From positions 1,302,001 to 1,366,000 of the forward strand of contig NZ_AP031322.1 in assembly GCF_041154675.1 (NCBI RefSeq): a stretch of 64,000 nt of DNA. Direction: 5' to 3'. The position numbers and the translations under genes were made by a program. A model generated the notes under the pieces. That model ran no database searches, had not been told where the DNA came from, and was given only the letters and a program-made list of their open reading frames with translations. The DNA is from Sulfurisphaera javensis (GTDB taxonomy: Archaea > Thermoproteota > Thermoprotei_A > Sulfolobales > Sulfolobaceae). Of this stretch, positions 1 to 64,000 are shown in pieces (the stretch's first letter is position 1; every line of letters begins with the position of its first letter).

Positions 1-338
1 TCTCTCTTTGATATTCTTTGTGCTCTAACTTCTAAATCTGCGTTTAGATAGACAGATAAATCAGAAAGGCCTTTTAATAACCATCCGCCAATATGTGATT
101 CTATTACTAAATTTTTCTCATCTTTTACTAGTCTAAGTATTTCGTAATCTATTTTCCTATCAATATCAAAGATTACTTCTGCTTTCTTATTAAGTTCTAA
201 TAAACTTAACCCTTCAGACTCAGCCAATTTTCTAAAAATTGAACCTGCTGATATATATTGTAAAGAAAATTTTTTCGATAAAATTTTTGCTACTGTAGAT
301 TTTCCACTCCCAGGAGGACCACTGATAACAAGAATCAT
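1..338 (-). CDS. cmk: Cytidylate kinase, C terminus outside window
   Basis: Phosphorylates CMP/dCMP to the diphosphate with ATP in pyrimidine nucleotide recycling. The visible 112 residues begin with a hydrophobic strand (MILVIS) and the P-loop GPPGSGKS at residues 7-14, followed by the NMP-binding region. The frame runs off the window at base 1, so the lid and C terminus cannot be judged. Its ATG at 338 overlaps the rpl34e stop as ATGA, so it is the distal gene of the ribosomal superoperon and probably translationally coupled. The position after rpl34e matches the usual archaeal order. Confidence 0.85.
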
Positions 339-598
339 GAGCTTCCTCTCAAGCTTTGCTTAATTAGAATTTCAAGGCAATGATGACAAATATAACCTCC
401 ATATATCCTTTCTGGTCTTTTTTCTGTTTTACTATATTTTGAAAGGAAGTTAGTTTTTACACCTTTTAATGGTTTTTTACATATTGCACACTTAGCTACA
501 TTATTTTTTCTTCTCTCATAATGTATAGTTGATTTGCTTGATGGCAATCTTACGTGAATCTTTCTATATGAAGTTGATCGGTAGTGAGGGTTAGGCAT
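335..598 (-). CDS. rpl34e: 50S ribosomal protein L34e
   Basis: Large-subunit protein shared by archaea and eukaryotes. The 87-residue chain is basic and has two zinc knuckles, C37-x2-C40 and C71-x2-C74, as expected for the family. It lies between the EMC3-like membrane protein and cmk, the usual place at the tail of the spc cluster, and its stop overlaps the cmk start by four bases. Confidence 0.92.
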
Positions 599-620
599 AT
601 ATAAAAATTATAAGTAGGTT

Positions 621-1055
621 TTAAATAGTCTTCGGTCTTCTTAACGATAAAGGAGTAAATAAAAGGAATGAAATAATATAGATAAATAAATTACTTATTA
701 TAAACTTTCCATGATAACTAATTGTCAAAGGTGTATTATAAGGAAAATATACGGGCAAATTTATGTAATCAATAACTATAAAGAGTCCTATCATATACAC
801 AAAAATCAAAGTTAATGACTGAATAAACATATAATTTCTTAGTTTAGCCGTATAATAATCTACGTCTTTTGATATCTTTTTCATTGTTTTGTCTCTCCTT
901 TTAGGAGAAGAAATTTTAACAACCCTATCTTCATATTCTTTTATTTTTTCTATCGCTAGATTCATTTTGTTCAATAGATATAATTTATACTCAATATATA
1001 ATAAGAAATTTAATAAAAAAGATAATCCAATTATATAAAAAATACCTAAGTTCAT
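621..1055 (-). CDS. EMC3/TMCO1-like (DUF106) membrane protein
   Basis: Archaeal member of the EMC3/TMCO1 (DUF106) family, distant relatives of the Oxa1/YidC insertases, thought to help insert membrane proteins. The 144 residues show a first membrane helix at about 3-24, a basic coiled segment at 30-75, and two further helices at about 77-97 and 117-136; this three-helix plan with a cytosolic coil is typical. It follows secY and adkA directly, which fits a role in membrane protein biogenesis. The sequence is short and diverged, so the assignment rests on topology and on gene order as much as on motifs. Confidence 0.75.
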   Translation of the reverse strand: MNLGIFYIIGLSFLLNFLLYIEYKLYLLNKMNLAIEKIKEYEDRVVKISSPKRRDKTMKKISKDVDYYTAKLRNYMFIQSLTLIFVYMIGLFIVIDYINLPVYFPYNTPLTISYHGKFIISNLFIYIISFLLFTPLSLRRPKTI

Positions 1056-1059
1056 ACGA

Positions 1060-3038
<1,979 letters not shown>

Positions 3039-3053
3039 ACTACTCTAAAAAGC

Positions 3054-3488
3054 CTATTCACTTGTGGTTAATATAATTTCTCCTCCTAATTCCTTAATTT
3101 TTTCCATTGCTTTTTTACTAGCTTTGTCAACCTTAATGATTAGTGGTGTTTTTAAACCACTGCTCCCAATAAGTTTATCATAGCCTAATTCAGTTAAATC
3201 CACAATCTTCTTGCCATTTTCTTCCTTAACTTTGACTATACCTTTATCTAATAATTCTTGTAATTTTCTCATTGTTATTACATTATAGATTTTTGATGTT
3301 GGATTTACAAAACCGTGCTTACCATACCATCCTTCTCCATATTTTACTAGCCATGACCATTTTTCCTTATGCATTCCTATTTGTCTACTTCCCTGTGCGC
3401 CTCTATCTCTATGCTGTCCTTTAGTACCCCAGCCATGAGTCCTATAACCTCTATATTTTCTACTTTTTTTCTCTCTCCTAACTGTCAT
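3054..3488 (-). CDS. rpl15: 50S ribosomal protein L15
   Basis: Large-subunit protein. The N-terminal basic, Gly-rich tail (residues 5-40, with KSRKYRGYRTHGWGTKGQHR) is the extended rRNA-contacting arm of archaeal/eukaryotic L15/L27a. Length 144 is normal. It abuts rpl30 (1-base gap) and precedes secY by 15 bp. Confidence 0.96.
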   Translation of the reverse strand: MTVRREKKSRKYRGYRTHGWGTKGQHRDRGAQGSRQIGMHKEKWSWLVKYGEGWYGKHGFVNPTSKIYNVITMRKLQELLDKGIVKVKEENGKKIVDLTELGYDKLIGSSGLKTPLIIKVDKASKKAMEKIKELGGEIILTTSE

Positions 3489-3965
3489 TTAGACCATCCT
3501 CTTAATTAGTTCATTTATCTTTTCTCCTCTATAACCAAATTCACCTTTAACATTAAAAGGTCTATTTATTTTACCCTTGAATCCACCACTTGGTGGATGA
3601 AGTCTGATCGGTAATTTAAAGTAGTCATCGAGCTTATGCAACTTTAGTTCTCCAGTCATTATCTTTTTTACAAAACTATCATATCCATCTATTTTTAATT
3701 GTGTCTTGAGAATTTCATCTGTAATTCTCTTATGACCTATTTTAGTTTCTAATCTGGTCAAAAGTAATTTTAAGCTTTCTTCGTTTAATTCTCCCCATGT
3801 TACATATGGTTCTGCTACTTTAAGCATTCCTCTTATAGAAGGAGTATCTTCATAAATCATAGCATTAAATCTTCTTGGCAATCTTAGCAATTTTAAAGTA
3901 TCTTGTATGTACCAAGGTGTACCTGCATAACCTCTAATTCTTATAATTCCTAAAAGCGTTACCAT
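3489..3965 (-). CDS. rpl30: 50S ribosomal protein L30
   Basis: Large-subunit protein, 158 residues, the longer archaeal/eukaryotic (L7-like) form compared with the roughly 60-residue bacterial L30. The conserved core (GIIRIRGYAGTPWYIQDTLKLL) is at the N terminus, and the archaeal C-terminal extension ends in RPFNVKGEFGYRG. It lies between rps5 and rpl15 in canonical order. Confidence 0.95.
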   Translation of the reverse strand: MVTLLGIIRIRGYAGTPWYIQDTLKLLRLPRRFNAMIYEDTPSIRGMLKVAEPYVTWGELNEESLKLLLTRLETKIGHKRITDEILKTQLKIDGYDSFVKKIMTGELKLHKLDDYFKLPIRLHPPSGGFKGKINRPFNVKGEFGYRGEKINELIKRMV

Positions 3966-3966
3966 T

Positions 3967-4611
3967 TTATTTCCTCCTCATCCAATCTATTGGAGTAACA
4001 AATTTGTAAGTATTATAAAGTGCATTATATCCAGCCTTTATAAAGTTCTCTGTAGTATAAGTTGATCCTCTAGTTAGAGACCAAGCGTCTTTTATCCCAG
4101 CATAAGTTAACAAAGTCTTTAACGCAGGACCTACAACCAACCCAGTACCTTTGGGAGCTGGCATTAATAGTACTTCAACACTCCCTGCCTTTCCATAAAC
4201 TTTGAAAGGCAAACTATGCGGTTCACCACAAGTACATTCCCAACTTCCACATCCTCTTCTTACTGGTATAATATTCATTTTGGCATCCTTTATTGCTTTT
4301 TGTATAGCAACTCTTAGCTGCTTAGCTTTTCCTGTACCGTAACTAACATAACCATCCATGTTACCCATAACAATTAAGACTTTATACTTAGAGATCTCAC
4401 CGGCATCTGTCTGTTTTTGTACAATCTTTATATCCATCACTTCATATTTTAATTTAGGTAATAATACATCTACTATTTCCGGTTCAGTAATAGGATAATT
4501 CTTCTCAAATAGTTCTTTCATTGACGTTATTTTTCCTTCTTTAACTAACTGCCCTATCTTAGTTCTGGGTTTCCATTCTTCTGGATTTATTACAGGTACT
4601 TCTTCTGCCAT
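3967..4611 (-). CDS. rps5: 30S ribosomal protein S5
   Basis: Small-subunit protein involved in decoding fidelity. The 214 residues include the S5 double-stranded RNA-binding motif (about 60-125, with VMGNMDGYVSYGTGKAKQ) and the C-terminal S5 fold (VLLMPAPKGTGLVVGPALKTLLTYAGI). A Cys-rich loop (RRGCGSWECTCGEPHS) is the archaeal/eukaryotic S5/S2e insertion. Its ATG shares bases with the rpl18 stop. Confidence 0.96.
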   Translation of the reverse strand: MAEEVPVINPEEWKPRTKIGQLVKEGKITSMKELFEKNYPITEPEIVDVLLPKLKYEVMDIKIVQKQTDAGEISKYKVLIVMGNMDGYVSYGTGKAKQLRVAIQKAIKDAKMNIIPVRRGCGSWECTCGEPHSLPFKVYGKAGSVEVLLMPAPKGTGLVVGPALKTLLTYAGIKDAWSLTRGSTYTTENFIKAGYNALYNTYKFVTPIDWMRRK

Positions 4612-5201
4612 TATGCACCACCGGATTTTATTTTATTTAAAACTTCTTGAAAGTGAGAAGGGAGATCTTTTGGATGAAGTCCTCTTTCTAAATATTTAGA
4701 AAATAATCTTTTGAATAATTCAGGGTTTTCTGATTCTAGCTTTTGAGCATATGTTGCAATATGAAGACCCTTAATTCTATCTTCACTAACTCCAATTTCG
4801 CCTACTGGAACTTGTAGTCCTGCATCTATAGTTCCTTTTATTACAGTGAAAATTCTGCCTCCTTTTACTGGTACAAACAATCCAATGTCAGTTACTGCTT
4901 CCTTTATTCCAGCTTTTAAAGCTCTAACCCCTAATAAGTAGCCAGTAAGGTATGCTGCAGGTGTGTTGTTTGTATCACCTTTCCAACCGAACTTTTTAGC
5001 TAGTTCTATTGAGTGTGCGGCAGCAATAACTACATCGCCTTTAGGGTTAAATTTGACTATTTGAGCTATAATGTATTTATTTGTTATTCGAACAACTAAC
5101 CTAGTTGCATTATTTATGACATAAGTATATCTTTTGTAGTAATTCGTTTTACCTTCTCTTCTTCTTCTATATTTTACCTTATAATTAGGACCGTGAGCCA
5201 T
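4611..5201 (-). CDS. rpl18: 50S ribosomal protein L18
   Basis: 5S rRNA-binding large-subunit protein. At 196 residues it is the longer archaeal/eukaryotic (L5e-like) form; the N terminus ([20 protein letters not shown]) and the central GYLLGVRAL segment are typical. The stop overlaps the rps5 start by one base, which suggests coupled translation. Confidence 0.95.
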
Positions 5202-5204
5202 GAG

Positions 5205-5660
5205 TTATTCCACCTTTACACCCAGTTGTCTTAGGTAATTTTTAAGATCTGACAAACTTCTAAAAGAGTTACCTTTTGCTTTCCTATATGCTAATCTATA
5301 TACTTTTTTGTCAATTATGTCATTATCTCTTAGATATTTTAGATATATTCTTAATTTTCTTATTTTTGTTACCCATTGTTCTTTTTTGCCTCTTCTTGCA
5401 CCAGCAGTTCCTTTTCTGCTTCCACTTTTTCTTTTTTCTCCCCTCTTTCTTCTTTTTTCTCTTTTTTCTTTTAATCTTCCTCCACTAATACCTTTTTTCT
5501 TCTCTATAATTATTTTTCCTTCTTTTATCAATTTTCTAATTTCGTCCCTAGTTATTGCACTTGTTATATCTTCTAGGAATTCTGTGTTAAATTTAACATT
5601 ATTTTCACCTACATTACTTAGCTCAGCTGCTAATCTTCTTTGGAGAGCAAATTCTGGCAT
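5205..5660 (-). CDS. rpl19e: 50S ribosomal protein L19e
   Basis: Large-subunit protein found in archaea and eukaryotes, not in bacteria. The 151-residue chain starts with the conserved LQRRLAAELSNVGENNVKF and has a very basic middle (residues 55-95, KKKGISGGRLKEKREKRRKR) that threads into rRNA. Long ORFs on the opposite strand here are shadows of this Lys/Arg-rich codon run. Confidence 0.96.
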   Translation of the reverse strand: MPEFALQRRLAAELSNVGENNVKFNTEFLEDITSAITRDEIRKLIKEGKIIIEKKKGISGGRLKEKREKRRKRGEKRKSGSRKGTAGARRGKKEQWVTKIRKLRIYLKYLRDNDIIDKKVYRLAYRKAKGNSFRSLSDLKNYLRQLGVKVE

Positions 5661-5666
5661 TCGATA

Positions 5667-6065
5667 TCACCCATTAGCTAATTTTAATCCCATTTTTTTA
5701 GCCTCTTCAATTAACTCTAATCTCTTTTTTAAACCTAACTTTGAGGAAAGAATAACAATTACTTTTTCTTTCATTTGTGAAGCTTTCTCTAAGTCTTTTT
5801 TATTAGAGACATAGAAAGGTATAAGACCAGATGGATGTAAGCCTCTTATATCTTTTGGAGATCTAAATCCTATTTTTACTTTTGGTTGATAGCCTTTAAG
5901 TTCTAATCTCATTGGATTGTCTATCCCTTTAGGCTTTCTCCATGTTTCTTGCCTTCCTATTCTATAGAACTTGTCCCAATCATATCGTAAAAACTCTAGT
6001 TTATTTTCTCTTATTTTCTTTATTTTCTCTTGGATTTTTCTAATATTCTTATTCTGTTGACTCAC
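5667..6065 (-). CDS. rpl32e: 50S ribosomal protein L32e
   Basis: Large-subunit protein of archaea and eukaryotes, 132 residues. The core [18 protein letters not shown] and the [15 protein letters not shown] motif are diagnostic. The first 17 bases overlap the 3' end of rpl6. The N-terminal stretch is unusually rich in lysine and short-spaced, but the core is intact. Confidence 0.95.
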
Positions 6066-6609
6066 TACCTATCACCTCTTTTTTATATATGTAAATTCCA
6101 TCTGCAAAAACTCTTCTATCATAACCAGTAATTTTAGTAGCTAACTCAATATTAGCTGCTGTTTGACTAACGTTTTCAATATCTTGACCTTCTACGATTA
6201 TATCTTCTCCTTTAACAGTAACTTTAACTCCAGGAAGTATCTTGGCTTTTCTTATGTTTTTTTCTCCTATTAGGTTTTGTATTTGTACCTCGTTACTACT
6301 TACTTTTACAGTAACTGGGAAGTGAGTATAAATTATCTTAAGATAATATCTATAGCCTTTTGTTACACCAGTAAACATATTTTCAATATGAGCAATTATT
6401 GAATAGAATTGTGCTTTCTTTCTCCTATCAGCAAAAGTAGTTTCTACTATTATTTTATTATCTTCTTTTTTTAGTTCAATACTACTTATATGGCTAAAAT
6501 CCTTTTCTATTTCTCCTTTAGGTCCTTTTACTTTAACTTTCATGCCATCTATGTTAACTGTTATTCCTTGCGGAATTTCTATTTCTTCATATAAATGAAC
6601 AGCTTTCAT
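6049..6609 (-). CDS. rpl6: 50S ribosomal protein L6
   Basis: Large-subunit protein near the factor-binding site, built from two repeats of the L6 fold. ATG at 6609 ([15 protein letters not shown]) is preferred over an in-frame ATG three codons upstream because homologous L6 proteins begin close to the EIEIP strand. The last 17 bases overlap rpl32e. Family-typical length of about 186 residues. Confidence 0.94.
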
Positions 6610-6619
6610 AAGGATCACC

Positions 6620-7021
6620 CTAATAAACGTAACCTAATGCTACTCCTCCTGTTCTTTCCTTTATTGCATCTTTATGTGTCATAATTCCTTTTGGAGTTGA
6701 AATTATTAATACTCCTATTTCTTTAGAAGGTAAATATCTTCTAACATAATCGGGTAAAGTTAGTAAGTCTTTATATTTTAAGGGGTATCTTGGTGTAATT
6801 GGACCACATTTGTTTATTCTTCCTAATAACTGAACTACTATTTTTCCAGATCTACCATCATCTATAAACTCAAATTCTCCTATATATCCTTCCTTTTGCA
6901 TAGTCCTAAGGACGTTAATTATTAATTTTGATGCTGGCATGATTATTGCTTGCCTATTTCTTCTCATTTCATTATTGTAGATTGTTGTTAAGGCATTTGC
7001 TAAAGGATTTAAATTAACCAT
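6620..7021 (-). CDS. rps8: 30S ribosomal protein S8
   Basis: Small-subunit assembly protein binding 16S helix 21. Start chosen at [16 protein letters not shown] (7021), which gives the usual length of about 133 residues; a longer in-frame version to 7057 would run into rps14 and adds 12 residues without family support. The C-terminal signature [19 protein letters not shown] is present. Confidence 0.95.
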
Positions 7022-7028
7022 AATTTTT

Positions 7029-7193
7029 TCACCTCGTTTTCTTAAATCCCATTTCATAAGCTACTTCTCTAAAGCATTGTCTACATAAATATAAACCATA
7101 TTTTTGTATTACTGAGTCCCTACTTCCGCATCTTCTACAAACTTGTACTCCTTTTCCATATTTTCTTTCGGCTGGTGGCTTATATTTACCCAT
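7029..7193 (-). CDS. rps14: 30S ribosomal protein S14, zinc form
   Basis: A 54-residue gene between rpl5 and rps8, found by reading the minus strand from the ATG at 7193 ([15 protein letters not shown]...) to TGA at 7029-7031. It has the zinc-binding pattern C19-x2-C22 ... C37-x2-C40 and ends YEMGFKKTR. This is the short zinc-containing S14/S29e type, and it fills the expected slot in the archaeal spc order. It is easily missed because of its size. Confidence 0.96.
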
Positions 7194-7198
7194 TTCTT

Positions 7199-7735
7199 TT
7201 ACCCCTCTATAATCGTAACATTAAAGTTTTGCTTTAGAAATTCCATTGCTTCTTCTTTATTTATCATTCTATGTCTCTTAGGAATATGTGCCTTCTTTCT
7301 TTTTCTTCTCATTACTCTGTAGCCAGCTCTAACTAATGTAATTGCTACATCCATACCGAATATTCCTATTTCTGGATCATACCTAGTTCCAGGAATCAAG
7401 ACGTGTTCAGATATTCCAAAACTTATATTTCCATAATCATCGAAGCTTGATGCCTTTATCCTATGCCCAACAGCAGCTAGTACTTTATTCAAGAACTCAA
7501 CAGCTTTCTTCCCTCTAAGAGTTACCTTTACTCCAATTGGTGCTCCTTTTCTTACTCCAAATTCTCTGATTGACTTTTTGGCTATAGTATAAACTGGCTT
7601 TACACCAGTCAGTTCTTGTAATAGTTGGTATGCCTTTTGTAATCTTTCCCCAGCTTCTCCTACTCCAATGTTCACAGTTACTTTTTCTAGTTTTACTTTT
7701 TTCATTGGATTTATTGTAGTTTGAGTTACGGCCAT
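7199..7735 (-). CDS. rpl5: 50S ribosomal protein L5
   Basis: 5S rRNA-binding protein of the central protuberance. The 178 residues include [18 protein letters not shown] near the N terminus and the [24 protein letters not shown] signature. It ends 5 bp before the S14 start and abuts rps4e. Confidence 0.96.
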
Positions 7736-8467
7736 TTACTTTACCCCCACATTAGGATCAATTTCATTCTCTCCAATTGCCATAACGTTTTGAAGATTAG
7801 TTTCAACAATCTCTCCATTCTTTTGCTCTATAGCTACAATGCTATACTTCCTTTTCTTGTAGTTTGCATATTGTATTGATTTAATTATTCCATGTAGTCC
7901 TACGTTTCTTCCACCGATTACTATAGCATATTTTCCTTCTTTAATTTCATAAGTTTTCACTATGCTCTGTGAAGGAGTTTCAATTTTTAATGTAGTTAAT
8001 GTAGGATAATTCATTTCAGGTATTTTTTCTTTGGGAATTAAAATATTTCTACCATCTTCAAGATTTAATTGTAAATTTCCGTTCTTATTTGTCGTCTTAT
8101 TAATTATTCTAACGAACTTATATTTGGCATCTTCTTTTGAAATTTTAACTGGGAATAGATATTTTACATTATCAGGAACTATTCTAAAGTAAAGATCAGA
8201 AGAAGGAATAGCTACAACATCCATTAATCCAACAGGGTATTTATAATCTTTTCTAACTCTCCCATCAACTGTTATCTTTCCGTCGAAAATTAGCCTCTTA
8301 GCTTCTCTAGTAGTTTCTGCAACATTAAGGTAATGTTTTAGTAGTAAGGCTAAAGGAATACTCTCAGATAATTTATGAGGACCAGCATTTGCTCTAATTG
8401 TCCATTTGTATTCCTTTTTACTTAAGTTTAAGAACCAGGGAGCTTCGAATCGAGTTATGTGAGCCAA
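7736..8467 (-). CDS. rps4e: 30S ribosomal protein S4e
   Basis: Small-subunit protein specific to archaea and eukaryotes, 243 residues. It begins with the family N terminus ([22 protein letters not shown]), then an S4 RNA-binding domain (about 40-105), and a C-terminal KOW-like part with [13 protein letters not shown]. Directly follows rpl24. Confidence 0.96.
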
Positions 8468-8468
8468 T

Positions 8469-8882
8469 TTACTTCGCCTCCGTTGTTTGTTCTTTCTTCT
8501 TTAAATATTCTTCTCTTGCTTTTCTTTTTCTTTCAATTATCTCTTTTCTCTTAGGATCAGATAAATCCAATTTTGTAATCATAACTTTAGAAGCATGAAT
8601 CCATCTGTAAACTGGGGTTCCATCAGCTTTCTTTCTAGTTAATCCCTCAATTGCTATTCTTCCTTTTTTTCTATCTACTTGTATTACTTTTCCTTCAAAA
8701 TTAAATATATCCTTATCTCCTCTCATTACCTTAACAGTATCTCCCTTCCTTATCGGTAATCTTTTTATTCCATACTGTTGTTGTAATTCATCTGATAGTT
8801 TGGCTGTTAATAATTTATGTCTCTGATGATTAGGTAAGTTATATAATAATAATCTTTGCTTGGAGGGTTTATGTGAGGTCAT
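8469..8882 (-). CDS. rpl24: 50S ribosomal protein L24
   Basis: Assembly-initiating large-subunit protein with a KOW motif ([20 protein letters not shown]) at roughly residues 42-60. At 137 residues it is the archaeal/L26e form with an N-terminal extension and a Lys/Glu-rich tail ([15 protein letters not shown]). Abuts rpl14 without spacer. Confidence 0.95.
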
Positions 8883-9299
<417 letters not shown>

Positions 9300-9304
9300 T
9301 CACA

Positions 9305-9646
9305 TCACCTTTTACCTATAACTACAAATGAAACTGACTTAGCTATTGGTCTGCATTCAGCAATTATAACGTTATCTCCTTCTTTAACATCTAAACATGG
9401 AGGAATATGCGCATGGATTCTGCTTCTACGTCTTTCATATCTTTTATATTTTACGTCGTAGAAAAGATATTCTCTTTCAACTACTCCAGTTTTTTCAGCT
9501 CTATATTTAATTAGCTTACCTTCTATTAAAATTCCTCTTACTCTTAAACTTCCATGAAATGGACAGTTTTTATCGTCACACGTTTTTGAGGGAGGAGTTA
9601 TTCCCTCTATTCCAACATTTTTAACTAATGCACCTTTTTTACCCAT
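9305..9646 (-). CDS. rps17: 30S ribosomal protein S17
   Basis: Small-subunit protein with an OB fold. The archaeal signature PPSKTCDDKNCPFHGSL (Cys pair) and RRRSRIHAHIPPC are present. ATG at 9646 (MGKKGALVKN) is chosen because a GGTGG ribosome-binding sequence lies a few bases before it; an in-frame ATG three codons upstream is possible. The start touches the end of rnp1. Confidence 0.94.
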   Translation of the reverse strand: MGKKGALVKNVGIEGITPPSKTCDDKNCPFHGSLRVRGILIEGKLIKYRAEKTGVVEREYLFYDVKYKRYERRRSRIHAHIPPCLDVKEGDNVIIAECRPIAKSVSFVVIGKR

Positions 9647-9879
9647 TATAACCACCTTTTTTCCAATTTACCTACTAATTTAGAGCCAGGTAGGACTATA
9701 CTCCTACCATTTAAATAAAATTCAAAAATTCCATTATCTTTGAGAACTCTTATTCTTTTACTACCGGCTTGAATTAGAAAAGTCTTCCTAGATTCATAGA
9801 TAACTATTCCTTCCCTTCCTATTAAAGAAGGATCAGAATGACCTAAAATTTTAATTCTAGTTCCAATCAAATCTATCAT
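9646..9879 (-). CDS. rnp1: RNase P protein component 1 (Rpp29)
   Basis: Protein subunit of archaeal RNase P, which trims tRNA 5' leaders; homologue of human Rpp29/Pop4. The 77 residues form the Sm-like barrel core: GTRIKILGHSDPSLIGREGIVIYESRKTF and a basic strand KRIRVLKD. It lies in the fixed place between rpl29 and rps17. The other two RNase P proteins (rnp2, rnp3) are at 31.5-32.4 kb. Confidence 0.92.
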   Translation of the reverse strand: MIDLIGTRIKILGHSDPSLIGREGIVIYESRKTFLIQAGSKRIRVLKDNGIFEFYLNGRSIVLPGSKLVGKLEKRWL

Positions 9880-10142
9880 TTCTTGCTCTCCTTCTTTTTC
9901 TTTTCTATTTCTTTATTTAATAAAGAAAGAGCTGTCAACACTCTAGCTATATCTTTTCTCAAATTTCTAATTGAGGCAGTATTCTTTAAAGTTCCCATTC
10001 TAGCTTCTACTCTTCTCTTTAATAATTCTTGTTGCAACTCTTTCAGTTTATTCAATAATTCTTTCTTTTTTTCTAATAACTGTTCAAGATTCTGATTGCT
10101 TATATCTTTCACTTCATAACCCAATATCTCGTTCATTTTCAT
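9876..10142 (-). CDS. rpl29: 50S ribosomal protein L29
   Basis: Large-subunit protein near the exit tunnel, mostly two antiparallel helices. The 88 residues contain [22 protein letters not shown] and [13 protein letters not shown], the family motif. Its first ATG overlaps the rps3 stop (ATGA) and its end overlaps rnp1 by four bases, so the three genes look translationally coupled. Confidence 0.94.
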
Positions 10143-10822
10143 TGTTGTCCACCACTAGATTTTTGGGATTCGTCTATAAAGCTCACATTAGTAACGGTTA
10201 CCATACTCTCTCCACCACCTCCTTTAGGTTGCTCTCTTATCTCAATTTTATCTACGCTCTTTATTGGTTTTGTAATTAGTATCTCAACACCATAAACACC
10301 CGGTTTTAGCATTGCAGCAGCTATAGCTCTATCTACAATTTTATCTAAATAAGCCCCACTTTTATACACAACACCTTCTTTTAGTTTTTCATATTTTGCT
10401 CTTTCAGATGTTAATTTTCCGCTTATAATGACTTCAGCACCTAATGCTCCAGCATTCATAATTCTTCTGATTGTGATAAATGCTGCCCTTCTGAAATGAT
10501 AGCCCTTCTCTAACGCAACAGCCAGTCTGAATGCCATAACTCTTGCATTTAATTCTGGATTGTCTATAGTAGTTACTGTAATTTGAGGATTATCAAGTCC
10601 AAAGTATCTTTCAAGCATTTGTGCTAATTGTTTTATTGTTTTTCCTCCTTTACCAATAATTAATGCTGGCCTACCAGCATATATAACGACTCTAGTACCT
10701 ATTGGTGTTTTTAAGATTTCTACTCCTGCATATTCAGCATTATAGAATTGCTTCGCTAGATACTCATCTACCATGACTTTTGTCATTGATTTTTGAAGGA
10801 AATATTTCTTAATAAGAACCAT
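10139..10822 (-). CDS. rps3: 30S ribosomal protein S3
   Basis: Small-subunit protein lining the mRNA entry channel. The 227 residues contain a type II KH domain (about 20-95, with [21 protein letters not shown]) and the S3 C-terminal domain. The last 25 residues are Gly/Ser-rich and flexible. Overlaps rpl29 by ATGA. Confidence 0.95.
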
Positions 10823-10826
10823 AATC

Positions 10827-11297
10827 TTACACCTCCGCTAAAACTACTTCAATATTTGATGTGTATCTATATTTTCTTGTTGACCTCCCAAAGGCTCTAG
10901 GCATAAATCTCTTAATAGTTATTCCCTTGTGAGCTGCAATATGAACTATTTTCACATTGTCCATATCTAATCCTTTGGAATTTGCATTATTTTCAGCATT
11001 TTCCAGGACTTTTAATACGTACTTTATAGCTTTTTTAGGGTATCTACCACTTTTTACTTTCCATTTTGGTGAAATATTTGATTTGTGCGAAGCTCCATGA
11101 GAGTGTCTCCAAAATGGAAGAGCGTCCTTTTCATCTAATACATCATATAAAAATCTCTTTGCATCATTAAGTTTCATTCCTCTTATTGCTTTGCAAACAT
11201 TATAGAGGTCTCTAATGGAAGCTGGAACATTTCTTATGACAGCTTTTGCTATTTTTGTATCATCTATATTTAAAATAGGATAAGTCCAGTGAGCCAT
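10827..11297 (-). CDS. rpl22: 50S ribosomal protein L22
   Basis: Large-subunit tunnel protein, 156 residues, archaeal/eukaryotic (L17) form. Recognised from the AHWTYP start, the [19 protein letters not shown] helix and the C-terminal tunnel hairpin ([19 protein letters not shown]). Lies between rps19 and rps3. Confidence 0.95.
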
Positions 11298-11300
11298 TGT

Positions 11301-11723
11301 TCATCCCTTCATGGCTAAGAATAAGCTTGATCTAGTAGCTTTCAAACCTGGTTCACCATGTTCTACTTTCTTTGTAGTTATCGAGAATTCTCCTAAATAA
11401 TGTCCAATCATTTCTGGTACAACTTGGAATTCTACGAATTCTTTTCCGTTATATACTGCAAATTTTAGTCCAACCATTTCTGGTAAAATTACCATATCTC
11501 TAACATGAGTTCTTATAGTTTTATTATATTTTCCTTCTCTTATATATTTTCTTACTTTCTCTAATAATCTTCTTTGCCTATCTGAAAATCCTTTTTTCAA
11601 GGATCTCCTTTGCCTAGCGGGTAATAACTTAATAAACTCGTCCATAGGCATATTTAATAATTCATCTAAGGTTTTTCCTCTATATCTAAACTTTTTCCAT
11701 TCCGGTGGAAATTCCATGGACAT
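11301..11723 (-). CDS. rps19: 30S ribosomal protein S19
   Basis: Small-subunit head protein. 140 residues; the C-terminal half carries the S19 signature ([27 protein letters not shown] and [17 protein letters not shown]). The N-terminal extension ([20 protein letters not shown]) is the archaeal/S15e feature. A 37-bp A/T-rich gap separates it from rpl2. Confidence 0.96.
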
Positions 11724-11760
11724 TATATCACCTTAAACATATATATACAAATTTAAAAAT

Positions 11761-12477
11761 TCATGCACCTTCTTTCCTTCCCGTTCTTCTGGCCGCAATG
11801 TGACCAACTTTTCTACCTGGTGGTGCATTTCTTGAGACAGTTGATGGCCTACTAACACTTTGATGTAATCCGCCACCGTGAGGATGAGATACTGCATTCA
11901 TTGCTACCCCTCTTACATGGGGCCATTTCTTTGCTTTAACCTTATATTTCCAGTAGTTGTTCCCAGCTTTAAGGAGTGGTTTTTCTGTAACTCCACCGCC
12001 TGCAACAATTCCTACTATCGCTCTAGCATTACTACTAACTTGAGCTATTTTTTCTGAAGACAATTTAACTAAGACTTTGTCTCCACTCTTTCCAACTACT
12101 ATGCCGTATGTGCCTGCTGATCGTGCAAATTTTCCTCCATCTCCTCTAATTTTTTCTATATTAGAAATTATAGTTCCTTCAGGCACATTTCCTACTTCTA
12201 CTATGTTACCATTACTAATTGATGCATTTTTGCCAATCTGTATTTTTTGACCAACTATTAATCCTTGAACTGATGGAACATAAAACTTAGTTCCGTCATC
12301 TAATTTTATTAATGCTAAAGGGGCATTTGTACCTGGATTATGAACTATGTCTATAACTTTTCCAACGTGTTCCCCTTCTATTGGTGGTATTCTGGCTTTG
12401 CCTACTCTTCTCCAACTTGGACTTCTGAAATTTATTCCTCCTCTTCCTGCTCTTTGTTGTAATAACCTTTTACCCAT
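11761..12477 (-). CDS. rpl2: 50S ribosomal protein L2
   Basis: Large-subunit protein required for peptidyl-transferase centre integrity. The key motif [10 protein letters not shown], carrying the conserved histidine, is near the C terminus after [11 protein letters not shown] at 12477 ([11 protein letters not shown]) matches the family N terminus better than an in-frame ATG three codons earlier. About 238 residues, standard for archaea. Confidence 0.95.
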
Positions 12478-12487
12478 AACTTTCACC

Positions 12488-12736
12488 TCATAGAATTCCT
12501 AATTTATGGGCTATATCAGTAGCATTAGATTCCTTTGATAGCTTAACATATGCTTTCTTTTCTCCTTTGTTAGTTATTAACGTATTAACTTTTTCTACTT
12601 TAACATTAAACATGGTTTCAATTTCTTTCTTAATATCAACCTTAGTTGCTCCTTTTTCTACTATAACTGTTAAAGTGTTTTGAGATTCAATTAATCTAAT
12701 AGCTTTTTCGGTAGTTAAAAATTCTTTAATTATCAT
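12488..12736 (-). CDS. rpl23: 50S ribosomal protein L23
   Basis: Exit-tunnel rim protein and docking site for SRP and other nascent-chain factors. 82 residues with [20 protein letters not shown] and [13 protein letters not shown], family-typical. The start overlaps the rpl4 stop by four bases. Confidence 0.95.
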
Positions 12737-13533
12737 AATACTAACCTCCCATCAAATCTTTTACGTAGTACATCAATAGCTGATTTAGTATAAATGGTTA
12801 ATCTGCCAGGGTGACCACCTGGGGCCAAATGTATAACACTTAGGTCTTTAGCTAAGATAGTGTCTACCCCAGCTAAATTTGAAGACGCTTTAATAAATTG
12901 GGGATCATATTCATGAATTACAATTAGAGGACCTTTTGGCTCTTTGTATCTCCTTCCTCTCATTTTTCCTTTCCCTGACCGTATTTTAGTCTTTTCTTTT
13001 ACTCTTTCAATATCTTCTGATACCTTTAAAGACTCTAATGTTTCCAGTATATCACTACTCTTAGATATCTTCACAATATCATCACTAACGATTATAGGAA
13101 GTGTTTCGGCAGAAAAAACATGTCCTCTACTTTTTACTAAATTAATATCAGTGGTAGCACTTAATGCACTTATTATAGCTAATCTTTTCTCTTTTTTATT
13201 GATTTCTTCCTCAAGCCTCTTTTCTACTTTAGGAGGAAATGCTAATCTACCGCCAACTGTATTTGGTGCTAAGGCAGCTTCTCCAGTAGTTTTAACTCTT
13301 GGAACTCTTGCTAATCCTAAGTTAATACCAAAGCTTACTGCTGATGTTCTCTTTCCTGCCATTGGATCTCTTCCTTTAGGTTGTAAGGATTTTGTAAATT
13401 CTGATAAAAAAGCTCTTCTTATTAGATCTTTCCTTACTGGATAACTAAAGAAAATAGGTAATTCTATCTCTTCTATCTTATTTCCTTTAAGATCAAAAAC
13501 TTGAGTTTTTTTAGCTTGTAATTCAAGATACAT
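12733..13533 (-). CDS. rpl4: 50S ribosomal protein L4
   Basis: Large-subunit protein with a tunnel loop. ATG at 13533 ([18 protein letters not shown]) is chosen: it sits 8 bp after rpl3 and a GGTGA ribosome-binding sequence precedes it, while the longer in-frame version would overlap rpl3. The loop with [17 protein letters not shown] and the C-terminal [17 protein letters not shown] are archaeal/L4e features. About 266 residues. Confidence 0.94.
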
Positions 13534-13540
13534 GGATATT

Positions 13541-14572
13541 TCACCCTTGCTGACTGTATAAATTAACATATGTTAGCTTAGGAACTGACTGTGGATTCCA
13601 ACTTGGTCTTATTGGATATCTCAAGAACAATGGTCTTTTCTTAGCGCCAATTACTGAGCCCTCAATTATAAGATAAGTGTTCTTAACTAATCCATAATTC
13701 ACAAAGCCACCTTTTGGATTTATTTCGTCTGGATTATCCGATATCTTTAGTATTCTTTTGTTATATTCTGTTCTTCTATGGAATCCCATTTGTCCCGGTT
13801 GTGGAACGTAACTTGGCGTAGAGAATGAAGGTCCTCTTGCTCCAACTTTTCTGCTTCCTTTTCTGTGTTTGTGCCATCTAGGTAGCTCTACAACACCATA
13901 TCTTTTAATAACTCCTTGGAATCCTTTACCTTTTGTTACACCAATTATGTCTATTAACTGACCTTCTTTAAATACGTCCTTTACACTTAAAGGTTTACCT
14001 AGAATATTTAATGCATAGTTTAATTGAGCCTTTATATCTCCTCCACCTAATTGTATTTCGACTATTTCAGGTTTTTTCTTACCTAATGCAGGAACCAACT
14101 TTGGCTGAGTTGTAATTAAAACTCTTAAATATAAGATGTCATTTATCCTAGAATTTAATGTATCTAATTTTCCTTTCATTTTCTCTTTATCTAGTTTGAG
14201 TCTAGCAATCTTTCTTGTTTGTAATGTTTTAAGAACGTCTTCTGGCAGTTCTCCCCAATATTCTGATAAAGTTGTAGGTTCTCCTTTAGGTCCCATAACG
14301 TATGCTCTTAGTGCTAATGGTATAATAGGGGGAGTTTCAATTATGCTCACTGGAACATAAATTTCTTTCCCGTAATTAGGAGAAGTAGGTTTATCATCAA
14401 TCATGAAAATATGAGTCATGCCAACTTTGTAACCTACAAATCCTAATAATTTTGGTTCATTTAATTGAATAGTCGGCCAACTTCTAGGTGTAGGCAAAAT
14501 TTCGCTAGCTCTTTTTCTCGGTCTTACACCAGCCGAACCTCTCCTTGGCGAAGCAAGCTTACGATGACCCAT
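13541..14572 (-). CDS. rpl3: 50S ribosomal protein L3
   Basis: Large-subunit assembly initiator and first gene of the S10-type superoperon. At 343 residues it has the archaeal/eukaryotic length. Seen motifs: [22 protein letters not shown] at the N terminus, [24 protein letters not shown] and the tunnel-facing W-loop ([19 protein letters not shown]). A likely box A lies about 40 bp upstream. Confidence 0.96.
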
Positions 14573-14610
14573 TAATTTTCCCTCGTTCCCTTCATTTTAA
14601 AAAATCTCCG

Positions 14611-14620
14611 TATAAAAATG
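14611..14620 (-). promoter_or_regulatory. Putative promoter box A of the rpl3 superoperon
   Basis: On the minus strand the sequence CATTTTTATA lies about 40 bp before the rpl3 ATG in an otherwise short, A/T-rich gap. This matches the crenarchaeal TATA element and would give a short leader. The downstream genes are tightly packed, so this is probably the main promoter for the cluster. No transcript data are available. Confidence 0.5.
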
Positions 14621-14623
14621 TAT

Positions 14624-15370
14624 CTATCCTAAGATGAAATTAAGAATCGATAAGGAAGAGACCAATGCTTCCTCAGCTCTAATATCTTTAACTCCTTGAT
14701 TTGGTATAAAGTTATATATATGTTCAAAACTTTTTACTTCTTTTTTTAATAAACCTCCTTGTGGTGGCCCTATTAGTAATGAGATACCTTCTCTTTCGTA
14801 GAGTGATCTAATCTCATTGGCAAATTCCAGTGGATTTTTGCCAGATCTACTTGCAATGATTAAATTATTAAAATCTCGTAATTTCTCGTAATCAATAAAA
14901 TGCATTTTAAAACCTAAATAATAAGGATAAAAAGTGTATTCTTTAACTTGTAGTGGTTTTGTATTAGTAATTAAAATAATTCTAGCGTTGGTCTTTAACT
15001 TATTTTTAAGTCCAAAAATCCCTTTTTTACCTAATCTATATTCTCCTTCAATTGGCTCTTTTGATACTATATGAGAGGGAATATTTATAGGATTTAAAAG
15101 TCCTACTTTCTTTAGATTTTTCTTTATTGGTATCTCCTTTTTTAAATAAGGGGGCAATAAGGCATAATCTATTATATCCGAAATTATATCTATTATTTTT
15201 TTATTCTTATAATCACTAATCCAGTACAAATTTGAAACTCTAAAAATTGCTAGAATTCTTATTATATAAGACAATTTAATCGTAATTTCAGCTAAACTTT
15301 TCTCAGTAGAAAAAATTGATGTAAATAAAATAATATTTAAATCTTTTCTTCTAGGATATGGGAAAATCAA
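14624..15370 (-). CDS. SPOUT-superfamily RNA methyltransferase (COG2106)
   Basis: Putative SAM-dependent RNA methyltransferase with the trefoil-knot SPOUT fold (COG2106, relatives of SPOUT1/CENP-32). The 248-residue protein shows [32 protein letters not shown], the most diagnostic part, an internal barrel insertion ([10 protein letters not shown]), and a C-terminal knot region ([11 protein letters not shown] then [18 protein letters not shown]). Its start overlaps the end of ileS by four bases and it precedes the ribosomal superoperon, so an rRNA target is likely but not shown. Strongly diverged in its N-terminal third. Confidence 0.75.
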
Positions 15371-18300
15371 GCCTTGCTTACTCCAATTGTATATTCTTCG
15401 TCTTCAATTTCCCATGTGGATACAAGATCTCCTTTACTTTCTCCTATAATTAGTTCTTTAGCTCTAGTTTCATTCTTTATATAATCGCTCCACTTCTTAA
15501 TCATATTTGTTCTATCTTCTGGTGGTTTAATATATAAAGTTATATAGTCGTTTATTTGAACGTTTAGTTGTTTTCTCATAAATTGTATTCTTCTTACAAT
15601 GTCTCTAACAATTCCTTCCTCTTCCTCTTCTTCATTTATTTCTTTTCTTAATACAACTACACCTCTATCAAATCTGGCTGAAACATATCCTTCTTCTGTT
15701 TCTTCAAGTATATTAACATGATTAACTTTTATTTGGATAGGTTCTCCGTTTATTATTACTTCATGATATCCTTTAGATATAATATCAGCAGCTACTTTTT
15801 CTGAATTATTTTCAATATATTCAATTATTTTACTACTGAGTCTCTTAAAATCGGGTCCAATTGTTCCCTTATTAGGTAAAGCTTTTACTTTGCTAAATCT
15901 CTTATAACCTTCAATGCCCCCTATTTCTACATCCTTAGAATTAAGCAAGAATTTGATTACATCTTTTACTGCACTAGCCATTTTTACATCGATGTCTGAA
16001 ACGAGGAATACATATGCATTCTTAATTGGCCATCTTAATTTTATTCCAGCTTTAGCCCTTGCATTTAAGCCAGCTTCCGCTATTTCCTTACTTAGTTCGA
16101 ATTCTCTTTCTATTTCTTCATTTATATATTCTTCTTCTACTTCTGGCAAACTCTCCATACTTACAGAGTCTTTCTTATCTACAACAAAATCTTGATATAT
16201 TTTTTCTGCGGTAAACGGAATTACTGTTGACAAGATTGATAATGATCCCTTCAGTACCTTATATAATACATAGTACATAGTTATTTTGTCTGGGTCATTA
16301 CTCTCATTCCATGCTCTTTTTCTAACTAATCTTAAGTAAAATCTACTAATATCATCTATTATAAAGCTTGTAATCTTATTAGCTAATTCATGTACTTTAA
16401 AGTCCTTCATTGCTTCTTTAACTTCCTTTATCATCTTATTGTATCTAGATAATAACCAAAGATCCTCTAATTTAAGATATTTTTTAAGCAAATCTAAAGT
16501 GTATTGTCTGGGATCAAAGTTATCTAAATTCATATAAGTAGAGGCAAAGACATAAACATTCCATATTATGTTAAGGTCTCTCTTTGTTTGGTCCATTGAT
16601 TTCCATGAGAATTTCGCATCTTCCCAAGTAGTATTTCTTAATAGCCATAGCCTTAATACATCTCTACCATACTTCTCAATAACTTGTGAAGGTTCAATAT
16701 AGTTTCCAAGGCTTTTATGCATCTCTCTTCCTTGTTCATCTAACATAAAACCGTGAACTAATACAGCGTTATATGGTGCTTTATCAAGTAGTATTACTCC
16801 AGCTCTCAATAAACTAAAGAACCAACCTCTTAATTGATCATGTCCCTCCAAAACTAAGTCTACTGGTCCTATCTCTTTCCACTTGTTTTCCCAATCTTTG
16901 CCAAGGCTAGCAAAGAAAGCTACTCCACTATCAAACCATACGTCAGCAACATCAGATACTCTATAGGCCTCTCCACCACATTTATCACATCTCACTACTA
17001 CTTGATCTATCCAAGGTCTGTGCAGATCATCAGGAACTTTATTTAATGCAACTTTTTCTAATTCTTCTCTACTACCAACAACAATGATGTTACCACAATT
17101 CTTACATATCCATATAGGTAGTGGTGTTCCCCAGAACCTTTGCCTACTAATTACCCAATCTCTAATTTCTTTAACCATATTACCTATTCTTGTTTTTCCC
17201 CATTCCGGTATCCATTTTACGTTATCAATCTCTCTTAGTAATTCATCTTTCAATTTTGAAACTCCTATAAACCATTGTTCTATTGCCCTTAGAATTAAAG
17301 GAGTTTTACATCTCCAACATACTGGGTATCTGTGAACTATCTTACCACTATAAAGTAATGCATTTCTTTGCTTTAGATCAGCAATTATTTCATTTGCTGA
17401 TTCTCTAACGTTTTTGCCAGCATACTTACCAGCTTCTGGTAAAAATTCACCTCTATCATTGACTAACATAACTACTGGAGCGTTAATTTTCTTACCTATT
17501 TCAAAGTCTACATCACCATGTCCTGGAGCAGAATGAACTAATCCAGTACCTTCAGTTAAGGTTACGTTCTCTCCAGCATCAACTACTATATGATAGTTAT
17601 CTAATCCTTTTTGGGCAGGAACTATATCAGCTAGGGGATGTATATATTGCTTTCCAAGTAGCTCTTCTCCTTTAAAAGTTCTTAGGATCTTATAATTCTT
17701 TATCCTGGCTTCTTTCATCACATCATCTACTCTATCTTTGGCAATTATCAATACCTCTCCACTAACCTCAACTTCTGCATACTCATAATCCTTATTTATC
17801 ATTACAAACACATTTGCTGGTAAAGTCCAAGGCGTGGTTGTCCAGATAACTAGGTACTTGTTATCTTCATTTTTGAGTTTGAACTTAACATAAATTGAAG
17901 GGTCTTCTAAATCCCTATATTCTGAAACCTCATAGTCAGCCAAAGTTGTCTCACATCTAGGACACCAGTGTAAAACGTGGACACCTTTATATAGCAAACC
18001 TCTTTCATAAGCTTTCTTCACAAGTCTCCACGAATTTGATATGTAATAGTCATGTAATGTCATATAAGGGTTATTCCAATCCATGAAAACTCCTACGTTC
18101 TTAAAGTTTTGCGTTAGAGAATTAGCGTTATTTATAGCAAACTCTTTACATTTGGTCACAAAAGTATCTACACCGATTTTTTCTACTACATCAGATTTTT
18201 TCTGAACACCTAATTGCTTCTCCATAGCAACTTCTATTGGTAATCCATGAGTATCATAACCTGGCTGATCATAAGTTCTATATCCCGCTAGTCTCTCATA

Positions 18301-18504
18301 TCTAAGAATACAGTCTTTTATTACCTTATTCCAGATAGTGCCTATGTGTGGAACTGGACTTGAGGGATACGGTGGTCCATCAATAAAGAGGAATTTCTTT
18401 TCAAACTTGCTATTATATTCTTTTAATTTTTCATATATTTTATTCTCTTCCCAGAATTCAAGTATTTCCTTCTCGATAGAGAGTGGATCGAATTTAGGAG
18501 ACAA
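15367..18504 (-). CDS. ileS: Isoleucyl-tRNA synthetase
   Basis: Class I aminoacyl-tRNA synthetase charging tRNA-Ile. 1045 residues with a Rossmann catalytic core split by the CP1 editing domain ([29 protein letters not shown]) and a C-terminal anticodon domain. The HIGH motif is HIGT (residues 53-56) and the KMSKS loop reads MHKSLGN (595-601), both departures from consensus. Several zinc Cys pairs are seen (CPRC, CWRC, CKNC, CDKC). The start is TTG at 18504 ([18 protein letters not shown]). Overlaps the SPOUT gene by four bases. Confidence 0.96.
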
Positions 18505-18573
18505 GGGCCTTATTGTAGGATAAGATAATTTAGACCACCTTATTAATACATAAAGCTGAGGTTTAAAAACCTT

Positions 18574-19587
18574 TTAACTTATCTTATTGTAAATTTCGTT
18601 TATAATATCGTCAGTAGTTGAATTGCCTCCAACATCTGGCGTTAATGCCTTCTTCTCCTTATATACTAAATAAATTGCGTTTTCTAATGCTCTTGATGCT
18701 TTCAAATATCTATCATCATTAGAAAGTTCGTACATTCTTTCATACATTAAACTCACAGAGAGCAAGAATGCAGTAGGATTAACAATATTTTTACCCGCAA
18801 TGTCAAAAGCTGCACCATGAACTGGTTCAAATAATGCCTTTTTATCACCAATGTTTGCTGATGGAGCTATGCCTAAACTCCCAGCAATTTGACTTGCCTC
18901 ATCACTTAATATATCACCATATACATTCTCAGTTACAATAACATCGAACATTTGCGGATTTCTCACTAAATTTGCTGCTGCAGCATCAACATACATTTCT
19001 GAATAATCAACTTTTCCCTTAAGTACTGATCTACAAGCTTCGGCAAATAAACCGTCCGTTATTCTCATTACATTAGCCTTATGAACACAAGTTACTTTTT
19101 TACGTCTTCTTAATGCGAAATTTAAACCTACTTTTGCTATTCTCTCCGAAGCAAACCTTGTAATAACTTTCATTCCTACTGCCACACCATCTGTTACAAC
19201 ATATTCAAAGCCCTTATACAGATCTTCAGTGTTCTCTCTTACTATTAAAATGTCAACATTGCCATATTTAGTATCAATTCCAGGCAGGGATTTTGCTGGC
19301 CTAATATTGGCATACATATCATACATTTGCCTTAATTTAACTACTACATCAGCCGCTGATTCGCCAACTGGACCTTTTAGAATTATATCTGCTTTATCAA
19401 TAACTTTTAAGCTCTCCTTTGGTAATGCTTCACCAAATCTAGCTAAAGCTCTATCACCTGCTTCTACTTCAATATATTCAATTGGTAACGAGTAAAGTTC
19501 ATTTATTTTTGCTAATATTCTCTTAGATTTAGATACAATTTCAGGACCTACACCATCTCCTTGTATTAGTGCTACAGTAAAGGCCAT
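18574..19587 (-). CDS. leuB: 3-isopropylmalate dehydrogenase
   Basis: NAD-dependent oxidative decarboxylation of 3-isopropylmalate in leucine biosynthesis. 337 residues; the beta-decarboxylating dehydrogenase motifs are intact: GDGVGPEI, the substrate-binding RENTEDLYKG region, and the NAD-binding EPVHGAAFDIAGKNIVNPTA. It closely resembles, from memory, the crystallised enzyme of Sulfolobus sp. strain 7 (S. tokodaii), with scattered substitutions. It stands alone between ileS and a DUF447 gene; no other leu genes are in the window. An isocitrate dehydrogenase role is less likely on that resemblance. Confidence 0.9.
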   Translation of the reverse strand: MAFTVALIQGDGVGPEIVSKSKRILAKINELYSLPIEYIEVEAGDRALARFGEALPKESLKVIDKADIILKGPVGESAADVVVKLRQMYDMYANIRPAKSLPGIDTKYGNVDILIVRENTEDLYKGFEYVVTDGVAVGMKVITRFASERIAKVGLNFALRRRKKVTCVHKANVMRITDGLFAEACRSVLKGKVDYSEMYVDAAAANLVRNPQMFDVIVTENVYGDILSDEASQIAGSLGIAPSANIGDKKALFEPVHGAAFDIAGKNIVNPTAFLLSVSLMYERMYELSNDDRYLKASRALENAIYLVYKEKKALTPDVGGNSTTDDIINEIYNKIS

Positions 19588-19604
19588 GATAGGTTTTAAA
19601 TTGT

Positions 19605-20195
19605 TTAAATTTTTAACCCTTTCTGTGTAAGCAAATCTATTAATTTTTCAACATTTTTAAAACTATTAGGCATTGTTTTTCTTATTATTTCGATTTCATA
19701 CTTGATAATAGGTAAATATTTTTCAAGATCTTCTTTAGTATAAATATCAAGCCTAGAGAAGTGAACTAATAAGTCTATTAGCATAGAATTTCCTCTATTA
19801 AAGGCTGGGTAAATATCGCTATTTTTTCTATAAAAATAAATTTTATAAAAGAAATATGAAGGATCATCTAGTTTTTCGTAATAACAATTTGCTAGTAATG
19901 TATATCCTTGATTTATTATTGGTAAATCTTCAAGAAAAGTATTAGGTTTTAACTCATCGAAGAAGGCATTAAAGAACAAATTGGAATCACTAACTATATT
20001 TATGCTACATTTTGGAAATTTTAGTAAATTAGAAAATGTAATTGTATTTCTATATATCTTTGATTTTAGCACATTTCCACTTTTTATGATTCCTATAGGT
20101 GCTAAGTTTGGTTTTTCTCCATTTGTTCCAAGGATAACCTCATATATACCATCATATGGGAAAACAAGATTTATGATATCAGTTATGTAGTCCAT
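19605..20195 (-). CDS. DUF447 family protein
   Basis: Member of the archaeal DUF447 family (COG2457), predicted to have an FMN-binding split-barrel-like fold. The N-terminal part (YEVILGTNGEKPNLAPIGII) has the family pattern of a barrel strand, a small-residue turn and NxAPIG; the C-terminal helices are weakly conserved. 196 residues. Its ATG (20195) is only 3 bp from the divergent start of the M28 peptidase, so its promoter must lie inside that gene. Biochemical role unknown. Confidence 0.7.
   Translation of the reverse strand: MDYITDIINLVFPYDGIYEVILGTNGEKPNLAPIGIIKSGNVLKSKIYRNTITFSNLLKFPKCSINIVSDSNLFFNAFFDELKPNTFLEDLPIINQGYTLLANCYYEKLDDPSYFFYKIYFYRKNSDIYPAFNRGNSMLIDLLVHFSRLDIYTKEDLEKYLPIIKYEIEIIRKTMPNSFKNVEKLIDLLTQKGLKI
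20168..20177 (+). promoter_or_regulatory. Putative box A of the M28 gene, inside DUF447
   Basis: The TATA-like stretch around GATTTATGAT lies about 26 bp before the M28 ATG at 20199, the spacing expected for a leaderless Sulfolobales transcript. It falls inside the first codons of the oppositely oriented DUF447 gene. Only spacing and composition support it. Confidence 0.35.
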
Positions 20196-20198
20196 ATT

Positions 20199-21539
20199 AT
20201 GAATTTAACAAACAAAGTAAAAGAGTTATCAAAGTATGGAGAACTAATTGCTGGTGATAAGAAAGAAAAGTTTGTTGTAGACAAAATAAAAGCATACTTT
20301 GAGGAGAAGAAAATAGATATTTACATATATCCTCAAGAAGTCTTAAATTGGAAGGAAAATGAAATAGAAATAGAATGTGATGGAAAAAAGATAGACGCTA
20401 TATCCTTTCCTTATTCTCCATCAATAGATATTGAAACAAATGATTATAAAGTAATAAAAGTAAATAATATATTAGAAGTAAATAAATATTATAAAAATAC
20501 TGACGTAATATCAATATTTACTATGGATGATTATTTTAGAAAAATTGTCATAAAAGATGGCAAACTATTATCTCACTTACCTCAAAAACCACCAAGTATA
20601 CCAGCTTTCTATGTAAGATCAAGAGATGTGAATAAGATTCATGGGAAATGTCGATTTTATTTAAAGACTTCATTTACTCCATCCATAGGTTACACCATAG
20701 AGGGTATAATCCCTGGAAAAACAAATGAAAGTATTTACGTAACTGCACATCACGATCACTGGTTCTCCGGCGAGCATGATAACCTTATTTCAGTTGTTAT
20801 CTTACCAGAATTAAGTAGTAAATACGAATTACATTTAGTTTCCTTTACAGCAGAAGAAAGTGGATGTTATTTCAGTAGTTTTTCATGGGCATGCGGTTCT
20901 CACGCCTTTGTAAGGGAGAGTAACATTTCTCCTTTAATTACTATTAGTTTAGACAATCTAACTACTAATCCTCAATATTTTGTTACACCCGGTCTATTAA
21001 AATATTTTGAAAATAACATTTCAAGTCCTTCACCTTATACAGATTCTTATAACTTTTTGAAACTCGGAATTCCAACTATTTCTGTTTCTGATATAAATTA
21101 CTATTATTATCACTCGGAAAGAGATATAATCGATGAAAAAGAAAATTTTGATGAAATAATTCACAAATTAAATAAATTCTTGGCAACAGATATTCAAATT
21201 AACAAATATGAACTTATAAACAATATTTTTAATTTACCTCTTCCAATTGAGATAAAAACCTTAGCATTTAATTTAATAGAAAAGGGAAAGTATAATGAAC
21301 TTCTAAAATTTTATGGAAGCGTGTTAGAGCTTAATAGTGGCCTAATGGAAGCGTGTGAGTTTTATAAATTAGTAGGTCTTAAAAAAGCATATTCTACTGC
21401 TATAGCAATAGAAGATTTTGATGAAATTAAAAACAATTGTGAAAGTAGTGAATGTCAAGAATTGTTTGATAAATATCTATCTTATTTACAAAGAGAAACA
21501 ACTAAAGAATATATTAAGGTTCTAAAAAATCTCTTCTAG
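20199..21539 (+). CDS. M28-family zinc aminopeptidase-like protein
   Basis: Putative zinc-dependent aminopeptidase. 446 residues with no signal peptide, so probably cytosolic. The M28-like catalytic set is recognisable: HHDHW with first metal ligands, EHDN, AEESG with the general base and metal Glu, LDNL, and HSERD near residue 305. An N-terminal domain (1-150) precedes the metal core and a C-terminal helical tail follows. Transcribed divergently from DUF447 with a 3-bp gap; its 3' end overlaps the HAD gene by 18 bp. Peptide substrate unknown. Confidence 0.75.
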   Translation: MNLTNKVKELSKYGELIAGDKKEKFVVDKIKAYFEEKKIDIYIYPQEVLNWKENEIEIECDGKKIDAISFPYSPSIDIETNDYKVIKVNNILEVNKYYKNTDVISIFTMDDYFRKIVIKDGKLLSHLPQKPPSIPAFYVRSRDVNKIHGKCRFYLKTSFTPSIGYTIEGIIPGKTNESIYVTAHHDHWFSGEHDNLISVVILPELSSKYELHLVSFTAEESGCYFSSFSWACGSHAFVRESNISPLITISLDNLTTNPQYFVTPGLLKYFENNISSPSPYTDSYNFLKLGIPTISVSDINYYYYHSERDIIDEKENFDEIIHKLNKFLATDIQINKYELINNIFNLPLPIEIKTLAFNLIEKGKYNELLKFYGSVLELNSGLMEACEFYKLVGLKKAYSTAIAIEDFDEIKNNCESSECQELFDKYLSYLQRETTKEYIKVLKNLF

Positions 21540-22252
21540 CTGTTTTAAGTTTTGAATTACAAAATCAGCATATAATTCTGCAAACTTTACTTTTCCTTCT
21601 CTATCTACTAAGATTGAATAGAGTCCGGCTTTTTTAGCAGCTAAGCAATCTTTAATTGGATCATCCCCTACCATAAGACATTGGCTAACTGAAAGATTAA
21701 GTTTCTCACAAGATAAGATAAAAGGTTGTACATTTGGTTTAGGTTTAATATTATTTTCTCCACTTATAGTAATCACATCAAAATACGAGATTAGCGGGAA
21801 CTTATTTAGTCTTTGTCTTTTGTCTCCCCACTCGCCATCACTATTAGTTATTATACCTAATTTGAAACCCTTTCTTTTCAGATACTCTATTGCGTCTAAA
21901 CTATCTTCATAAGGAGTATTATTTCCAGCAATACTCCAATATATTTGAGTCCATTCATATAAATCTTCCATCTCAGCATTTATATTATATCTCTTTAGTA
22001 ATTCTTCCCACCATACTCTTCTATCGTAAATTCCTTCCTCATCAAGTTTCTTTGAAATCTCAATAAGATTTTTCGTCAACTCCTCTTTTGTTGTGTTAAC
22101 ATTAGGATAATTCTCCTCGATAAAATTTAAAATATCTTCAGCAACTTTAACTAAAGCTTCGTTAGAAAGCTTATCAAAAGAAACTAAAGTATTATCAAAA
22201 TCAAAAAATATAGCCTTAACATCCTTAAAAATATTAAACTCTTCCATGAAAT

Positions 22253-22256
<4 letters not shown>
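21522..22256 (-). CDS. HAD-superfamily hydrolase
   Basis: Probable phosphatase of the haloacid dehalogenase superfamily. Motif I is FFDFDNTLV (nucleophile D19, acid D21), motif II is ITNSD, and motif IV is [15 protein letters not shown]. An alpha-helical cap lies between residues 25 and 110. 244 residues; the substrate cannot be told from sequence. Overlaps the EF-2 stop by four bases, so it may be co-transcribed with it, and converges on the M28 gene with an 18-bp overlap. Confidence 0.85.
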
Positions 22257-24466
<2,210 letters not shown>

Positions 24467-24570
24467 GGTTTAAATCACCATTTTGTATTTAGTAACTTAA
24501 CTTCAGAATATTAAAGTGTAATGGATATCCGTAGTCCTTTTTATAAGAGCATTAGCATTTATAAAAATAA

Positions 24571-24580
24571 CTTTTTATCA
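24571..24580 (+). promoter_or_regulatory. Putative box A of trxB
   Basis: CTTTTTATCA lies about 26 bp before the trxB ATG at 24602, giving a leaderless mRNA. A second A/T element (CATTTATAAAA) is 15 bp further upstream. The 135-bp gap to the divergent EF-2 start holds nothing else recognised. Confidence 0.45.
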
Positions 24581-24601
24581 TAAGAATTAAAATAAGTAAA
24601 T

Positions 24602-25609
24602 ATGCAACAAGAATTTGTTAATAATGAAATATATGACGTCGTAATTGTTGGAGCTGGAATCGCTGGATTAAGTGCAGCATTATACGCTTCAAGACAAAGG
24701 ATGAAAACACTGGTTGTAGCTAAAGATTTAGGAGGGCAGCTAACGTTAACAGACTTGATAGAAAATTATCCAGCAGTAGATTCAATTGGTGGATTGGGTT
24801 TAATAAGGAAAGTTGAAAACCAAGCTAAGAGATTTGGAGCAAAGTTTGTTTATGGTGAAGAGATCAATGAAATACATAAAGAAGGAGATCTTTTCAAGTT
24901 AAAAGGAATACTAGGAGAGTATATAGCTAGAACTGTAATTTTAGCTTTCGGAAAAACTCCTAGAGAACTTAACGTTCCAGGCGAAAAAGAGCTTAAAGGT
25001 AGAGGAGTATCTTACTGTGCAATTTGTGATGCTGCTTTCTTTAAGGATAAACCAGCTGTTGTGGTTGGAGAAGGAGAACCGGGGGTTGAAGCGATAGAAC
25101 TTCTTTCAAGATATGCTAAACCAGCATATTATGTATCATTATCTCAGCAACTAGTCAGCGAAGATGAAGCTACAATAAAATCCCTTTTATCAAATCCTAA
25201 TATTAAAATGTTCTTAGGATATAGAGTTACTAAAATTATTGGAAATTCCAAAGTGGAGGGAGTAGTTATTCAAAATATAAAAACAAAAGAAGAAATAACT
25301 CTTAATGTTGATGGAATAATCATAGAAATGGGATATATTTTACGTACAGATTTTCTAAGAGATTTAGTGAAATTAAATGAAAAAGGAGAGATTATAGTGG
25401 ATGAGCTAGGTAGGACAAGTATGGAGGGAATTTTTGCTGCTGGTGATGTAACAAATACGCCTTATAAGCAAGCAGTAGTAGCTGCTGCTGAGGGCGTAAA
25501 GGCAGCGCTTTCCGCATTCAACTATTTAAGAAGCAAATCTGGTTTACCACCAGTTAGTGTAGATTGGAAAGCTGAAAAGAAGAAAGCTGTAGTCTCATTT
25601 AGGCTCTAG
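24602..25609 (+). CDS. trxB: Thioredoxin reductase (NADPH-dependent flavoprotein)
   Basis: FAD-dependent disulfide reductase supplying electrons to thioredoxin or a protein-disulfide oxidoreductase. 335 residues: FAD-binding [16 protein letters not shown] near the N terminus, redox-active C139-A-I-C142, a second nucleotide site GEGEPGVEA, and the C-terminal FAD motif [13 protein letters not shown]. The 3' end overlaps the convergent XPF gene by 15 bp. The preferred pyridine cofactor is not obvious from the second motif. Confidence 0.92.
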
Positions 25610-26293
25610 GAAATCAAGTAATGAAGTCTTGTTATTTTTCTCATTACTAGTTTTATTAGTAGAATAAGAAGTATGAATTACTTTATATATTTCTTCTGCT
25701 TTTTTCCTGCTTTCTAAAACCTTTTCTAACTCTGATACACTTGCACTACAAATCTTTTCTATACTTCCAAATCTTTCTAATAGCCTTTCAGCTAATTTAC
25801 TTCCTATTTGAGGAAAAGCTTCAACTACATATAATTGTATTTCTCTTAAATTCTCGAATTTAGGTTTCTCATGTAAATTTAGACTTCTCTTTGCTTGTAT
25901 AGAACTTTTCTCAGCAATTTTATAAATAATTTCTGCTGACTCCCTTCTATTGCTAGAGTAGATAACTCTTAAATCAAATTCCACTATAGCTGATATTAGA
26001 GCTGCATTTATTGCCTTCCATTTTGAGGTAATCTTTCTAATTTTTTCAGTATCACCCTCTATTAAAATAAATGGTTTAGAATAGGCTTCGCTTAATCTTC
26101 TTAGTTGGTCAAAAAATCTTTTATCAAAAACTGAACTAACAAAATCTTCTACACTCTTTCTCTCTATTGCTATGTTATCAGATATAATGTAGTCTCCCAC
26201 AGATAGGTTATCAAAAATTACCAATGCACCTAATTCCTTAATTATATCTGGTACTCCGCTGTTCTTTTCACGATAATCAGCGTAAATTCTAAG
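25595..26293 (-). CDS. xpf: XPF/ERCC4-family endonuclease (short archaeal form)
   Basis: Structure-specific nuclease cutting 3' flaps and fork structures. Start at [10 protein letters not shown] (26293) rather than an in-frame codon 16 residues upstream, because the ERCC4 nuclease fold begins with that strand. Active-site GDY (34-36) and ERKSVED (45-51) are present. Tandem helix-hairpin-helix motifs follow ([18 protein letters not shown]). The last residues [11 protein letters not shown] look like a PCNA-interacting peptide. There is no helicase domain, as usual in Crenarchaeota. Transcribed after pfdB. Confidence 0.92.
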
Positions 26294-26347
26294 CATCAAA
26301 TAATAGATTTCGTAGAATCTTATTAAAAATGCTTGGTTCAAAAAATG

Positions 26348-26725
26348 TTATGCCTTTACAGCTCCTCCGCTTTGGGGATAATATTTGGCTATGAGTTCAT
26401 TTACTTTCTTTTGTAAATCTTCTAGTTGAGTTCTCAATAGATTTTCTTGTTTTTGATATGTTCTAGATCTTAATTCTAATATTTCTTTTCTATCATCCAA
26501 TTCTTTCTGAATTGTCTCTTTGTCTGTTTTAACTAACAAATTGCCTACTATTTTATATACAGTGGTTCCTGCAGGTAGTTGAGATAATTCTTGAAGTATC
26601 TTATTAACTTCTCTAAGTTCGCTATCGATAACATTCTTTTCAGTTAAAAGCCTATTAAGCTGATCTTGTAACTGTTGTAACTTTACTAATTGTGTTTGTA
26701 ATTCAGGAGGAATTCTTTCTGTCAT
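26348..26725 (-). CDS. pfdB: Prefoldin beta subunit
   Basis: Subunit of the hexameric prefoldin chaperone that passes unfolded proteins to the thermosome. 125 residues: two long coiled-coil helices (about 10-45 and 75-115) around a beta hairpin ([19 protein letters not shown]), which defines the beta type. Overlaps pcc1 by 23 bp. Confidence 0.92.
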
Positions 26726-26948
26726 TTTTACTCACCTTTTTTATTGTCTCCATTATTGTGTATATCCAAGATATATAAGAGTTCATTATAGCTCTTCCCT
26801 TGTTTAATGTATTAGCTCTTATCACAATTTCAGCCTTTTCTTTGTTTATACTAACCGATTTATTATCAATATTTTCAAGCAATATAGAATTAAATATTAT
26901 ATCTTTTTCCTCATTATTAGCATCAATTAAAATTTTTATTTCTATCAT
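26703..26948 (-). CDS. pcc1: KEOPS complex subunit Pcc1
   Basis: Small subunit of the KEOPS complex, which makes t6A37 in ANN-decoding tRNAs. 81 residues with the Pcc1/CTAG pattern: [20 protein letters not shown], then [20 protein letters not shown] for the helix that mediates dimerisation. Position between Brix and prefoldin beta is the common archaeal order. The sequence is diverged, so context carries part of the call. Overlaps both neighbours. Confidence 0.75.
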
Positions 26949-27447
26949 ACAGTAAAAATCTTATAATAGGACCTAAAATTTTGTTATCTTTCGTGAATTT
27001 CAATTCATATATAGAAGAGTTTTCTAAATATTCTCCGTTTGCATAAGCATCGCAATTTTCCAGATATAAATATCCTAAATCTATTAGCATATTTTTGATG
27101 GATTCTTCTTCAATTCTTCCTATACAACCTCTTTTTATAATAGTTCTAGGTAATTTTAATTCTGTAAGTAAAGTCACACCATATATTATGAAATTATACT
27201 TTACTGTTCTATTCGTTAAATCGTATACTTTAAATCTTCCAGGGTTACCTTTTCTAATATTAATAAGAATTAAATATTTAGCTCTAAGATAAATTGATTT
27301 AGAAATAATTTCATTTAAACTTTGTCTACCTCTATTTATCTTGATAGAATTAGGAAAAATATAAGTTAATTCATTTAAAAAAGTTCTAACTCTTAAAGGC
27401 GCATCACGACTAGAAGTAAAAACAACCTCAATATGGGGTATAAGCAA
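26923..27447 (-). CDS. Brix-domain ribosome biogenesis protein
   Basis: Archaeal relative of Imp4/Rpf proteins, expected to bind rRNA during large- or small-subunit assembly. Seen: FTSSRDAPLRVRTFLNELTYIFPNSIKINRGRQSL, the opening of the Brix domain. TTG at 27447 is chosen because it leaves only a 20-bp overlap with rpl37ae and begins just before the first conserved strand; a longer version from 27489 would overlap rpl37ae by 62 bp in another frame. About 174 residues. Overlaps pcc1 by 26 bp. Confidence 0.8.
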   Translation of the reverse strand: MLIPHIEVVFTSSRDAPLRVRTFLNELTYIFPNSIKINRGRQSLNEIISKSIYLRAKYLILINIRKGNPGRFKVYDLTNRTVKYNFIIYGVTLLTELKLPRTIIKRGCIGRIEEESIKNMLIDLGYLYLENCDAYANGEYLENSSIYELKFTKDNKILGPIIRFLLYDRNKNFN

Positions 27448-27640
27448 GTCCTGCCCACTTAGCACCACACTTTTTACAATACCATACACCAGAAGCGATT
27501 CTTACTACTTTACCAGTAGTTTTACACACTGGGCACTGATGATCCTGATATCTTTTTTCCATTATTTCTTTCCATTTTTTCCTAACAGATGAACCATATC
27601 TAGCGCCAAACCTGCCATCAATTCCAGTGACTTTTCCCAT
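27428..27640 (-). CDS. rpl37ae: 50S ribosomal protein L37Ae
   Basis: Zinc-ribbon large-subunit protein of archaea and eukaryotes. Pattern C-x2-C (CPVC) and C-x2-C (CKKC) with the intervening TGKVVRIASGVWYC; starts MGKVTGIDGRFGARYGSSVRKKW at 27640, two codons inside the longest frame. In many archaea rpoP follows directly; here no rpoP is seen before Brix. Confidence 0.94.
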   Translation of the reverse strand: MGKVTGIDGRFGARYGSSVRKKWKEIMEKRYQDHQCPVCKTTGKVVRIASGVWYCKKCGAKWAGLAYTPY

Positions 27641-27655
27641 TTTCAATCACCATAA

Positions 27656-28483
27656 TTACATAATAATTTGCTTTTTAAGCTCTTCGAACAATTTTTGTGA
27701 GGCTGCTCTTGCTAAGCTTTCTGCATTATCAACCTCTTGCAAGCTTAAACTACCAAAGTTACTCTTTTGCATACCTACTATTCTTCCATCTGGAGTATAT
27801 GAGAATGAAATCTTTACATCAGCAATACTTTCCTCATCAAGGTTGGGGTCAACAACTAAGAATTTTCCAATCTTTGCCACAGTCACAGTTGCTACTGGAT
27901 AATTTATTGGAGTTATATCTGTTTTTTCTTCTTTTAAAATCTTTATATTTTCCCCTTCAATTTCAACTTTAGGAAGCTTGGTATTATATAGTGCGGCCAC
28001 TGCAGCTAATGTACAAGCATCCAATACATTTCCGCCATAATCTAAAACATAAACATCAACCCATGCAGTCCAAACTTTTTTACCTGGTGCAATGACTAAC
28101 CTAGAAAGGTCTACAGCTTTAGAATCTCTAAGACTTCTATCCACAACTCTGGCTAGTTCAATTGCATTCTCATCTGGTGGCCCTGGTTCAAAAGTTTCAT
28201 AAGCTAGTGGAAGAAGCTCAACATTTACAATTAAATTTCCTTGATTAGGAGTATCTGGAAAAGGTTCTTCTTCTTCTAACTTAACCCCTGCTAATACCAT
28301 TGTATCTCCTAGCTTTACTAAAGCAGATCCCTCAGCTTTCTTAGCATAATTTAACGTTATTGACAAAGGTCTGTAATCAATGTTCTTTCTTCCGTCTAAT
28401 CTGATGCCTCTCTCCAAAGAATTTAGTATACTTTCTTTCTTGAGCAACGACATAATGTTCTGATTAGATGGGGTAATGGACAT
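27656..28483 (-). CDS. rrp42: Exosome complex subunit Rrp42
   Basis: Non-catalytic RNase PH-like subunit that alternates with Rrp41 in the hexameric exosome ring. 275 residues, longer than Rrp41, with GIRLDGRKNIDYRPLSI and VYVLDYGGNVLDACTLAAVAAL. It lacks the catalytic Asp context of Rrp41. The start is 2 bp after rrp41. Confidence 0.95.
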   Translation of the reverse strand: MSITPSNQNIMSLLKKESILNSLERGIRLDGRKNIDYRPLSITLNYAKKAEGSALVKLGDTMVLAGVKLEEEEPFPDTPNQGNLIVNVELLPLAYETFEPGPPDENAIELARVVDRSLRDSKAVDLSRLVIAPGKKVWTAWVDVYVLDYGGNVLDACTLAAVAALYNTKLPKVEIEGENIKILKEEKTDITPINYPVATVTVAKIGKFLVVDPNLDEESIADVKISFSYTPDGRIVGMQKSNFGSLSLQEVDNAESLARAASQKLFEELKKQIIM

Positions 28484-28485
28484 AC

Positions 28486-29217
<732 letters not shown>

Positions 29218-29932
29218 TTTTAATCTCACCCAATTTTTCTTTCAGAAACTTTCTTATTTTTTCCGTTAGACCTTTAATGTGGGATTCTCTTTCTATTATT
29301 TGAATAGCCTCAATTAACACTTCCTCTATTGTCTTAGTTGCGCAATTAGCATGAATTCTTCCGTTCTGGGCAACTAAAATTTCGCACCCGGTTTCATTAG
29401 TTAAAGTATCTAACATACTCTTATTTTTTCCAATAACTCTAGGGACTTTTATAGGTGGTATATCTATTACAATGCCATTTGCGATTCTTCCAAGTCCTTT
29501 TCCTTTAATAGATAGGATTGGGTTAATGGTTCTATCATAAGTTTCTATTTTTGCAATCACGTAGTCACCAATATTTAAATATCTACGCAAATCTTCCCCT
29601 GGCGTTACAGGTCTTCCTAGAAAAGTTGACGCAGGAAGGTATGCTGAATAAGGAGATTTTATGTCTAATATCCATCCATAAATCTCTATATCCTCAACGA
29701 GACCAATTACAGTATCTCCTATTTTTGGAAAATATCTATGTCCTTCTAAAGGAACTATTTCAAATAAATTTTCTTTAACTTCTATCAAACCAGTTATTGC
29801 TGAGTAGTATTTATTCCCTATCTTATAATAATAAGGTGACCAAGGTATTTGAAAGTCTCCTTCTGCTATTAAGTCACCAGGAGTCACTATGCTTCTGTCT
29901 TCAAAATATATCTTATTAGCAGACATCTCATC

Positions 29933-30634
29933 TCACTTTACTTGAAGTATTTTCACTTCCACTTCTCCTTTTGTCAAAGAATTAAGCTTATCTATAACTT
30001 CTTGTTGCATTCCTGCAGGTATTTCTATTTCCGCTATCAAAGTTCCATCGCCTAACCAATTAGTCTTCTTTACTTCGCCTAAGTTATGAAGTTGTGATTT
30101 TACTCTCGCACTATACTTTGGATCAACTTTTATCTCCATTAACGCTTTAGCAACCTTAATTGGAATTATTTTTGTAATTTCCTTAATTATTTGCATTGCT
30201 TGTCCTTCAATGTCTTTGTTTGGATCTATCTGAACTCTTGCTTGTTCCATCGCCATTTCGATTCTAGTTCTTGGTATAGGTAAATGAGTCTTAGGATCAA
30301 TTGCGTTTCGTGATATGTAATCAATTATCTGTTTCTTTTTATTCTCTATCATTTCTTTCCTTTGCTCAGCAGTAACTTGGATTTCTCCTTTTAGTATTAT
30401 TTGTCGTGCAATTTCTTCAAAGTCTGTAGTTCCAAAAACTTTCTTTAAAGCAGAAGGAGAGGCTTTTAGACCCTTCTTCACATCTTTATATATTTCATCA
30501 GATACTACAACATCAGATAAACTTATACTTTTACCGCTCTTTAACTCACTTGCCTCTTTTGGTTTAACTAGTATTTCAAATCTTTCACCACCATGCTCAT
30601 ATCTAGCAATAACATATTCTTCTTTTTTCGTCAT
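29933..30634 (-). CDS. SBDS-family ribosome maturation protein (Sdo1)
   Basis: Homologue of the Shwachman-Bodian-Diamond protein, which with EFL1/EF-2-like GTPases releases aIF6 from the 50S subunit. 233 residues; N-terminal FYSH-like domain (VIARYEHGGERFEILVKP), central helices (PRTRIEMAMEQARVQID), and a C-terminal ferredoxin-like domain. Sits between psmA and rrp4 in the conserved superoperon. Confidence 0.94.
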   Translation of the reverse strand: MTKKEEYVIARYEHGGERFEILVKPKEASELKSGKSISLSDVVVSDEIYKDVKKGLKASPSALKKVFGTTDFEEIARQIILKGEIQVTAEQRKEMIENKKKQIIDYISRNAIDPKTHLPIPRTRIEMAMEQARVQIDPNKDIEGQAMQIIKEITKIIPIKVAKALMEIKVDPKYSARVKSQLHNLGEVKKTNWLGDGTLIAEIEIPAGMQQEVIDKLNSLTKGEVEVKILQVK

Positions 30635-30653
30635 GAAATAATTTTCACCCCAA

Positions 30654-31382
30654 TCATAATTTTTGTAGAATTTCAGCTCTCTCAGAGAAGCTCATTTTTC
30701 TAAACATACCAGAATCAACATCTGCATAACCAACTTCAATATTTGAAGGACCAAGTTTTTCTCCTGGTTTAAGAGTTGATGCTAACGCTCTAATCCCCAG
30801 AAGTATGGTATCTTGCATGTTTAAGTCCTCCCTATAGTTTTTCTCAAAGAATTCTGTTGCAGTATATCCTCCCTGACCTATTGCAACAGCGTAATATGGC
30901 ATAAATTGACCACTTGGTTCAGTCATTAATAATTTAGGCACTTTACCTCTGTCAATTCCCCCTATGATTAAGGCTACGCCAAAAGGTCTTACACCGCCAT
31001 GTTGTGTATACATTTGTTTTACATCAGAAACTACCTTTGTAAGGTAGTCAATGTTGATTGGTTCATCATAAATTAACCTATGTTGTAATGCTTGTGATCT
31101 AGCATAATCTATTAAGACTCTCCCATCTGAAGCCAAACCAGCAAAACTACATCCTACGTGATCGTCTAAGATAAAGACTTTTTCAATACTGTCAATATCT
31201 AGTAGTTGTGTTGCTTTCCTTTTTTCTCCTATAAGAACTACTCCAGATTTTGTTTTTACACCTAATGTTGTCCAACCCTTTTTGACCGCCTCAAAGGCGT
31301 AATCAACTTGGTACAATGAACCATCTGGTGAGAATATTGTTATAGCTCTATCATATCCCATTGCTGCTGGTCCGAATGCCAA
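30654..31382 (-). CDS. psmA: Proteasome alpha subunit
   Basis: Outer-ring subunit of the 20S proteasome. 242 residues with the alpha-type N-terminal gate signature YDRAITIFSPDGSLYQVDYAFEAVKKG and no N-terminal nucleophile. The catalytic partner psmB is at 55.4-56.0 kb. It is preceded by a C/D-box sRNA gene. Confidence 0.96.
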   Translation of the reverse strand: MAFGPAAMGYDRAITIFSPDGSLYQVDYAFEAVKKGWTTLGVKTKSGVVLIGEKRKATQLLDIDSIEKVFILDDHVGCSFAGLASDGRVLIDYARSQALQHRLIYDEPINIDYLTKVVSDVKQMYTQHGGVRPFGVALIIGGIDRGKVPKLLMTEPSGQFMPYYAVAIGQGGYTATEFFEKNYREDLNMQDTILLGIRALASTLKPGEKLGPSNIEVGYADVDSGMFRKMSFSERAEILQKL

Positions 31383-31430
31383 ATTTGTTCTCCCAATATC
31401 TGTAGATATAATAAGTGTTAAAAAGTGTTA

Positions 31431-31479
31431 TCAGCTCGTCGCGTGTTCATCATAATACAGACTGGAGCGGCATCATCAC
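31431..31479 (-). ncRNA. C/D-box sRNA (2'-O-methylation guide)
   Basis: On the minus strand the order is C box GTGATGA (31479-31473), 12-nt guide TGCCGCTCCAGT, D' box CTGT (31460-31457), 3-nt spacer, C' box ATGATGA (31453-31447), 12-nt guide ACACGCGACGAG, D box CTGA (31434-31431). Two 12-nt guides and a 3-nt D'-C' spacer are the standard archaeal geometry; D' deviates by one base. The C box overlaps the rnp2 stop codon. By the N+5 rule the D guide predicts a methylated U inside CUCGUCGCGUGU and the D' guide a methylated G inside ACUGGAGCGGCA. Targets were not identified. Confidence 0.85.
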
Positions 31480-31898
31480 TTAATTCCTATTAGTCTTTTA
31501 GCCCTTTTTAAACTTCCTGTAGTCCTTCTTGGAACTAAAAGAATTTCTTTATTTCCTATATTTTTTACTAAAGGTAAGCTAGCAATAACTATTTTGTATC
31601 CAGCTCTATTAGTTGATATTATCCCATGATTTTCATAAATCAAAATGACTTTTGGATTTGAAATATCTAACCAAAGCTTTCCTCCTAACTCTTTTACTGA
31701 TAATCTAATGGCGTTTTCAAGATCTTTTAACTCGAAGTTATCTTCGCTTATTATATCGAAAATTATATATCTTTTAGTTCTTATATCTCTTTTATTCTTT
31801 ATTTTTTTTATATAGATGATTTTAGTTCTATAAGAGAAGATTACTAAGACGCTTAAAATTGATAGCCAAATGATTACTATAATGTTAAATATGTTCAT
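31476..31898 (-). CDS. rnp2: RNase P protein component 2 (Pop5)
   Basis: Archaeal RNase P subunit homologous to Pop5, which pairs with Rpp30. 140 residues; the N terminus is hydrophobic (FNIIVIIWLSILSVLVIF), unusual for a soluble subunit, and the Pop5 core begins at TKRYIIFDIISEDNFELKDLENAIRLSV. The hydrophobic lead could be an extension found in Sulfolobales or mark a start further in. Its stop codon is shared with a C/D sRNA C box. Overlaps rnp3 by 14 bp. Confidence 0.8.
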   Translation of the reverse strand: MNIFNIIVIIWLSILSVLVIFSYRTKIIYIKKIKNKRDIRTKRYIIFDIISEDNFELKDLENAIRLSVKELGGKLWLDISNPKVILIYENHGIISTNRAGYKIVIASLPLVKNIGNKEILLVPRRTTGSLKRAKRLIGIK

Positions 31899-32430
31899 TT
31901 CTTGAGAATAGCTTTTGTGGTAAGAAATAAATCCATCCTATAGCCTCTTCTTCATCAGCTCCATGTACAACAAGTAAATCAATTTTAGATAAAGGAGGCC
32001 AAATTTCGTTAAAGGTTCTTGCACAAGACGATAAAATTGGGGTTGAGATCCACTTATACGACCATGTCACAAGTTTCCTTATCACATACGAGTTAAAATT
32101 ACGTAGTTGTACTTCTACTGGTTTGTCATATTGTCTAATTAAGTTTAGCATAGTTTTCTTAAATAAATGAATATTATCTTGTGCAAGAATTATTCCAGTT
32201 ATTTTGTCGTTTATAATAGAATACTTTAATGCGTCAATACTCATTGGTTTTACGAAAATAAAACCTTTAGGATTTGATTTTAAAAAATTTGTAATACTCT
32301 TTGAGTTCTTTGCTAATATACTAAATCTTCTAGGCCCCATTAGATTATCTTCTGATAAAAAATAATCATAACCAACCTTCTTAAGAAAATAATAAAGGTT
32401 TGAGTTAAGAACGCATGGCTCCAGAAGCAA
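31885..32430 (-). CDS. rnp3: RNase P protein component 3 (Rpp30)
   Basis: Archaeal RNase P subunit with a TIM-barrel-like fold. 181 residues, shorter than most Rpp30 proteins. Recognised mainly from its place between the COG1325 gene and rnp2 and from spaced motifs (YDYFLSEDN, KPVEVQLRNF, SSCARTFNEIWPP). Overlaps the preceding gene by 26 bp and rnp2 by 14 bp. Confidence 0.8.
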   Translation of the reverse strand: MLLEPCVLNSNLYYFLKKVGYDYFLSEDNLMGPRRFSILAKNSKSITNFLKSNPKGFIFVKPMSIDALKYSIINDKITGIILAQDNIHLFKKTMLNLIRQYDKPVEVQLRNFNSYVIRKLVTWSYKWISTPILSSCARTFNEIWPPLSKIDLLVVHGADEEEAIGWIYFLPQKLFSRNEHI

Positions 32431-32848
32431 TTCTTTTCAGCTCTTCTTTAAGTTCATCAGATATTTTCCCTTTAAAACTCATAACTATTTTTATTATATC
32501 ATCACCATCTTTAAGACTAATTTTTTTCTCTGCAATTAACCTTTGTTTATCTATTCTTAAATGCAGTTTATTCCCTTCCATTCTTTCATCTAAAGTAGAA
32601 AGTAACAATATTAAATCAGCATAATCAAAAGAGTTAAACACTTTATTAGCCATCTCATTAGCGATTTTACCAGAAATTCTGTACTCAATTATTTCTATTT
32701 TATTACCATAATGTCCTTCAGCCTTAGTCTCATGAATCTCAGATGAATTAAGAAGAGTTCCGAAAAAATCTGATAACGCTAATATTATCTTATCTCTGTT
32801 CTCTGTTTCATGACAAAATATCGTTATAGATAAACTTGAGAGTTTCAT
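32405..32848 (-). CDS. RNA-binding protein of the COG1325 family
   Basis: Small predicted RNA-binding protein of the archaeal exosome superoperon (COG1325). 147 residues; the typical opening is an L5-like beta-alpha stretch ([23 protein letters not shown]), and the C-terminal part ([23 protein letters not shown]) is the more conserved. Lies between rpl15e and rnp3 with overlaps on both sides. Molecular role not established. Confidence 0.8.
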
Positions 32849-33492
32849 TTCCCTGGTATTTTATCAAAGTTTTGAAGCCTATAGTACTTACTAGCTTCGT
32901 GTCTCTTCTTTTGTTCCCTCTCTTTCTGTTTTTTCTTCCATTTATGTTGTACTGTTCCTTTAAGTCCTCTACTTTTAAGTAATCCTCTTGCTTTCTTTCC
33001 AGCTGATGTTAGACCTCTAAACACCCTTCTCCTATTTGCTGGATCCTGTAACCATTTAAGATTAGGATCTGATTTAATTACTGGATGATTTGGATCTACC
33101 ATTATGATTTCATAGTACTTATACATTCCATCTTCTCCTACATAATAGCTTCCAAGAACTTCTAAGTTAGGGAACTTTCTGGCAGCTCTTTCTTCAGCTA
33201 TCCATCTATAGCCTTTAGCTGGGGAATAACCATAAACTCCCATTCTTTTTGGTCTTCTACCACTATTAGGTCTCGGTTTATTCATTCCTCCTCTTCTTAC
33301 TCTAACCCTTACAACTACAAATCCTTGTTTTGCCTTATACCCTATAGATCTAGCTCGGTTAAGTCTAGTTGGTTTCTCTAATCTTATAATAGCTGGCTCT
33401 TTTCTCCATTGAATCAACTTTTGTCTAAGTAACTTTTTATACTCGTCAGATTGCCAAGTTTGTTCTATATAACTATACATTGATGTTGCCAT
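32845..33492 (-). CDS. rpl15e: 50S ribosomal protein L15e
   Basis: Large-subunit protein of archaea and eukaryotes, 215 residues. Conserved [24 protein letters not shown] and the [12 protein letters not shown] terminus. It heads the minus-strand exosome/RNase P/proteasome superoperon; divergent YchF starts 61 bp away. Confidence 0.96.
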
Positions 33493-33553
33493 TATTCTTC
33501 TAATGTTTAAATGAGCAACTACTTAATAAATGTGTTTCTCTACTTTATCATGA

Positions 33554-34756
33554 ATGATAACAATAGGATTAATTGGAAAAACTAATGTAGGCAAAAGTAC
33601 GTTTTTCTCTGCTGCAACATTAATAGACGTACCTATAGCGAATAGACCCTTCGTTACTATAGAGCCCAACGTAGGCATAGCTTACGTTAAGAAAAAATGT
33701 GTTCATGTAGAATTAGGTGTAAAGTGTAATCCAAGAAATTCGATATGTATGGGAGATTATAGATTTATTCCAGTGAAATTAGTGGATGTAGCTGGATTAA
33801 TCCCTGGAGCACATGAGGGAAGAGGTTTAGGCAATAAGTTTCTAGATGATTTAAGAAAAGCAGATGTTCTTATTCATGTAATTGACGCTAGCGGTTCTAC
33901 AAATGAAGAAGGTGTACCAGTACCTCCAGGAAATAGAGATCCCGAAGAGGATGTAGCTTTTATAGAAAAGGAAATAGAAGAGTGGTTCTACTCAATTATC
34001 AGTAAAGATTGGTCTAAATTTGCGAGAACTGTTGACCTTTCAAGTAAAGATCCAATAGATGAATTGTTAGCAAAACTCTCTGGTTTGTCTATTAATAAAT
34101 ATCATATAATAGAAACACTTAGAGAGACTAAACTAGAAAATTTAAAACTAATGCAATGGACTGAAGAAGATTTAAGAATGTTTTCAAAAAAATTAAGAGA
34201 AATTTCAAAGCCAATAATTATTGCAGCAAACAAAGCTGACATTCCGGAGGCCAAGAAGTTTATAGAAAAAATGAAGAATAAATATAAATATATTGTCCCA
34301 ACCAGTGCTGAAGCCGAATTAGCTCTTAGGAAGGCAAGCAAGGCTGGTTTAATAGAATATATTCCCGGAGAAAAAGAATTTAAGATCCTTAAAGAATTAA
34401 GTGGAAAACAAAAGGAGGCATTAGATTATATAAAGAAAAATGTTCTTGATATTTATGGAAGTACTGGAGTACAAGAGGCATTGAATATGGCAGTGTTTGG
34501 GGCCTTATCAATGATTGTTGTGTATCCAGTAGAAGACGAGAAAAAGTTAACTGACCATAATGGTAATGTATTGCCGGATGCTATATTAATAAAAAAAGGT
34601 TCCACGCCCAAGGATTTAGCTAGTGTGATACATTCAGAGTTAGCTAAAGGATTTCTCTTTGCTATAAACGTGAAGAAAAAAGTGAGAGTAGGTGAAGAGT
34701 ATGAACTTCAAGATGGCGATGTGATTAAGATTGTATCTTCAACTGCTAGGCCTTGA
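33554..34756 (+). CDS. YchF/Obg-like GTPase with TGS domain
   Basis: Translation-linked P-loop NTPase of the YchF subfamily, archaeal branch. 400 residues: G1 GKTNVGKS (8-15), G3 [17 protein letters not shown]4-like NKAD, then a C-terminal TGS domain (about 320-398, with [23 protein letters not shown]). Members of this family can prefer ATP over GTP; the G4 NKAD here looks GTP-like. Its 3' end overlaps the ST0452-like gene by 11 bp. Confidence 0.92.
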
Positions 34757-35951
34757 AGAACTCTCCATAACCTACATCTCTATTAACTACTGCACCAGGG
34801 TAAATTCTTGCATAGGCTCCTATTTTTATCCCGGGCAAAATTGTCACGTTAATTCCAGTCCTTACGTGACCTCCAATAAATGCTCCTAATTTTTTCCTTC
34901 CACTGCTAACTCTTTTTCCCTTTATATTAACCTTAACATCTTTCTCATCAAACCTAAGATTTGCAATTAATGTGCCTGCACCAAGATTTACATCTTCAGC
35001 GATTACAGAATCACCTACATAACTTAAGTGAGGTACTTTAGATCCTTCCATTATCACGCTTTCCTTAATTTCAACTGATGCACCAACTTTTACTTTTTCA
35101 GTGAGTACTGTATAAGGTCTTATGTAAGAATTAGGCCCAATTTCACTTTTCCTTCCAATATATACCGGTCCTTCTATGTATGTACCGGATTTTATCTCAA
35201 CATCCTCTTCTATTATGGCTTTTCCTTTAATTTTTACATTATCTTCCACGTTTCCTAGATTTTTACTAAATTCTAGGTTATCTAAAGCCCATTTATTAAC
35301 ATCTATAATGTTCCAAGGTCTACCAATATCATACCAAAAGCCTTCATATTGTATAACTTTTATTGTTCTCTCTTTTGCCATAAGAGTTAATGCGTCAGTA
35401 AGTTCTAATTCTCCTCTTTCTGAGACTTTGGTTTTATCTAGATAAGAAAAAATATCTGAAGACAATTTGTAGATTCCCCCATTAATGAGATTTGAAGGCG
35501 GATTTTCTGGTTTTTCAATTATTTCCGTTAGATTTCCCTCATTGTTTGTAACTAAGACTCCATATTCTTTAGGATTCTCTACTTTTACTCCTAGTATAGC
35601 GTTATCTTTTTGCAGTAAAAATTTACATATAATATCTTCGCTAGGAATAAATACATCACCGTAAATTATAAGAGCTTCATCATCAAACTTTGTTGACTTC
35701 AAAGCAGCACCAGTACCTTTTAAGTCTTCTTGTTGAGTAACAAAACTAACGTTAGATAAGTGTTTTTCAAAATATTCTTTATGTTTAGGCGATATAACTA
35801 TAGTAATATCCTTAATCCCGCATTTATGTAAATATTCAATGTGATATTTAATAAGAGGTTTAGAGAGAATAGGAACAAAAACTTTAGGTCTAGTATGTGT
35901 TATAGGCTCTAATCTTTCTCCAGCGCCAGCTGCAAATATGAAAGCTTTCAT
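34746..35951 (-). CDS. Bifunctional sugar-1-phosphate nucleotidylyltransferase/acetyltransferase (ST0452-like)
   Basis: Resembles S. tokodaii ST0452, which makes dTDP-glucose or UDP-GlcNAc from sugar-1-phosphates and acetylates GlcN-1-P and GalN-1-P. 401 residues, same length as I recall for ST0452: N-terminal nucleotidyltransferase (FAAGAGERLEPITHTRPKVFVP; GDVFI), then a left-handed beta-helix from about residue 245 with HLSYVGDSVIAEDVNLGAG and a C-terminal GAYARIYPGAVV. Substitutions relative to ST0452 are frequent in the first 150 residues. A supplier of activated sugars for N-glycans or S-layer is plausible. Confidence 0.88.
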   Translation of the reverse strand: MKAFIFAAGAGERLEPITHTRPKVFVPILSKPLIKYHIEYLHKCGIKDITIVISPKHKEYFEKHLSNVSFVTQQEDLKGTGAALKSTKFDDEALIIYGDVFIPSEDIICKFLLQKDNAILGVKVENPKEYGVLVTNNEGNLTEIIEKPENPPSNLINGGIYKLSSDIFSYLDKTKVSERGELELTDALTLMAKERTIKVIQYEGFWYDIGRPWNIIDVNKWALDNLEFSKNLGNVEDNVKIKGKAIIEEDVEIKSGTYIEGPVYIGRKSEIGPNSYIRPYTVLTEKVKVGASVEIKESVIMEGSKVPHLSYVGDSVIAEDVNLGAGTLIANLRFDEKDVKVNIKGKRVSSGRKKLGAFIGGHVRTGINVTILPGIKIGAYARIYPGAVVNRDVGYGEFFKA

Positions 35952-35972
35952 TATGATAGGATATCAAACAGC

Positions 35973-35982
35973 ATTATATAAA
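35973..35982 (-). promoter_or_regulatory. Putative box A of the ST0452-like gene
   Basis: TTTATATAAT (minus strand) lies 25-30 bp before the ATG at 35951, the distance for a leaderless transcript. It is a good match to the crenarchaeal TATA element. Confidence 0.55.
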
Positions 35983-36337
35983 CTGAAGCCATAGATTGTG
36001 TTTCTTATGAATTATGCATTTTGCATACTCTGTAGCTCTTATTAATCTTGTAAAGACGTGAATAGTTACTCTTCAAATTAGGTGTCATTTTATAGCTAGG
36101 TTTTCTTATATAACGATAATTGGTTTTTGGTAATGATAAAGTCTAAAGGCTAATAATTAATTAAAAAGTTTAAATAATCACTACTAAGTCCTATAAGTTT
36201 TTAGCCTATTCTCTTCATTTTCAACACCTAAGACAATTTAAAACTTTCCGGAAATACTAACGCTTAAGTCAACTTCTTTTTAGTTTACTTAAAAAAATAA
36301 GTTTTCATTTTTATTTATAATAATCAATAACATCAAA
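35983..36337. other. Intergenic stretch without recognised gene
   Basis: About 350 bp of A/T-rich sequence between two divergent genes. No ORF with coding character, tRNA or C/D box was found. The only structure seen is a spaced pair of complementary heptamers, AGGCTAA (36147-36153) and TTAGCCT (36201-36207), 47 bp apart, which is too weak to name. Confidence 0.5.
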
Positions 36338-36347
36338 AAAATATAAG
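36338..36347 (+). promoter_or_regulatory. Putative box A of the secreted-protein gene
   Basis: The stretch AAAATATAAG lies about 30-35 bp before the likely start codons (GTG 36375, ATG 36381). Its spacing suits transcription starting near 36370. Confidence 0.4.
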
Positions 36348-36380
36348 CTAGTAATTTAATAGTTTAATTTAAGAGTGGTA

Positions 36381-37829
36381 ATGATGAGAAGAAAAGGTAT
36401 TCTTATTATGTTAGCTCTATTAGTTTCTTTCATTGTAATGATTTCCTTATTATATTATCCAGAAATTGATTTAGTGATTAGTAAATATTTGGATCCTCCA
36501 GTTATAAAGGTTTATTTTGCTAAAGGTTTGCAGTTTATAAGAAATGTTTCAGTGTCATTATATGCATTCTATCCTACAAGTAATGGCACTGTTATAACCA
36601 AAATTTTCCAAGGAAATAACTTAAAATGTTTAATAATTCCTCTCTCTAACTTAACAACTTACGCAAAACACTGGATTAAGCATTATGGTTATTCAGTAGT
36701 ACCCTCATTAATAGGTTTTGTATCGTATTATGTAAATGAAAGTAATGGGAGTATAGTAGTTTATACTCAACCATTTTCAATTAGAGTGTCACCTTATAAC
36801 ATAACACATGGAATAGGAAAGGTTGAAATAAAAGAATTTATAAACCCAATAGCCCATGTACGTAAACATGTAAACAAAAATAATAAATCAGTTATGGCAA
36901 ACACGGTAACTACGACCACTACTACTGTACCACCAACTTATACGTCTCCTTATCCCTCATTTGAAATAGGTTCACAATTAGATGCTATATGGTATTATCC
37001 ATCAAGCAATAGCTTCGGTCCATTACCATTATCAGTAGTGTACATAACAGATTCAAACTTTTGTGACTATGAAGGGGATATAGAGCTAACTGAGCAGTCT
37101 GCAACTAGCAGTGGTTTTGAGATCTCTTTTGGAATTACAGTTTTAGGTGCAATAAATATAGGCGTTAATGGTGTATCTATAACCACACAAAGTAGTAATA
37201 TAAGAGTAAATTCTGAAGTCCAATATGGTAAGGAAGTACAATCCCAATTTGCTGAAATATTTACATGTGGTCAATTTGCTGTAGTAAATTATACTGTTTA
37301 CTGTTGTGTAGGATATGGATTTGGAGGTTGGAATTATACTGTTACTGAAGTGTTTTTAACCGGTTTAGAAATAAATGGTAGCAATTCAAATTACGTTCCA
37401 GCATTATATACTGTAAATTCACCTTTACCTACTTTAACACCATTAAAATATTTTGAGGATATTTCTAACAACGAAACATACATAGGTTCTGTTCACTGTG
37501 GCTCATGGACTTACAATACATATAACTTAGAGTTTGCGACATGTGAAGGTTATATAGGTGGTTCAGTACCAGTTGGTCTTATTATAAGTGCATTACCAAT
37601 AGGAGAAGTTCCTACATGGGTTACTTTAGTTGTATCGCCATATATTAGTATAGTGCCATTTACCTCAAATACAGAAGTATATAGTTCGGTAATAGGTCTA
37701 ACTGGATTGACTAACACATATATTTATCATGTATACATGTTATATTCTAACGTTACTTATTCTATTGGATCTAAAAACTATAATATTCCCTATTATTTCT
37801 ACTACATAAACTATACTAACTTTAATTAA
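36381..37829 (+). CDS. Large secreted or membrane-anchored protein, unknown function
   Basis: Not recognised. ATG at 36381 (MMRRKGILIM) is chosen; an in-frame GTG lies two codons upstream. A signal anchor spans about residues 6-26, and the rest looks extracytoplasmic. At least a dozen N-x-S/T sequons, a Thr-rich linker (VTTTTTTVPPTYTSP) near residue 185 and seven cysteines, including a CC pair, mark an exported, probably glycosylated protein with disulfides. Aromatic/Tyr-rich C terminus without a second membrane helix. Standing alone with its own promoter, it could be a surface or adhesin-like protein or a protease inhibitor; this is a guess. Confidence 0.75.
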   Translation: MMRRKGILIMLALLVSFIVMISLLYYPEIDLVISKYLDPPVIKVYFAKGLQFIRNVSVSLYAFYPTSNGTVITKIFQGNNLKCLIIPLSNLTTYAKHWIKHYGYSVVPSLIGFVSYYVNESNGSIVVYTQPFSIRVSPYNITHGIGKVEIKEFINPIAHVRKHVNKNNKSVMANTVTTTTTTVPPTYTSPYPSFEIGSQLDAIWYYPSSNSFGPLPLSVVYITDSNFCDYEGDIELTEQSATSSGFEISFGITVLGAINIGVNGVSITTQSSNIRVNSEVQYGKEVQSQFAEIFTCGQFAVVNYTVYCCVGYGFGGWNYTVTEVFLTGLEINGSNSNYVPALYTVNSPLPTLTPLKYFEDISNNETYIGSVHCGSWTYNTYNLEFATCEGYIGGSVPVGLIISALPIGEVPTWVTLVVSPYISIVPFTSNTEVYSSVIGLTGLTNTYIYHVYMLYSNVTYSIGSKNYNIPYYFYYINYTNFN

Positions 37830-37852
37830 TAAAGGATCTTAATAAAAATAAG

Positions 37853-38434
37853 TTACGATGGAGTTTTTAATACTTTAGTTTTTTCTATTTCTACTTTTCT
37901 TAATGGGTATATTTTCTTTGCTTGTTGGAATATATCATTAGAAAGTTTACCAAATACAACATCTTGTACAAATTCATCAAATGAACTTTCTGAAGCCTTT
38001 TTTGATAATATATCCCATATTATTTTTCTAATCTCAGTCTTTTGAGATACATGAGCCCTATATGTAGTTAATGCTAACCCTTTTACTCTAATGAGGTATC
38101 CATCTTTTGTAGTAACGTCAGTAATTGCATCAATTTTAGAGCTCTTTCTCCTAACTAATGATCTAATATAATCTCTAGATAATTCATGGCCAGCGAATCT
38201 AGTTACTAATCTATCCCCTTCAATACCAACTATTTTGAAATATAAATGAACGTAGACTAAACTATAATCCCCAGTTAAATCATAAAGCGTTGTCTCGACT
38301 TTTCTATTTAAAGCTTGATTTGAATCATATGCTGGTGTTGTTCCTAAGACTACTTCTCCGAACGTTTTTGGAGCTAATATAGTAAACCATTTCTTTAACT
38401 TCCACTTGTCCTTAATCGCTGTCTTTGACGACAT
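37853..38434 (-). CDS. rps3ae: 30S ribosomal protein S3Ae (eS1)
   Basis: Small-subunit protein of archaea and eukaryotes. Start at MSSKTAIKDKWKLKKWF (38434) rather than 15 residues upstream, because the family begins at this basic stretch and the longer frame runs into trmJ. Conserved KWFTILAPKTFGEVVLGTTPA, and HVSQKTEIRKIIWDIL near the C terminus. Last gene of the rpl21e-rpo4-ksgA-trmJ cluster. Confidence 0.94.
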   Translation of the reverse strand: MSSKTAIKDKWKLKKWFTILAPKTFGEVVLGTTPAYDSNQALNRKVETTLYDLTGDYSLVYVHLYFKIVGIEGDRLVTRFAGHELSRDYIRSLVRRKSSKIDAITDVTTKDGYLIRVKGLALTTYRAHVSQKTEIRKIIWDILSKKASESSFDEFVQDVVFGKLSNDIFQQAKKIYPLRKVEIEKTKVLKTPS

Positions 38435-38471
38435 GCTAATCAACTTACTACATACTTTTATAAAAAGTTCA

Positions 38472-39155
38472 CTACTCAAATTTCTTTGTTAATTTAACGT
38501 AAAGTTTTCTCAGCAATCTAATAACTGTCCTTGCTTCTTCCTCATCTAATACTCCTTTTATTAAAGCCCTTTTCAAAGCTATATACATTGCTTCATCTTC
38601 TTCATTATTTTTAATTAAATTAACTAAATCTCTCGAATATTTATCTATCAAAGATATTGACTCGCTGCTTACTGTTGGCCTATTTTCTCCTTTACTTTTC
38701 CAAATCTCATAAAGCACTATTCCTACTGCATGAGAAAGATTAAGCACTGGATACTCTGGATTCCCTGGGATAAATAAGAGTAAATCAGATTTAGCTATTT
38801 CCTCTCTAGTTAGACCTACGCTTTCTCTTCCAAAAATTAAAGCTATTCTTTTCCCTTCTATTAATTTAGGTAATTCCCATGGTCTAATAGATTTTCTGAG
38901 AATATCACCCCTATTATCTGCAATACTTGAGGTGGCAATTTTCAGATCAACATCTTTTATTGCCTCATCAAAACTATTAACAATTTTAGCTCTTTCAAGG
39001 TACTCTATTCCTTTAGCAGAAAACCTCTTTGCTTCTTCTAAGTCACAATGGGGATTAACTATATATAATTCATCAACTAGAAAATTTTTGGCTAATCTTG
39101 ATATGAAACCAACATTATATGAGCCTTCAGGTTCAACTATTACTAATCTTATCAT
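38472..39155 (-). CDS. trmJ: tRNA 2'-O-methyltransferase, TrmJ type
   Basis: SpoU-class SPOUT methyltransferase; the Sulfolobus acidocaldarius TrmJ methylates C32 of tRNA. 227 residues with motif 1 (VEPEGSYNVGFISRLAKNF), motif 2 (IALIFGRESVGLTREEI) and motif 3 (YPVLNLSHAVGIVLYEI). The C-terminal 70 residues form a helical extension typical of TrmJ. Overlaps the HemK-like gene by 23 bp. Confidence 0.88.
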   Translation of the reverse strand: MIRLVIVEPEGSYNVGFISRLAKNFLVDELYIVNPHCDLEEAKRFSAKGIEYLERAKIVNSFDEAIKDVDLKIATSSIADNRGDILRKSIRPWELPKLIEGKRIALIFGRESVGLTREEIAKSDLLLFIPGNPEYPVLNLSHAVGIVLYEIWKSKGENRPTVSSESISLIDKYSRDLVNLIKNNEEDEAMYIALKRALIKGVLDEEEARTVIRLLRKLYVKLTKKFE

Positions 39156-39735
39156 TGTAGATCTCCAATGCCGTAAGAGTTTCGAATCCTATAGTTCTTT
39201 CTTTTTTTGATACTATTCTAAACTTTAATTTTTTTATCACACTCATTAAATACTCCTCATCTCCGAGAGAGGAATACAAAGTGTAAACTCTTTTTGCTTT
39301 AATCATGTGTAAAAATTTAACTAAAATATCTACTCCACTTTTTCCGCCTGACCAGCTATATCCTATCCATTTATCATATTCCTCATAAGGTAAATAGGGA
39401 GGATTAAATATAGCTATATCGAACTCGAAGTCTCTGATACAATTTATAAGGTCACAATTTATAACATGATAATTCGTAAAAGAGTACATTTTTAATGTAC
39501 AAAGAGTAGCTTCTGTTGCATAAGGGTTTATATCTACAAAAAACACTTCTTTAGCTCCTAACGAAAGAGAGTGAAGTCCTAAAATGCCACTTCCACTACC
39601 TACGTCTATGACAATTTCCCCTTTATTTACTCTTAATATATCTAAAAGTAATTCAGTATCATCAGAAGGTTCGTAAGTTTCATCATTTATACATAATTTG
39701 TATTTATTAAACTTAATAATTCTAAAACTTGACAC
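39133..39735 (-). CDS. HemK2/PrmC-like protein N5-glutamine methyltransferase
   Basis: SAM-dependent methyltransferase of the HemK family, which in archaea and eukaryotes methylates the GGQ glutamine of the release factor (with Trm112 as partner). Motif I DVGSGSGILGL, catalytic NPPYLPYEE, 200 residues. A likely substrate, aRF1 with an intact GGQ, is encoded at 60.4 kb. Overlaps ksgA by 49 bp and trmJ by 23 bp. Confidence 0.85.
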   Translation of the reverse strand: MSSFRIIKFNKYKLCINDETYEPSDDTELLLDILRVNKGEIVIDVGSGSGILGLHSLSLGAKEVFFVDINPYATEATLCTLKMYSFTNYHVINCDLINCIRDFEFDIAIFNPPYLPYEEYDKWIGYSWSGGKSGVDILVKFLHMIKAKRVYTLYSSLGDEEYLMSVIKKLKFRIVSKKERTIGFETLTALEIYNDKISNS

Positions 39736-40352
39736 GGCTTATAGTCTCTCACTCTTTTGTTAAAAATATCTTTATTTTTAATATTTGTAGCACCACATAA
39801 TTCTAAAGCGTTAACAATTTTCTTATTTCTATATCTACTTATGCATTTTAATAACTCATTGACTTTATTTGTGTTAGTCCTTATCCTTTGAAAGATTACT
39901 ATCGAGGAGAAGACTTTTGGTCTAGGTTTAAAAAACCAAGGAGGTAAGACATCTTTTATCTCTATTTTAAAGTAATAATTTAACAAATAAGAGATGTAAG
40001 TAGGCTCATTTACAACTTTTTTAATAAAATCAAGTTGCAAAATTAGGCTTAACCTTTTGATTCCGTCTAATTTAACGATTTCTTCAAAGAAATCAAAGGT
40101 AATGTAGTAAGGTAAAGAAGAAACTATTTGACCTCTTATAACTGGTAAATACCTAGCATCAGCAATTACTAGATTTTTAAGGTAATTGGAAAATCGTTCA
40201 TCTAATTCTATTATGATGTCAGGATTTAAGTGTTTAGTTATATTTCCTTTTCCACCACCTATTTCAATTAAAGGTCTTATAGATAAATCCACATAAGAAA
40301 CAAATTTCTTTATAGTTTCCTCATTGACTAGAAAGTGTTGACCCAGCCTCAT
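39687..40352 (-). CDS. ksgA: 16S rRNA dimethyladenosine transferase KsgA/Dim1
   Basis: Dimethylates two adjacent adenosines near the 16S 3' end in late 30S assembly. 221 residues: GQHFLVNEETI, SAM motif EIGGGKGNIT, and motif IV SLPYYIT (Ser replacing the usual Asn of NLPY). The C-terminal domain ends PPWFFKPRPKVFSSIVIFQ. Slightly shorter than average. Overlaps the DUF655 gene and the HemK-like gene. Confidence 0.9.
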   Translation of the reverse strand: MRLGQHFLVNEETIKKFVSYVDLSIRPLIEIGGGKGNITKHLNPDIIIELDERFSNYLKNLVIADARYLPVIRGQIVSSLPYYITFDFFEEIVKLDGIKRLSLILQLDFIKKVVNEPTYISYLLNYYFKIEIKDVLPPWFFKPRPKVFSSIVIFQRIRTNTNKVNELLKCISRYRNKKIVNALELCGATNIKNKDIFNKRVRDYKPCQVLELLSLINTNYV

Positions 40353-40992
40353 TCTGTTTGCCCAACTTTTCTAAATACCCTATGTAAACTGAATGTTCTC
40401 CAAGTTTTTTGTTCTTCTCATCAAACAAGGGATAGACAAATAAGTAGTACTTCTCTCCACCTTGAATTTCTTTTATTATCCTCTCTGTTAAAATTCCAAC
40501 GACATCTTTTATACCAACCCTTGTTTCAATATCTTTAAAATCTGTAAATGGCTGCTTCTTTCTTTCCTCTAATATTATTCTCAAAGTCTTTTTCCCAATA
40601 CCCGGTAAAAGCTCTAACGCATGCAATTTAAGAGTTAAGGGTTCAGCTTTGTTAAAGAAATCAATAAATATAGATGATTTATCTTCTGTAATTATTTTTC
40701 TTACTACTTTTACTAACTCGTCTTTTGCTACTGTAGTTAGATCCTCATACGTAATATGAAAATCAATTTTAATGGGTGAATTATCTAGTTCTAACTTCTG
40801 TTCTATTTGAAAATCAATATTAGGAGTTAAAGGTACAGCCTCCATAAGCATAAAATAATCGGTTCCAACTAATTGCATAACAGGCCTATTCTTATGTTGG
40901 GGGTGTTTATCTAATGGATTCCCTTGTCTCATATAGTCTAGAATATACACTATCTTTTCCATTCTTTCCCTTACATTCTTTCGTCTCTGCAT
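40321..40992 (-). CDS. DUF655 RNA-binding protein
   Basis: DUF655 (COG1491) archaeal protein with an N-terminal OB-like region (VYILDYMRQGNPLDKHPQHKNRP) and a helix-hairpin-helix (ELLPGIGKKTLRIILEER). Start at MQRRKNVRERMEK (40992) is preferred over an ATG 12 codons upstream. Follows rpo4 and overlaps ksgA; the gene cluster is widespread in archaea. Nucleic-acid binding is inferred. Confidence 0.82.
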   Translation of the reverse strand: MQRRKNVRERMEKIVYILDYMRQGNPLDKHPQHKNRPVMQLVGTDYFMLMEAVPLTPNIDFQIEQKLELDNSPIKIDFHITYEDLTTVAKDELVKVVRKIITEDKSSIFIDFFNKAEPLTLKLHALELLPGIGKKTLRIILEERKKQPFTDFKDIETRVGIKDVVGILTERIIKEIQGGEKYYLFVYPLFDEKNKKLGEHSVYIGYLEKLGKQNEAGSTLSSQ

Positions 40993-41024
40993 ACACATTA
41001 TATTTGTTTTAAAAAGTAAAAATC

Positions 41025-41378
41025 TCAACTCTCCATATGTGACTTTACTATACTTATTATTTTCTGTATTTGATCCGTAGTATAAGTTTTTCCCGAATCT
41101 AGTACAAGAATAGATCTAACTTCTTCTATTGTAGTAGGACATATACTAGCAATTATAGCCCTAATATCTTCTCTTGGAATTATGTCTTTTAATTCTTCCA
41201 TAATTTTTAATGACACATCACTATCGCATTTAGAAACTGTATTTAAATACTCAAAAGTCCTCTGAAGAATATTTGAAGAAGAACCAGAAGATATAACATC
41301 TTGAAGAATTTTTTTTGCATAAGAGTAAGGTACATAATGCTCCTCCTCAACCTTAAGAGAAAAAGACAAACACTTCAC
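41025..41378 (-). CDS. rpo4: RNA polymerase subunit Rpo4 (RpoF)
   Basis: Stalk subunit of archaeal RNA polymerase, partner of Rpo7, homologue of Rpb4. 117 residues with [16 protein letters not shown] and [16 protein letters not shown]-like sequence ([24 protein letters not shown]). The adjacent rpl21e and DUF655 genes are the usual neighbours. Overlaps rpl21e by four bases. Confidence 0.93.
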
Positions 41379-41686
41379 CCTGACTTAATTCCATTAAATC
41401 TAACCAAGTGCTCTGGCCTTACTATGATTATTTTTTCCTTGTCTCCTAGGTTAACTTTTACAATGTATGCTTTTCCTCTCTTACCTTGAACTATACCAAC
41501 CTTGCCGTGGTATCTTCTATGAGGCATACCTTTATGAATTGATGGATTTATTTTAATTACTACATAATCTCCTTCTTTAAATTCCTCCATAAGTAAGCTT
41601 AACCTAGGTACTCCTCCTCTTTCTCTTACATCCTTTGTTAATAATTTTCTTGTTCTTGTTCTATAGCCTTTTGAGTGAGTAACCAT
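41375..41686 (-). CDS. rpl21e: 50S ribosomal protein L21e
   Basis: Large-subunit protein of archaea and eukaryotes, 103 residues. Starts [16 protein letters not shown] and carries [26 protein letters not shown], the family signature. Heads the minus-strand cluster; a tRNA-Leu promoter lies upstream on the other strand. Confidence 0.95.
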
Positions 41687-41778
41687 GTTTAATCCTTATC
41701 AAACTAATTTCTAAGAACCAATTAAGATTTTTGTTTTCCTTTTAACGGCATACTTCTTCTAATAACTTAGTAGAAAAC

Positions 41779-41788
41779 ATTATAAGGG
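41779..41788 (+). promoter_or_regulatory. Putative box A of tRNA-Leu(TAA)
   Basis: CATTATAAGG about 30-38 bp before the tRNA 5' end at 41817, after an A-rich BRE-like stretch (GAAAA). Spacing suits an archaeal tRNA promoter. Confidence 0.5.
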
Positions 41789-41816
41789 ATAGTTTAACAC
41801 ATAATTTTTGGGCAAA

Positions 41817-41914
41817 GCGGGGGTGCCCGAGCTGGTCAAAGGGGGCGGACTTAAGACCCCCAGTAAGTGATCCGCTGGCGAAGGCCTGCGTGGGTTCAAA
41901 TCCCACCCCCCGCA
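41817..41914 (+). tRNA. tRNA-Leu (anticodon TAA) with a 14-nt intron
   Basis: Acceptor stem GCGGGGG (41817-41823) pairs with CCCCCGC (41907-41913), discriminator A at 41914; CCA is not encoded. T arm GGGTTCAAATCCC and a long variable arm (TGGCGAAGGCC) mark a class II tRNA-Leu. The anticodon stem is GCGGA ... TCCGC with anticodon TAA at 41852-41854. Removing 14 nt between positions 37 and 38 gives an 84-nt tRNA. This gene and the one at 42823-42923 are inverted copies with matching 3' flanks. Confidence 0.95.
41856..41869 (+). other. tRNA-Leu(TAA) intron
   Basis: The insert ACCCCCAGTAAGTG interrupts an otherwise normal anticodon loop after G37, the canonical archaeal position for splicing-endonuclease substrates. 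It interrupts the GCGGA/TCCGC stem loop CTTAAG-A. Confidence 0.85.
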
Positions 41915-42055
41915 TTTTATTACAATACTATTTATTTTTCATAGAAGAACAAAATGCAATATTAGAATTAGAAATGTCAATGAAATTTTTATATTTATCT
42001 TTATAAATGAAATTTTTGACTAGAAAATATGTAAAATACTTCTAAGTTAAAAACA

Positions 42056-42076
42056 TTAGCAAAAACCCTTTGCTAA
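42056..42076. terminator. Perfect hairpin, possible terminator
   Basis: TTAGCAAA and TTTGCTAA form an 8-bp perfect stem with a 5-nt loop. On the minus strand it follows the ORF ending at 42151 and is succeeded by a T run (GTTTTTAAC). It could be a terminator or a trace of a mobile element end. Confidence 0.4.
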
Positions 42077-42150
42077 AATGAAAGAAAATGCATTACTATC
42101 TATCCTAATTTTTAATGAGTTAGCATTCTATTCCTTGACTTTCAAGATAG

Positions 42151-42513
42151 TTATTCATTATCAGATATTAATAGTCCAATTAATTCATCTTCATCAGCTT
42201 TCGCATTCATATAATTCATTAATCCGTTTAAATACTGTCGTGCTTGCTGTTCATACATTATTTTCGCATTCCTTGGTAAATTTGGTTGTGCTTCTATACA
42301 AGAGTTCACTTGAGAAAGTACTTCATTATGGTTGTATGTATCATAATTTCCTGTTACTAAGCATTTTGCTTCTTCCTCTAATTGTAAAGCATATTGTTCT
42401 GATAATTGTTTTGATGCTATAGCCTCAACTAATAATGAATAATAATTTGTATAATAAGCATATTTGTACAATTCTTCTAGTTGAATGTATTGTCTAATAT
42501 ATGATTGTATCAC
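42151..42513 (-). CDS. Unrecognised ORF between inverted tRNA-Leu genes, possibly 5'-truncated
   Basis: Not recognised. From GTG at 42513 it codes 120 residues, Tyr/Gln/Glu-rich and helical (QYALQLEEEAKCLV; NAKIMYEQQARQYLNGL), ending ELIGLLISDNE. The same frame is open a further 40 codons, to 42633, with protein-like sequence (LLEFFYENFYEKLKDSIIYV) but without ATG, GTG or TTG. That suggests loss of the true 5' end, perhaps with the rearrangement that produced the inverted repeat, or a start that is non-standard. No transmembrane segment is seen. It could be a gene remnant of an element integrated at tRNA-Leu. Confidence 0.45.
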   Translation of the reverse strand: MIQSYIRQYIQLEELYKYAYYTNYYSLLVEAIASKQLSEQYALQLEEEAKCLVTGNYDTYNHNEVLSQVNSCIEAQPNLPRNAKIMYEQQARQYLNGLMNYMNAKADEDELIGLLISDNE

Positions 42514-42822
42514 GTACTCATATCCAGCTGAATTATCTGCTTTAACACCTGCTCTTGAGAAGACATATATTATACTATCCTTTAACTTTTCATAAAAATT
42601 CTCATAGAAGAATTCAAGTAAAATTTCTAGGAATTATAGTAGGCTATTCAATTATATAATTACTTTTTATTCTAATGTTATGCTATCTATATTAAAAACT
42701 CTGATAAGAATTAATTGGCATTTAATTTCTTGAAGGTAATTCTATTAACTAAGAATTTTAGATCTATTAAGTTTTATATCAATTTAGTTCTTCTATGAAA
42801 AATAAATAGTATTGTAATAAAA

Positions 42823-42923
42823 TGCGGGGGGTGGGACTTGAACCCACGCAGGCCTATGCCATCGGGGCTCTTACCATTAAGGTCCTAAGCCCGACCCCTT
42901 TGACCTTGCTCGGGCACCCCCGC
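42823..42923 (-). tRNA. tRNA-Leu (anticodon TAG) with a 16-nt intron
   Basis: Minus strand. Acceptor GCGGGGG (42923-42917) with CCCCCGC and discriminator A at 42823. The anticodon stem TCGGG ... CCCGA carries anticodon TAG at 42887-42885. After removing the 16-nt insert between 37 and 38 it is 85 nt. Class II variable arm (TGGCATAGGCC) and T loop TTCAAGT. Position 38 would be C, which is a small departure. Confidence 0.93.
42868..42883 (-). other. tRNA-Leu(TAG) intron
   Basis: ACCTTAATGGTAAGAG, inserted after G37 at the same site as the intron of tRNA-Leu(TAA) but with a different sequence apart from the opening ACC and a GTAAG core. Confidence 0.8.
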
Positions 42924-42946
42924 ACAGTTAAAAAATTTATGTGTAA

Positions 42947-42957
42947 GAATAAAAAGC
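42947..42957 (-). promoter_or_regulatory. Putative box A of tRNA-Leu(TAG)
   Basis: GCTTTTTATTC on the minus strand lies 25-34 bp before the tRNA 5' end. It sits in the short gap to the UPF0147 stop at 42963. Confidence 0.5.
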
Positions 42958-42962
42958 TTAGC

Positions 42963-43232
42963 TCAGTCTTTTACGGTTTCTAACATTGAAACTACGTTCC
43001 AAATTGAAATTCTAGTGTGAGTAGGCATATTTGGATCTTGACTTATTTCCTCGAGTATTCCTATTGCATTTGCAGCTCTTACTCCGGGACTTAACGAGGG
43101 ATCTTGCAAATTTCTTATAGCATCAGTAGCTGCTCTTCTGATATTTCTAGGAACACTGGTATCATTTACAATTTTCTGTAACATAATTATTGCTTGTTTA
43201 ATTTTTGCTTCGTTGTCATAAAGGGATGCCAT
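42963..43232 (-). CDS. UPF0147 family protein
   Basis: Small conserved archaeal protein of unknown function. 89 residues, all helical, with the family core [27 protein letters not shown] and [27 protein letters not shown]. Divergently arranged with the next gene across 61 bp. Confidence 0.88.
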
Positions 43233-43293
43233 ATTCTAATCACCGTATCATATTTATTATACTTTGGTTTTTTAGTTTATACATGATAGTGAA

Positions 43294-43653
43294 ATGAGCA
43301 AAGAAGAAGCTGGTGTAAAAAAAGCTGCTGAATTATTGAGACAAGGAGCTACAATGTTAGATATGGCATGTCCTATATGTCACATGCCCTTGTTTAAGTT
43401 AAAAAATGGTGATATTGTGTGTCCTAATCATGGAAAAGTTTATGTCGTAAAAGATGAGGAAGAGGAAAAGAAAATCACGATTTCTATGTCATTAGATACC
43501 TTAGAGGAGACTTTGTTTAAGAGTATGACTTCAGTGGTAGAAAAACTGAAAAACGAGCCTATGGACAGTGATGCTTTAATGCAGATAATTAGATATTTAG
43601 ATGCTATTGAAAGAATCAGAAGAATTAAGAGCATTTCAAAAGAGAGCAAATAG
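43294..43653 (+). CDS. Zinc-ribbon protein, ZNRD2/SSSCA1 family
   Basis: Family related to human ZNRD2 (Sjogren/scleroderma autoantigen 1). 119 residues: N-terminal helix KKAAELLRQGATMLDMACPICHMPLFK with a C-x2-C pair and a second pair (CPNHG) closing a zinc ribbon, then a helical C terminus. Function unknown. Its 3' end overlaps tmk by 29 bp. Confidence 0.82.
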   Translation: MSKEEAGVKKAAELLRQGATMLDMACPICHMPLFKLKNGDIVCPNHGKVYVVKDEEEEKKITISMSLDTLEETLFKSMTSVVEKLKNEPMDSDALMQIIRYLDAIERIRRIKSISKESK

Positions 43654-44197
43654 TATTATTTACTTTTTGCGTAATATTTTCTATTGTGTCATTCGCATTC
43701 AAAACTATAAAATTATATTTTATAGACAATTCCAAGTATTTTTTCCTTACTTTATCCAATGTGACTATTTTCTCTTTAAAATTAAATTTATCATCTTTTC
43801 TTATCCTTTTTAATGCATTTTCAACTTCAATATCAAGTAAAAATACAATATCTGGTTTAGGGAATTTAGAATTAACTTCTTCTATCCATTTCTCATCAAC
43901 TCCTAAAACACTTTGATATGCAATAGTGGAGTGAATATAACGATCCATTATTACAATGTCTGGGTTTTGTTGTAATAACCATTTTATATGGAAAGCCCTA
44001 TCTGCTGAGAACAATAATGTTAATAGAACTGGATCATTCCACCCTGCCTTTCCTATTAGTTTTGTTATTTCTTCTGTGAATGGTTCTTGTGTAAGTATTA
44101 CATTATATCCTTTTTCTTGTAGAAACATGTGAAGATTTTTAGCTATTGTTGTTTTTCCAGCGCCATCGATTCCCTCAAATGATATTAACTTGAACAT
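43625..44197 (-). CDS. tmk: Thymidylate kinase
   Basis: Phosphorylates dTMP to dTDP. 190 residues; P-loop GIDGAGKT (9-16), DR motif MDRYIHSTIAYQ and the lid after LLDIEVENALKRIRK. Overlaps the polynucleotide kinase gene by 13 bp and the convergent zinc-ribbon gene by 29 bp. Confidence 0.92.
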   Translation of the reverse strand: MFKLISFEGIDGAGKTTIAKNLHMFLQEKGYNVILTQEPFTEEITKLIGKAGWNDPVLLTLLFSADRAFHIKWLLQQNPDIVIMDRYIHSTIAYQSVLGVDEKWIEEVNSKFPKPDIVFLLDIEVENALKRIRKDDKFNFKEKIVTLDKVRKKYLELSIKYNFIVLNANDTIENITQKVNNTICSLLKCS

Positions 44198-45240
44198 TTT
44201 TTTATCTTTACTCTTCTTTCCTCAAAATTCTCATTTAAGCTTATATAACCCATTAATGCACCGTCAACATCTTTTTCTGGTGTTTTTATAGTTACATAAT
44301 CTTTATTTATATTAGAAATTATTCCTGCTCCCACAATTTTTCCTTTTGACGTTAATCCAAGTAATAACCCCTTTACGTCTTGGACATAATATCCTTCACA
44401 AGGTTCTTCGTCACTTATTTGTAATAAGTCTCCTCCCCAACTTATAAATAGATTATTTGTTACTGGTATTCCAAATATTTTTTCTGTTCTGATTTGAATC
44501 TCATTTGCTCTAGTGAAATATTCCTTGTAAAGTGATTGTCGATATTTTTTTCTTTCATTTCTATCTCTCCAATTTCCTAAAGGGAATCTCTTTATATGTA
44601 TGATTTTTTTATTTAGATCATTTGGGAGAGGGAGTTTTTCTTCATTTTCAAAGATAACAATATAATCTGGGTCTATAAGATAAATTAGTTCAAGTTTATG
44701 TTTAAATGCAAAAAATCCTGAAACCCATCCATCCGTGTCAACTATTATATTATTTTGCAATAGTTTTGTAATTAAAGCAATGTGATATGAAGGGTTTATT
44801 GTAGGACTTTTATCTCCAAAGAATTCAAGTTTACTATATCCTTTTTCTCTAGGGTTCAATGTTTGCTTAATGTTAGATAATGCTATGAAAGTTGGAATGA
44901 ATAATGATGATTGCCCTACATCTGCATCAAGAATAGGAATATTTTTAAGATTTGAAACTAAGTTTGAAAAATAAGATTTACCAGAGTTTTCATTACCTAA
45001 AACTAGAATTTTTCCGCCTAGTTCTTTTCCAATTTTTTGCCATGATAATGTAGGAAATTTTGAAACGATATTACAATCCATATTTAAATCTGTTTCTTTT
45101 AAAGTTGTTAAAGTATAAGTTTTTGCGTCTTTAATTTCTATTTCGTCATTGATTTCAATACCAGAAATATCGATTAAACCTTGTTTTACTTTTATTTTAC
45201 AAGGTCCTTTTATTACTATGTCTATGTCTTTTTCAAACAT
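44185..45240 (-). CDS. Polynucleotide 5'-hydroxyl kinase (Clp1/Grc3 family)
   Basis: Archaeal Clp1/Grc3-type RNA/DNA 5'-kinase. 351 residues: N-terminal strands (1-75), P-loop GNENSGKS (82-89), Walker B-like DADVGQSSLFIP, the DTDGWVSG lid motif, and a C-terminal domain. Overlaps tmk and is followed at a 5-bp gap upstream by a possible RuvC-like gene; tRNA intron exon ligation or RNA repair roles are known for homologues. Confidence 0.85.
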   Translation of the reverse strand: MFEKDIDIVIKGPCKIKVKQGLIDISGIEINDEIEIKDAKTYTLTTLKETDLNMDCNIVSKFPTLSWQKIGKELGGKILVLGNENSGKSYFSNLVSNLKNIPILDADVGQSSLFIPTFIALSNIKQTLNPREKGYSKLEFFGDKSPTINPSYHIALITKLLQNNIIVDTDGWVSGFFAFKHKLELIYLIDPDYIVIFENEEKLPLPNDLNKKIIHIKRFPLGNWRDRNERKKYRQSLYKEYFTRANEIQIRTEKIFGIPVTNNLFISWGGDLLQISDEEPCEGYYVQDVKGLLLGLTSKGKIVGAGIISNINKDYVTIKTPEKDVDGALMGYISLNENFEERRVKIKKCSS

Positions 45241-45245
45241 AATTT

Positions 45246-45776
45246 TTACCTTAATGTTGATCTTAGTGCTATTGCATAAGCTGCTCTAATGTCTCTATCT
45301 TTGATATTTATAAAAGGATTTTTACTACTAGTTTTACTTTCATTTACTATTTTTGTTTCTGGGAATTTTATCTTTAGAATTCTGTAGACAAGTTCTCCTA
45401 TTTTGTTTCCTCCTCCTACCCCGATATATAGTTTTTTATGAGGAAATAGTGACACTAAATATTCTATTTTTTCTTCTATATCCATTAGGTTACTATTATC
45501 TACGTATAAGATCTCTCCGTCACCGATAATTACTATAGTGAGTTTTTCTTCTTTATTTGTATCGATACCTATTAATAATTCATTAAATCTATCTTTATTT
45601 CTTGATTTACAAACAATATAACCTATGAGAGAATTGAAGTTCATTTTTTCTACTAAATTATCGTTAATAACTATTTCTCCTTCTTCAGATATGGAGATAT
45701 TGAATTTTTTTAAAGTATTTATTAAGTAATAAGTTACTTTTGGGTCACTAACTTTCAGTGCTACTTTTTTTACCAC
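45246..45776 (-). CDS. Uncharacterised protein, possible RNase H/RuvC-like fold
   Basis: Not confidently recognised. 176 residues, GTG start. The N-terminal 65 residues look like a small RNA-like or dimerisation module; from residue 68, LLIGIDTN (Asp 72) opens a strand as in RuvC-like nucleases, IGVGGGNKIG follows, and IKDRDIRAAYAIAL near the C terminus resembles the last acidic helix of that fold. Sits head to head with a RecA-like gene 33 bp away and in operon with the Clp1-type kinase. A nuclease or resolvase-like role is inference only. Confidence 0.55.
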   Translation of the reverse strand: MVKKVALKVSDPKVTYYLINTLKKFNISISEEGEIVINDNLVEKMNFNSLIGYIVCKSRNKDRFNELLIGIDTNKEEKLTIVIIGDGEILYVDNSNLMDIEEKIEYLVSLFPHKKLYIGVGGGNKIGELVYRILKIKFPETKIVNESKTSSKNPFINIKDRDIRAAYAIALRSTLR

Positions 45777-45809
45777 ATTTTTATTTATATTCTCAGTGGA
45801 ATTTAAACC

Positions 45810-46340
45810 TTGAAAATATCAGAGTTTGTTTTTGAAAAAGGGAGAATAGTGTCTCTATATGGTGCTTCTGGAAGTGGGAAGACTAATATTATTCTTCAAG
45901 TTATTACTGAAATTACTCCCAGTTTATATATTTCTACTGAAGGTAAATCATACTACGCTAGGATAGAGAACCTAAAAGCAAAGAAGGATGTATACTATAC
46001 TGAATCTAATAGTGTGTATGAATTGATATTATCTATAATAAAATCTGCAAATCTAAACTTGAAGTTAATTGCTGTTGATACAATAAATAGATTTTATAGG
46101 GAAACTAGAAAAGAAAAAGATATCGAGTACCCTTTAATTCTTTTATCAGCATGGGCATATGAGAATAACATTAAGGTTTTATTAAGTTGGCAAGTATCTG
46201 GCAATAATAGAGTGAGCGGAGAAAAATTTATGCGAAAGGTATCTGAAGATGTCTTAAGGGTTACTAAAAATTATATCATCGGCAACTTAAGAGTGTGCAA
46301 ATTTAAGATAGTTAGTAGTGGTGTTGAAGGATGTCTTTAA
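45810..46340 (+). CDS. RecA/RadA-superfamily ATPase, short
   Basis: RecA-fold ATPase without extra domains, related to archaeal RadA paralogues. 176 residues starting at TTG (45810): Walker A GASGSGKT (18-25), Walker [33 protein letters not shown] as the motif after it. No N-terminal helix-hairpin-helix. Box A-like TTTATATTC lies about 26 bp before the start. It may act as a recombination mediator; overlaps carS by 10 bp. Confidence 0.75.
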
Positions 46341-46831
46341 TAATCTATATTGCTTTAGGAATTTTATATTATTTGCCAGCATTAGTAGCAAATGGAAGTG
46401 CTCCTTTCGTTAAAAATGGAACACCAATTGATTTTAAAAGAAACTTTATAGACGGAAGAAGAATACTTGGTGATGGTAAATCTTTTGAAGGTCTCTTAGT
46501 AGCATTAACTTTTGGTACTACTGTTGGAGTAATTTTATCTAAGTTTTTAGGAATTGAGTGGATTATAGTTAGTTTTGTTGAATCTTTTTTTGCAATGATT
46601 GGTGATATGATAGGAGCATTTATTAAGAGGAGGTTAGGATTAGAAAGGGGTGCTAGAGCATTAGGCTTAGATCAACTAGATTTTGTTTTAGGTGCTACTT
46701 TAGGTTTATTTTTAGCTAAAATTCAAGTTAATATTTATGAATTTTTAAGTATAGTTATTATAGCGTTTGTCCTACACATCTTAACTAATAATATAGCGTA
46801 CCGATTAAAAATAAAAAGTGTTCCTTGGTAA
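46331..46831 (+). CDS. carS: CDP-archaeol synthase
   Basis: Makes CDP-archaeol from CTP and digeranylgeranylglyceryl phosphate, a committed membrane-lipid step. 166 residues, about four membrane helices; signature [35 protein letters not shown] near residues 19-55. The substrate precursor pathway includes GGPP synthase, whose gene begins at 63.8 kb. Confidence 0.9.
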
Positions 46832-46840
46832 TTTTCTATT

Positions 46841-47185
46841 ATGCCAAAAACTTCAAAATCAGATAAGGTTTACGGTCTATTAAACAATGTTTACGTTTTA
46901 ATAATCCTTATAGTAGTTATGGCAATTGGAATATTAGGAGCTATTGCTTTCCCATACTATATTTCTCCTATTACCTATTCTAATGGTGGTGTACCTCAAG
47001 CTGGAGGAATTGCTTTTCTAGCTACTCTACTGATAGCCGGACTTTTAATAGGTACTTATCTTCTAGAGAATAAAAACCACGAATTAGGTGCCACTTTCCT
47101 AATAGCAGTTCTACTAATTTTAATGGCTTATGTGTGGTTAGCCTATGGTTCTTCGGCGATTAAATTTTTATTTAATATAAGCTGA
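46841..47185 (+). CDS. Small membrane protein, unknown
   Basis: Not recognised. 114 residues with three predicted membrane helices at about 14-38, 55-74 and 83-108, a short basic N terminus and no obvious motif. Follows carS by 9 bp, so it may be co-transcribed. Confidence 0.6.
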   Translation: MPKTSKSDKVYGLLNNVYVLIILIVVMAIGILGAIAFPYYISPITYSNGGVPQAGGIAFLATLLIAGLLIGTYLLENKNHELGATFLIAVLLILMAYVWLAYGSSAIKFLFNIS

Positions 47186-47191
47186 AGTAAG

Positions 47192-47422
47192 ATGAGGAAT
47201 ATGGATCAAATTAAGATAAAACTTTCAACGGGTAGAGAAGTTGTATTAGACGATGAGGCTATTAAGGCTTTGAATGAATATGTAAGGACACAATTAACGT
47301 TAGAACAATTAGCTAAGAGGCTAGGTTTAAGTGGATGGGAAGAAGCTTATGAGCTAATTAAACAAGTACCAGCATGGGTAATGTGGACTCCATTACCTAT
47401 ATATAAAAAGTTAATAAGCTAA
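47192..47422 (+). CDS. Small conserved protein, unknown
   Basis: Not recognised. 76 residues, soluble: an N-terminal strand pair (IKIKLSTGREVVLD) and then a possible HTH (TLEQLAKRLGLSGWEEAYELIKQ) ending in a Trp/Pro-rich tail (VPAWVMWTPLPIYKK). Downstream of the small membrane protein, and its last four bases overlap the mcm stop. Confidence 0.6.
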   Translation: MRNMDQIKIKLSTGREVVLDDEAIKALNEYVRTQLTLEQLAKRLGLSGWEEAYELIKQVPAWVMWTPLPIYKKLIS

Positions 47423-49488
47423 ACTTTTCTATAGCATTCGGGTTTGGATTCATACACTAATCCTTGTTTTCTCATATCAGACAATAGTTTTTCAACACTC
47501 GGCTTATCAATACCTATCCCTTCAGCCTCTTTTATTATATCTTTAATTTTAGCACATTCATTGTTTCCTGCTAATGTGTCAATAATTTCGAGAATTTTAG
47601 CCATCTTTTCTCTAGCACTTTTAGGTTTGCCAGTCATAATAGTGTCTATATCAATTTTTCCAGATTCAACATCTAAACCAACGTTTTCGAGGAAAATTCT
47701 CATAATATTTATTGCTCTTTCAGCATCTTCTCTATCAACTTCATTCTTAAGTGCCATTCTTGCATATGCTTCTGAAATTCTAATTAGTGCTTCTAACTGC
47801 CTAGGTGTAATGATTATTGGAGAGTCAGGAGATTCAGAGCTTTTCTTTCTCATCTCTACAAAGAAGTCCTGAAGCAAGTTTTTTGCTTCTTCACTTAATT
47901 TAGGGAACACGTTTTTTCTGGCATATGCTATATATTTCTTTAATGTATCTACATCTATAATTTGATTATCTTTAGTTTTTCCTGCATGAACGTTTAGTAT
48001 GTGAGATGCAAGCAATTGATCTTCAATCCCTGGCTTATCTATTAATATGAAGATTAAATCAAATCTTGACAAAATGGTTGGCGGTAGGTTAATGTTTTCA
48101 GCTAATCCTCTTTCTGCAATATATCTTCCTAACTTTGGATTTCCTGCTGCTATAACAGTAGCTCTGGCATTAAGTTTTGCCACTATTCCAGCCTTAGCTA
48201 TAGAGACTGTTTGTTGCTCCATTGCTTCGTGAATCGCTACTCTATCTTCATCTCTCATTTTATCAATCTCATCAATAACAGCTATTCCACCATCAGCTAA
48301 TACTAAAGCTCCAGCTTCTAAATAATAATCGCCAGTGTTTTTATCTCTTGTAACTGTGGCTGTTAGTCCTGCTGCTGTAGATCCTTTTCCAGTAGTATAA
48401 ACTGCCCTTGGTGCTACTCTTGCTGCAAATTGCAGAATTTGAGATTTAGCAGTACCTGGATCACCTATAATTAGAACATGTATATCTCCTCTAATTCTTG
48501 TACCATCTTCCATAATTTTTGGTATTCCTCCAAATAACGCTAAGGCTATAGCTTCTTTTATTTCCCAGTGTCCGTATATTGATGGCGCAATTGAACTTAT
48601 TATTCTCTCTCTTATCCAAGGGTCTTTAGAAAGTTCTTTTATTTTTTTCTCATCTTCTTCTGAGATTTTTACTTCATCCAAAACTTTTTGGGAAATTTCT
48701 ATACTATTAACTTTTAAGTAAAAGTCAAATATCGCTTTGCTTCCTCTTTTAATTTGCGAATCTTTCTTTATTTCTAATATTCCAACAATTTTTACTCTAT
48801 CTCCTGGTCTAGCAGAATCAACTAAGTCATCTTCGAATACTATTTCCAATTGTCTAGGTAATTGTCCAGGTGGAATCTCCTCTGGTCTTTCTTGGATTAC
48901 AGCTTTTTGCCAATCTATAAATTCAGATTTATCCTCAATAAGTTTAAACTGTCCAGATTTTCCACAAACCGGGCAAGTTGTAGGTAATTCAATAATTTCG
49001 TCAAACTCCCCTTCTGGAGGCCATACGAATTCTTGCATACAATCTGGATTAAGATGTCTAAATACTGATTTACTAAGTCTTTCTTTAACTGGTGTTGCTT
49101 TTACTAATATACCTTCAACAGTTATTAATTTTCCACTATCATTGCTTCTTATTTTTCTTAACTCAACTACTCTAGGAACATTAGTTATTCTTAAATGTAT
49201 CTTCTTTATTTCATCTTGAAAAGATGGATCTTTTTCTATAATATATTCATAAATTCTGTTTTCAAGAATAGGAAGAAGTTCTTTTGGATTATTAATAATT
49301 TGAGTAGCTAGTTGTTCATTAAAGTTAAATAAATCACTAAAATTTGCAATAAAACTTCTCTTTCTATATGCTATAATTTCATTAATTTGATTTAGATAAA
49401 TGGGTTTTCCTTTATTATCTCTATAAGTATTTATGAATTCTAATATTAAATCTCCGTAATCAGCTTGTTGTATAGCCAATAATATCAC
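47419..49488 (-). CDS. mcm: Replicative helicase MCM
   Basis: 3'-5' DNA helicase forming the core of the archaeal CMG-like complex. 689 residues: N-terminal domain with a zinc site (NPDCMQ...; CPVC) and OB region, Walker A GDPGTAKS, Walker B AVIDEIDKM, arginine-finger region (LPPTILSRFDLIFIL), and a C-terminal winged helix. Follows gins23 with a 29-bp overlap, the known Sulfolobus order. Confidence 0.97.
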   Translation of the reverse strand: MILLAIQQADYGDLILEFINTYRDNKGKPIYLNQINEIIAYRKRSFIANFSDLFNFNEQLATQIINNPKELLPILENRIYEYIIEKDPSFQDEIKKIHLRITNVPRVVELRKIRSNDSGKLITVEGILVKATPVKERLSKSVFRHLNPDCMQEFVWPPEGEFDEIIELPTTCPVCGKSGQFKLIEDKSEFIDWQKAVIQERPEEIPPGQLPRQLEIVFEDDLVDSARPGDRVKIVGILEIKKDSQIKRGSKAIFDFYLKVNSIEISQKVLDEVKISEEDEKKIKELSKDPWIRERIISSIAPSIYGHWEIKEAIALALFGGIPKIMEDGTRIRGDIHVLIIGDPGTAKSQILQFAARVAPRAVYTTGKGSTAAGLTATVTRDKNTGDYYLEAGALVLADGGIAVIDEIDKMRDEDRVAIHEAMEQQTVSIAKAGIVAKLNARATVIAAGNPKLGRYIAERGLAENINLPPTILSRFDLIFILIDKPGIEDQLLASHILNVHAGKTKDNQIIDVDTLKKYIAYARKNVFPKLSEEAKNLLQDFFVEMRKKSSESPDSPIIITPRQLEALIRISEAYARMALKNEVDREDAERAINIMRIFLENVGLDVESGKIDIDTIMTGKPKSAREKMAKILEIIDTLAGNNECAKIKDIIKEAEGIGIDKPSVEKLLSDMRKQGLVYESKPECYRKV

Positions 49489-50011
49489 CTATGTTGTGCT
49501 CAATAGTATATTTTATATTTCTGTAGACTAAAATCTCTTCTGCTGTTAATTTATCAAGTATATTTTGGTCGGAGATTTTCAAAAATGCCAGTTGTATTAT
49601 CTTTCTAATTCTTATTGAAACAATCTCCTCAAGTAATTGTCTTGCTTTTCTTAGCTGTTCTAATGCTTCTAAGCTATTCTCTTTCTTTAAATCTTCTAAT
49701 AATACGGAGATTCTATAGTAAAAATCTTTTGGTACTTTTACCAATGAGGCTGGTGTGTTAATGTTTTGTCTTTCCTGAAATAGTATCCTTCCTAGCTCAT
49801 CCAACGATATACTCTCGCTTATTTTGACTAAAGAGTTTTTTTGAAGTTCCTTGGCTAACCAAAATCTTACCTCATCTTCACTACCTTTAGATAAGCTGAT
49901 TTCCTCAAATCCATCATCAAATGGCCCCCAATCTTCTAATACCATGATTTTTTTCTTAATTAGCATGTTAACTCTTGATAAAGCCTTAAGCTGAATGCTT
50001 AGTAATGACAC
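49460..50011 (-). CDS. gins23: GINS complex subunit Gins23
   Basis: Component of the CMG helicase. 183 residues. The sequence is diverged and shows a helical body (EQLRKARQLLEEIVSIRIRKIIQLAFL) and a small domain at the N terminus. Assigned to Gins23 rather than Gins51 because in Sulfolobus the gene before mcm encodes Gins23, while Gins51 is near primase. Sequence alone would not settle the subtype. Confidence 0.72.
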   Translation of the reverse strand: MSLLSIQLKALSRVNMLIKKKIMVLEDWGPFDDGFEEISLSKGSEDEVRFWLAKELQKNSLVKISESISLDELGRILFQERQNINTPASLVKVPKDFYYRISVLLEDLKKENSLEALEQLRKARQLLEEIVSIRIRKIIQLAFLKISDQNILDKLTAEEILVYRNIKYTIEHNIGDIIGYTTS

Positions 50012-50053
50012 AGATTAAAAATTAATTCGTAAAAAATAAAAGCATAAGTAGTA

Positions 50054-50560
50054 ATGGAAGAACCTAAGCTTATCTTAACAGTAAAAAATAATAAAAATAA
50101 TAAATGTATAATAGAGATTTTAAATAGGTTATTCTTGAAAGATATAAATTCTAGAGCAGAAGAAGTAGTTAAAAATGTGATACTAGTTTACACTTCTTTA
50201 TCACCGATCATAGCCTATGGATTAATTATTTCAGCACCTCCATCGTGTGTTTCTAAAATTTATCCCATAGATTTTTCCGTTAATACTATAAATGAGCAAG
50301 ATATTATAACGTATTTTGTTAAATATATAAAAGAAAAGAACGGTACATTTAAAACGTTCTATGTAGATTGTTATGATAGAGGAGTAAAAGTCAACTGTAG
50401 AGAAATAGAAATAGGTATTGGTATAGGATTGAAAGATTTAGCGAAAGTGAATTTTGAAAAACCGGATAAAGTAATAGTGGTGAATGTAGTTAAGGATTCA
50501 GCGTATCTATCAATAATAAATAAGGGTCAAGAAAAAGTTTCGGTTAACTCTCTCCGTTAA
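50054..50560 (+). CDS. Stand-alone THUMP-like RNA-binding protein
   Basis: The second half (about 105-165: FKTFYVDCYDRGVKVNCREIE..., then PDKVIVVNVVKDSAYLSII) matches the THUMP pattern, a domain that delivers tRNA to modifying enzymes. 168 residues with no catalytic domain attached. Divergent from gins23 (42-bp gap) and upstream of orc1-2 by 34 bp. It could partner with a separate tRNA methyltransferase or acetyltransferase. Confidence 0.6.
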   Translation: MEEPKLILTVKNNKNNKCIIEILNRLFLKDINSRAEEVVKNVILVYTSLSPIIAYGLIISAPPSCVSKIYPIDFSVNTINEQDIITYFVKYIKEKNGTFKTFYVDCYDRGVKVNCREIEIGIGIGLKDLAKVNFEKPDKVIVVNVVKDSAYLSIINKGQEKVSVNSLR

Positions 50561-50569
50561 AATATATAG
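50558..50569 (+). promoter_or_regulatory. Putative box A of orc1-2
   Basis: TAAAATATATAG lies about 26-35 bp before the GTG at 50595, in the 34-bp gap after the THUMP gene, so orc1-2 appears to have its own promoter and a leaderless message. The hexamer GAAAGT (50597-50602) at the start codon is the reverse of the ACTTTC motif bound by Orc1-2 in Sulfolobus islandicus. Confidence 0.45.
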
Positions 50570-50594
50570 TATTACTTACATAAAAAAGATTAAG

Positions 50595-51851
50595 GTGAAA
50601 GTTTTGGACTCACTTAAAGATGTTATTGAAGATGCAATTCATGGTACTACTGTATTTGAGAGAATAAACGCATTAAATCCAGATTATATACCCAAGAACT
50701 TACCTCATAGAGAGATACAGATTAGAGAATTGACAGTGAACTTCAGAGATATACTTATTAATCCGGGTAGCACTTCTGTCAGAGTAGTTATTACTGGTAA
50801 GACCGGAACTGGAAAAACAGTTACAGCAAAGAAATTCGGTGAAATATTTAGTGAAATAGCAAAAGAAAAAGGTTTAAAGATATTTTATTTGCATATAAAC
50901 TGTCATAGACAAAGAACACTATATTTGATTCTAATGGAGATAGCAAGGCAATTAAATTTACAAATACCTAATAGAGGCCTTTCTTCACAAGAGACATTTA
51001 AGTTGATATATGACTATTTAGATAAGAGAAACATTCAACTTATACTAGCTTTAGATGAATTTGACTATTTTATAAGTACATCTCCAGTAGAAGACATTTA
51101 TTTCTTAGTGAGAATCTATGATGAGTTAAATGCTTTAGTAAAAAGAATTCATTATATATTCATTTTAAGAGAGATGTCAAGCTTAGCAAGTCTTGATAAA
51201 AGTATCAAAGATCACGTTATAAAGAATATAATAGAATTTCATCCTTATACTTCTAGTGATCTTTTTGATATTTTGGATGATAGAATAAAAACAGAAAAAG
51301 CTTTCAGAGAAGGAGCAGTTCCAGAAGAGACTATCAAATTTATTGCTGACATTTATGGAGTAGACAAGGGTGGTAATGGAAATGCAAGATTAGCTATAGA
51401 GACTTTAGAGTTAGCCGGTAAGATAGCTGATACTGAAGGTTCACCTCAAGTTAGTATAGATCATGCTAAAAAAGCCAATTCAAAAATAAATCCGGAGTTG
51501 AGTATAATAATAGATACAATAAAAGATCTAGATTTGCATCAATTACTAGTAGTTAAAGCAATAATGAATCTACATAAGAAAGAAGGTGTAGATTTCTTCC
51601 CAATGGGCAGAGTTGAAGAAGAATATAATTTAGTAAGTAGAGAACTAGGAGCACCCCCAAGAAAACATACTCAGCTTTTTGAATATATAAGGAAACTAAA
51701 GCTAATGGGACTAATAGTTGCAAGACAGAGTGGAAAAGGAATGAGAGGTAGAACAACTCTAATATCTTTATCTGTTCCTTTATCAACTGAATTTGAAGAT
51801 TTAATAAATAATGAAATAAGGGATAAGCTATTACAGCAAAACAATTATTAA
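50595..51851 (+). CDS. orc1-2: Orc1/Cdc6-family AAA+ protein, Orc1-2 type
   Basis: Archaeal Orc1/Cdc6 AAA+ ATPase with C-terminal winged helix. 418 residues: Walker A GKTGTGKT (68-75), Walker B LILALDEFD (150-157), sensor region FILREMSSLAS, and wHTH around residues 320-400 (FPMGRVEEEYNLVSRELG). The place beside gins23/mcm matches Cdc6-2 (SSO0771) of S. solfataricus, which acts mainly as a DNA-damage-responsive regulator, not an initiator. No origin is seen next to it. Confidence 0.88.
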   Translation: MKVLDSLKDVIEDAIHGTTVFERINALNPDYIPKNLPHREIQIRELTVNFRDILINPGSTSVRVVITGKTGTGKTVTAKKFGEIFSEIAKEKGLKIFYLHINCHRQRTLYLILMEIARQLNLQIPNRGLSSQETFKLIYDYLDKRNIQLILALDEFDYFISTSPVEDIYFLVRIYDELNALVKRIHYIFILREMSSLASLDKSIKDHVIKNIIEFHPYTSSDLFDILDDRIKTEKAFREGAVPEETIKFIADIYGVDKGGNGNARLAIETLELAGKIADTEGSPQVSIDHAKKANSKINPELSIIIDTIKDLDLHQLLVVKAIMNLHKKEGVDFFPMGRVEEEYNLVSRELGAPPRKHTQLFEYIRKLKLMGLIVARQSGKGMRGRTTLISLSVPLSTEFEDLINNEIRDKLLQQNNY

Positions 51852-51898
51852 CTCCTACAATATTAAAAATACTCTATGTCTTATTTAAACAAGGAGAT

Positions 51899-52090
51899 AT
51901 GAATATAACTAAATTAGCTAAGGAGACTGGAATCAAATATCAGACTCTTCTTAAAAACATCGAATTCTTAGAACAAAAGAAAATAATTGAAGTTATTAAG
52001 GGGGAAAAAAGTAAAATAATCAGACTAAACTACTCTAACCCTAAAGTAATAATTTTAAAAAATTTGTTTGAGGAATTAGAAGATATATGA
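51899..52090 (+). CDS. Winged-HTH protein, start uncertain
   Basis: HTH transcription-regulator-like protein. From ATG 51899, 63 residues: MNITKLAKETGIKYQTLLKNI (recognition helix) and a wing (KKIIEVIKGEKSKIIRLN). The usual first helix is missing, but the same frame is open upstream to 51827 and encodes it (TILKILYVLFKQGD), with no ATG/GTG/TTG there. The true start may be a non-standard codon overlapping the orc1-2 end. Its TGA overlaps the moaC ATG. Confidence 0.6.
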   Translation: MNITKLAKETGIKYQTLLKNIEFLEQKKIIEVIKGEKSKIIRLNYSNPKVIILKNLFEELEDI

Positions 52091-52545
52091 CTGAAGCAAA
52101 AATCGTAGACATATCCTCAAAAGATATTGTTTTGAGAGAGGCTACAGCAGAGGGATTTATAAAATTAAGGAAAGAAACAATAGAAAAAATAAAAAATAAG
52201 GAGATAGAAAAAGGAGATGTTATTGCAATAGCTAAAACAGCTGGAATATTAGCTGCAAAGAGAACTCCAGAACTTATTCCAATGTGTCATCCTATTCCGT
52301 TAGAATATGTAGATATAGATATACAAATTGAAGAGGAAGGATTAAGAGTTATAACTACTGTTAAAGCTCATTATAAAACTGGAGTTGAAATGGAGGCTCT
52401 AACAGCTACATCTATTGCTTTGTTAACAATCTGGGATATGGTAAAGAAATATGAAAAAGATGAAAAAGGACAATATCCCAATACTGAAATTTCATCAATA
52501 CGTGTAGTAAATAAAATTAAGATTTCTTCCTACGATAATAAGTAG
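52087..52545 (+). CDS. moaC: Cyclic pyranopterin monophosphate synthase MoaC
   Basis: Second enzyme of molybdopterin biosynthesis. 152 residues with the MoaC signature [12 protein letters not shown] and the catalytic [24 protein letters not shown]. It starts within the HTH gene stop (ATGA) and its last 29 bp overlap the convergent rfcL. No other moa gene is in the window. Confidence 0.93.
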
Positions 52546-53845
52546 ATCTTTTTCTTTCAGTAGTTTCTTTTCTCTCCTCTTCCTTTGGCTGTTCGGTTAT
52601 TCCTTCATATAAAGAGGATAACATTTTTATAACGTCTTTCTCTTTTTCAGTTAATTCTAATTCTTTATCTAGTTTATCATGAAACTTTTTGTAATAAATT
52701 ACAAATAATGGAAGAAAATCGTTTAATGTTTTATCTTTCGAGGCATGAATAATCACACCTATTTTCCTTAAAAGACTATCTAAGGCATCTCTAGTCTCTT
52801 TGGTCTTAGCTAGCTGTTGGATATATTGGGGGAATTGGTATTTCACCCATTTTGCCTTATAAGTAGGCTTTTTCTTTTCGAATGAGGCAAATGCAACTCC
52901 GGGCCCCATTAGATCAAAAGTATACGACAATAAGTCCCACCCAACTAATTTAGCTCTATTTAAGAAGATAGAAGCTCTTGATAGAGCATCATATGCTCTC
53001 CAAACGTCTTCCATGTCAGTGTATTGAAGTGGAATATTTTCATCGAGCCAACGCAATAACAATTCATAATCAATCTGTGTATCTGTAACAGCACTTTTAG
53101 CTTGCCAGTAATATTTAGCCCAGAAAACGCTTCTCAATGCTTCAAATGGATCTAGCTCTCTATCTTTTTTCCTAACTAAGTTCTTTGCCATATCTATTGT
53201 AACTCTACCATAGCCCTCAGCTACTCCTTGTAACATATTAATTGCATATCTTGCATCTCCTTCTGATTGGTCAATTATAAAATCTAATGCCTCATCTTCA
53301 CAAACTATTTTTTCTGCTTCACAAATTTTTTTAAGTATTCTCTTTAACGGATATTTAGTTAGTCTTTTTAATTCTATCATCTTTGCTGCATTCCTTAACG
53401 GTCTGAGAGAGGGATCCCAAGGATCATTAGCCGTTAATATGATAGGATATTTTGTCTTGTTTATAAGTTCTATAATAGCATCAATAGCTCCAGCGTCAGC
53501 TCTTGCGTTTAAACCATCGACTTCGTCTAGTAAAATTAGCTTTCCCTTAATCCCAAATAGGGTTCCAGTAACTGATGCTCTCTCTGCCATACTTCTTATG
53601 TCGTTTAAGTTTCTTGAATCACTTGCATTCATTTCAAATAATTCTAGTTTATAGTCTCTAGCTAAAGCTTCTGCTAAAGTAGTTTTTCCTACTCCTGGCG
53701 GGCCGTATAGCAAAACAGCTTTATAACTGGGATTTCCTTTTAACCAACTTTCAATCCATTCAGTTAACTCTTTTTTTGCTTCATCTTCATTTTCAACTTC
53801 ATTTAAAGATTTGGGCCTATATTTTAAAAACCACTGTAAAGGCAA
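52517..53845 (-). CDS. rfcL: Replication factor C large subunit
   Basis: Clamp-loader large subunit. 442 residues: Walker A GPPGVGKT (48-55), Walker [10 protein letters not shown], then the collar domain. The C terminus is long and highly charged ([20 protein letters not shown]) without an obvious PCNA-binding FF motif. Follows rfcS by 1 bp, as in other archaea. Confidence 0.95.
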
Positions 53846-53846
53846 T

Positions 53847-54830
53847 TTACTTCCCTTTAAGGTATTTTTCTCCGTAAACAGCTAATTTAGCTAATAATGC
53901 ACTTAACTGTATTTCATCGTCAGCTCCTTCCATAATTCTATATTCTACTTCTCCTATATAATCAACTAGCAATACTTTCAAATCATCTGGTATGTTGATT
54001 TCATTTCCAGTTATTTCTCTGTGAACTTGCTTTATTATATCTTCACCTGATAGTCCATAGTTAACGAGTAATTCTCTCAATTTCTCTCTAGCTTTTAAAA
54101 AGTTGCCTTGAAGTGCTGTCATAATCATATCTCTAATCTCTTTAGGTTGAGCTAAACCTAGAACTTTATAAACAGCCTCAACAGTAACTTTACCGTAAAC
54201 TGAAGAAGCTTGAAGAATATTGATGGATTTTCTCATGTCTCCTTGAGTAATATCATAAATCGTTTCTAATGCTTTTTGATCAACTTCCACTTTTTCATTC
54301 TTTGCTATGTACATTAACCTAGCTACTACATCTTCTTTTTTGAGTGGGTAAAATCTAAATAATGCTGTTCTTGATTGAATAGGTTCAATAATTTTACTTA
54401 AATAATTACAAGCTAAAATAAATCTAGTAGTTTCTGTATATAATTCCATTGTTCTTCTAAGCGCTTGCTGGGCATCTGCTGTCATATTGTCTGCTTCATC
54501 TAGCAATACTACTTTAAATGGAACGTTGCCACCAGCAACTGTTCTAGCGAACTCTTTGACTTTATTTCGTATAACATCAATACCCCTCTCATCACTGGCG
54601 TTCAGTTCTAAAAAATATTGCCTATAATTTTCACCATATAGATCATGAACTAAAGCAAGAGCAGCAGTAGTTTTTCCCGTACCCGGAGGGCCAGAAAAGA
54701 GTAAATGTGGCATGTTTTTTTCCTTAACAAATTTCTTTAATCTTTCTACGATATCTTTCTGATTAACTATATCGTCAAGAGATTTAGGCCTATATTTTTC
54801 AGTCCAAAGTATTTCTTCTTCAACTGACAT
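53847..54830 (-). CDS. rfcS: Replication factor C small subunit
   Basis: Clamp-loader small subunit (four copies with one RfcL). 327 residues: Walker A GPPGTGKT (47-54), [11 protein letters not shown], and SRT at the arginine-finger position where most RFC proteins have SRC. Upstream of rfcL in an operon. Confidence 0.95.
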
Positions 54831-54878
54831 ACAAAATTACCCTTAATTATAACATATTAGAAAAATAGTTAAAAGAAC

Positions 54879-55328
54879 TTACCTTCTTTTATACTTACCC
54901 ATAATTACTCCTTTGTCAATTATATGGCCTTCCATCATACTTTTTAAATCATCTGCAGTTACTCCAGATTTAACTGGGAATTCAATGTCCAAAGCATAAA
55001 CATTAAAGAAATATCTATGCGGAGGATGAGTTCTTGGAGGGCAAGGTCCTCCATAACCAACTTCGCCAAAATCATTCACTCCTTGTATACCATAATCTGT
55101 TTTTTCTGTTTTCTTAATATTTTCTGGTAATTTGTTCGTTTTTACATTATAAATCACCCAATGAATAAAAGTTCCGCCCGGAGCATCAGGATCTTCAACA
55201 ATTATAGCATAGGTTTTAGCATTAGGCACTTCATCCCATTGAAGATCTGGAGATACATTAGATCCATCACATGTATATTTTACTGGGATAAAATCCTCAT
55301 GCTTAAAAGCAGAAGACCTAACATTCAT
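54879..55328 (-). CDS. PEBP-family protein (YbhB/YbcL type)
   Basis: Phosphatidylethanolamine-binding-protein fold, unknown ligand in archaea. 149 residues: VEDPDAPGGTFIHWVIYNV and GYGGPCPPRTHPPHRYFF are the anion-binding signatures. Cytosolic, since no signal peptide. 33 bp from psmB. Confidence 0.88.
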   Translation of the reverse strand: MNVRSSAFKHEDFIPVKYTCDGSNVSPDLQWDEVPNAKTYAIIVEDPDAPGGTFIHWVIYNVKTNKLPENIKKTEKTDYGIQGVNDFGEVGYGGPCPPRTHPPHRYFFNVYALDIEFPVKSGVTADDLKSMMEGHIIDKGVIMGKYKRR

Positions 55329-55360
55329 AATTACAAAATCTCTAACAAGAATAAAAATTT

Positions 55361-55984
55361 TTATATTTTCCTTTCTGGGTAATACTCTTTCTCTTCATGT
55401 CCATTTTTAGTTATCTTTGCAACTATAACTCCAGTCCCTGTATAAGGATCCCTTTTTATTGACGAGAAAATAGCTCTTCTAGCTAAATCTGCAGCTTCAT
55501 CTAGTGTCATATCTGGTCTGTATTCATCTTCAATAACTCCTATAGCTTCGACAGAACCTGAGCCAGTAGCTGTATAATCTTCTTCTGTTATATCTCCCAC
55601 ATAATCTAAATTATAAAGTTTGGGTTGATCATCAACTCCACCAATTAGTATTTGAACTAAATAAGGAAGATACTTTGACGAAGAAAGAATATTTGCAAGA
55701 TAAGTAGCTAGTGCTTTAATTGTTGTTGGTCTCATGCCAGTAATGAGATTGTAATGATAAATGTTCTTTAGAATTTCATAAATGAATTGAAGATCTGCGA
55801 CGCTTCCTGCTGTAGTTATGCCAATATGAGGAGCTATGTACAAAACTTTCCTAACATATTTATGCGCTACATAAAGTCCAGCACTAGCTCTTCTATCAGC
55901 AGCCAGTACAACTCCATCCTTTACTTTAATACCCACTGTGGTAGTACCTGTTTTTAAGATCTTCAACTTTGGAGAATCCATCAT
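55361..55984 (-). CDS. psmB: Proteasome beta subunit, catalytically competent
   Basis: Proteolytic subunit of the 20S proteasome. 207 residues; the propeptide is cut at KTG|TTTVG, exposing Thr14 as Thr1. Catalytic D17 (in AADRRAS) and K33 (in YVRKV), counted from Thr1, are present, so it is active. Sulfolobales have two beta subunits, one inactive; this is the active type. The alpha subunit is at 30.7 kb. Confidence 0.93.
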
Positions 55985-56001
55985 AAAATCTTAATGTAAA
56001 A

Positions 56002-57192
56002 CTACTTAATAAAACCAACAATTCCTAAGATCTCTTCTGCTAAATCTAAAATCGATCCATCTTTGAAAGGTTCTCCACTTATCATCAAACCTACTGGCAA
56101 GCCATTAAGCGACGTGACTGGTAATGAGATCGATGGAGCCCCAACAGTATTAAATATTTCAGTGTTTGCAATTAATGAATCTCTATATTTTAGTTCATTA
56201 CCTATAACTTCTGAGATTTTAGGAGCTACAATCCTTGTTGTAGGTGATAGAAGCGCGTCAACTTTTTTGAATATCCTGAAATATTCTTCTATAAGTATTT
56301 TGCGTAATCTTAATGCATTTACGTAATCTACTGCGGATATTTGAAAACCACTTTCAATTAATTTTCTGACATCATTAAAGTATTCATCTTTATATTCTTT
56401 GTAATATTTGAGGTGATATGAGGAACCTTCAGCTAATGCAATATTTTTTCTTACTTCTCCCGAATATTTTGTTATCATGTCATTCTTTATTTCAATTATA
56501 TCAAAGTATGACGATAGTTTGTTAATTGTCGAGTTCAAGGCTCTCGAAGTTTCATAGTCCTCAAAGAGGAAAAGTCCTAAAGTGGGTCTTCTTTTGTTAT
56601 GGGTTACTAGCGGTATTTTATTTTCAGTCACAGCTTCCATAACTTTTCTTATTTTGTTTATATCTTTGGCTAGAAATCCTACAGTATCAAAAGTCCAACT
56701 GAAGGGTATTATGCCATCCGTTGGTAATAATCCAGTAGTAGGTTTGAAACCTATAACTCCACATAGAGCAGCTGGAATTCTTATAGATCCACCAGTATCT
56801 GTTCCTATACCTATATCAACTAAATCTAATGCCACTGCAACTGCTGATCCTCCGCTAGAACCTCCACTTATTCTTTCTGGGTCGATAGGATTTTTTGCAG
56901 GACCAATTAAAGATGAAGTATTAGTTGCTCCCATAGCAAACTCATGAGTATTAGTTTTTCCTACTATTTCTCCTCCTTCTTCTAGGATTTTATTTACAAT
57001 GTATGCATTTTCATTAGGGATGAAATCCTTTAGTATTTTTGAACCTGCAGTAGTTCTGATACCCCTTGTCATTATTACGTCTTTTACGCCAAACTTTAGA
57101 CCATGCAGTTTACCTTTATCTCTAATTTTCATTTTTGCTATCGTTACAAAAATATTGTATTTTGAATTTAATTCTTCTAATGACATCTTCAT
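56002..57192 (-). CDS. Amidase signature-family hydrolase
   Basis: Amidase (GatA-like) with the Ser-cisSer-Lys triad: Lys in GVKDV (about residue 37), cis-Ser and nucleophile in GGSSGGSAVAV and TDTGGSIRIPAALCG. 396 residues. No GatB or GatC neighbour, so a stand-alone amidase acting on carboxamides is more likely than tRNA amidotransferase. Substrate unknown. Confidence 0.85.
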   Translation of the reverse strand: MKMSLEELNSKYNIFVTIAKMKIRDKGKLHGLKFGVKDVIMTRGIRTTAGSKILKDFIPNENAYIVNKILEEGGEIVGKTNTHEFAMGATNTSSLIGPAKNPIDPERISGGSSGGSAVAVALDLVDIGIGTDTGGSIRIPAALCGVIGFKPTTGLLPTDGIIPFSWTFDTVGFLAKDINKIRKVMEAVTENKIPLVTHNKRRPTLGLFLFEDYETSRALNSTINKLSSYFDIIEIKNDMITKYSGEVRKNIALAEGSSYHLKYYKEYKDEYFNDVRKLIESGFQISAVDYVNALRLRKILIEEYFRIFKKVDALLSPTTRIVAPKISEVIGNELKYRDSLIANTEIFNTVGAPSISLPVTSLNGLPVGLMISGEPFKDGSILDLAEEILGIVGFIK

Positions 57193-57209
57193 TCACGCAA
57201 TATAAAGGC

Positions 57210-57644
57210 TCACTTAATCTTTCTAAGATGTAATCTTCCAAGTTCATTTAGTATTACCTTTATAAAATTTTCTAACTCCTCCTTATTAATATCTCTTTCC
57301 TTAGCAATAGAGAAAACTATCTCTTCAACTTTCGAGTAATTTTTGTATTCTTCGTTTAATCTTCTCCACGGTATTCCTTTTAATGCTCTTGCTATCTTTT
57401 CATTAAAGGGCAACTTTTTCATTAACATAAGACAAGCTATGATAGGATATCCTATATAATTTCTATACATAGTCCCATTATCTGTGCTATTAACTAAATT
57501 TTCTTTTATAATAACTTTATATACACGATCTCCCTCTGAGGAGACAACTTCACATTCATTTTCATTAATAATCTTAACTCTATTATCAGCAATAGCACCT
57601 AATGCTTCAAGAACTTTAATTCTAGGTGGATTTTTTAAGTACAT
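57210..57644 (-). CDS. Conserved Sulfolobales protein, unknown
   Basis: Not recognised. 144 residues, mixed alpha/beta, positively charged at both ends. Motif-like parts are RIKVLEALGAIADNRVKI (winged-helix-like opening) and KGIPWRRLNEEYKNYSKV. Divergent from acr with a 70-bp promoter-bearing gap, so it could regulate acr; that is a guess. Confidence 0.6.
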   Translation of the reverse strand: MYLKNPPRIKVLEALGAIADNRVKIINENECEVVSSEGDRVYKVIIKENLVNSTDNGTMYRNYIGYPIIACLMLMKKLPFNEKIARALKGIPWRRLNEEYKNYSKVEEIVFSIAKERDINKEELENFIKVILNELGRLHLRKIK

Positions 57645-57685
57645 ATAATTAAAAACGAGTCAAAGGTAATAAGCTAATAAAAAAT

Positions 57686-57707
57686 TTATACTATATAAAC
57701 AGTATAA
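57686..57707 (+). promoter_or_regulatory. Palindrome over the acr box A
   Basis: TTATACT and AGTATAA form perfect 7-bp arms separated by 8 bp (ATATAAAC), reaching to within 7 bp of the acr ATG. The left arm merges with the probable TATA element TTTATACTATATA. This looks like an operator that would block TBP or RNA polymerase. Confidence 0.5.
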
Positions 57708-57714
57708 GCAATTA

Positions 57715-58719
57715 ATGAAAGCTATAGTAGTTCCAGGGCCAAAACAAGGTTACAAACTCCAAGAAGTTCCTGATCCTAAACCTAATAAAGATGAAGTAGT
57801 AATAAGAGTAGATAGAGCTGCTCTCTGTTATAGAGATTTGTTACAACTTCAAGGATATTATCCAAGAATGAAATACCCAGTAATACTAGGACATGAAGTA
57901 GTTGGTACAATTGAAGAAGTTGGTGAAAATGTAAAAGATTTTGAAGTTGGTGATAAAGTAATTTCATTACTTTATGCCCCTGACGGAACATGTGAATATT
58001 GTAAAATGGGAGAGGAGGCTTATTGCCACAGTAGGCTTGGATACTCAGAAGAATTAGATGGCTTTTTTGCTGAAAAAGCTAAAATTAAGGTTACAAGTTT
58101 AGTTAAAGTGCCAAAAGGAACACCAGACGAAGGAGCAGTTTTAGTTCCATGTGTAACTGGGATGATATATAGGGGAATAAGAAGAGCCGGAGGTATTAGG
58201 CAAAACGAATTAGTATTAGTTACTGGTGCAAGCGGAGGCGTTGGGATTCACGCTATCCAAGTTGCAAAGGCATTAGGTGCAAAAGTAATAGGTGTAACTA
58301 CTTCTGAAGAAAAAGCTAAGGTGATAAAACAATATGCAGACTATGTAATAGTCGGTACTAAATTCTCAGAAGAGGCTAAAAAGATAGGTGATGTAACAAT
58401 GGTAATAGATACTGTTGGGACACCAACTTTTGATGAAAGTCTTAGATCTTTATGGATGGGAGGAAGAATAGTACAAATAGGTAATGTTGATCCTTCACAG
58501 ATATATAATTTAAGGCTAGGATATATAATTCTAAAAGATATAAAAATAGTTGGACATGCTTCTGCCACTAAAAAGGATGCTGAAGAAACATTAAAGCTTA
58601 CACAAGAAGGTAAAATAAAGCCAATAATAGCTGGGACTGTAAGTCTTGATAACATAGATTATGGATATCAACTGATCAAGGATAAAAACAAGATAGGAAA
58701 AGTCTTAGTAAAACCATAA
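57715..58719 (+). CDS. acr: Acryloyl-CoA reductase (NADPH)
   Basis: Zinc-type MDR-family reductase. Closely resembles, as I recall it, S. tokodaii ST0480, which reduces acryloyl-CoA to propionyl-CoA in the 3-hydroxypropionate/4-hydroxybutyrate carbon-fixation cycle. 334 residues: GHEVVGTIEEVGENVKDFEVGD, structural Cys cluster CEYCKMGEEAYC, NADPH-binding TGASGGVGIHAIQVAKALGA. ATG follows a palindromic promoter. No other cycle genes are in the window. Confidence 0.88.
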   Translation: MKAIVVPGPKQGYKLQEVPDPKPNKDEVVIRVDRAALCYRDLLQLQGYYPRMKYPVILGHEVVGTIEEVGENVKDFEVGDKVISLLYAPDGTCEYCKMGEEAYCHSRLGYSEELDGFFAEKAKIKVTSLVKVPKGTPDEGAVLVPCVTGMIYRGIRRAGGIRQNELVLVTGASGGVGIHAIQVAKALGAKVIGVTTSEEKAKVIKQYADYVIVGTKFSEEAKKIGDVTMVIDTVGTPTFDESLRSLWMGGRIVQIGNVDPSQIYNLRLGYIILKDIKIVGHASATKKDAEETLKLTQEGKIKPIIAGTVSLDNIDYGYQLIKDKNKIGKVLVKP

Positions 58720-58744
58720 ATTTCTAATTATGTAATAAGTATGT

Positions 58745-59353
58745 GTGAAGGTAAAATTTTCATCAATTGAAATTAAAGGCGATTTATTACCACATACAAA
58801 GGATGATGTAAATCAGTATAAGGAAATAGCCTCATTTATTTTAGACGCTATTGGAGAAACACCTATAACGGAAATTACAATTGATGATAAGCTTCTATAT
58901 TTTTCATCTTTTCTTACAACAAAACTAATTGAAGGAATATTAGATAATGTTTATGCTTACACATCAGAAATAAAAGGTCCAAAATATTTATCTGGAGACG
59001 TGTCTATGATAATAAGTGAAGCAATAACTTATGCAACTTTAAATGCATTATATGATGTAAAGCTTACTAATATAATTCCATTTAGAAGTGTAAAATATTT
59101 AGGCACTATAGTAGATGCCATGATTGATTTAAACTATGAAGAGAAGCTTAGCAAATTTATTGGTTCAAAGGGGGGAGTACTATTTGTTAACATACGATCT
59201 TCTATGAATCCTCGTTCTTATTATCTTATAGATAAACTAGCTAAAAGTTTAATAAATTTAGAAATCGTTCGATATCCAGACAATTATGGTTTAATCTCTA
59301 TGGTGATAAAGGATAAAAACCTAAAAGAAATCTTCATATTCATTAAACCGTGA
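58745..59353 (+). CDS. Conserved unknown protein
   Basis: Not recognised. 202 residues from GTG at 58745: mixed alpha/beta, no membrane segment, with FRSVKYLGTIVDAMIDLNYEEKLSKFIGS and IRSSMNPRSYYLIDKLAKSL as distinctive parts. Starts 26 bp after acr and overlaps the next gene by four bases, so it is probably in the acr transcript. Confidence 0.6.
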   Translation: MKVKFSSIEIKGDLLPHTKDDVNQYKEIASFILDAIGETPITEITIDDKLLYFSSFLTTKLIEGILDNVYAYTSEIKGPKYLSGDVSMIISEAITYATLNALYDVKLTNIIPFRSVKYLGTIVDAMIDLNYEEKLSKFIGSKGGVLFVNIRSSMNPRSYYLIDKLAKSLINLEIVRYPDNYGLISMVIKDKNLKEIFIFIKP

Positions 59354-59358
59354 TTAAA

Positions 59359-59841
59359 ATGAGTTGTGATAGAATATCTGAGGCGTTAATATATTTATGG
59401 ATAGGAGAATCAAAAGAAGCTGAAAATATCTCCAAAGAATGTCTTCAGAGTCTAAGAGATAGTATCTCAAAAATCAGAGAAAAAATCAAGGAGATAAAAG
59501 CAAATGTTGAAGAAGAATATATATTGCCTTTCTATTTGAGAGAAAAAGGAATAGAAACTGAAGATTTGATAAAATTAGCACTTTATGAGCTATCTAGGCG
59601 TATTAACATGTTTCCTGGTAATTCTTCATCAAAGAATTTTGATGGTGTTAAATACAACGTGTTTTATAGTGGTCAAAAAACAATAATAAGAGGTTATTGT
59701 AAAGATTGTAAAGGATATAAATTTGAAGATATAGATAGAGGATTTCTGATAAAACTTGATGGACTTATTTATGGTGAAATATTAGGAAGTATTAAGGAAG
59801 ATAGTGAAATAAAGAAATTAATAAGTGAATTAATAAAGTAG
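59359..59841 (+). CDS. Conserved unknown protein with a Cys pair
   Basis: Not recognised. ATG at 59359 (MSCDRISEAL) is chosen over an in-frame GTG three codons upstream. About 160 residues: a long charged helical N terminus (SLRDSISKIREKIKEIKAN) and a C-terminal beta part with GYCKDCKGYKF. Coupled to the preceding gene. Ends 52 bp before the shared tRNA-Leu flank. Confidence 0.55.
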   Translation: MSCDRISEALIYLWIGESKEAENISKECLQSLRDSISKIREKIKEIKANVEEEYILPFYLREKGIETEDLIKLALYELSRRINMFPGNSSSKNFDGVKYNVFYSGQKTIIRGYCKDCKGYKFEDIDRGFLIKLDGLIYGEILGSIKEDSEIKKLISELIK

Positions 59842-59892
59842 TTTTATATCAATTTAGTTCTTCTCTGAAAAATAAATAGTATTGTAATAAAA
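59841..59892. repeat. Third copy of the tRNA-Leu 3' flank
   Basis: 52 bp (GTTTTATATCAATTTAGTTC...) matching 42771-42822 with one mismatch (TTCTCTG versus TTCTATG). It lies downstream, in tRNA orientation, of tRNA-Leu(GAG), and contains T-rich runs that could end transcription. Confidence 0.85.
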
Positions 59893-59977
59893 TGCGGGGG
59901 GTGGGACTTGAACCCACGCAGGCCTACGCCAGCGGAGCCTCAGTCCGCCCCCTTTGACCTTGCTCGGGCACCCCCGC
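59893..59977 (-). tRNA. tRNA-Leu (anticodon GAG)
   Basis: Minus strand, 85 nt, no intron. Acceptor GCGGGGG with CCCCCGC, anticodon loop CTGAGGC in the stem GCGGA/TCCGC, class II variable arm (TGGCGTAGGCC). Shares D-arm sequence GAGCAAGG with the TAG isoacceptor and the same T arm. The only intronless member of the trio. Confidence 0.95.
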
Positions 59978-60410
59978 ACAACAAATATATTAATTCATAG
60001 GGCTAAAAATGTTTTCTTTAACCAAAGACCTTTATATTAAAATGCCAAATTGAAGTACTCAGTGCAAGAAAGAGAAATATAAAACCTTAATAAGTTAAAG
60101 AGATTATTGTCTTTCTATTAACGAGCACTGAAAACTGTTTCATAAATCTGTAAATTTATATGTTTTCAATTTAATTTATTTCTAGAATCCTAACTAAACA
60201 GAAATGATAATTCACGAATAGTGGTAGAAAATGGAAAAGATGTTTTCTCGTAGTAAGTTGAGGTGGTTTCCACAAAAGTAATGAAGAAGAATGATATGGT
60301 TTGTAGTAGTCTAGTGACCTATTTGTATAAACAAATAGTTACCTATTAAACCTATAGCAAGCTTTATTAGGCAATTGAAGCTAAATTAAATATCAGATTA
60401 GGGATGAGTC
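59978..60410. other. Long intergenic region before aRF1
   Basis: About 430 bp with no ORF of coding character. It contains a 7-bp perfect hairpin CTATTTG/CAAATAG (60319-60338) and the heptamer ACCTATT around 60318 and 60341, with a near copy ACCTATA at 60350. No C/D or H/ACA box was found. Confidence 0.5.
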
Positions 60411-60426
60411 TTTGATAAATATCAAA
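60411..60426 (+). promoter_or_regulatory. 16-bp palindrome upstream of aRF1
   Basis: TTTGATAAATATCAAA has perfect 7-bp arms around a 2-bp centre. It is centred about 22 bp before the TTG start, where box A would lie, so it may serve as promoter element or operator. Confidence 0.4.
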
Positions 60427-60440
60427 TAAATAAACAAGAA

Positions 60441-61511
60441 TTGAAAGTTCTAATAAGAGAATTAAAAAAATGGTCTGCTCCAGCAACGGTTCTTCTATCA
60501 TTATATATTCCTCCGGGTAGACCTATACCTGATGTTCTTAATCTTTTAAGACAAGAATATTCAATAGCTCAAAACATAAAATTGAAAAGGACAAGAGATG
60601 CAGTTACATCAGCAATTCAATCTGCTATCGATAGATTAACGCAAATACCAAAAGTACCGGAAAATGGATTAGTAATATTTTGCGGAGAAAATTTTGAAAC
60701 TGAAGAATCAAAGTGTTTCGTGTTTTCGCCACCAGAAAAAGTCACAATATTCTTTTATAGAACAGATAAGTATTTTCACGTTGAGTTTCTGGAAGATATG
60801 ATTGAAGAAACTGATGTATTTGGGTTGATTCTAGTTGAAAGAGATTATGCTACTATTGGAGTATTAAAAGGGACCAGAATCGAAGTATTAGATGAGTTTG
60901 AGGGTTTTGTGCCAGGGAAGCATATGATGGGTGGGCAATCTCAGAGGCGTATTGATAGAATAATAGAAGAAATGTATGCAAATTTCCTTAAAGAAGTTGG
61001 AGAAAAAGCTAATGCATATCTGCTTCCTTACCTAGAGAGTCAAAAATTGAAGGGAATATTATTAGGTGGCCCTGGATATGCAAAGAAGGATTTCTATGAC
61101 GGCGATTACTTAGATTATAGATTAAAGAAGTTAGTACTTCAACCACTTTATGATATTCCTGATCAAGGAGATGCTGGATTAAAGGAGTTAGTTATGAAAG
61201 CACAAGATATATTAAAAAATCAAAAATATGTGCAGGTTCAGAATCTTTTGGAGGAATTAAAATATCATATTGCTAAAGATGATGGATTAGTTATTTATGG
61301 AATTGAAGAAATAAGGAAAGCTTTACAAATGGGTGCTGTAGATTCTTTAGTAGTTTATGATGAGCCAAATACTGAATTAGAAAAATTAGCACAAGAGGCT
61401 GAGAATTATGGTACAAAAGTGTATGTTGTTGGTGATGAATTACCTGATGCAGAATGGGTTAAAAAAACGTTTGGTGGAGCTATAGGTAAGTTAAGATACA
61501 AAATATATTAA
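60441..61511 (+). CDS. prf1: Peptide chain release factor 1
   Basis: Archaeal class I release factor recognising all three stops. 356 residues from TTG 60441; the frame is open 12 codons further upstream without a start. The stop-recognition motif reads NIKL (45-48) in place of NIKS, and GGQ (164-166) is GGQSQRR. The NIKL form also occurs, as I recall, in other Sulfolobus species. A HemK-like methyltransferase for the GGQ glutamine is at 39.1 kb. Confidence 0.92.
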
Positions 61512-61514
61512 TCA

Positions 61515-62144
61515 TCAAATAATTTTTCTTCTTTTCATCTCATTAAGAATTTTTTCTATTGCTATAGGTGGTTCTACACCATAGCTTTCTACGAATTTTT
61601 TCTTTAATATATTTGGCTCTAAATCTTTAAATTTTTCCTCAGCAATAATTTTCCTAATCAAATTAATTTCATCCTCCCAGTAATTCCAAGGATACATAAA
61701 CCAAGACCAATCTTTTATTACAAGAGCATAATAATCTGGTCTAATTTTAGCGCTTTGTTCAATAATTTGCATTGTAGCAGTTTTAACTTCTTTAGGATTA
61801 AATGAGTCCATTACATATTTTCTGGCTAGTTCTACACTATCACCAGTGTCAGTAATATCATCTACTATTAAAACTCTTTTACCTTGAAGATCAACTTTAT
61901 ATGGATATTTAACTTTAGCTTCCGGTGTGTGAGAAGCTGTTTCTATCCAATGTTCTATCTTTATGGAGAGCATGTCTATTACTCCAAGAACATCGGCTAC
62001 AATTCTTGCTGGCACTAAGCCACCACGAGCGATTGCTATTATTATATCTGGGTTGTATTCAGATTCTTTAATTTTTTCTGCTAATAGAGTAGACCATTCA
62101 GCTACTTCTTCCCATTTAACAACCTTAACTGGTATTTTTGGCAA
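61515..62144 (-). CDS. Phosphoribosyltransferase (purine, XPRT/GPRT-like)
   Basis: Type I phosphoribosyltransferase for purine salvage. PRPP loop [15 protein letters not shown] and hydrophobic [15 protein letters not shown] at 62144 ([14 protein letters not shown]) is chosen because a box A (TTTTATATC) lies 25 bp before it; an in-frame TTG at 62183 would add 13 residues that cover that element. Converges with aRF1 at a 3-bp gap and diverges from mtnP. 6-oxopurine substrate likely but not settled. Confidence 0.82.
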
Positions 62145-62224
62145 TTTAAATTCCCAAATGCTCTTGATATAAAACTTTATCAATTTTTTGGTTTATACTT
62201 TTATACTTAATTGATAAGAATTGT

Positions 62225-63040
62225 ATGATGATAGAACCTAAAGAAAAGGCTTCGATAGGAATAATTGGTGGATCTGGACTATATGATCCACAAATATTAA
62301 CTAACATAAAAGAAATTAAAGTGTATACACCGTATGGAGAACCAAGCGATTATATAATTTTAGGGGAACTTGAAGGCAAAAAAGTCGCCTTTTTACCAAG
62401 ACATGGAAGGGGTCACAGAATTCCTCCACATAAAATAAATTATAGAGCAAATATCTGGGCATTAAAAAGTCTGGGAGTTAAATGGCTTATAGGTGTTTCT
62501 GCTGTAGGTAGTTTAAGACTTGATTATAAGCCGGGAGATTTTGTAGTTCCAAATCAATTCATAGATATGACAAAAGGAAGAGAATATACATTCTTTGATG
62601 GTCCTATAGTTGCTCACGTCTCTATGGCTGATCCGTTTTGTGAACATTTAAGATCTATAATTATTGAAGCCTCAAAGGATTTAGGAATAACAACACATGA
62701 TAAGGGAACTTATATATGTATTGAGGGTCCTAGATTTTCAACAAGAGCTGAGAGTATAGTCTGGAAAGAGGTCTTTAAAGCAGACATTATAGGAATGACC
62801 CTAGTACCTGAAGTAAATTTAGCATGTGAGGCTGAAATGTGTTATAGTGTTATAGGAATGATTACTGATTACGATGTTTTTGCAGATATTCCAGTTACTG
62901 CTGAAGAAGTAACAAAAGTTATGGCTGAAAATACGGCTAAAGTGAAAAAATTATTATATGAAGTGATTAAAAGACTACCAGAAAAACCTGATGAAAGGAA
63001 GTGTTCATGTTGTCAAGCATTAAAGACAGCTTTAGTATAA
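62225..63040 (+). CDS. mtnP: S-methyl-5'-thioadenosine phosphorylase
   Basis: Cleaves MTA to adenine and methylthioribose-1-phosphate. 271 residues: GGSGLYDP, phosphate-binding [12 protein letters not shown], and [21 protein letters not shown]. The C-terminal CSCC motif matches the disulfide cluster that gives Sulfolobus MTAPII its heat stability. ATG lies about 25 bp after a TATA-like TTTTATAC. Confidence 0.93.
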
Positions 63041-63045
63041 GTAAG

Positions 63046-63807
63046 ATGATAAAAATTTACGATGTACCTATTGATTTCTCTGAAAGTGTTTCATTAATTT
63101 ATGATGAAGATACAGAATTAGAGGCAATTACTCTAGAAAGAAGCTTAATAGCATTAAAGAGTACCTTCGTTAAGTCTGTAAACATTTATGATTTTTCATT
63201 TCTTGAAAATCCATATTCTGGAAACTTTAAAGACGTAATAATTTTTGTGAATGATGAAAATAAGGCTAAAATAATATTAGATAATGTTTGGGCTCTAGAA
63301 AATAAAGGATACTTAATTACATGTAATAGTAAAATTAAAGGGAAAGGACAAGTAAATGTATTGCATTTTTCTCCTGATGAGTTATGTGAAGTAAATGTAT
63401 CTTTGTCGTTGTTGAAGAAAGTTTCTTCTTTCATAAATAATGAAAGGAGTAAAGATCTTCTGAGAGAGTTAAACAGTTTAGATAACTTAAACGAGTGGAT
63501 ATTATCAAAAGTAAAAGAAATTAACTTTAATAGTGAAATATTTTTGTCACCAGTATTCTTTCCAGCAATAACTTTAATGAGTAAAATCTTAGATAAAAAT
63601 GTAAAAAGGTTTTATGAAAAACCTTCATCTAAAGACGTGATTTTTATTACTACTGGAGTTGATGCAATAGTAGTTAGGAAAAGAGAATTTGAATTAAGAA
63701 ATTCTAATTTAAACGTAAAAGAAATTCTGTTAGATATCGATCCTCTTCTAGCACCAATTTATTTAATTCTTATGACATATTTATTTAAGCGAGTTAATGG
63801 AGAATAA
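63046..63807 (+). CDS. Conserved unknown protein between mtnP and GGPP synthase
   Basis: Not recognised. Start at [11 protein letters not shown] (63046), 5 bp after mtnP; a longer frame from 63001 overlaps it. About 253 residues, alternating strands and helices without membrane segments. [26 protein letters not shown] and a later [12 protein letters not shown] vaguely suggest a sugar-isomerase (SIS) fold, but no signature is clear. Its last 11 bases overlap the GGPP synthase start. Confidence 0.65.
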
Positions 63808-64000
63808 TAAAGTGGACTTACTTTCTTATTGGAAAAAAAGCAAGGAAATTATTGATAAGCTTATTAATGATTACTTAGCTGACATTAAAGATTGGGAATT
63901 ATTAGAAGTCAGTAAGTATATACTAAAAGATGGAAAAAGATTTAGGGGAACTTTAACTTTCTTATTTACTGAAGCTCTAAAAGGTGAAATTAAAGATGCA
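63797..64000 (+). CDS. gds: Geranylgeranyl diphosphate synthase, N terminus
   Basis: Chain-elongating prenyltransferase giving GGPP for archaeal lipids. The visible 68 residues include [23 protein letters not shown], the region of the conserved GKR/FR pyrophosphate-binding motif of trans-prenyltransferases. The frame leaves the window before the DDxxD motifs, so product length is from gene context and the Sulfolobus name. Overlaps the preceding gene by 11 bp. Confidence 0.85.

Follow-up and report, generated by a model that had tools for sequence, protein, structure and literature searches.

A flank common to four tRNA-Leu genes of Sulfurisphaera javensis is probably the left end of a small single-gene integrative element

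Four of the five tRNA-Leu genes of Sulfurisphaera javensis are followed directly by the same short flank. Most probably this flank is the left end of an integrative element of ~1.9 kb which carries a single orphan gene (~550 aa), inserts at the 3' ends of tRNA-Leu genes and is mobilised in trans. The long inverted repeat formed by two of these tRNA genes is, on present evidence, a footprint of the element and not an inversion switch, and the finding is largely explained. The window analysed is a stretch of 64,000 nucleotides corresponding to bases 1302001–1366000 of the single-contig 2.57-Mb genome. The features of interest in it are listed below; those assigned to the element are to be read as putative.

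41817–41914, plus strand: tRNA-Leu(TAA) with a 14-nt intron, target site 1 (Rfam RF00005, 48.7 bits; ARAGORN with introns)
41915–41950, plus strand: left-end stub of the element at TAA, 36 nt identical to the TAG flank
42120–42628, minus strand: broken copy of the single gene of the element at TAG (blastn against the CAG locus; alignment; family match)
42752–42822, minus strand: left end belonging to the TAG copy of the element; all 71 nt have a homologous counterpart in the CAG copy, and the first 36 nt are common with TAA
42823–42923, minus strand: tRNA-Leu(TAG) with a 16-nt intron, target site 2 (Rfam, 46.4 bits; ARAGORN with introns)
59839–59891, minus strand: left-end stub of the element at GAG, 53 nt with one mismatch to the TAG flank
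59892–59978, minus strand: tRNA-Leu(GAG) without an intron, target site 3 (ARAGORN)

The convergent arrangement of tRNA-Leu(TAA) on the plus strand and tRNA-Leu(TAG) on the minus strand, 0.9 kb apart, had been described in the initial annotation and is confirmed by Rfam and by ARAGORN with introns; both genes were missed by ARAGORN run without introns. The introns themselves vary within the genus: that of tRNA-Leu(TAA) is present here and in one sister genome (G002) and absent in the other two (G001 and G003), and tRNA-Leu(GAG), intronless here, has a 19-nt intron in all three. The arms of the inverted repeat (41863–41955 and 42782–42874) are 91% identical and are accompanied by further pieces. 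The inverted repeat is thus real, but the arms of ~135 bp are not near-identical along their whole length as was first claimed, since the identity over tRNA and flank combined is only 87%. The flank reported as a common 37-bp segment does match exactly, but over 36 nt after the 3' A of the tRNA (41915–41950 and 42787–42822, read from the sequence). With the tRNA 3' end counted in, the exact run between TAA and TAG is 50 nt.

A pattern search allowing up to three mismatches finds four copies of the flank in the 2.57-Mb chromosome, each directly 3' of a tRNA-Leu gene: TAA, TAG, GAG (59892–59978 of the window) and CAG (genome position 1247370). The fifth tRNA-Leu gene, CAA, is without it. The restriction of the flank to these four places, always behind a tRNA-Leu gene, excludes chance. 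The sharing first noticed for the TAA–TAG pair therefore stands, but it extends to four genes and not two. Alignment of the tRNA-Leu flanks of three other genomes of the genus shows that each isoacceptor there has its own flank and that none of these resembles the flank found here. The sister flanks are kept to a varying degree (for example, 33 of 37 positions for TAA and 35 of 37 for CAG between G001 and G003). Their isoacceptor-specific nature rejects descent from a common tRNA-Leu flank, the ordinary explanation which had been considered from the outset, and means that the flanks were replaced in this lineage.

The nature of the replacing DNA is seen at tRNA-Leu(CAG), outside the window, where the flank is continued by 1.9 kb of DNA containing a single 550-aa gene. 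The order of this site is intact tRNA, left end, the 550-aa gene and then a copy of the tRNA 3' end, the insert being ~1.9 kb long. It is bounded by an exact 21-bp direct repeat, TCAAGTCCCACCCCCCGCATT, located at 6452–6472 and 8360–8380 of the CAG locus (L008) with a spacing of 1908 bp. The repeated core covers the tRNA from the T-loop to the acceptor end plus TT. Its right-hand copy lies 57 bp behind the gene and is the sole non-tRNA copy of the core in the chromosome (up to three mismatches). Elements integrated at tRNA genes are typically recognised by an intact tRNA gene and, displaced from it but equally oriented, an exact fragment of its 3' end; both are found here. The CAG copy of the element with its 21-bp repeat and the broken copy at TAG support the suggestion of the initial annotation that the inverted repeat is the footprint left by an element on integration at a tRNA 3' end. 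The 1908-bp insert contains no integrase gene, the orphan being its only gene, and the core search found no right-hand repeats for the TAA, TAG and GAG copies anywhere in the chromosome.

The CAG site is without the element in the three sister genomes. The empty site is not directly readable there because the DNA beyond the right-hand repeat is locally inverted here relative to the sister species. The inversion concerns the gene beside this repeat (L008 8360–9175; genome 1249359–1250174), whose 3' end now extends into the 21-bp core. Further along the same locus a displaced 3' fragment of tRNA-Phe (84%) adjoins an intN remnant ~0.7 kb from tRNA-Phe (L008 9472–9513 and 10185–10227); judged by this arrangement, the pair would be the footprint of another tRNA-integrated element.

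The copy at tRNA-Leu(TAG) is broken. It retains, in this order, 71 nt of the left end, an altered leader, the N-terminal coding part and, after an internal deletion of ~1.2 kb, the C-terminal end; frameshifts are located near both ends, and the mechanical open reading frame spans only 42151–42513 (120 aa). Comparison of this locus (L006) with the CAG locus by blastn gives 98% identity over 210 bp and 91% over 329 bp, and the coding parts of the two gene copies are ~98% identical. The counterpart gene of the sister species has 46% amino acid identity, and this difference points to a recent spread within the present lineage. At TAA and GAG only left-end stubs of 36 and 53 nt are left. Positions 41951–42120, which separate the TAA stub from the broken gene, have no match except weak short ones. 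Folding of the left end as a DNA hairpin is no better than that of shuffled sequences (z −0.25). Near the left end there is an inverted motif pair, TTCATAGAAGAA and TTCTTCTATGAG (42599–42624 and 42776–42801 of the window; L008 6490–6506 and 6597–6625), both halves of which differ from one element copy to the other (CATAG/CTATG versus CAAAG/CTTTTG). With two copies at hand, these motifs are possible candidates for binding sites.

The convergent TAA–TAG pair with syntenic outer flanks is present in all three sister genomes. The DNA between the two tRNA genes differs: in G001 and G003 a family gene extends from the TAA side, and G002 has open reading frames which are candidates for transposase genes by their resemblance. 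The alternative named in the initial annotation, that arms and inner segment are fixed in distant Sulfolobales, does not hold. The convergent tRNA pair is the older, genus-wide arrangement; the copies would have landed in it and thereby turned the arms into a longer inverted repeat. In the S. tokodaii-like relatives tRNA-Leu(TAA) abuts an N-terminal remnant of an SSV-type integrase, which indicates that this tRNA was an integrase target in the genus. Integrases specific for tRNA-Leu have thus existed in the genus. Behind tRNA-Leu(TAA) there are two successive intN-like remnants in G001 (L088 4450–5323) and one in G003; the double remnant looks like the result of tandem integration at one tRNA.

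The present genome has three integrases, an SSV-type one at tRNA-Val, one of 434 aa and a XerA-like one, and all three loci lie elsewhere. The genome yielded no integrase with specificity for tRNA-Leu, and no intN-like match adjoins its TAA, TAG, GAG or CAG tRNA-Leu genes. An N-terminal integrase part overlapping the tRNA, as left by split integrases, is seen at tRNA-Leu(TAA) of the sister species and not at these genes, and an intact integrase gene adjoining the tRNA, as in the pNOB8 type, is not seen at them either. Searches for the C-terminal integrase part near the family genes gave only short matches, either within tRNA genes or weak. The tRNA-Val locus (L134 6690–12237; genome about 1236689–1242236) has an SSV-type intN and intC, and a second intN overlapping tRNA-Val ~5 kb away, with a 728-aa open reading frame between them; it is probably a plasmid integrated at tRNA-Val.

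The orphan gene belongs to a protein family found in 15 of the 147 genomes of the order (7 of 61 genera), all from the taxonomic family to which S. javensis belongs. In the present genome seven of the eight family loci are no more than 1.1 kb away from one of the 46 tRNA genes, against an expectation of 0.5; none of 20,000 random sets reached this number. All six family copies at the five loci of Metallosphaera javensis (L135–L139) have a tRNA gene within 750 bp. Two filled/empty pairs of sites, obtained by comparison with another Metallosphaera genome, show the insertion itself: ~2.0 kb inserted directly behind tRNA-Arg(CCT) and ~1.9 kb inserted directly behind tRNA-Pro(CGG), each with the family gene only; on either side of the latter insert a direct repeat is still discernible in decayed form (80% over 30 bp). 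The family thus recurs as single-gene inserts adjoining tRNA genes. In the second Metallosphaera genome one copy is placed 5' of tRNA-Ala, and a more distant branch of the family occurs in arrays with no tRNA gene detected nearby. One array (L116; G014:C1:903000-922000) is divided into two oppositely oriented clusters, which together comprise five near-full mosaic copies and a fragment; the copies have long identical blocks in common, and there is no tRNA nearby. Three distant family members stand in a row between two tRNA genes at G000:C1:1154039-1158919.

The sequence of the protein gives little indication of its function. Searches with a 16-member alignment and with single sequences gave no convincing domain match in Pfam, NCBIfam, PADLOC or PHROGs. 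The best of the scattered weak matches is to a PHROG tail tape-measure family (8e-4, two members), which is probably due to helical low complexity. A profile search of the PDB sequences gave nothing convincing, and AlphaFold2 models of five M. javensis members (mean pLDDT 39.9) are too poor for the fold to be judged. The stretch 'IGAPVF...GLVGLVSG' resembles a trypsin-like motif, which is only an impression. Scanning of genome contigs with the close subfamily gave no match, and with the Metallosphaera subfamily only the five known M. javensis loci. A known virus or plasmid was also considered and rejected, as the 550-aa protein has no match in phage and plasmid records or viral contigs, among which records of near relatives may be left out.

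Taken as an integrative element, the segment would have a free 1.9-kb circular form with the junction AGAGTTATTTAAC-TCAAGTCCCACCCCCCGCATT-TTATTACAATATTG. The free form would recombine its copy of the tRNA 3' end with the chromosomal one, by which the tRNA would be restored and the gene placed behind it. A tyrosine integrase of another element with specificity for tRNA-Leu would act in trans, and the insertions would subsequently decay by deletion to stubs. Action in trans is suggested by an insert without a recognisable recombinase together with the location of the three integrase loci of the genome elsewhere; an integrase in trans is the most likely mover of the element, and self-mobilisation is possible. 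The att sites of Sulfolobales integrases are usually 40–50 bp long (PMC8371274), so the 21-bp core may point to a different kind of enzyme. At the T-loop position occupied by G in the core, the TAA gene has retained its own A; provided that an insertion did occur at TAA, the exchange took place 3' of this base. Several observations count against an element of this kind: the right-hand repeat is preserved at one site only, the 21-bp repeat is shorter than usual, the search of the genome revealed no tRNA-Leu-specific integrase, the local inversion at CAG prevents a direct reading of the empty site, and some family copies lie 5' of the tRNA, which recombination at a 3'-end att site does not explain.

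It is conceivable, though rather unlikely, that the element inserted at CAG only and that gene conversion among the tRNA-Leu genes then spread the CAG flank, and in one case also part of a neighbouring gene, to the other three. The tRNA genes have ~100 bp of homology in common, the 36 and 53 nt of flank at TAA and GAG are what short one-ended tracts would give, and TAA, TAG and GAG are without a right-hand repeat. Yet the tRNA bodies are not homogenised, as their anticodons and introns differ; the TAG copy spans 70 nt of flank and continues into the gene, beyond the guiding homology; and the CAA gene and all tRNA-Leu genes of the sister species escaped.

Slightly less probable still is that the orphan family is its own mobility factor and represents a new class of one-gene Sulfolobaceae elements which insert beside tRNA genes without a tyrosine integrase. 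This would agree with the family gene being the only one in the CAG and Metallosphaera inserts, with its copies tracking tRNA genes across several genera, mostly without an adjoining integrase gene, and with the use of both sides of the tRNA. However, no convincing likeness to a recombinase, transposase or nuclease is found in Pfam, NCBIfam, PHROGs, PADLOC or the PDB sequences, no conserved catalytic signature is recognised, the structure model (pLDDT 40) is too poor to be decisive, and the arrayed branch of the family is found away from detected tRNA genes.

The initial annotation also proposed that the arms could recombine and invert the segment between them (41951–42786), so that the convergent tRNA genes would act as an inversion switch. 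The facing arms of ~135 bp with 87% identity and the opposite direction of the family gene in the S. tokodaii-like relatives speak for it, but the comparison with the sister genomes reveals neither swapped flanks nor an inverted ortholog, and such a switch is very improbable. The genes under comparison are not orthologs but go back to separate insertions (46% amino acid identity, against ~98% nucleotide identity to the CAG copy), the outer flanks are syntenic with those of the three sister genomes, and the 3' flanks match neither ortholog, being replaced and not swapped. In Thermococcus, integrase-driven homologous inversion is reported with 104 bp (PMC8371274), and the longest exact run here, 50 nt, is below this length. 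A normal 3' trailer or terminator of tRNA-Leu genes would fit the position of the flank directly behind four of the five genes, but its absence from all other tRNA genes of this genome and the own flanks kept by the orthologous genes of three sister species refute this reading.

The integrative element, which we prefer to these readings, resembles several known systems without coinciding with any of them. Like the tRNA-integrated genomic islands as described for the Islander database (PMC4383910), it has an intact tRNA at one end and a displaced exact 3' fragment at the other; unlike islands of that description, it consists of one gene in 1.9 kb with no integrase gene inside. With the SSV-type (suicidal-integrase) plasmids and fuselloviruses of Sulfolobales, including pSSVi and pXQ1, it has in common the targeting of tRNA 3' halves, but there is no split integrase gene at the four tRNA-Leu genes and the repeat is 21 bp, not 40–50 bp. 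Sulfolobus MITEs such as SMN1 resemble it in their small size and in the lack of a recognised recombinase, but they have terminal inverted repeats and no open reading frame, in contrast to the 550-aa gene and the tRNA 3'-end repeat of the present element (PMC3718332). An insertion sequence would carry a transposase gene, but no transposase match was obtained for the element, and its ends are formed by the tRNA 3'-end direct repeat. The inverted motifs described above lie close to the left end without being terminal and in this differ from MITE ends. The inversions by IntpTN3 of Thermococcus nautili (PMC8371274) are comparable in that inverted identical segments are possible recombination partners, but there is no evidence of inversion here, and the exact run reaches 50 nt, compared with 104 bp or more there.

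Archaeal plasmids and viruses which use tRNA genes as landing sites bring an integrase and further genes with them. That tRNA genes of Sulfolobales harbour elements is well established (PMC3718332), but a keyword search of the open-licence literature did not find the single-gene, integrase-less form or the orphan family. In the present case one orphan gene of ~1.5 kb, with a tRNA 3'-end repeat as its boundary, has most probably visited most tRNA-Leu genes of one genome, and relatives of this gene lie beside tRNA genes in several genera. It would be either a minimal archaeal satellite riding the integrases of others or a protein mobilising DNA by an undescribed route. In either case such an element may help to explain the patchwork of short orphan genes in the tRNA neighbourhoods of Sulfolobaceae.
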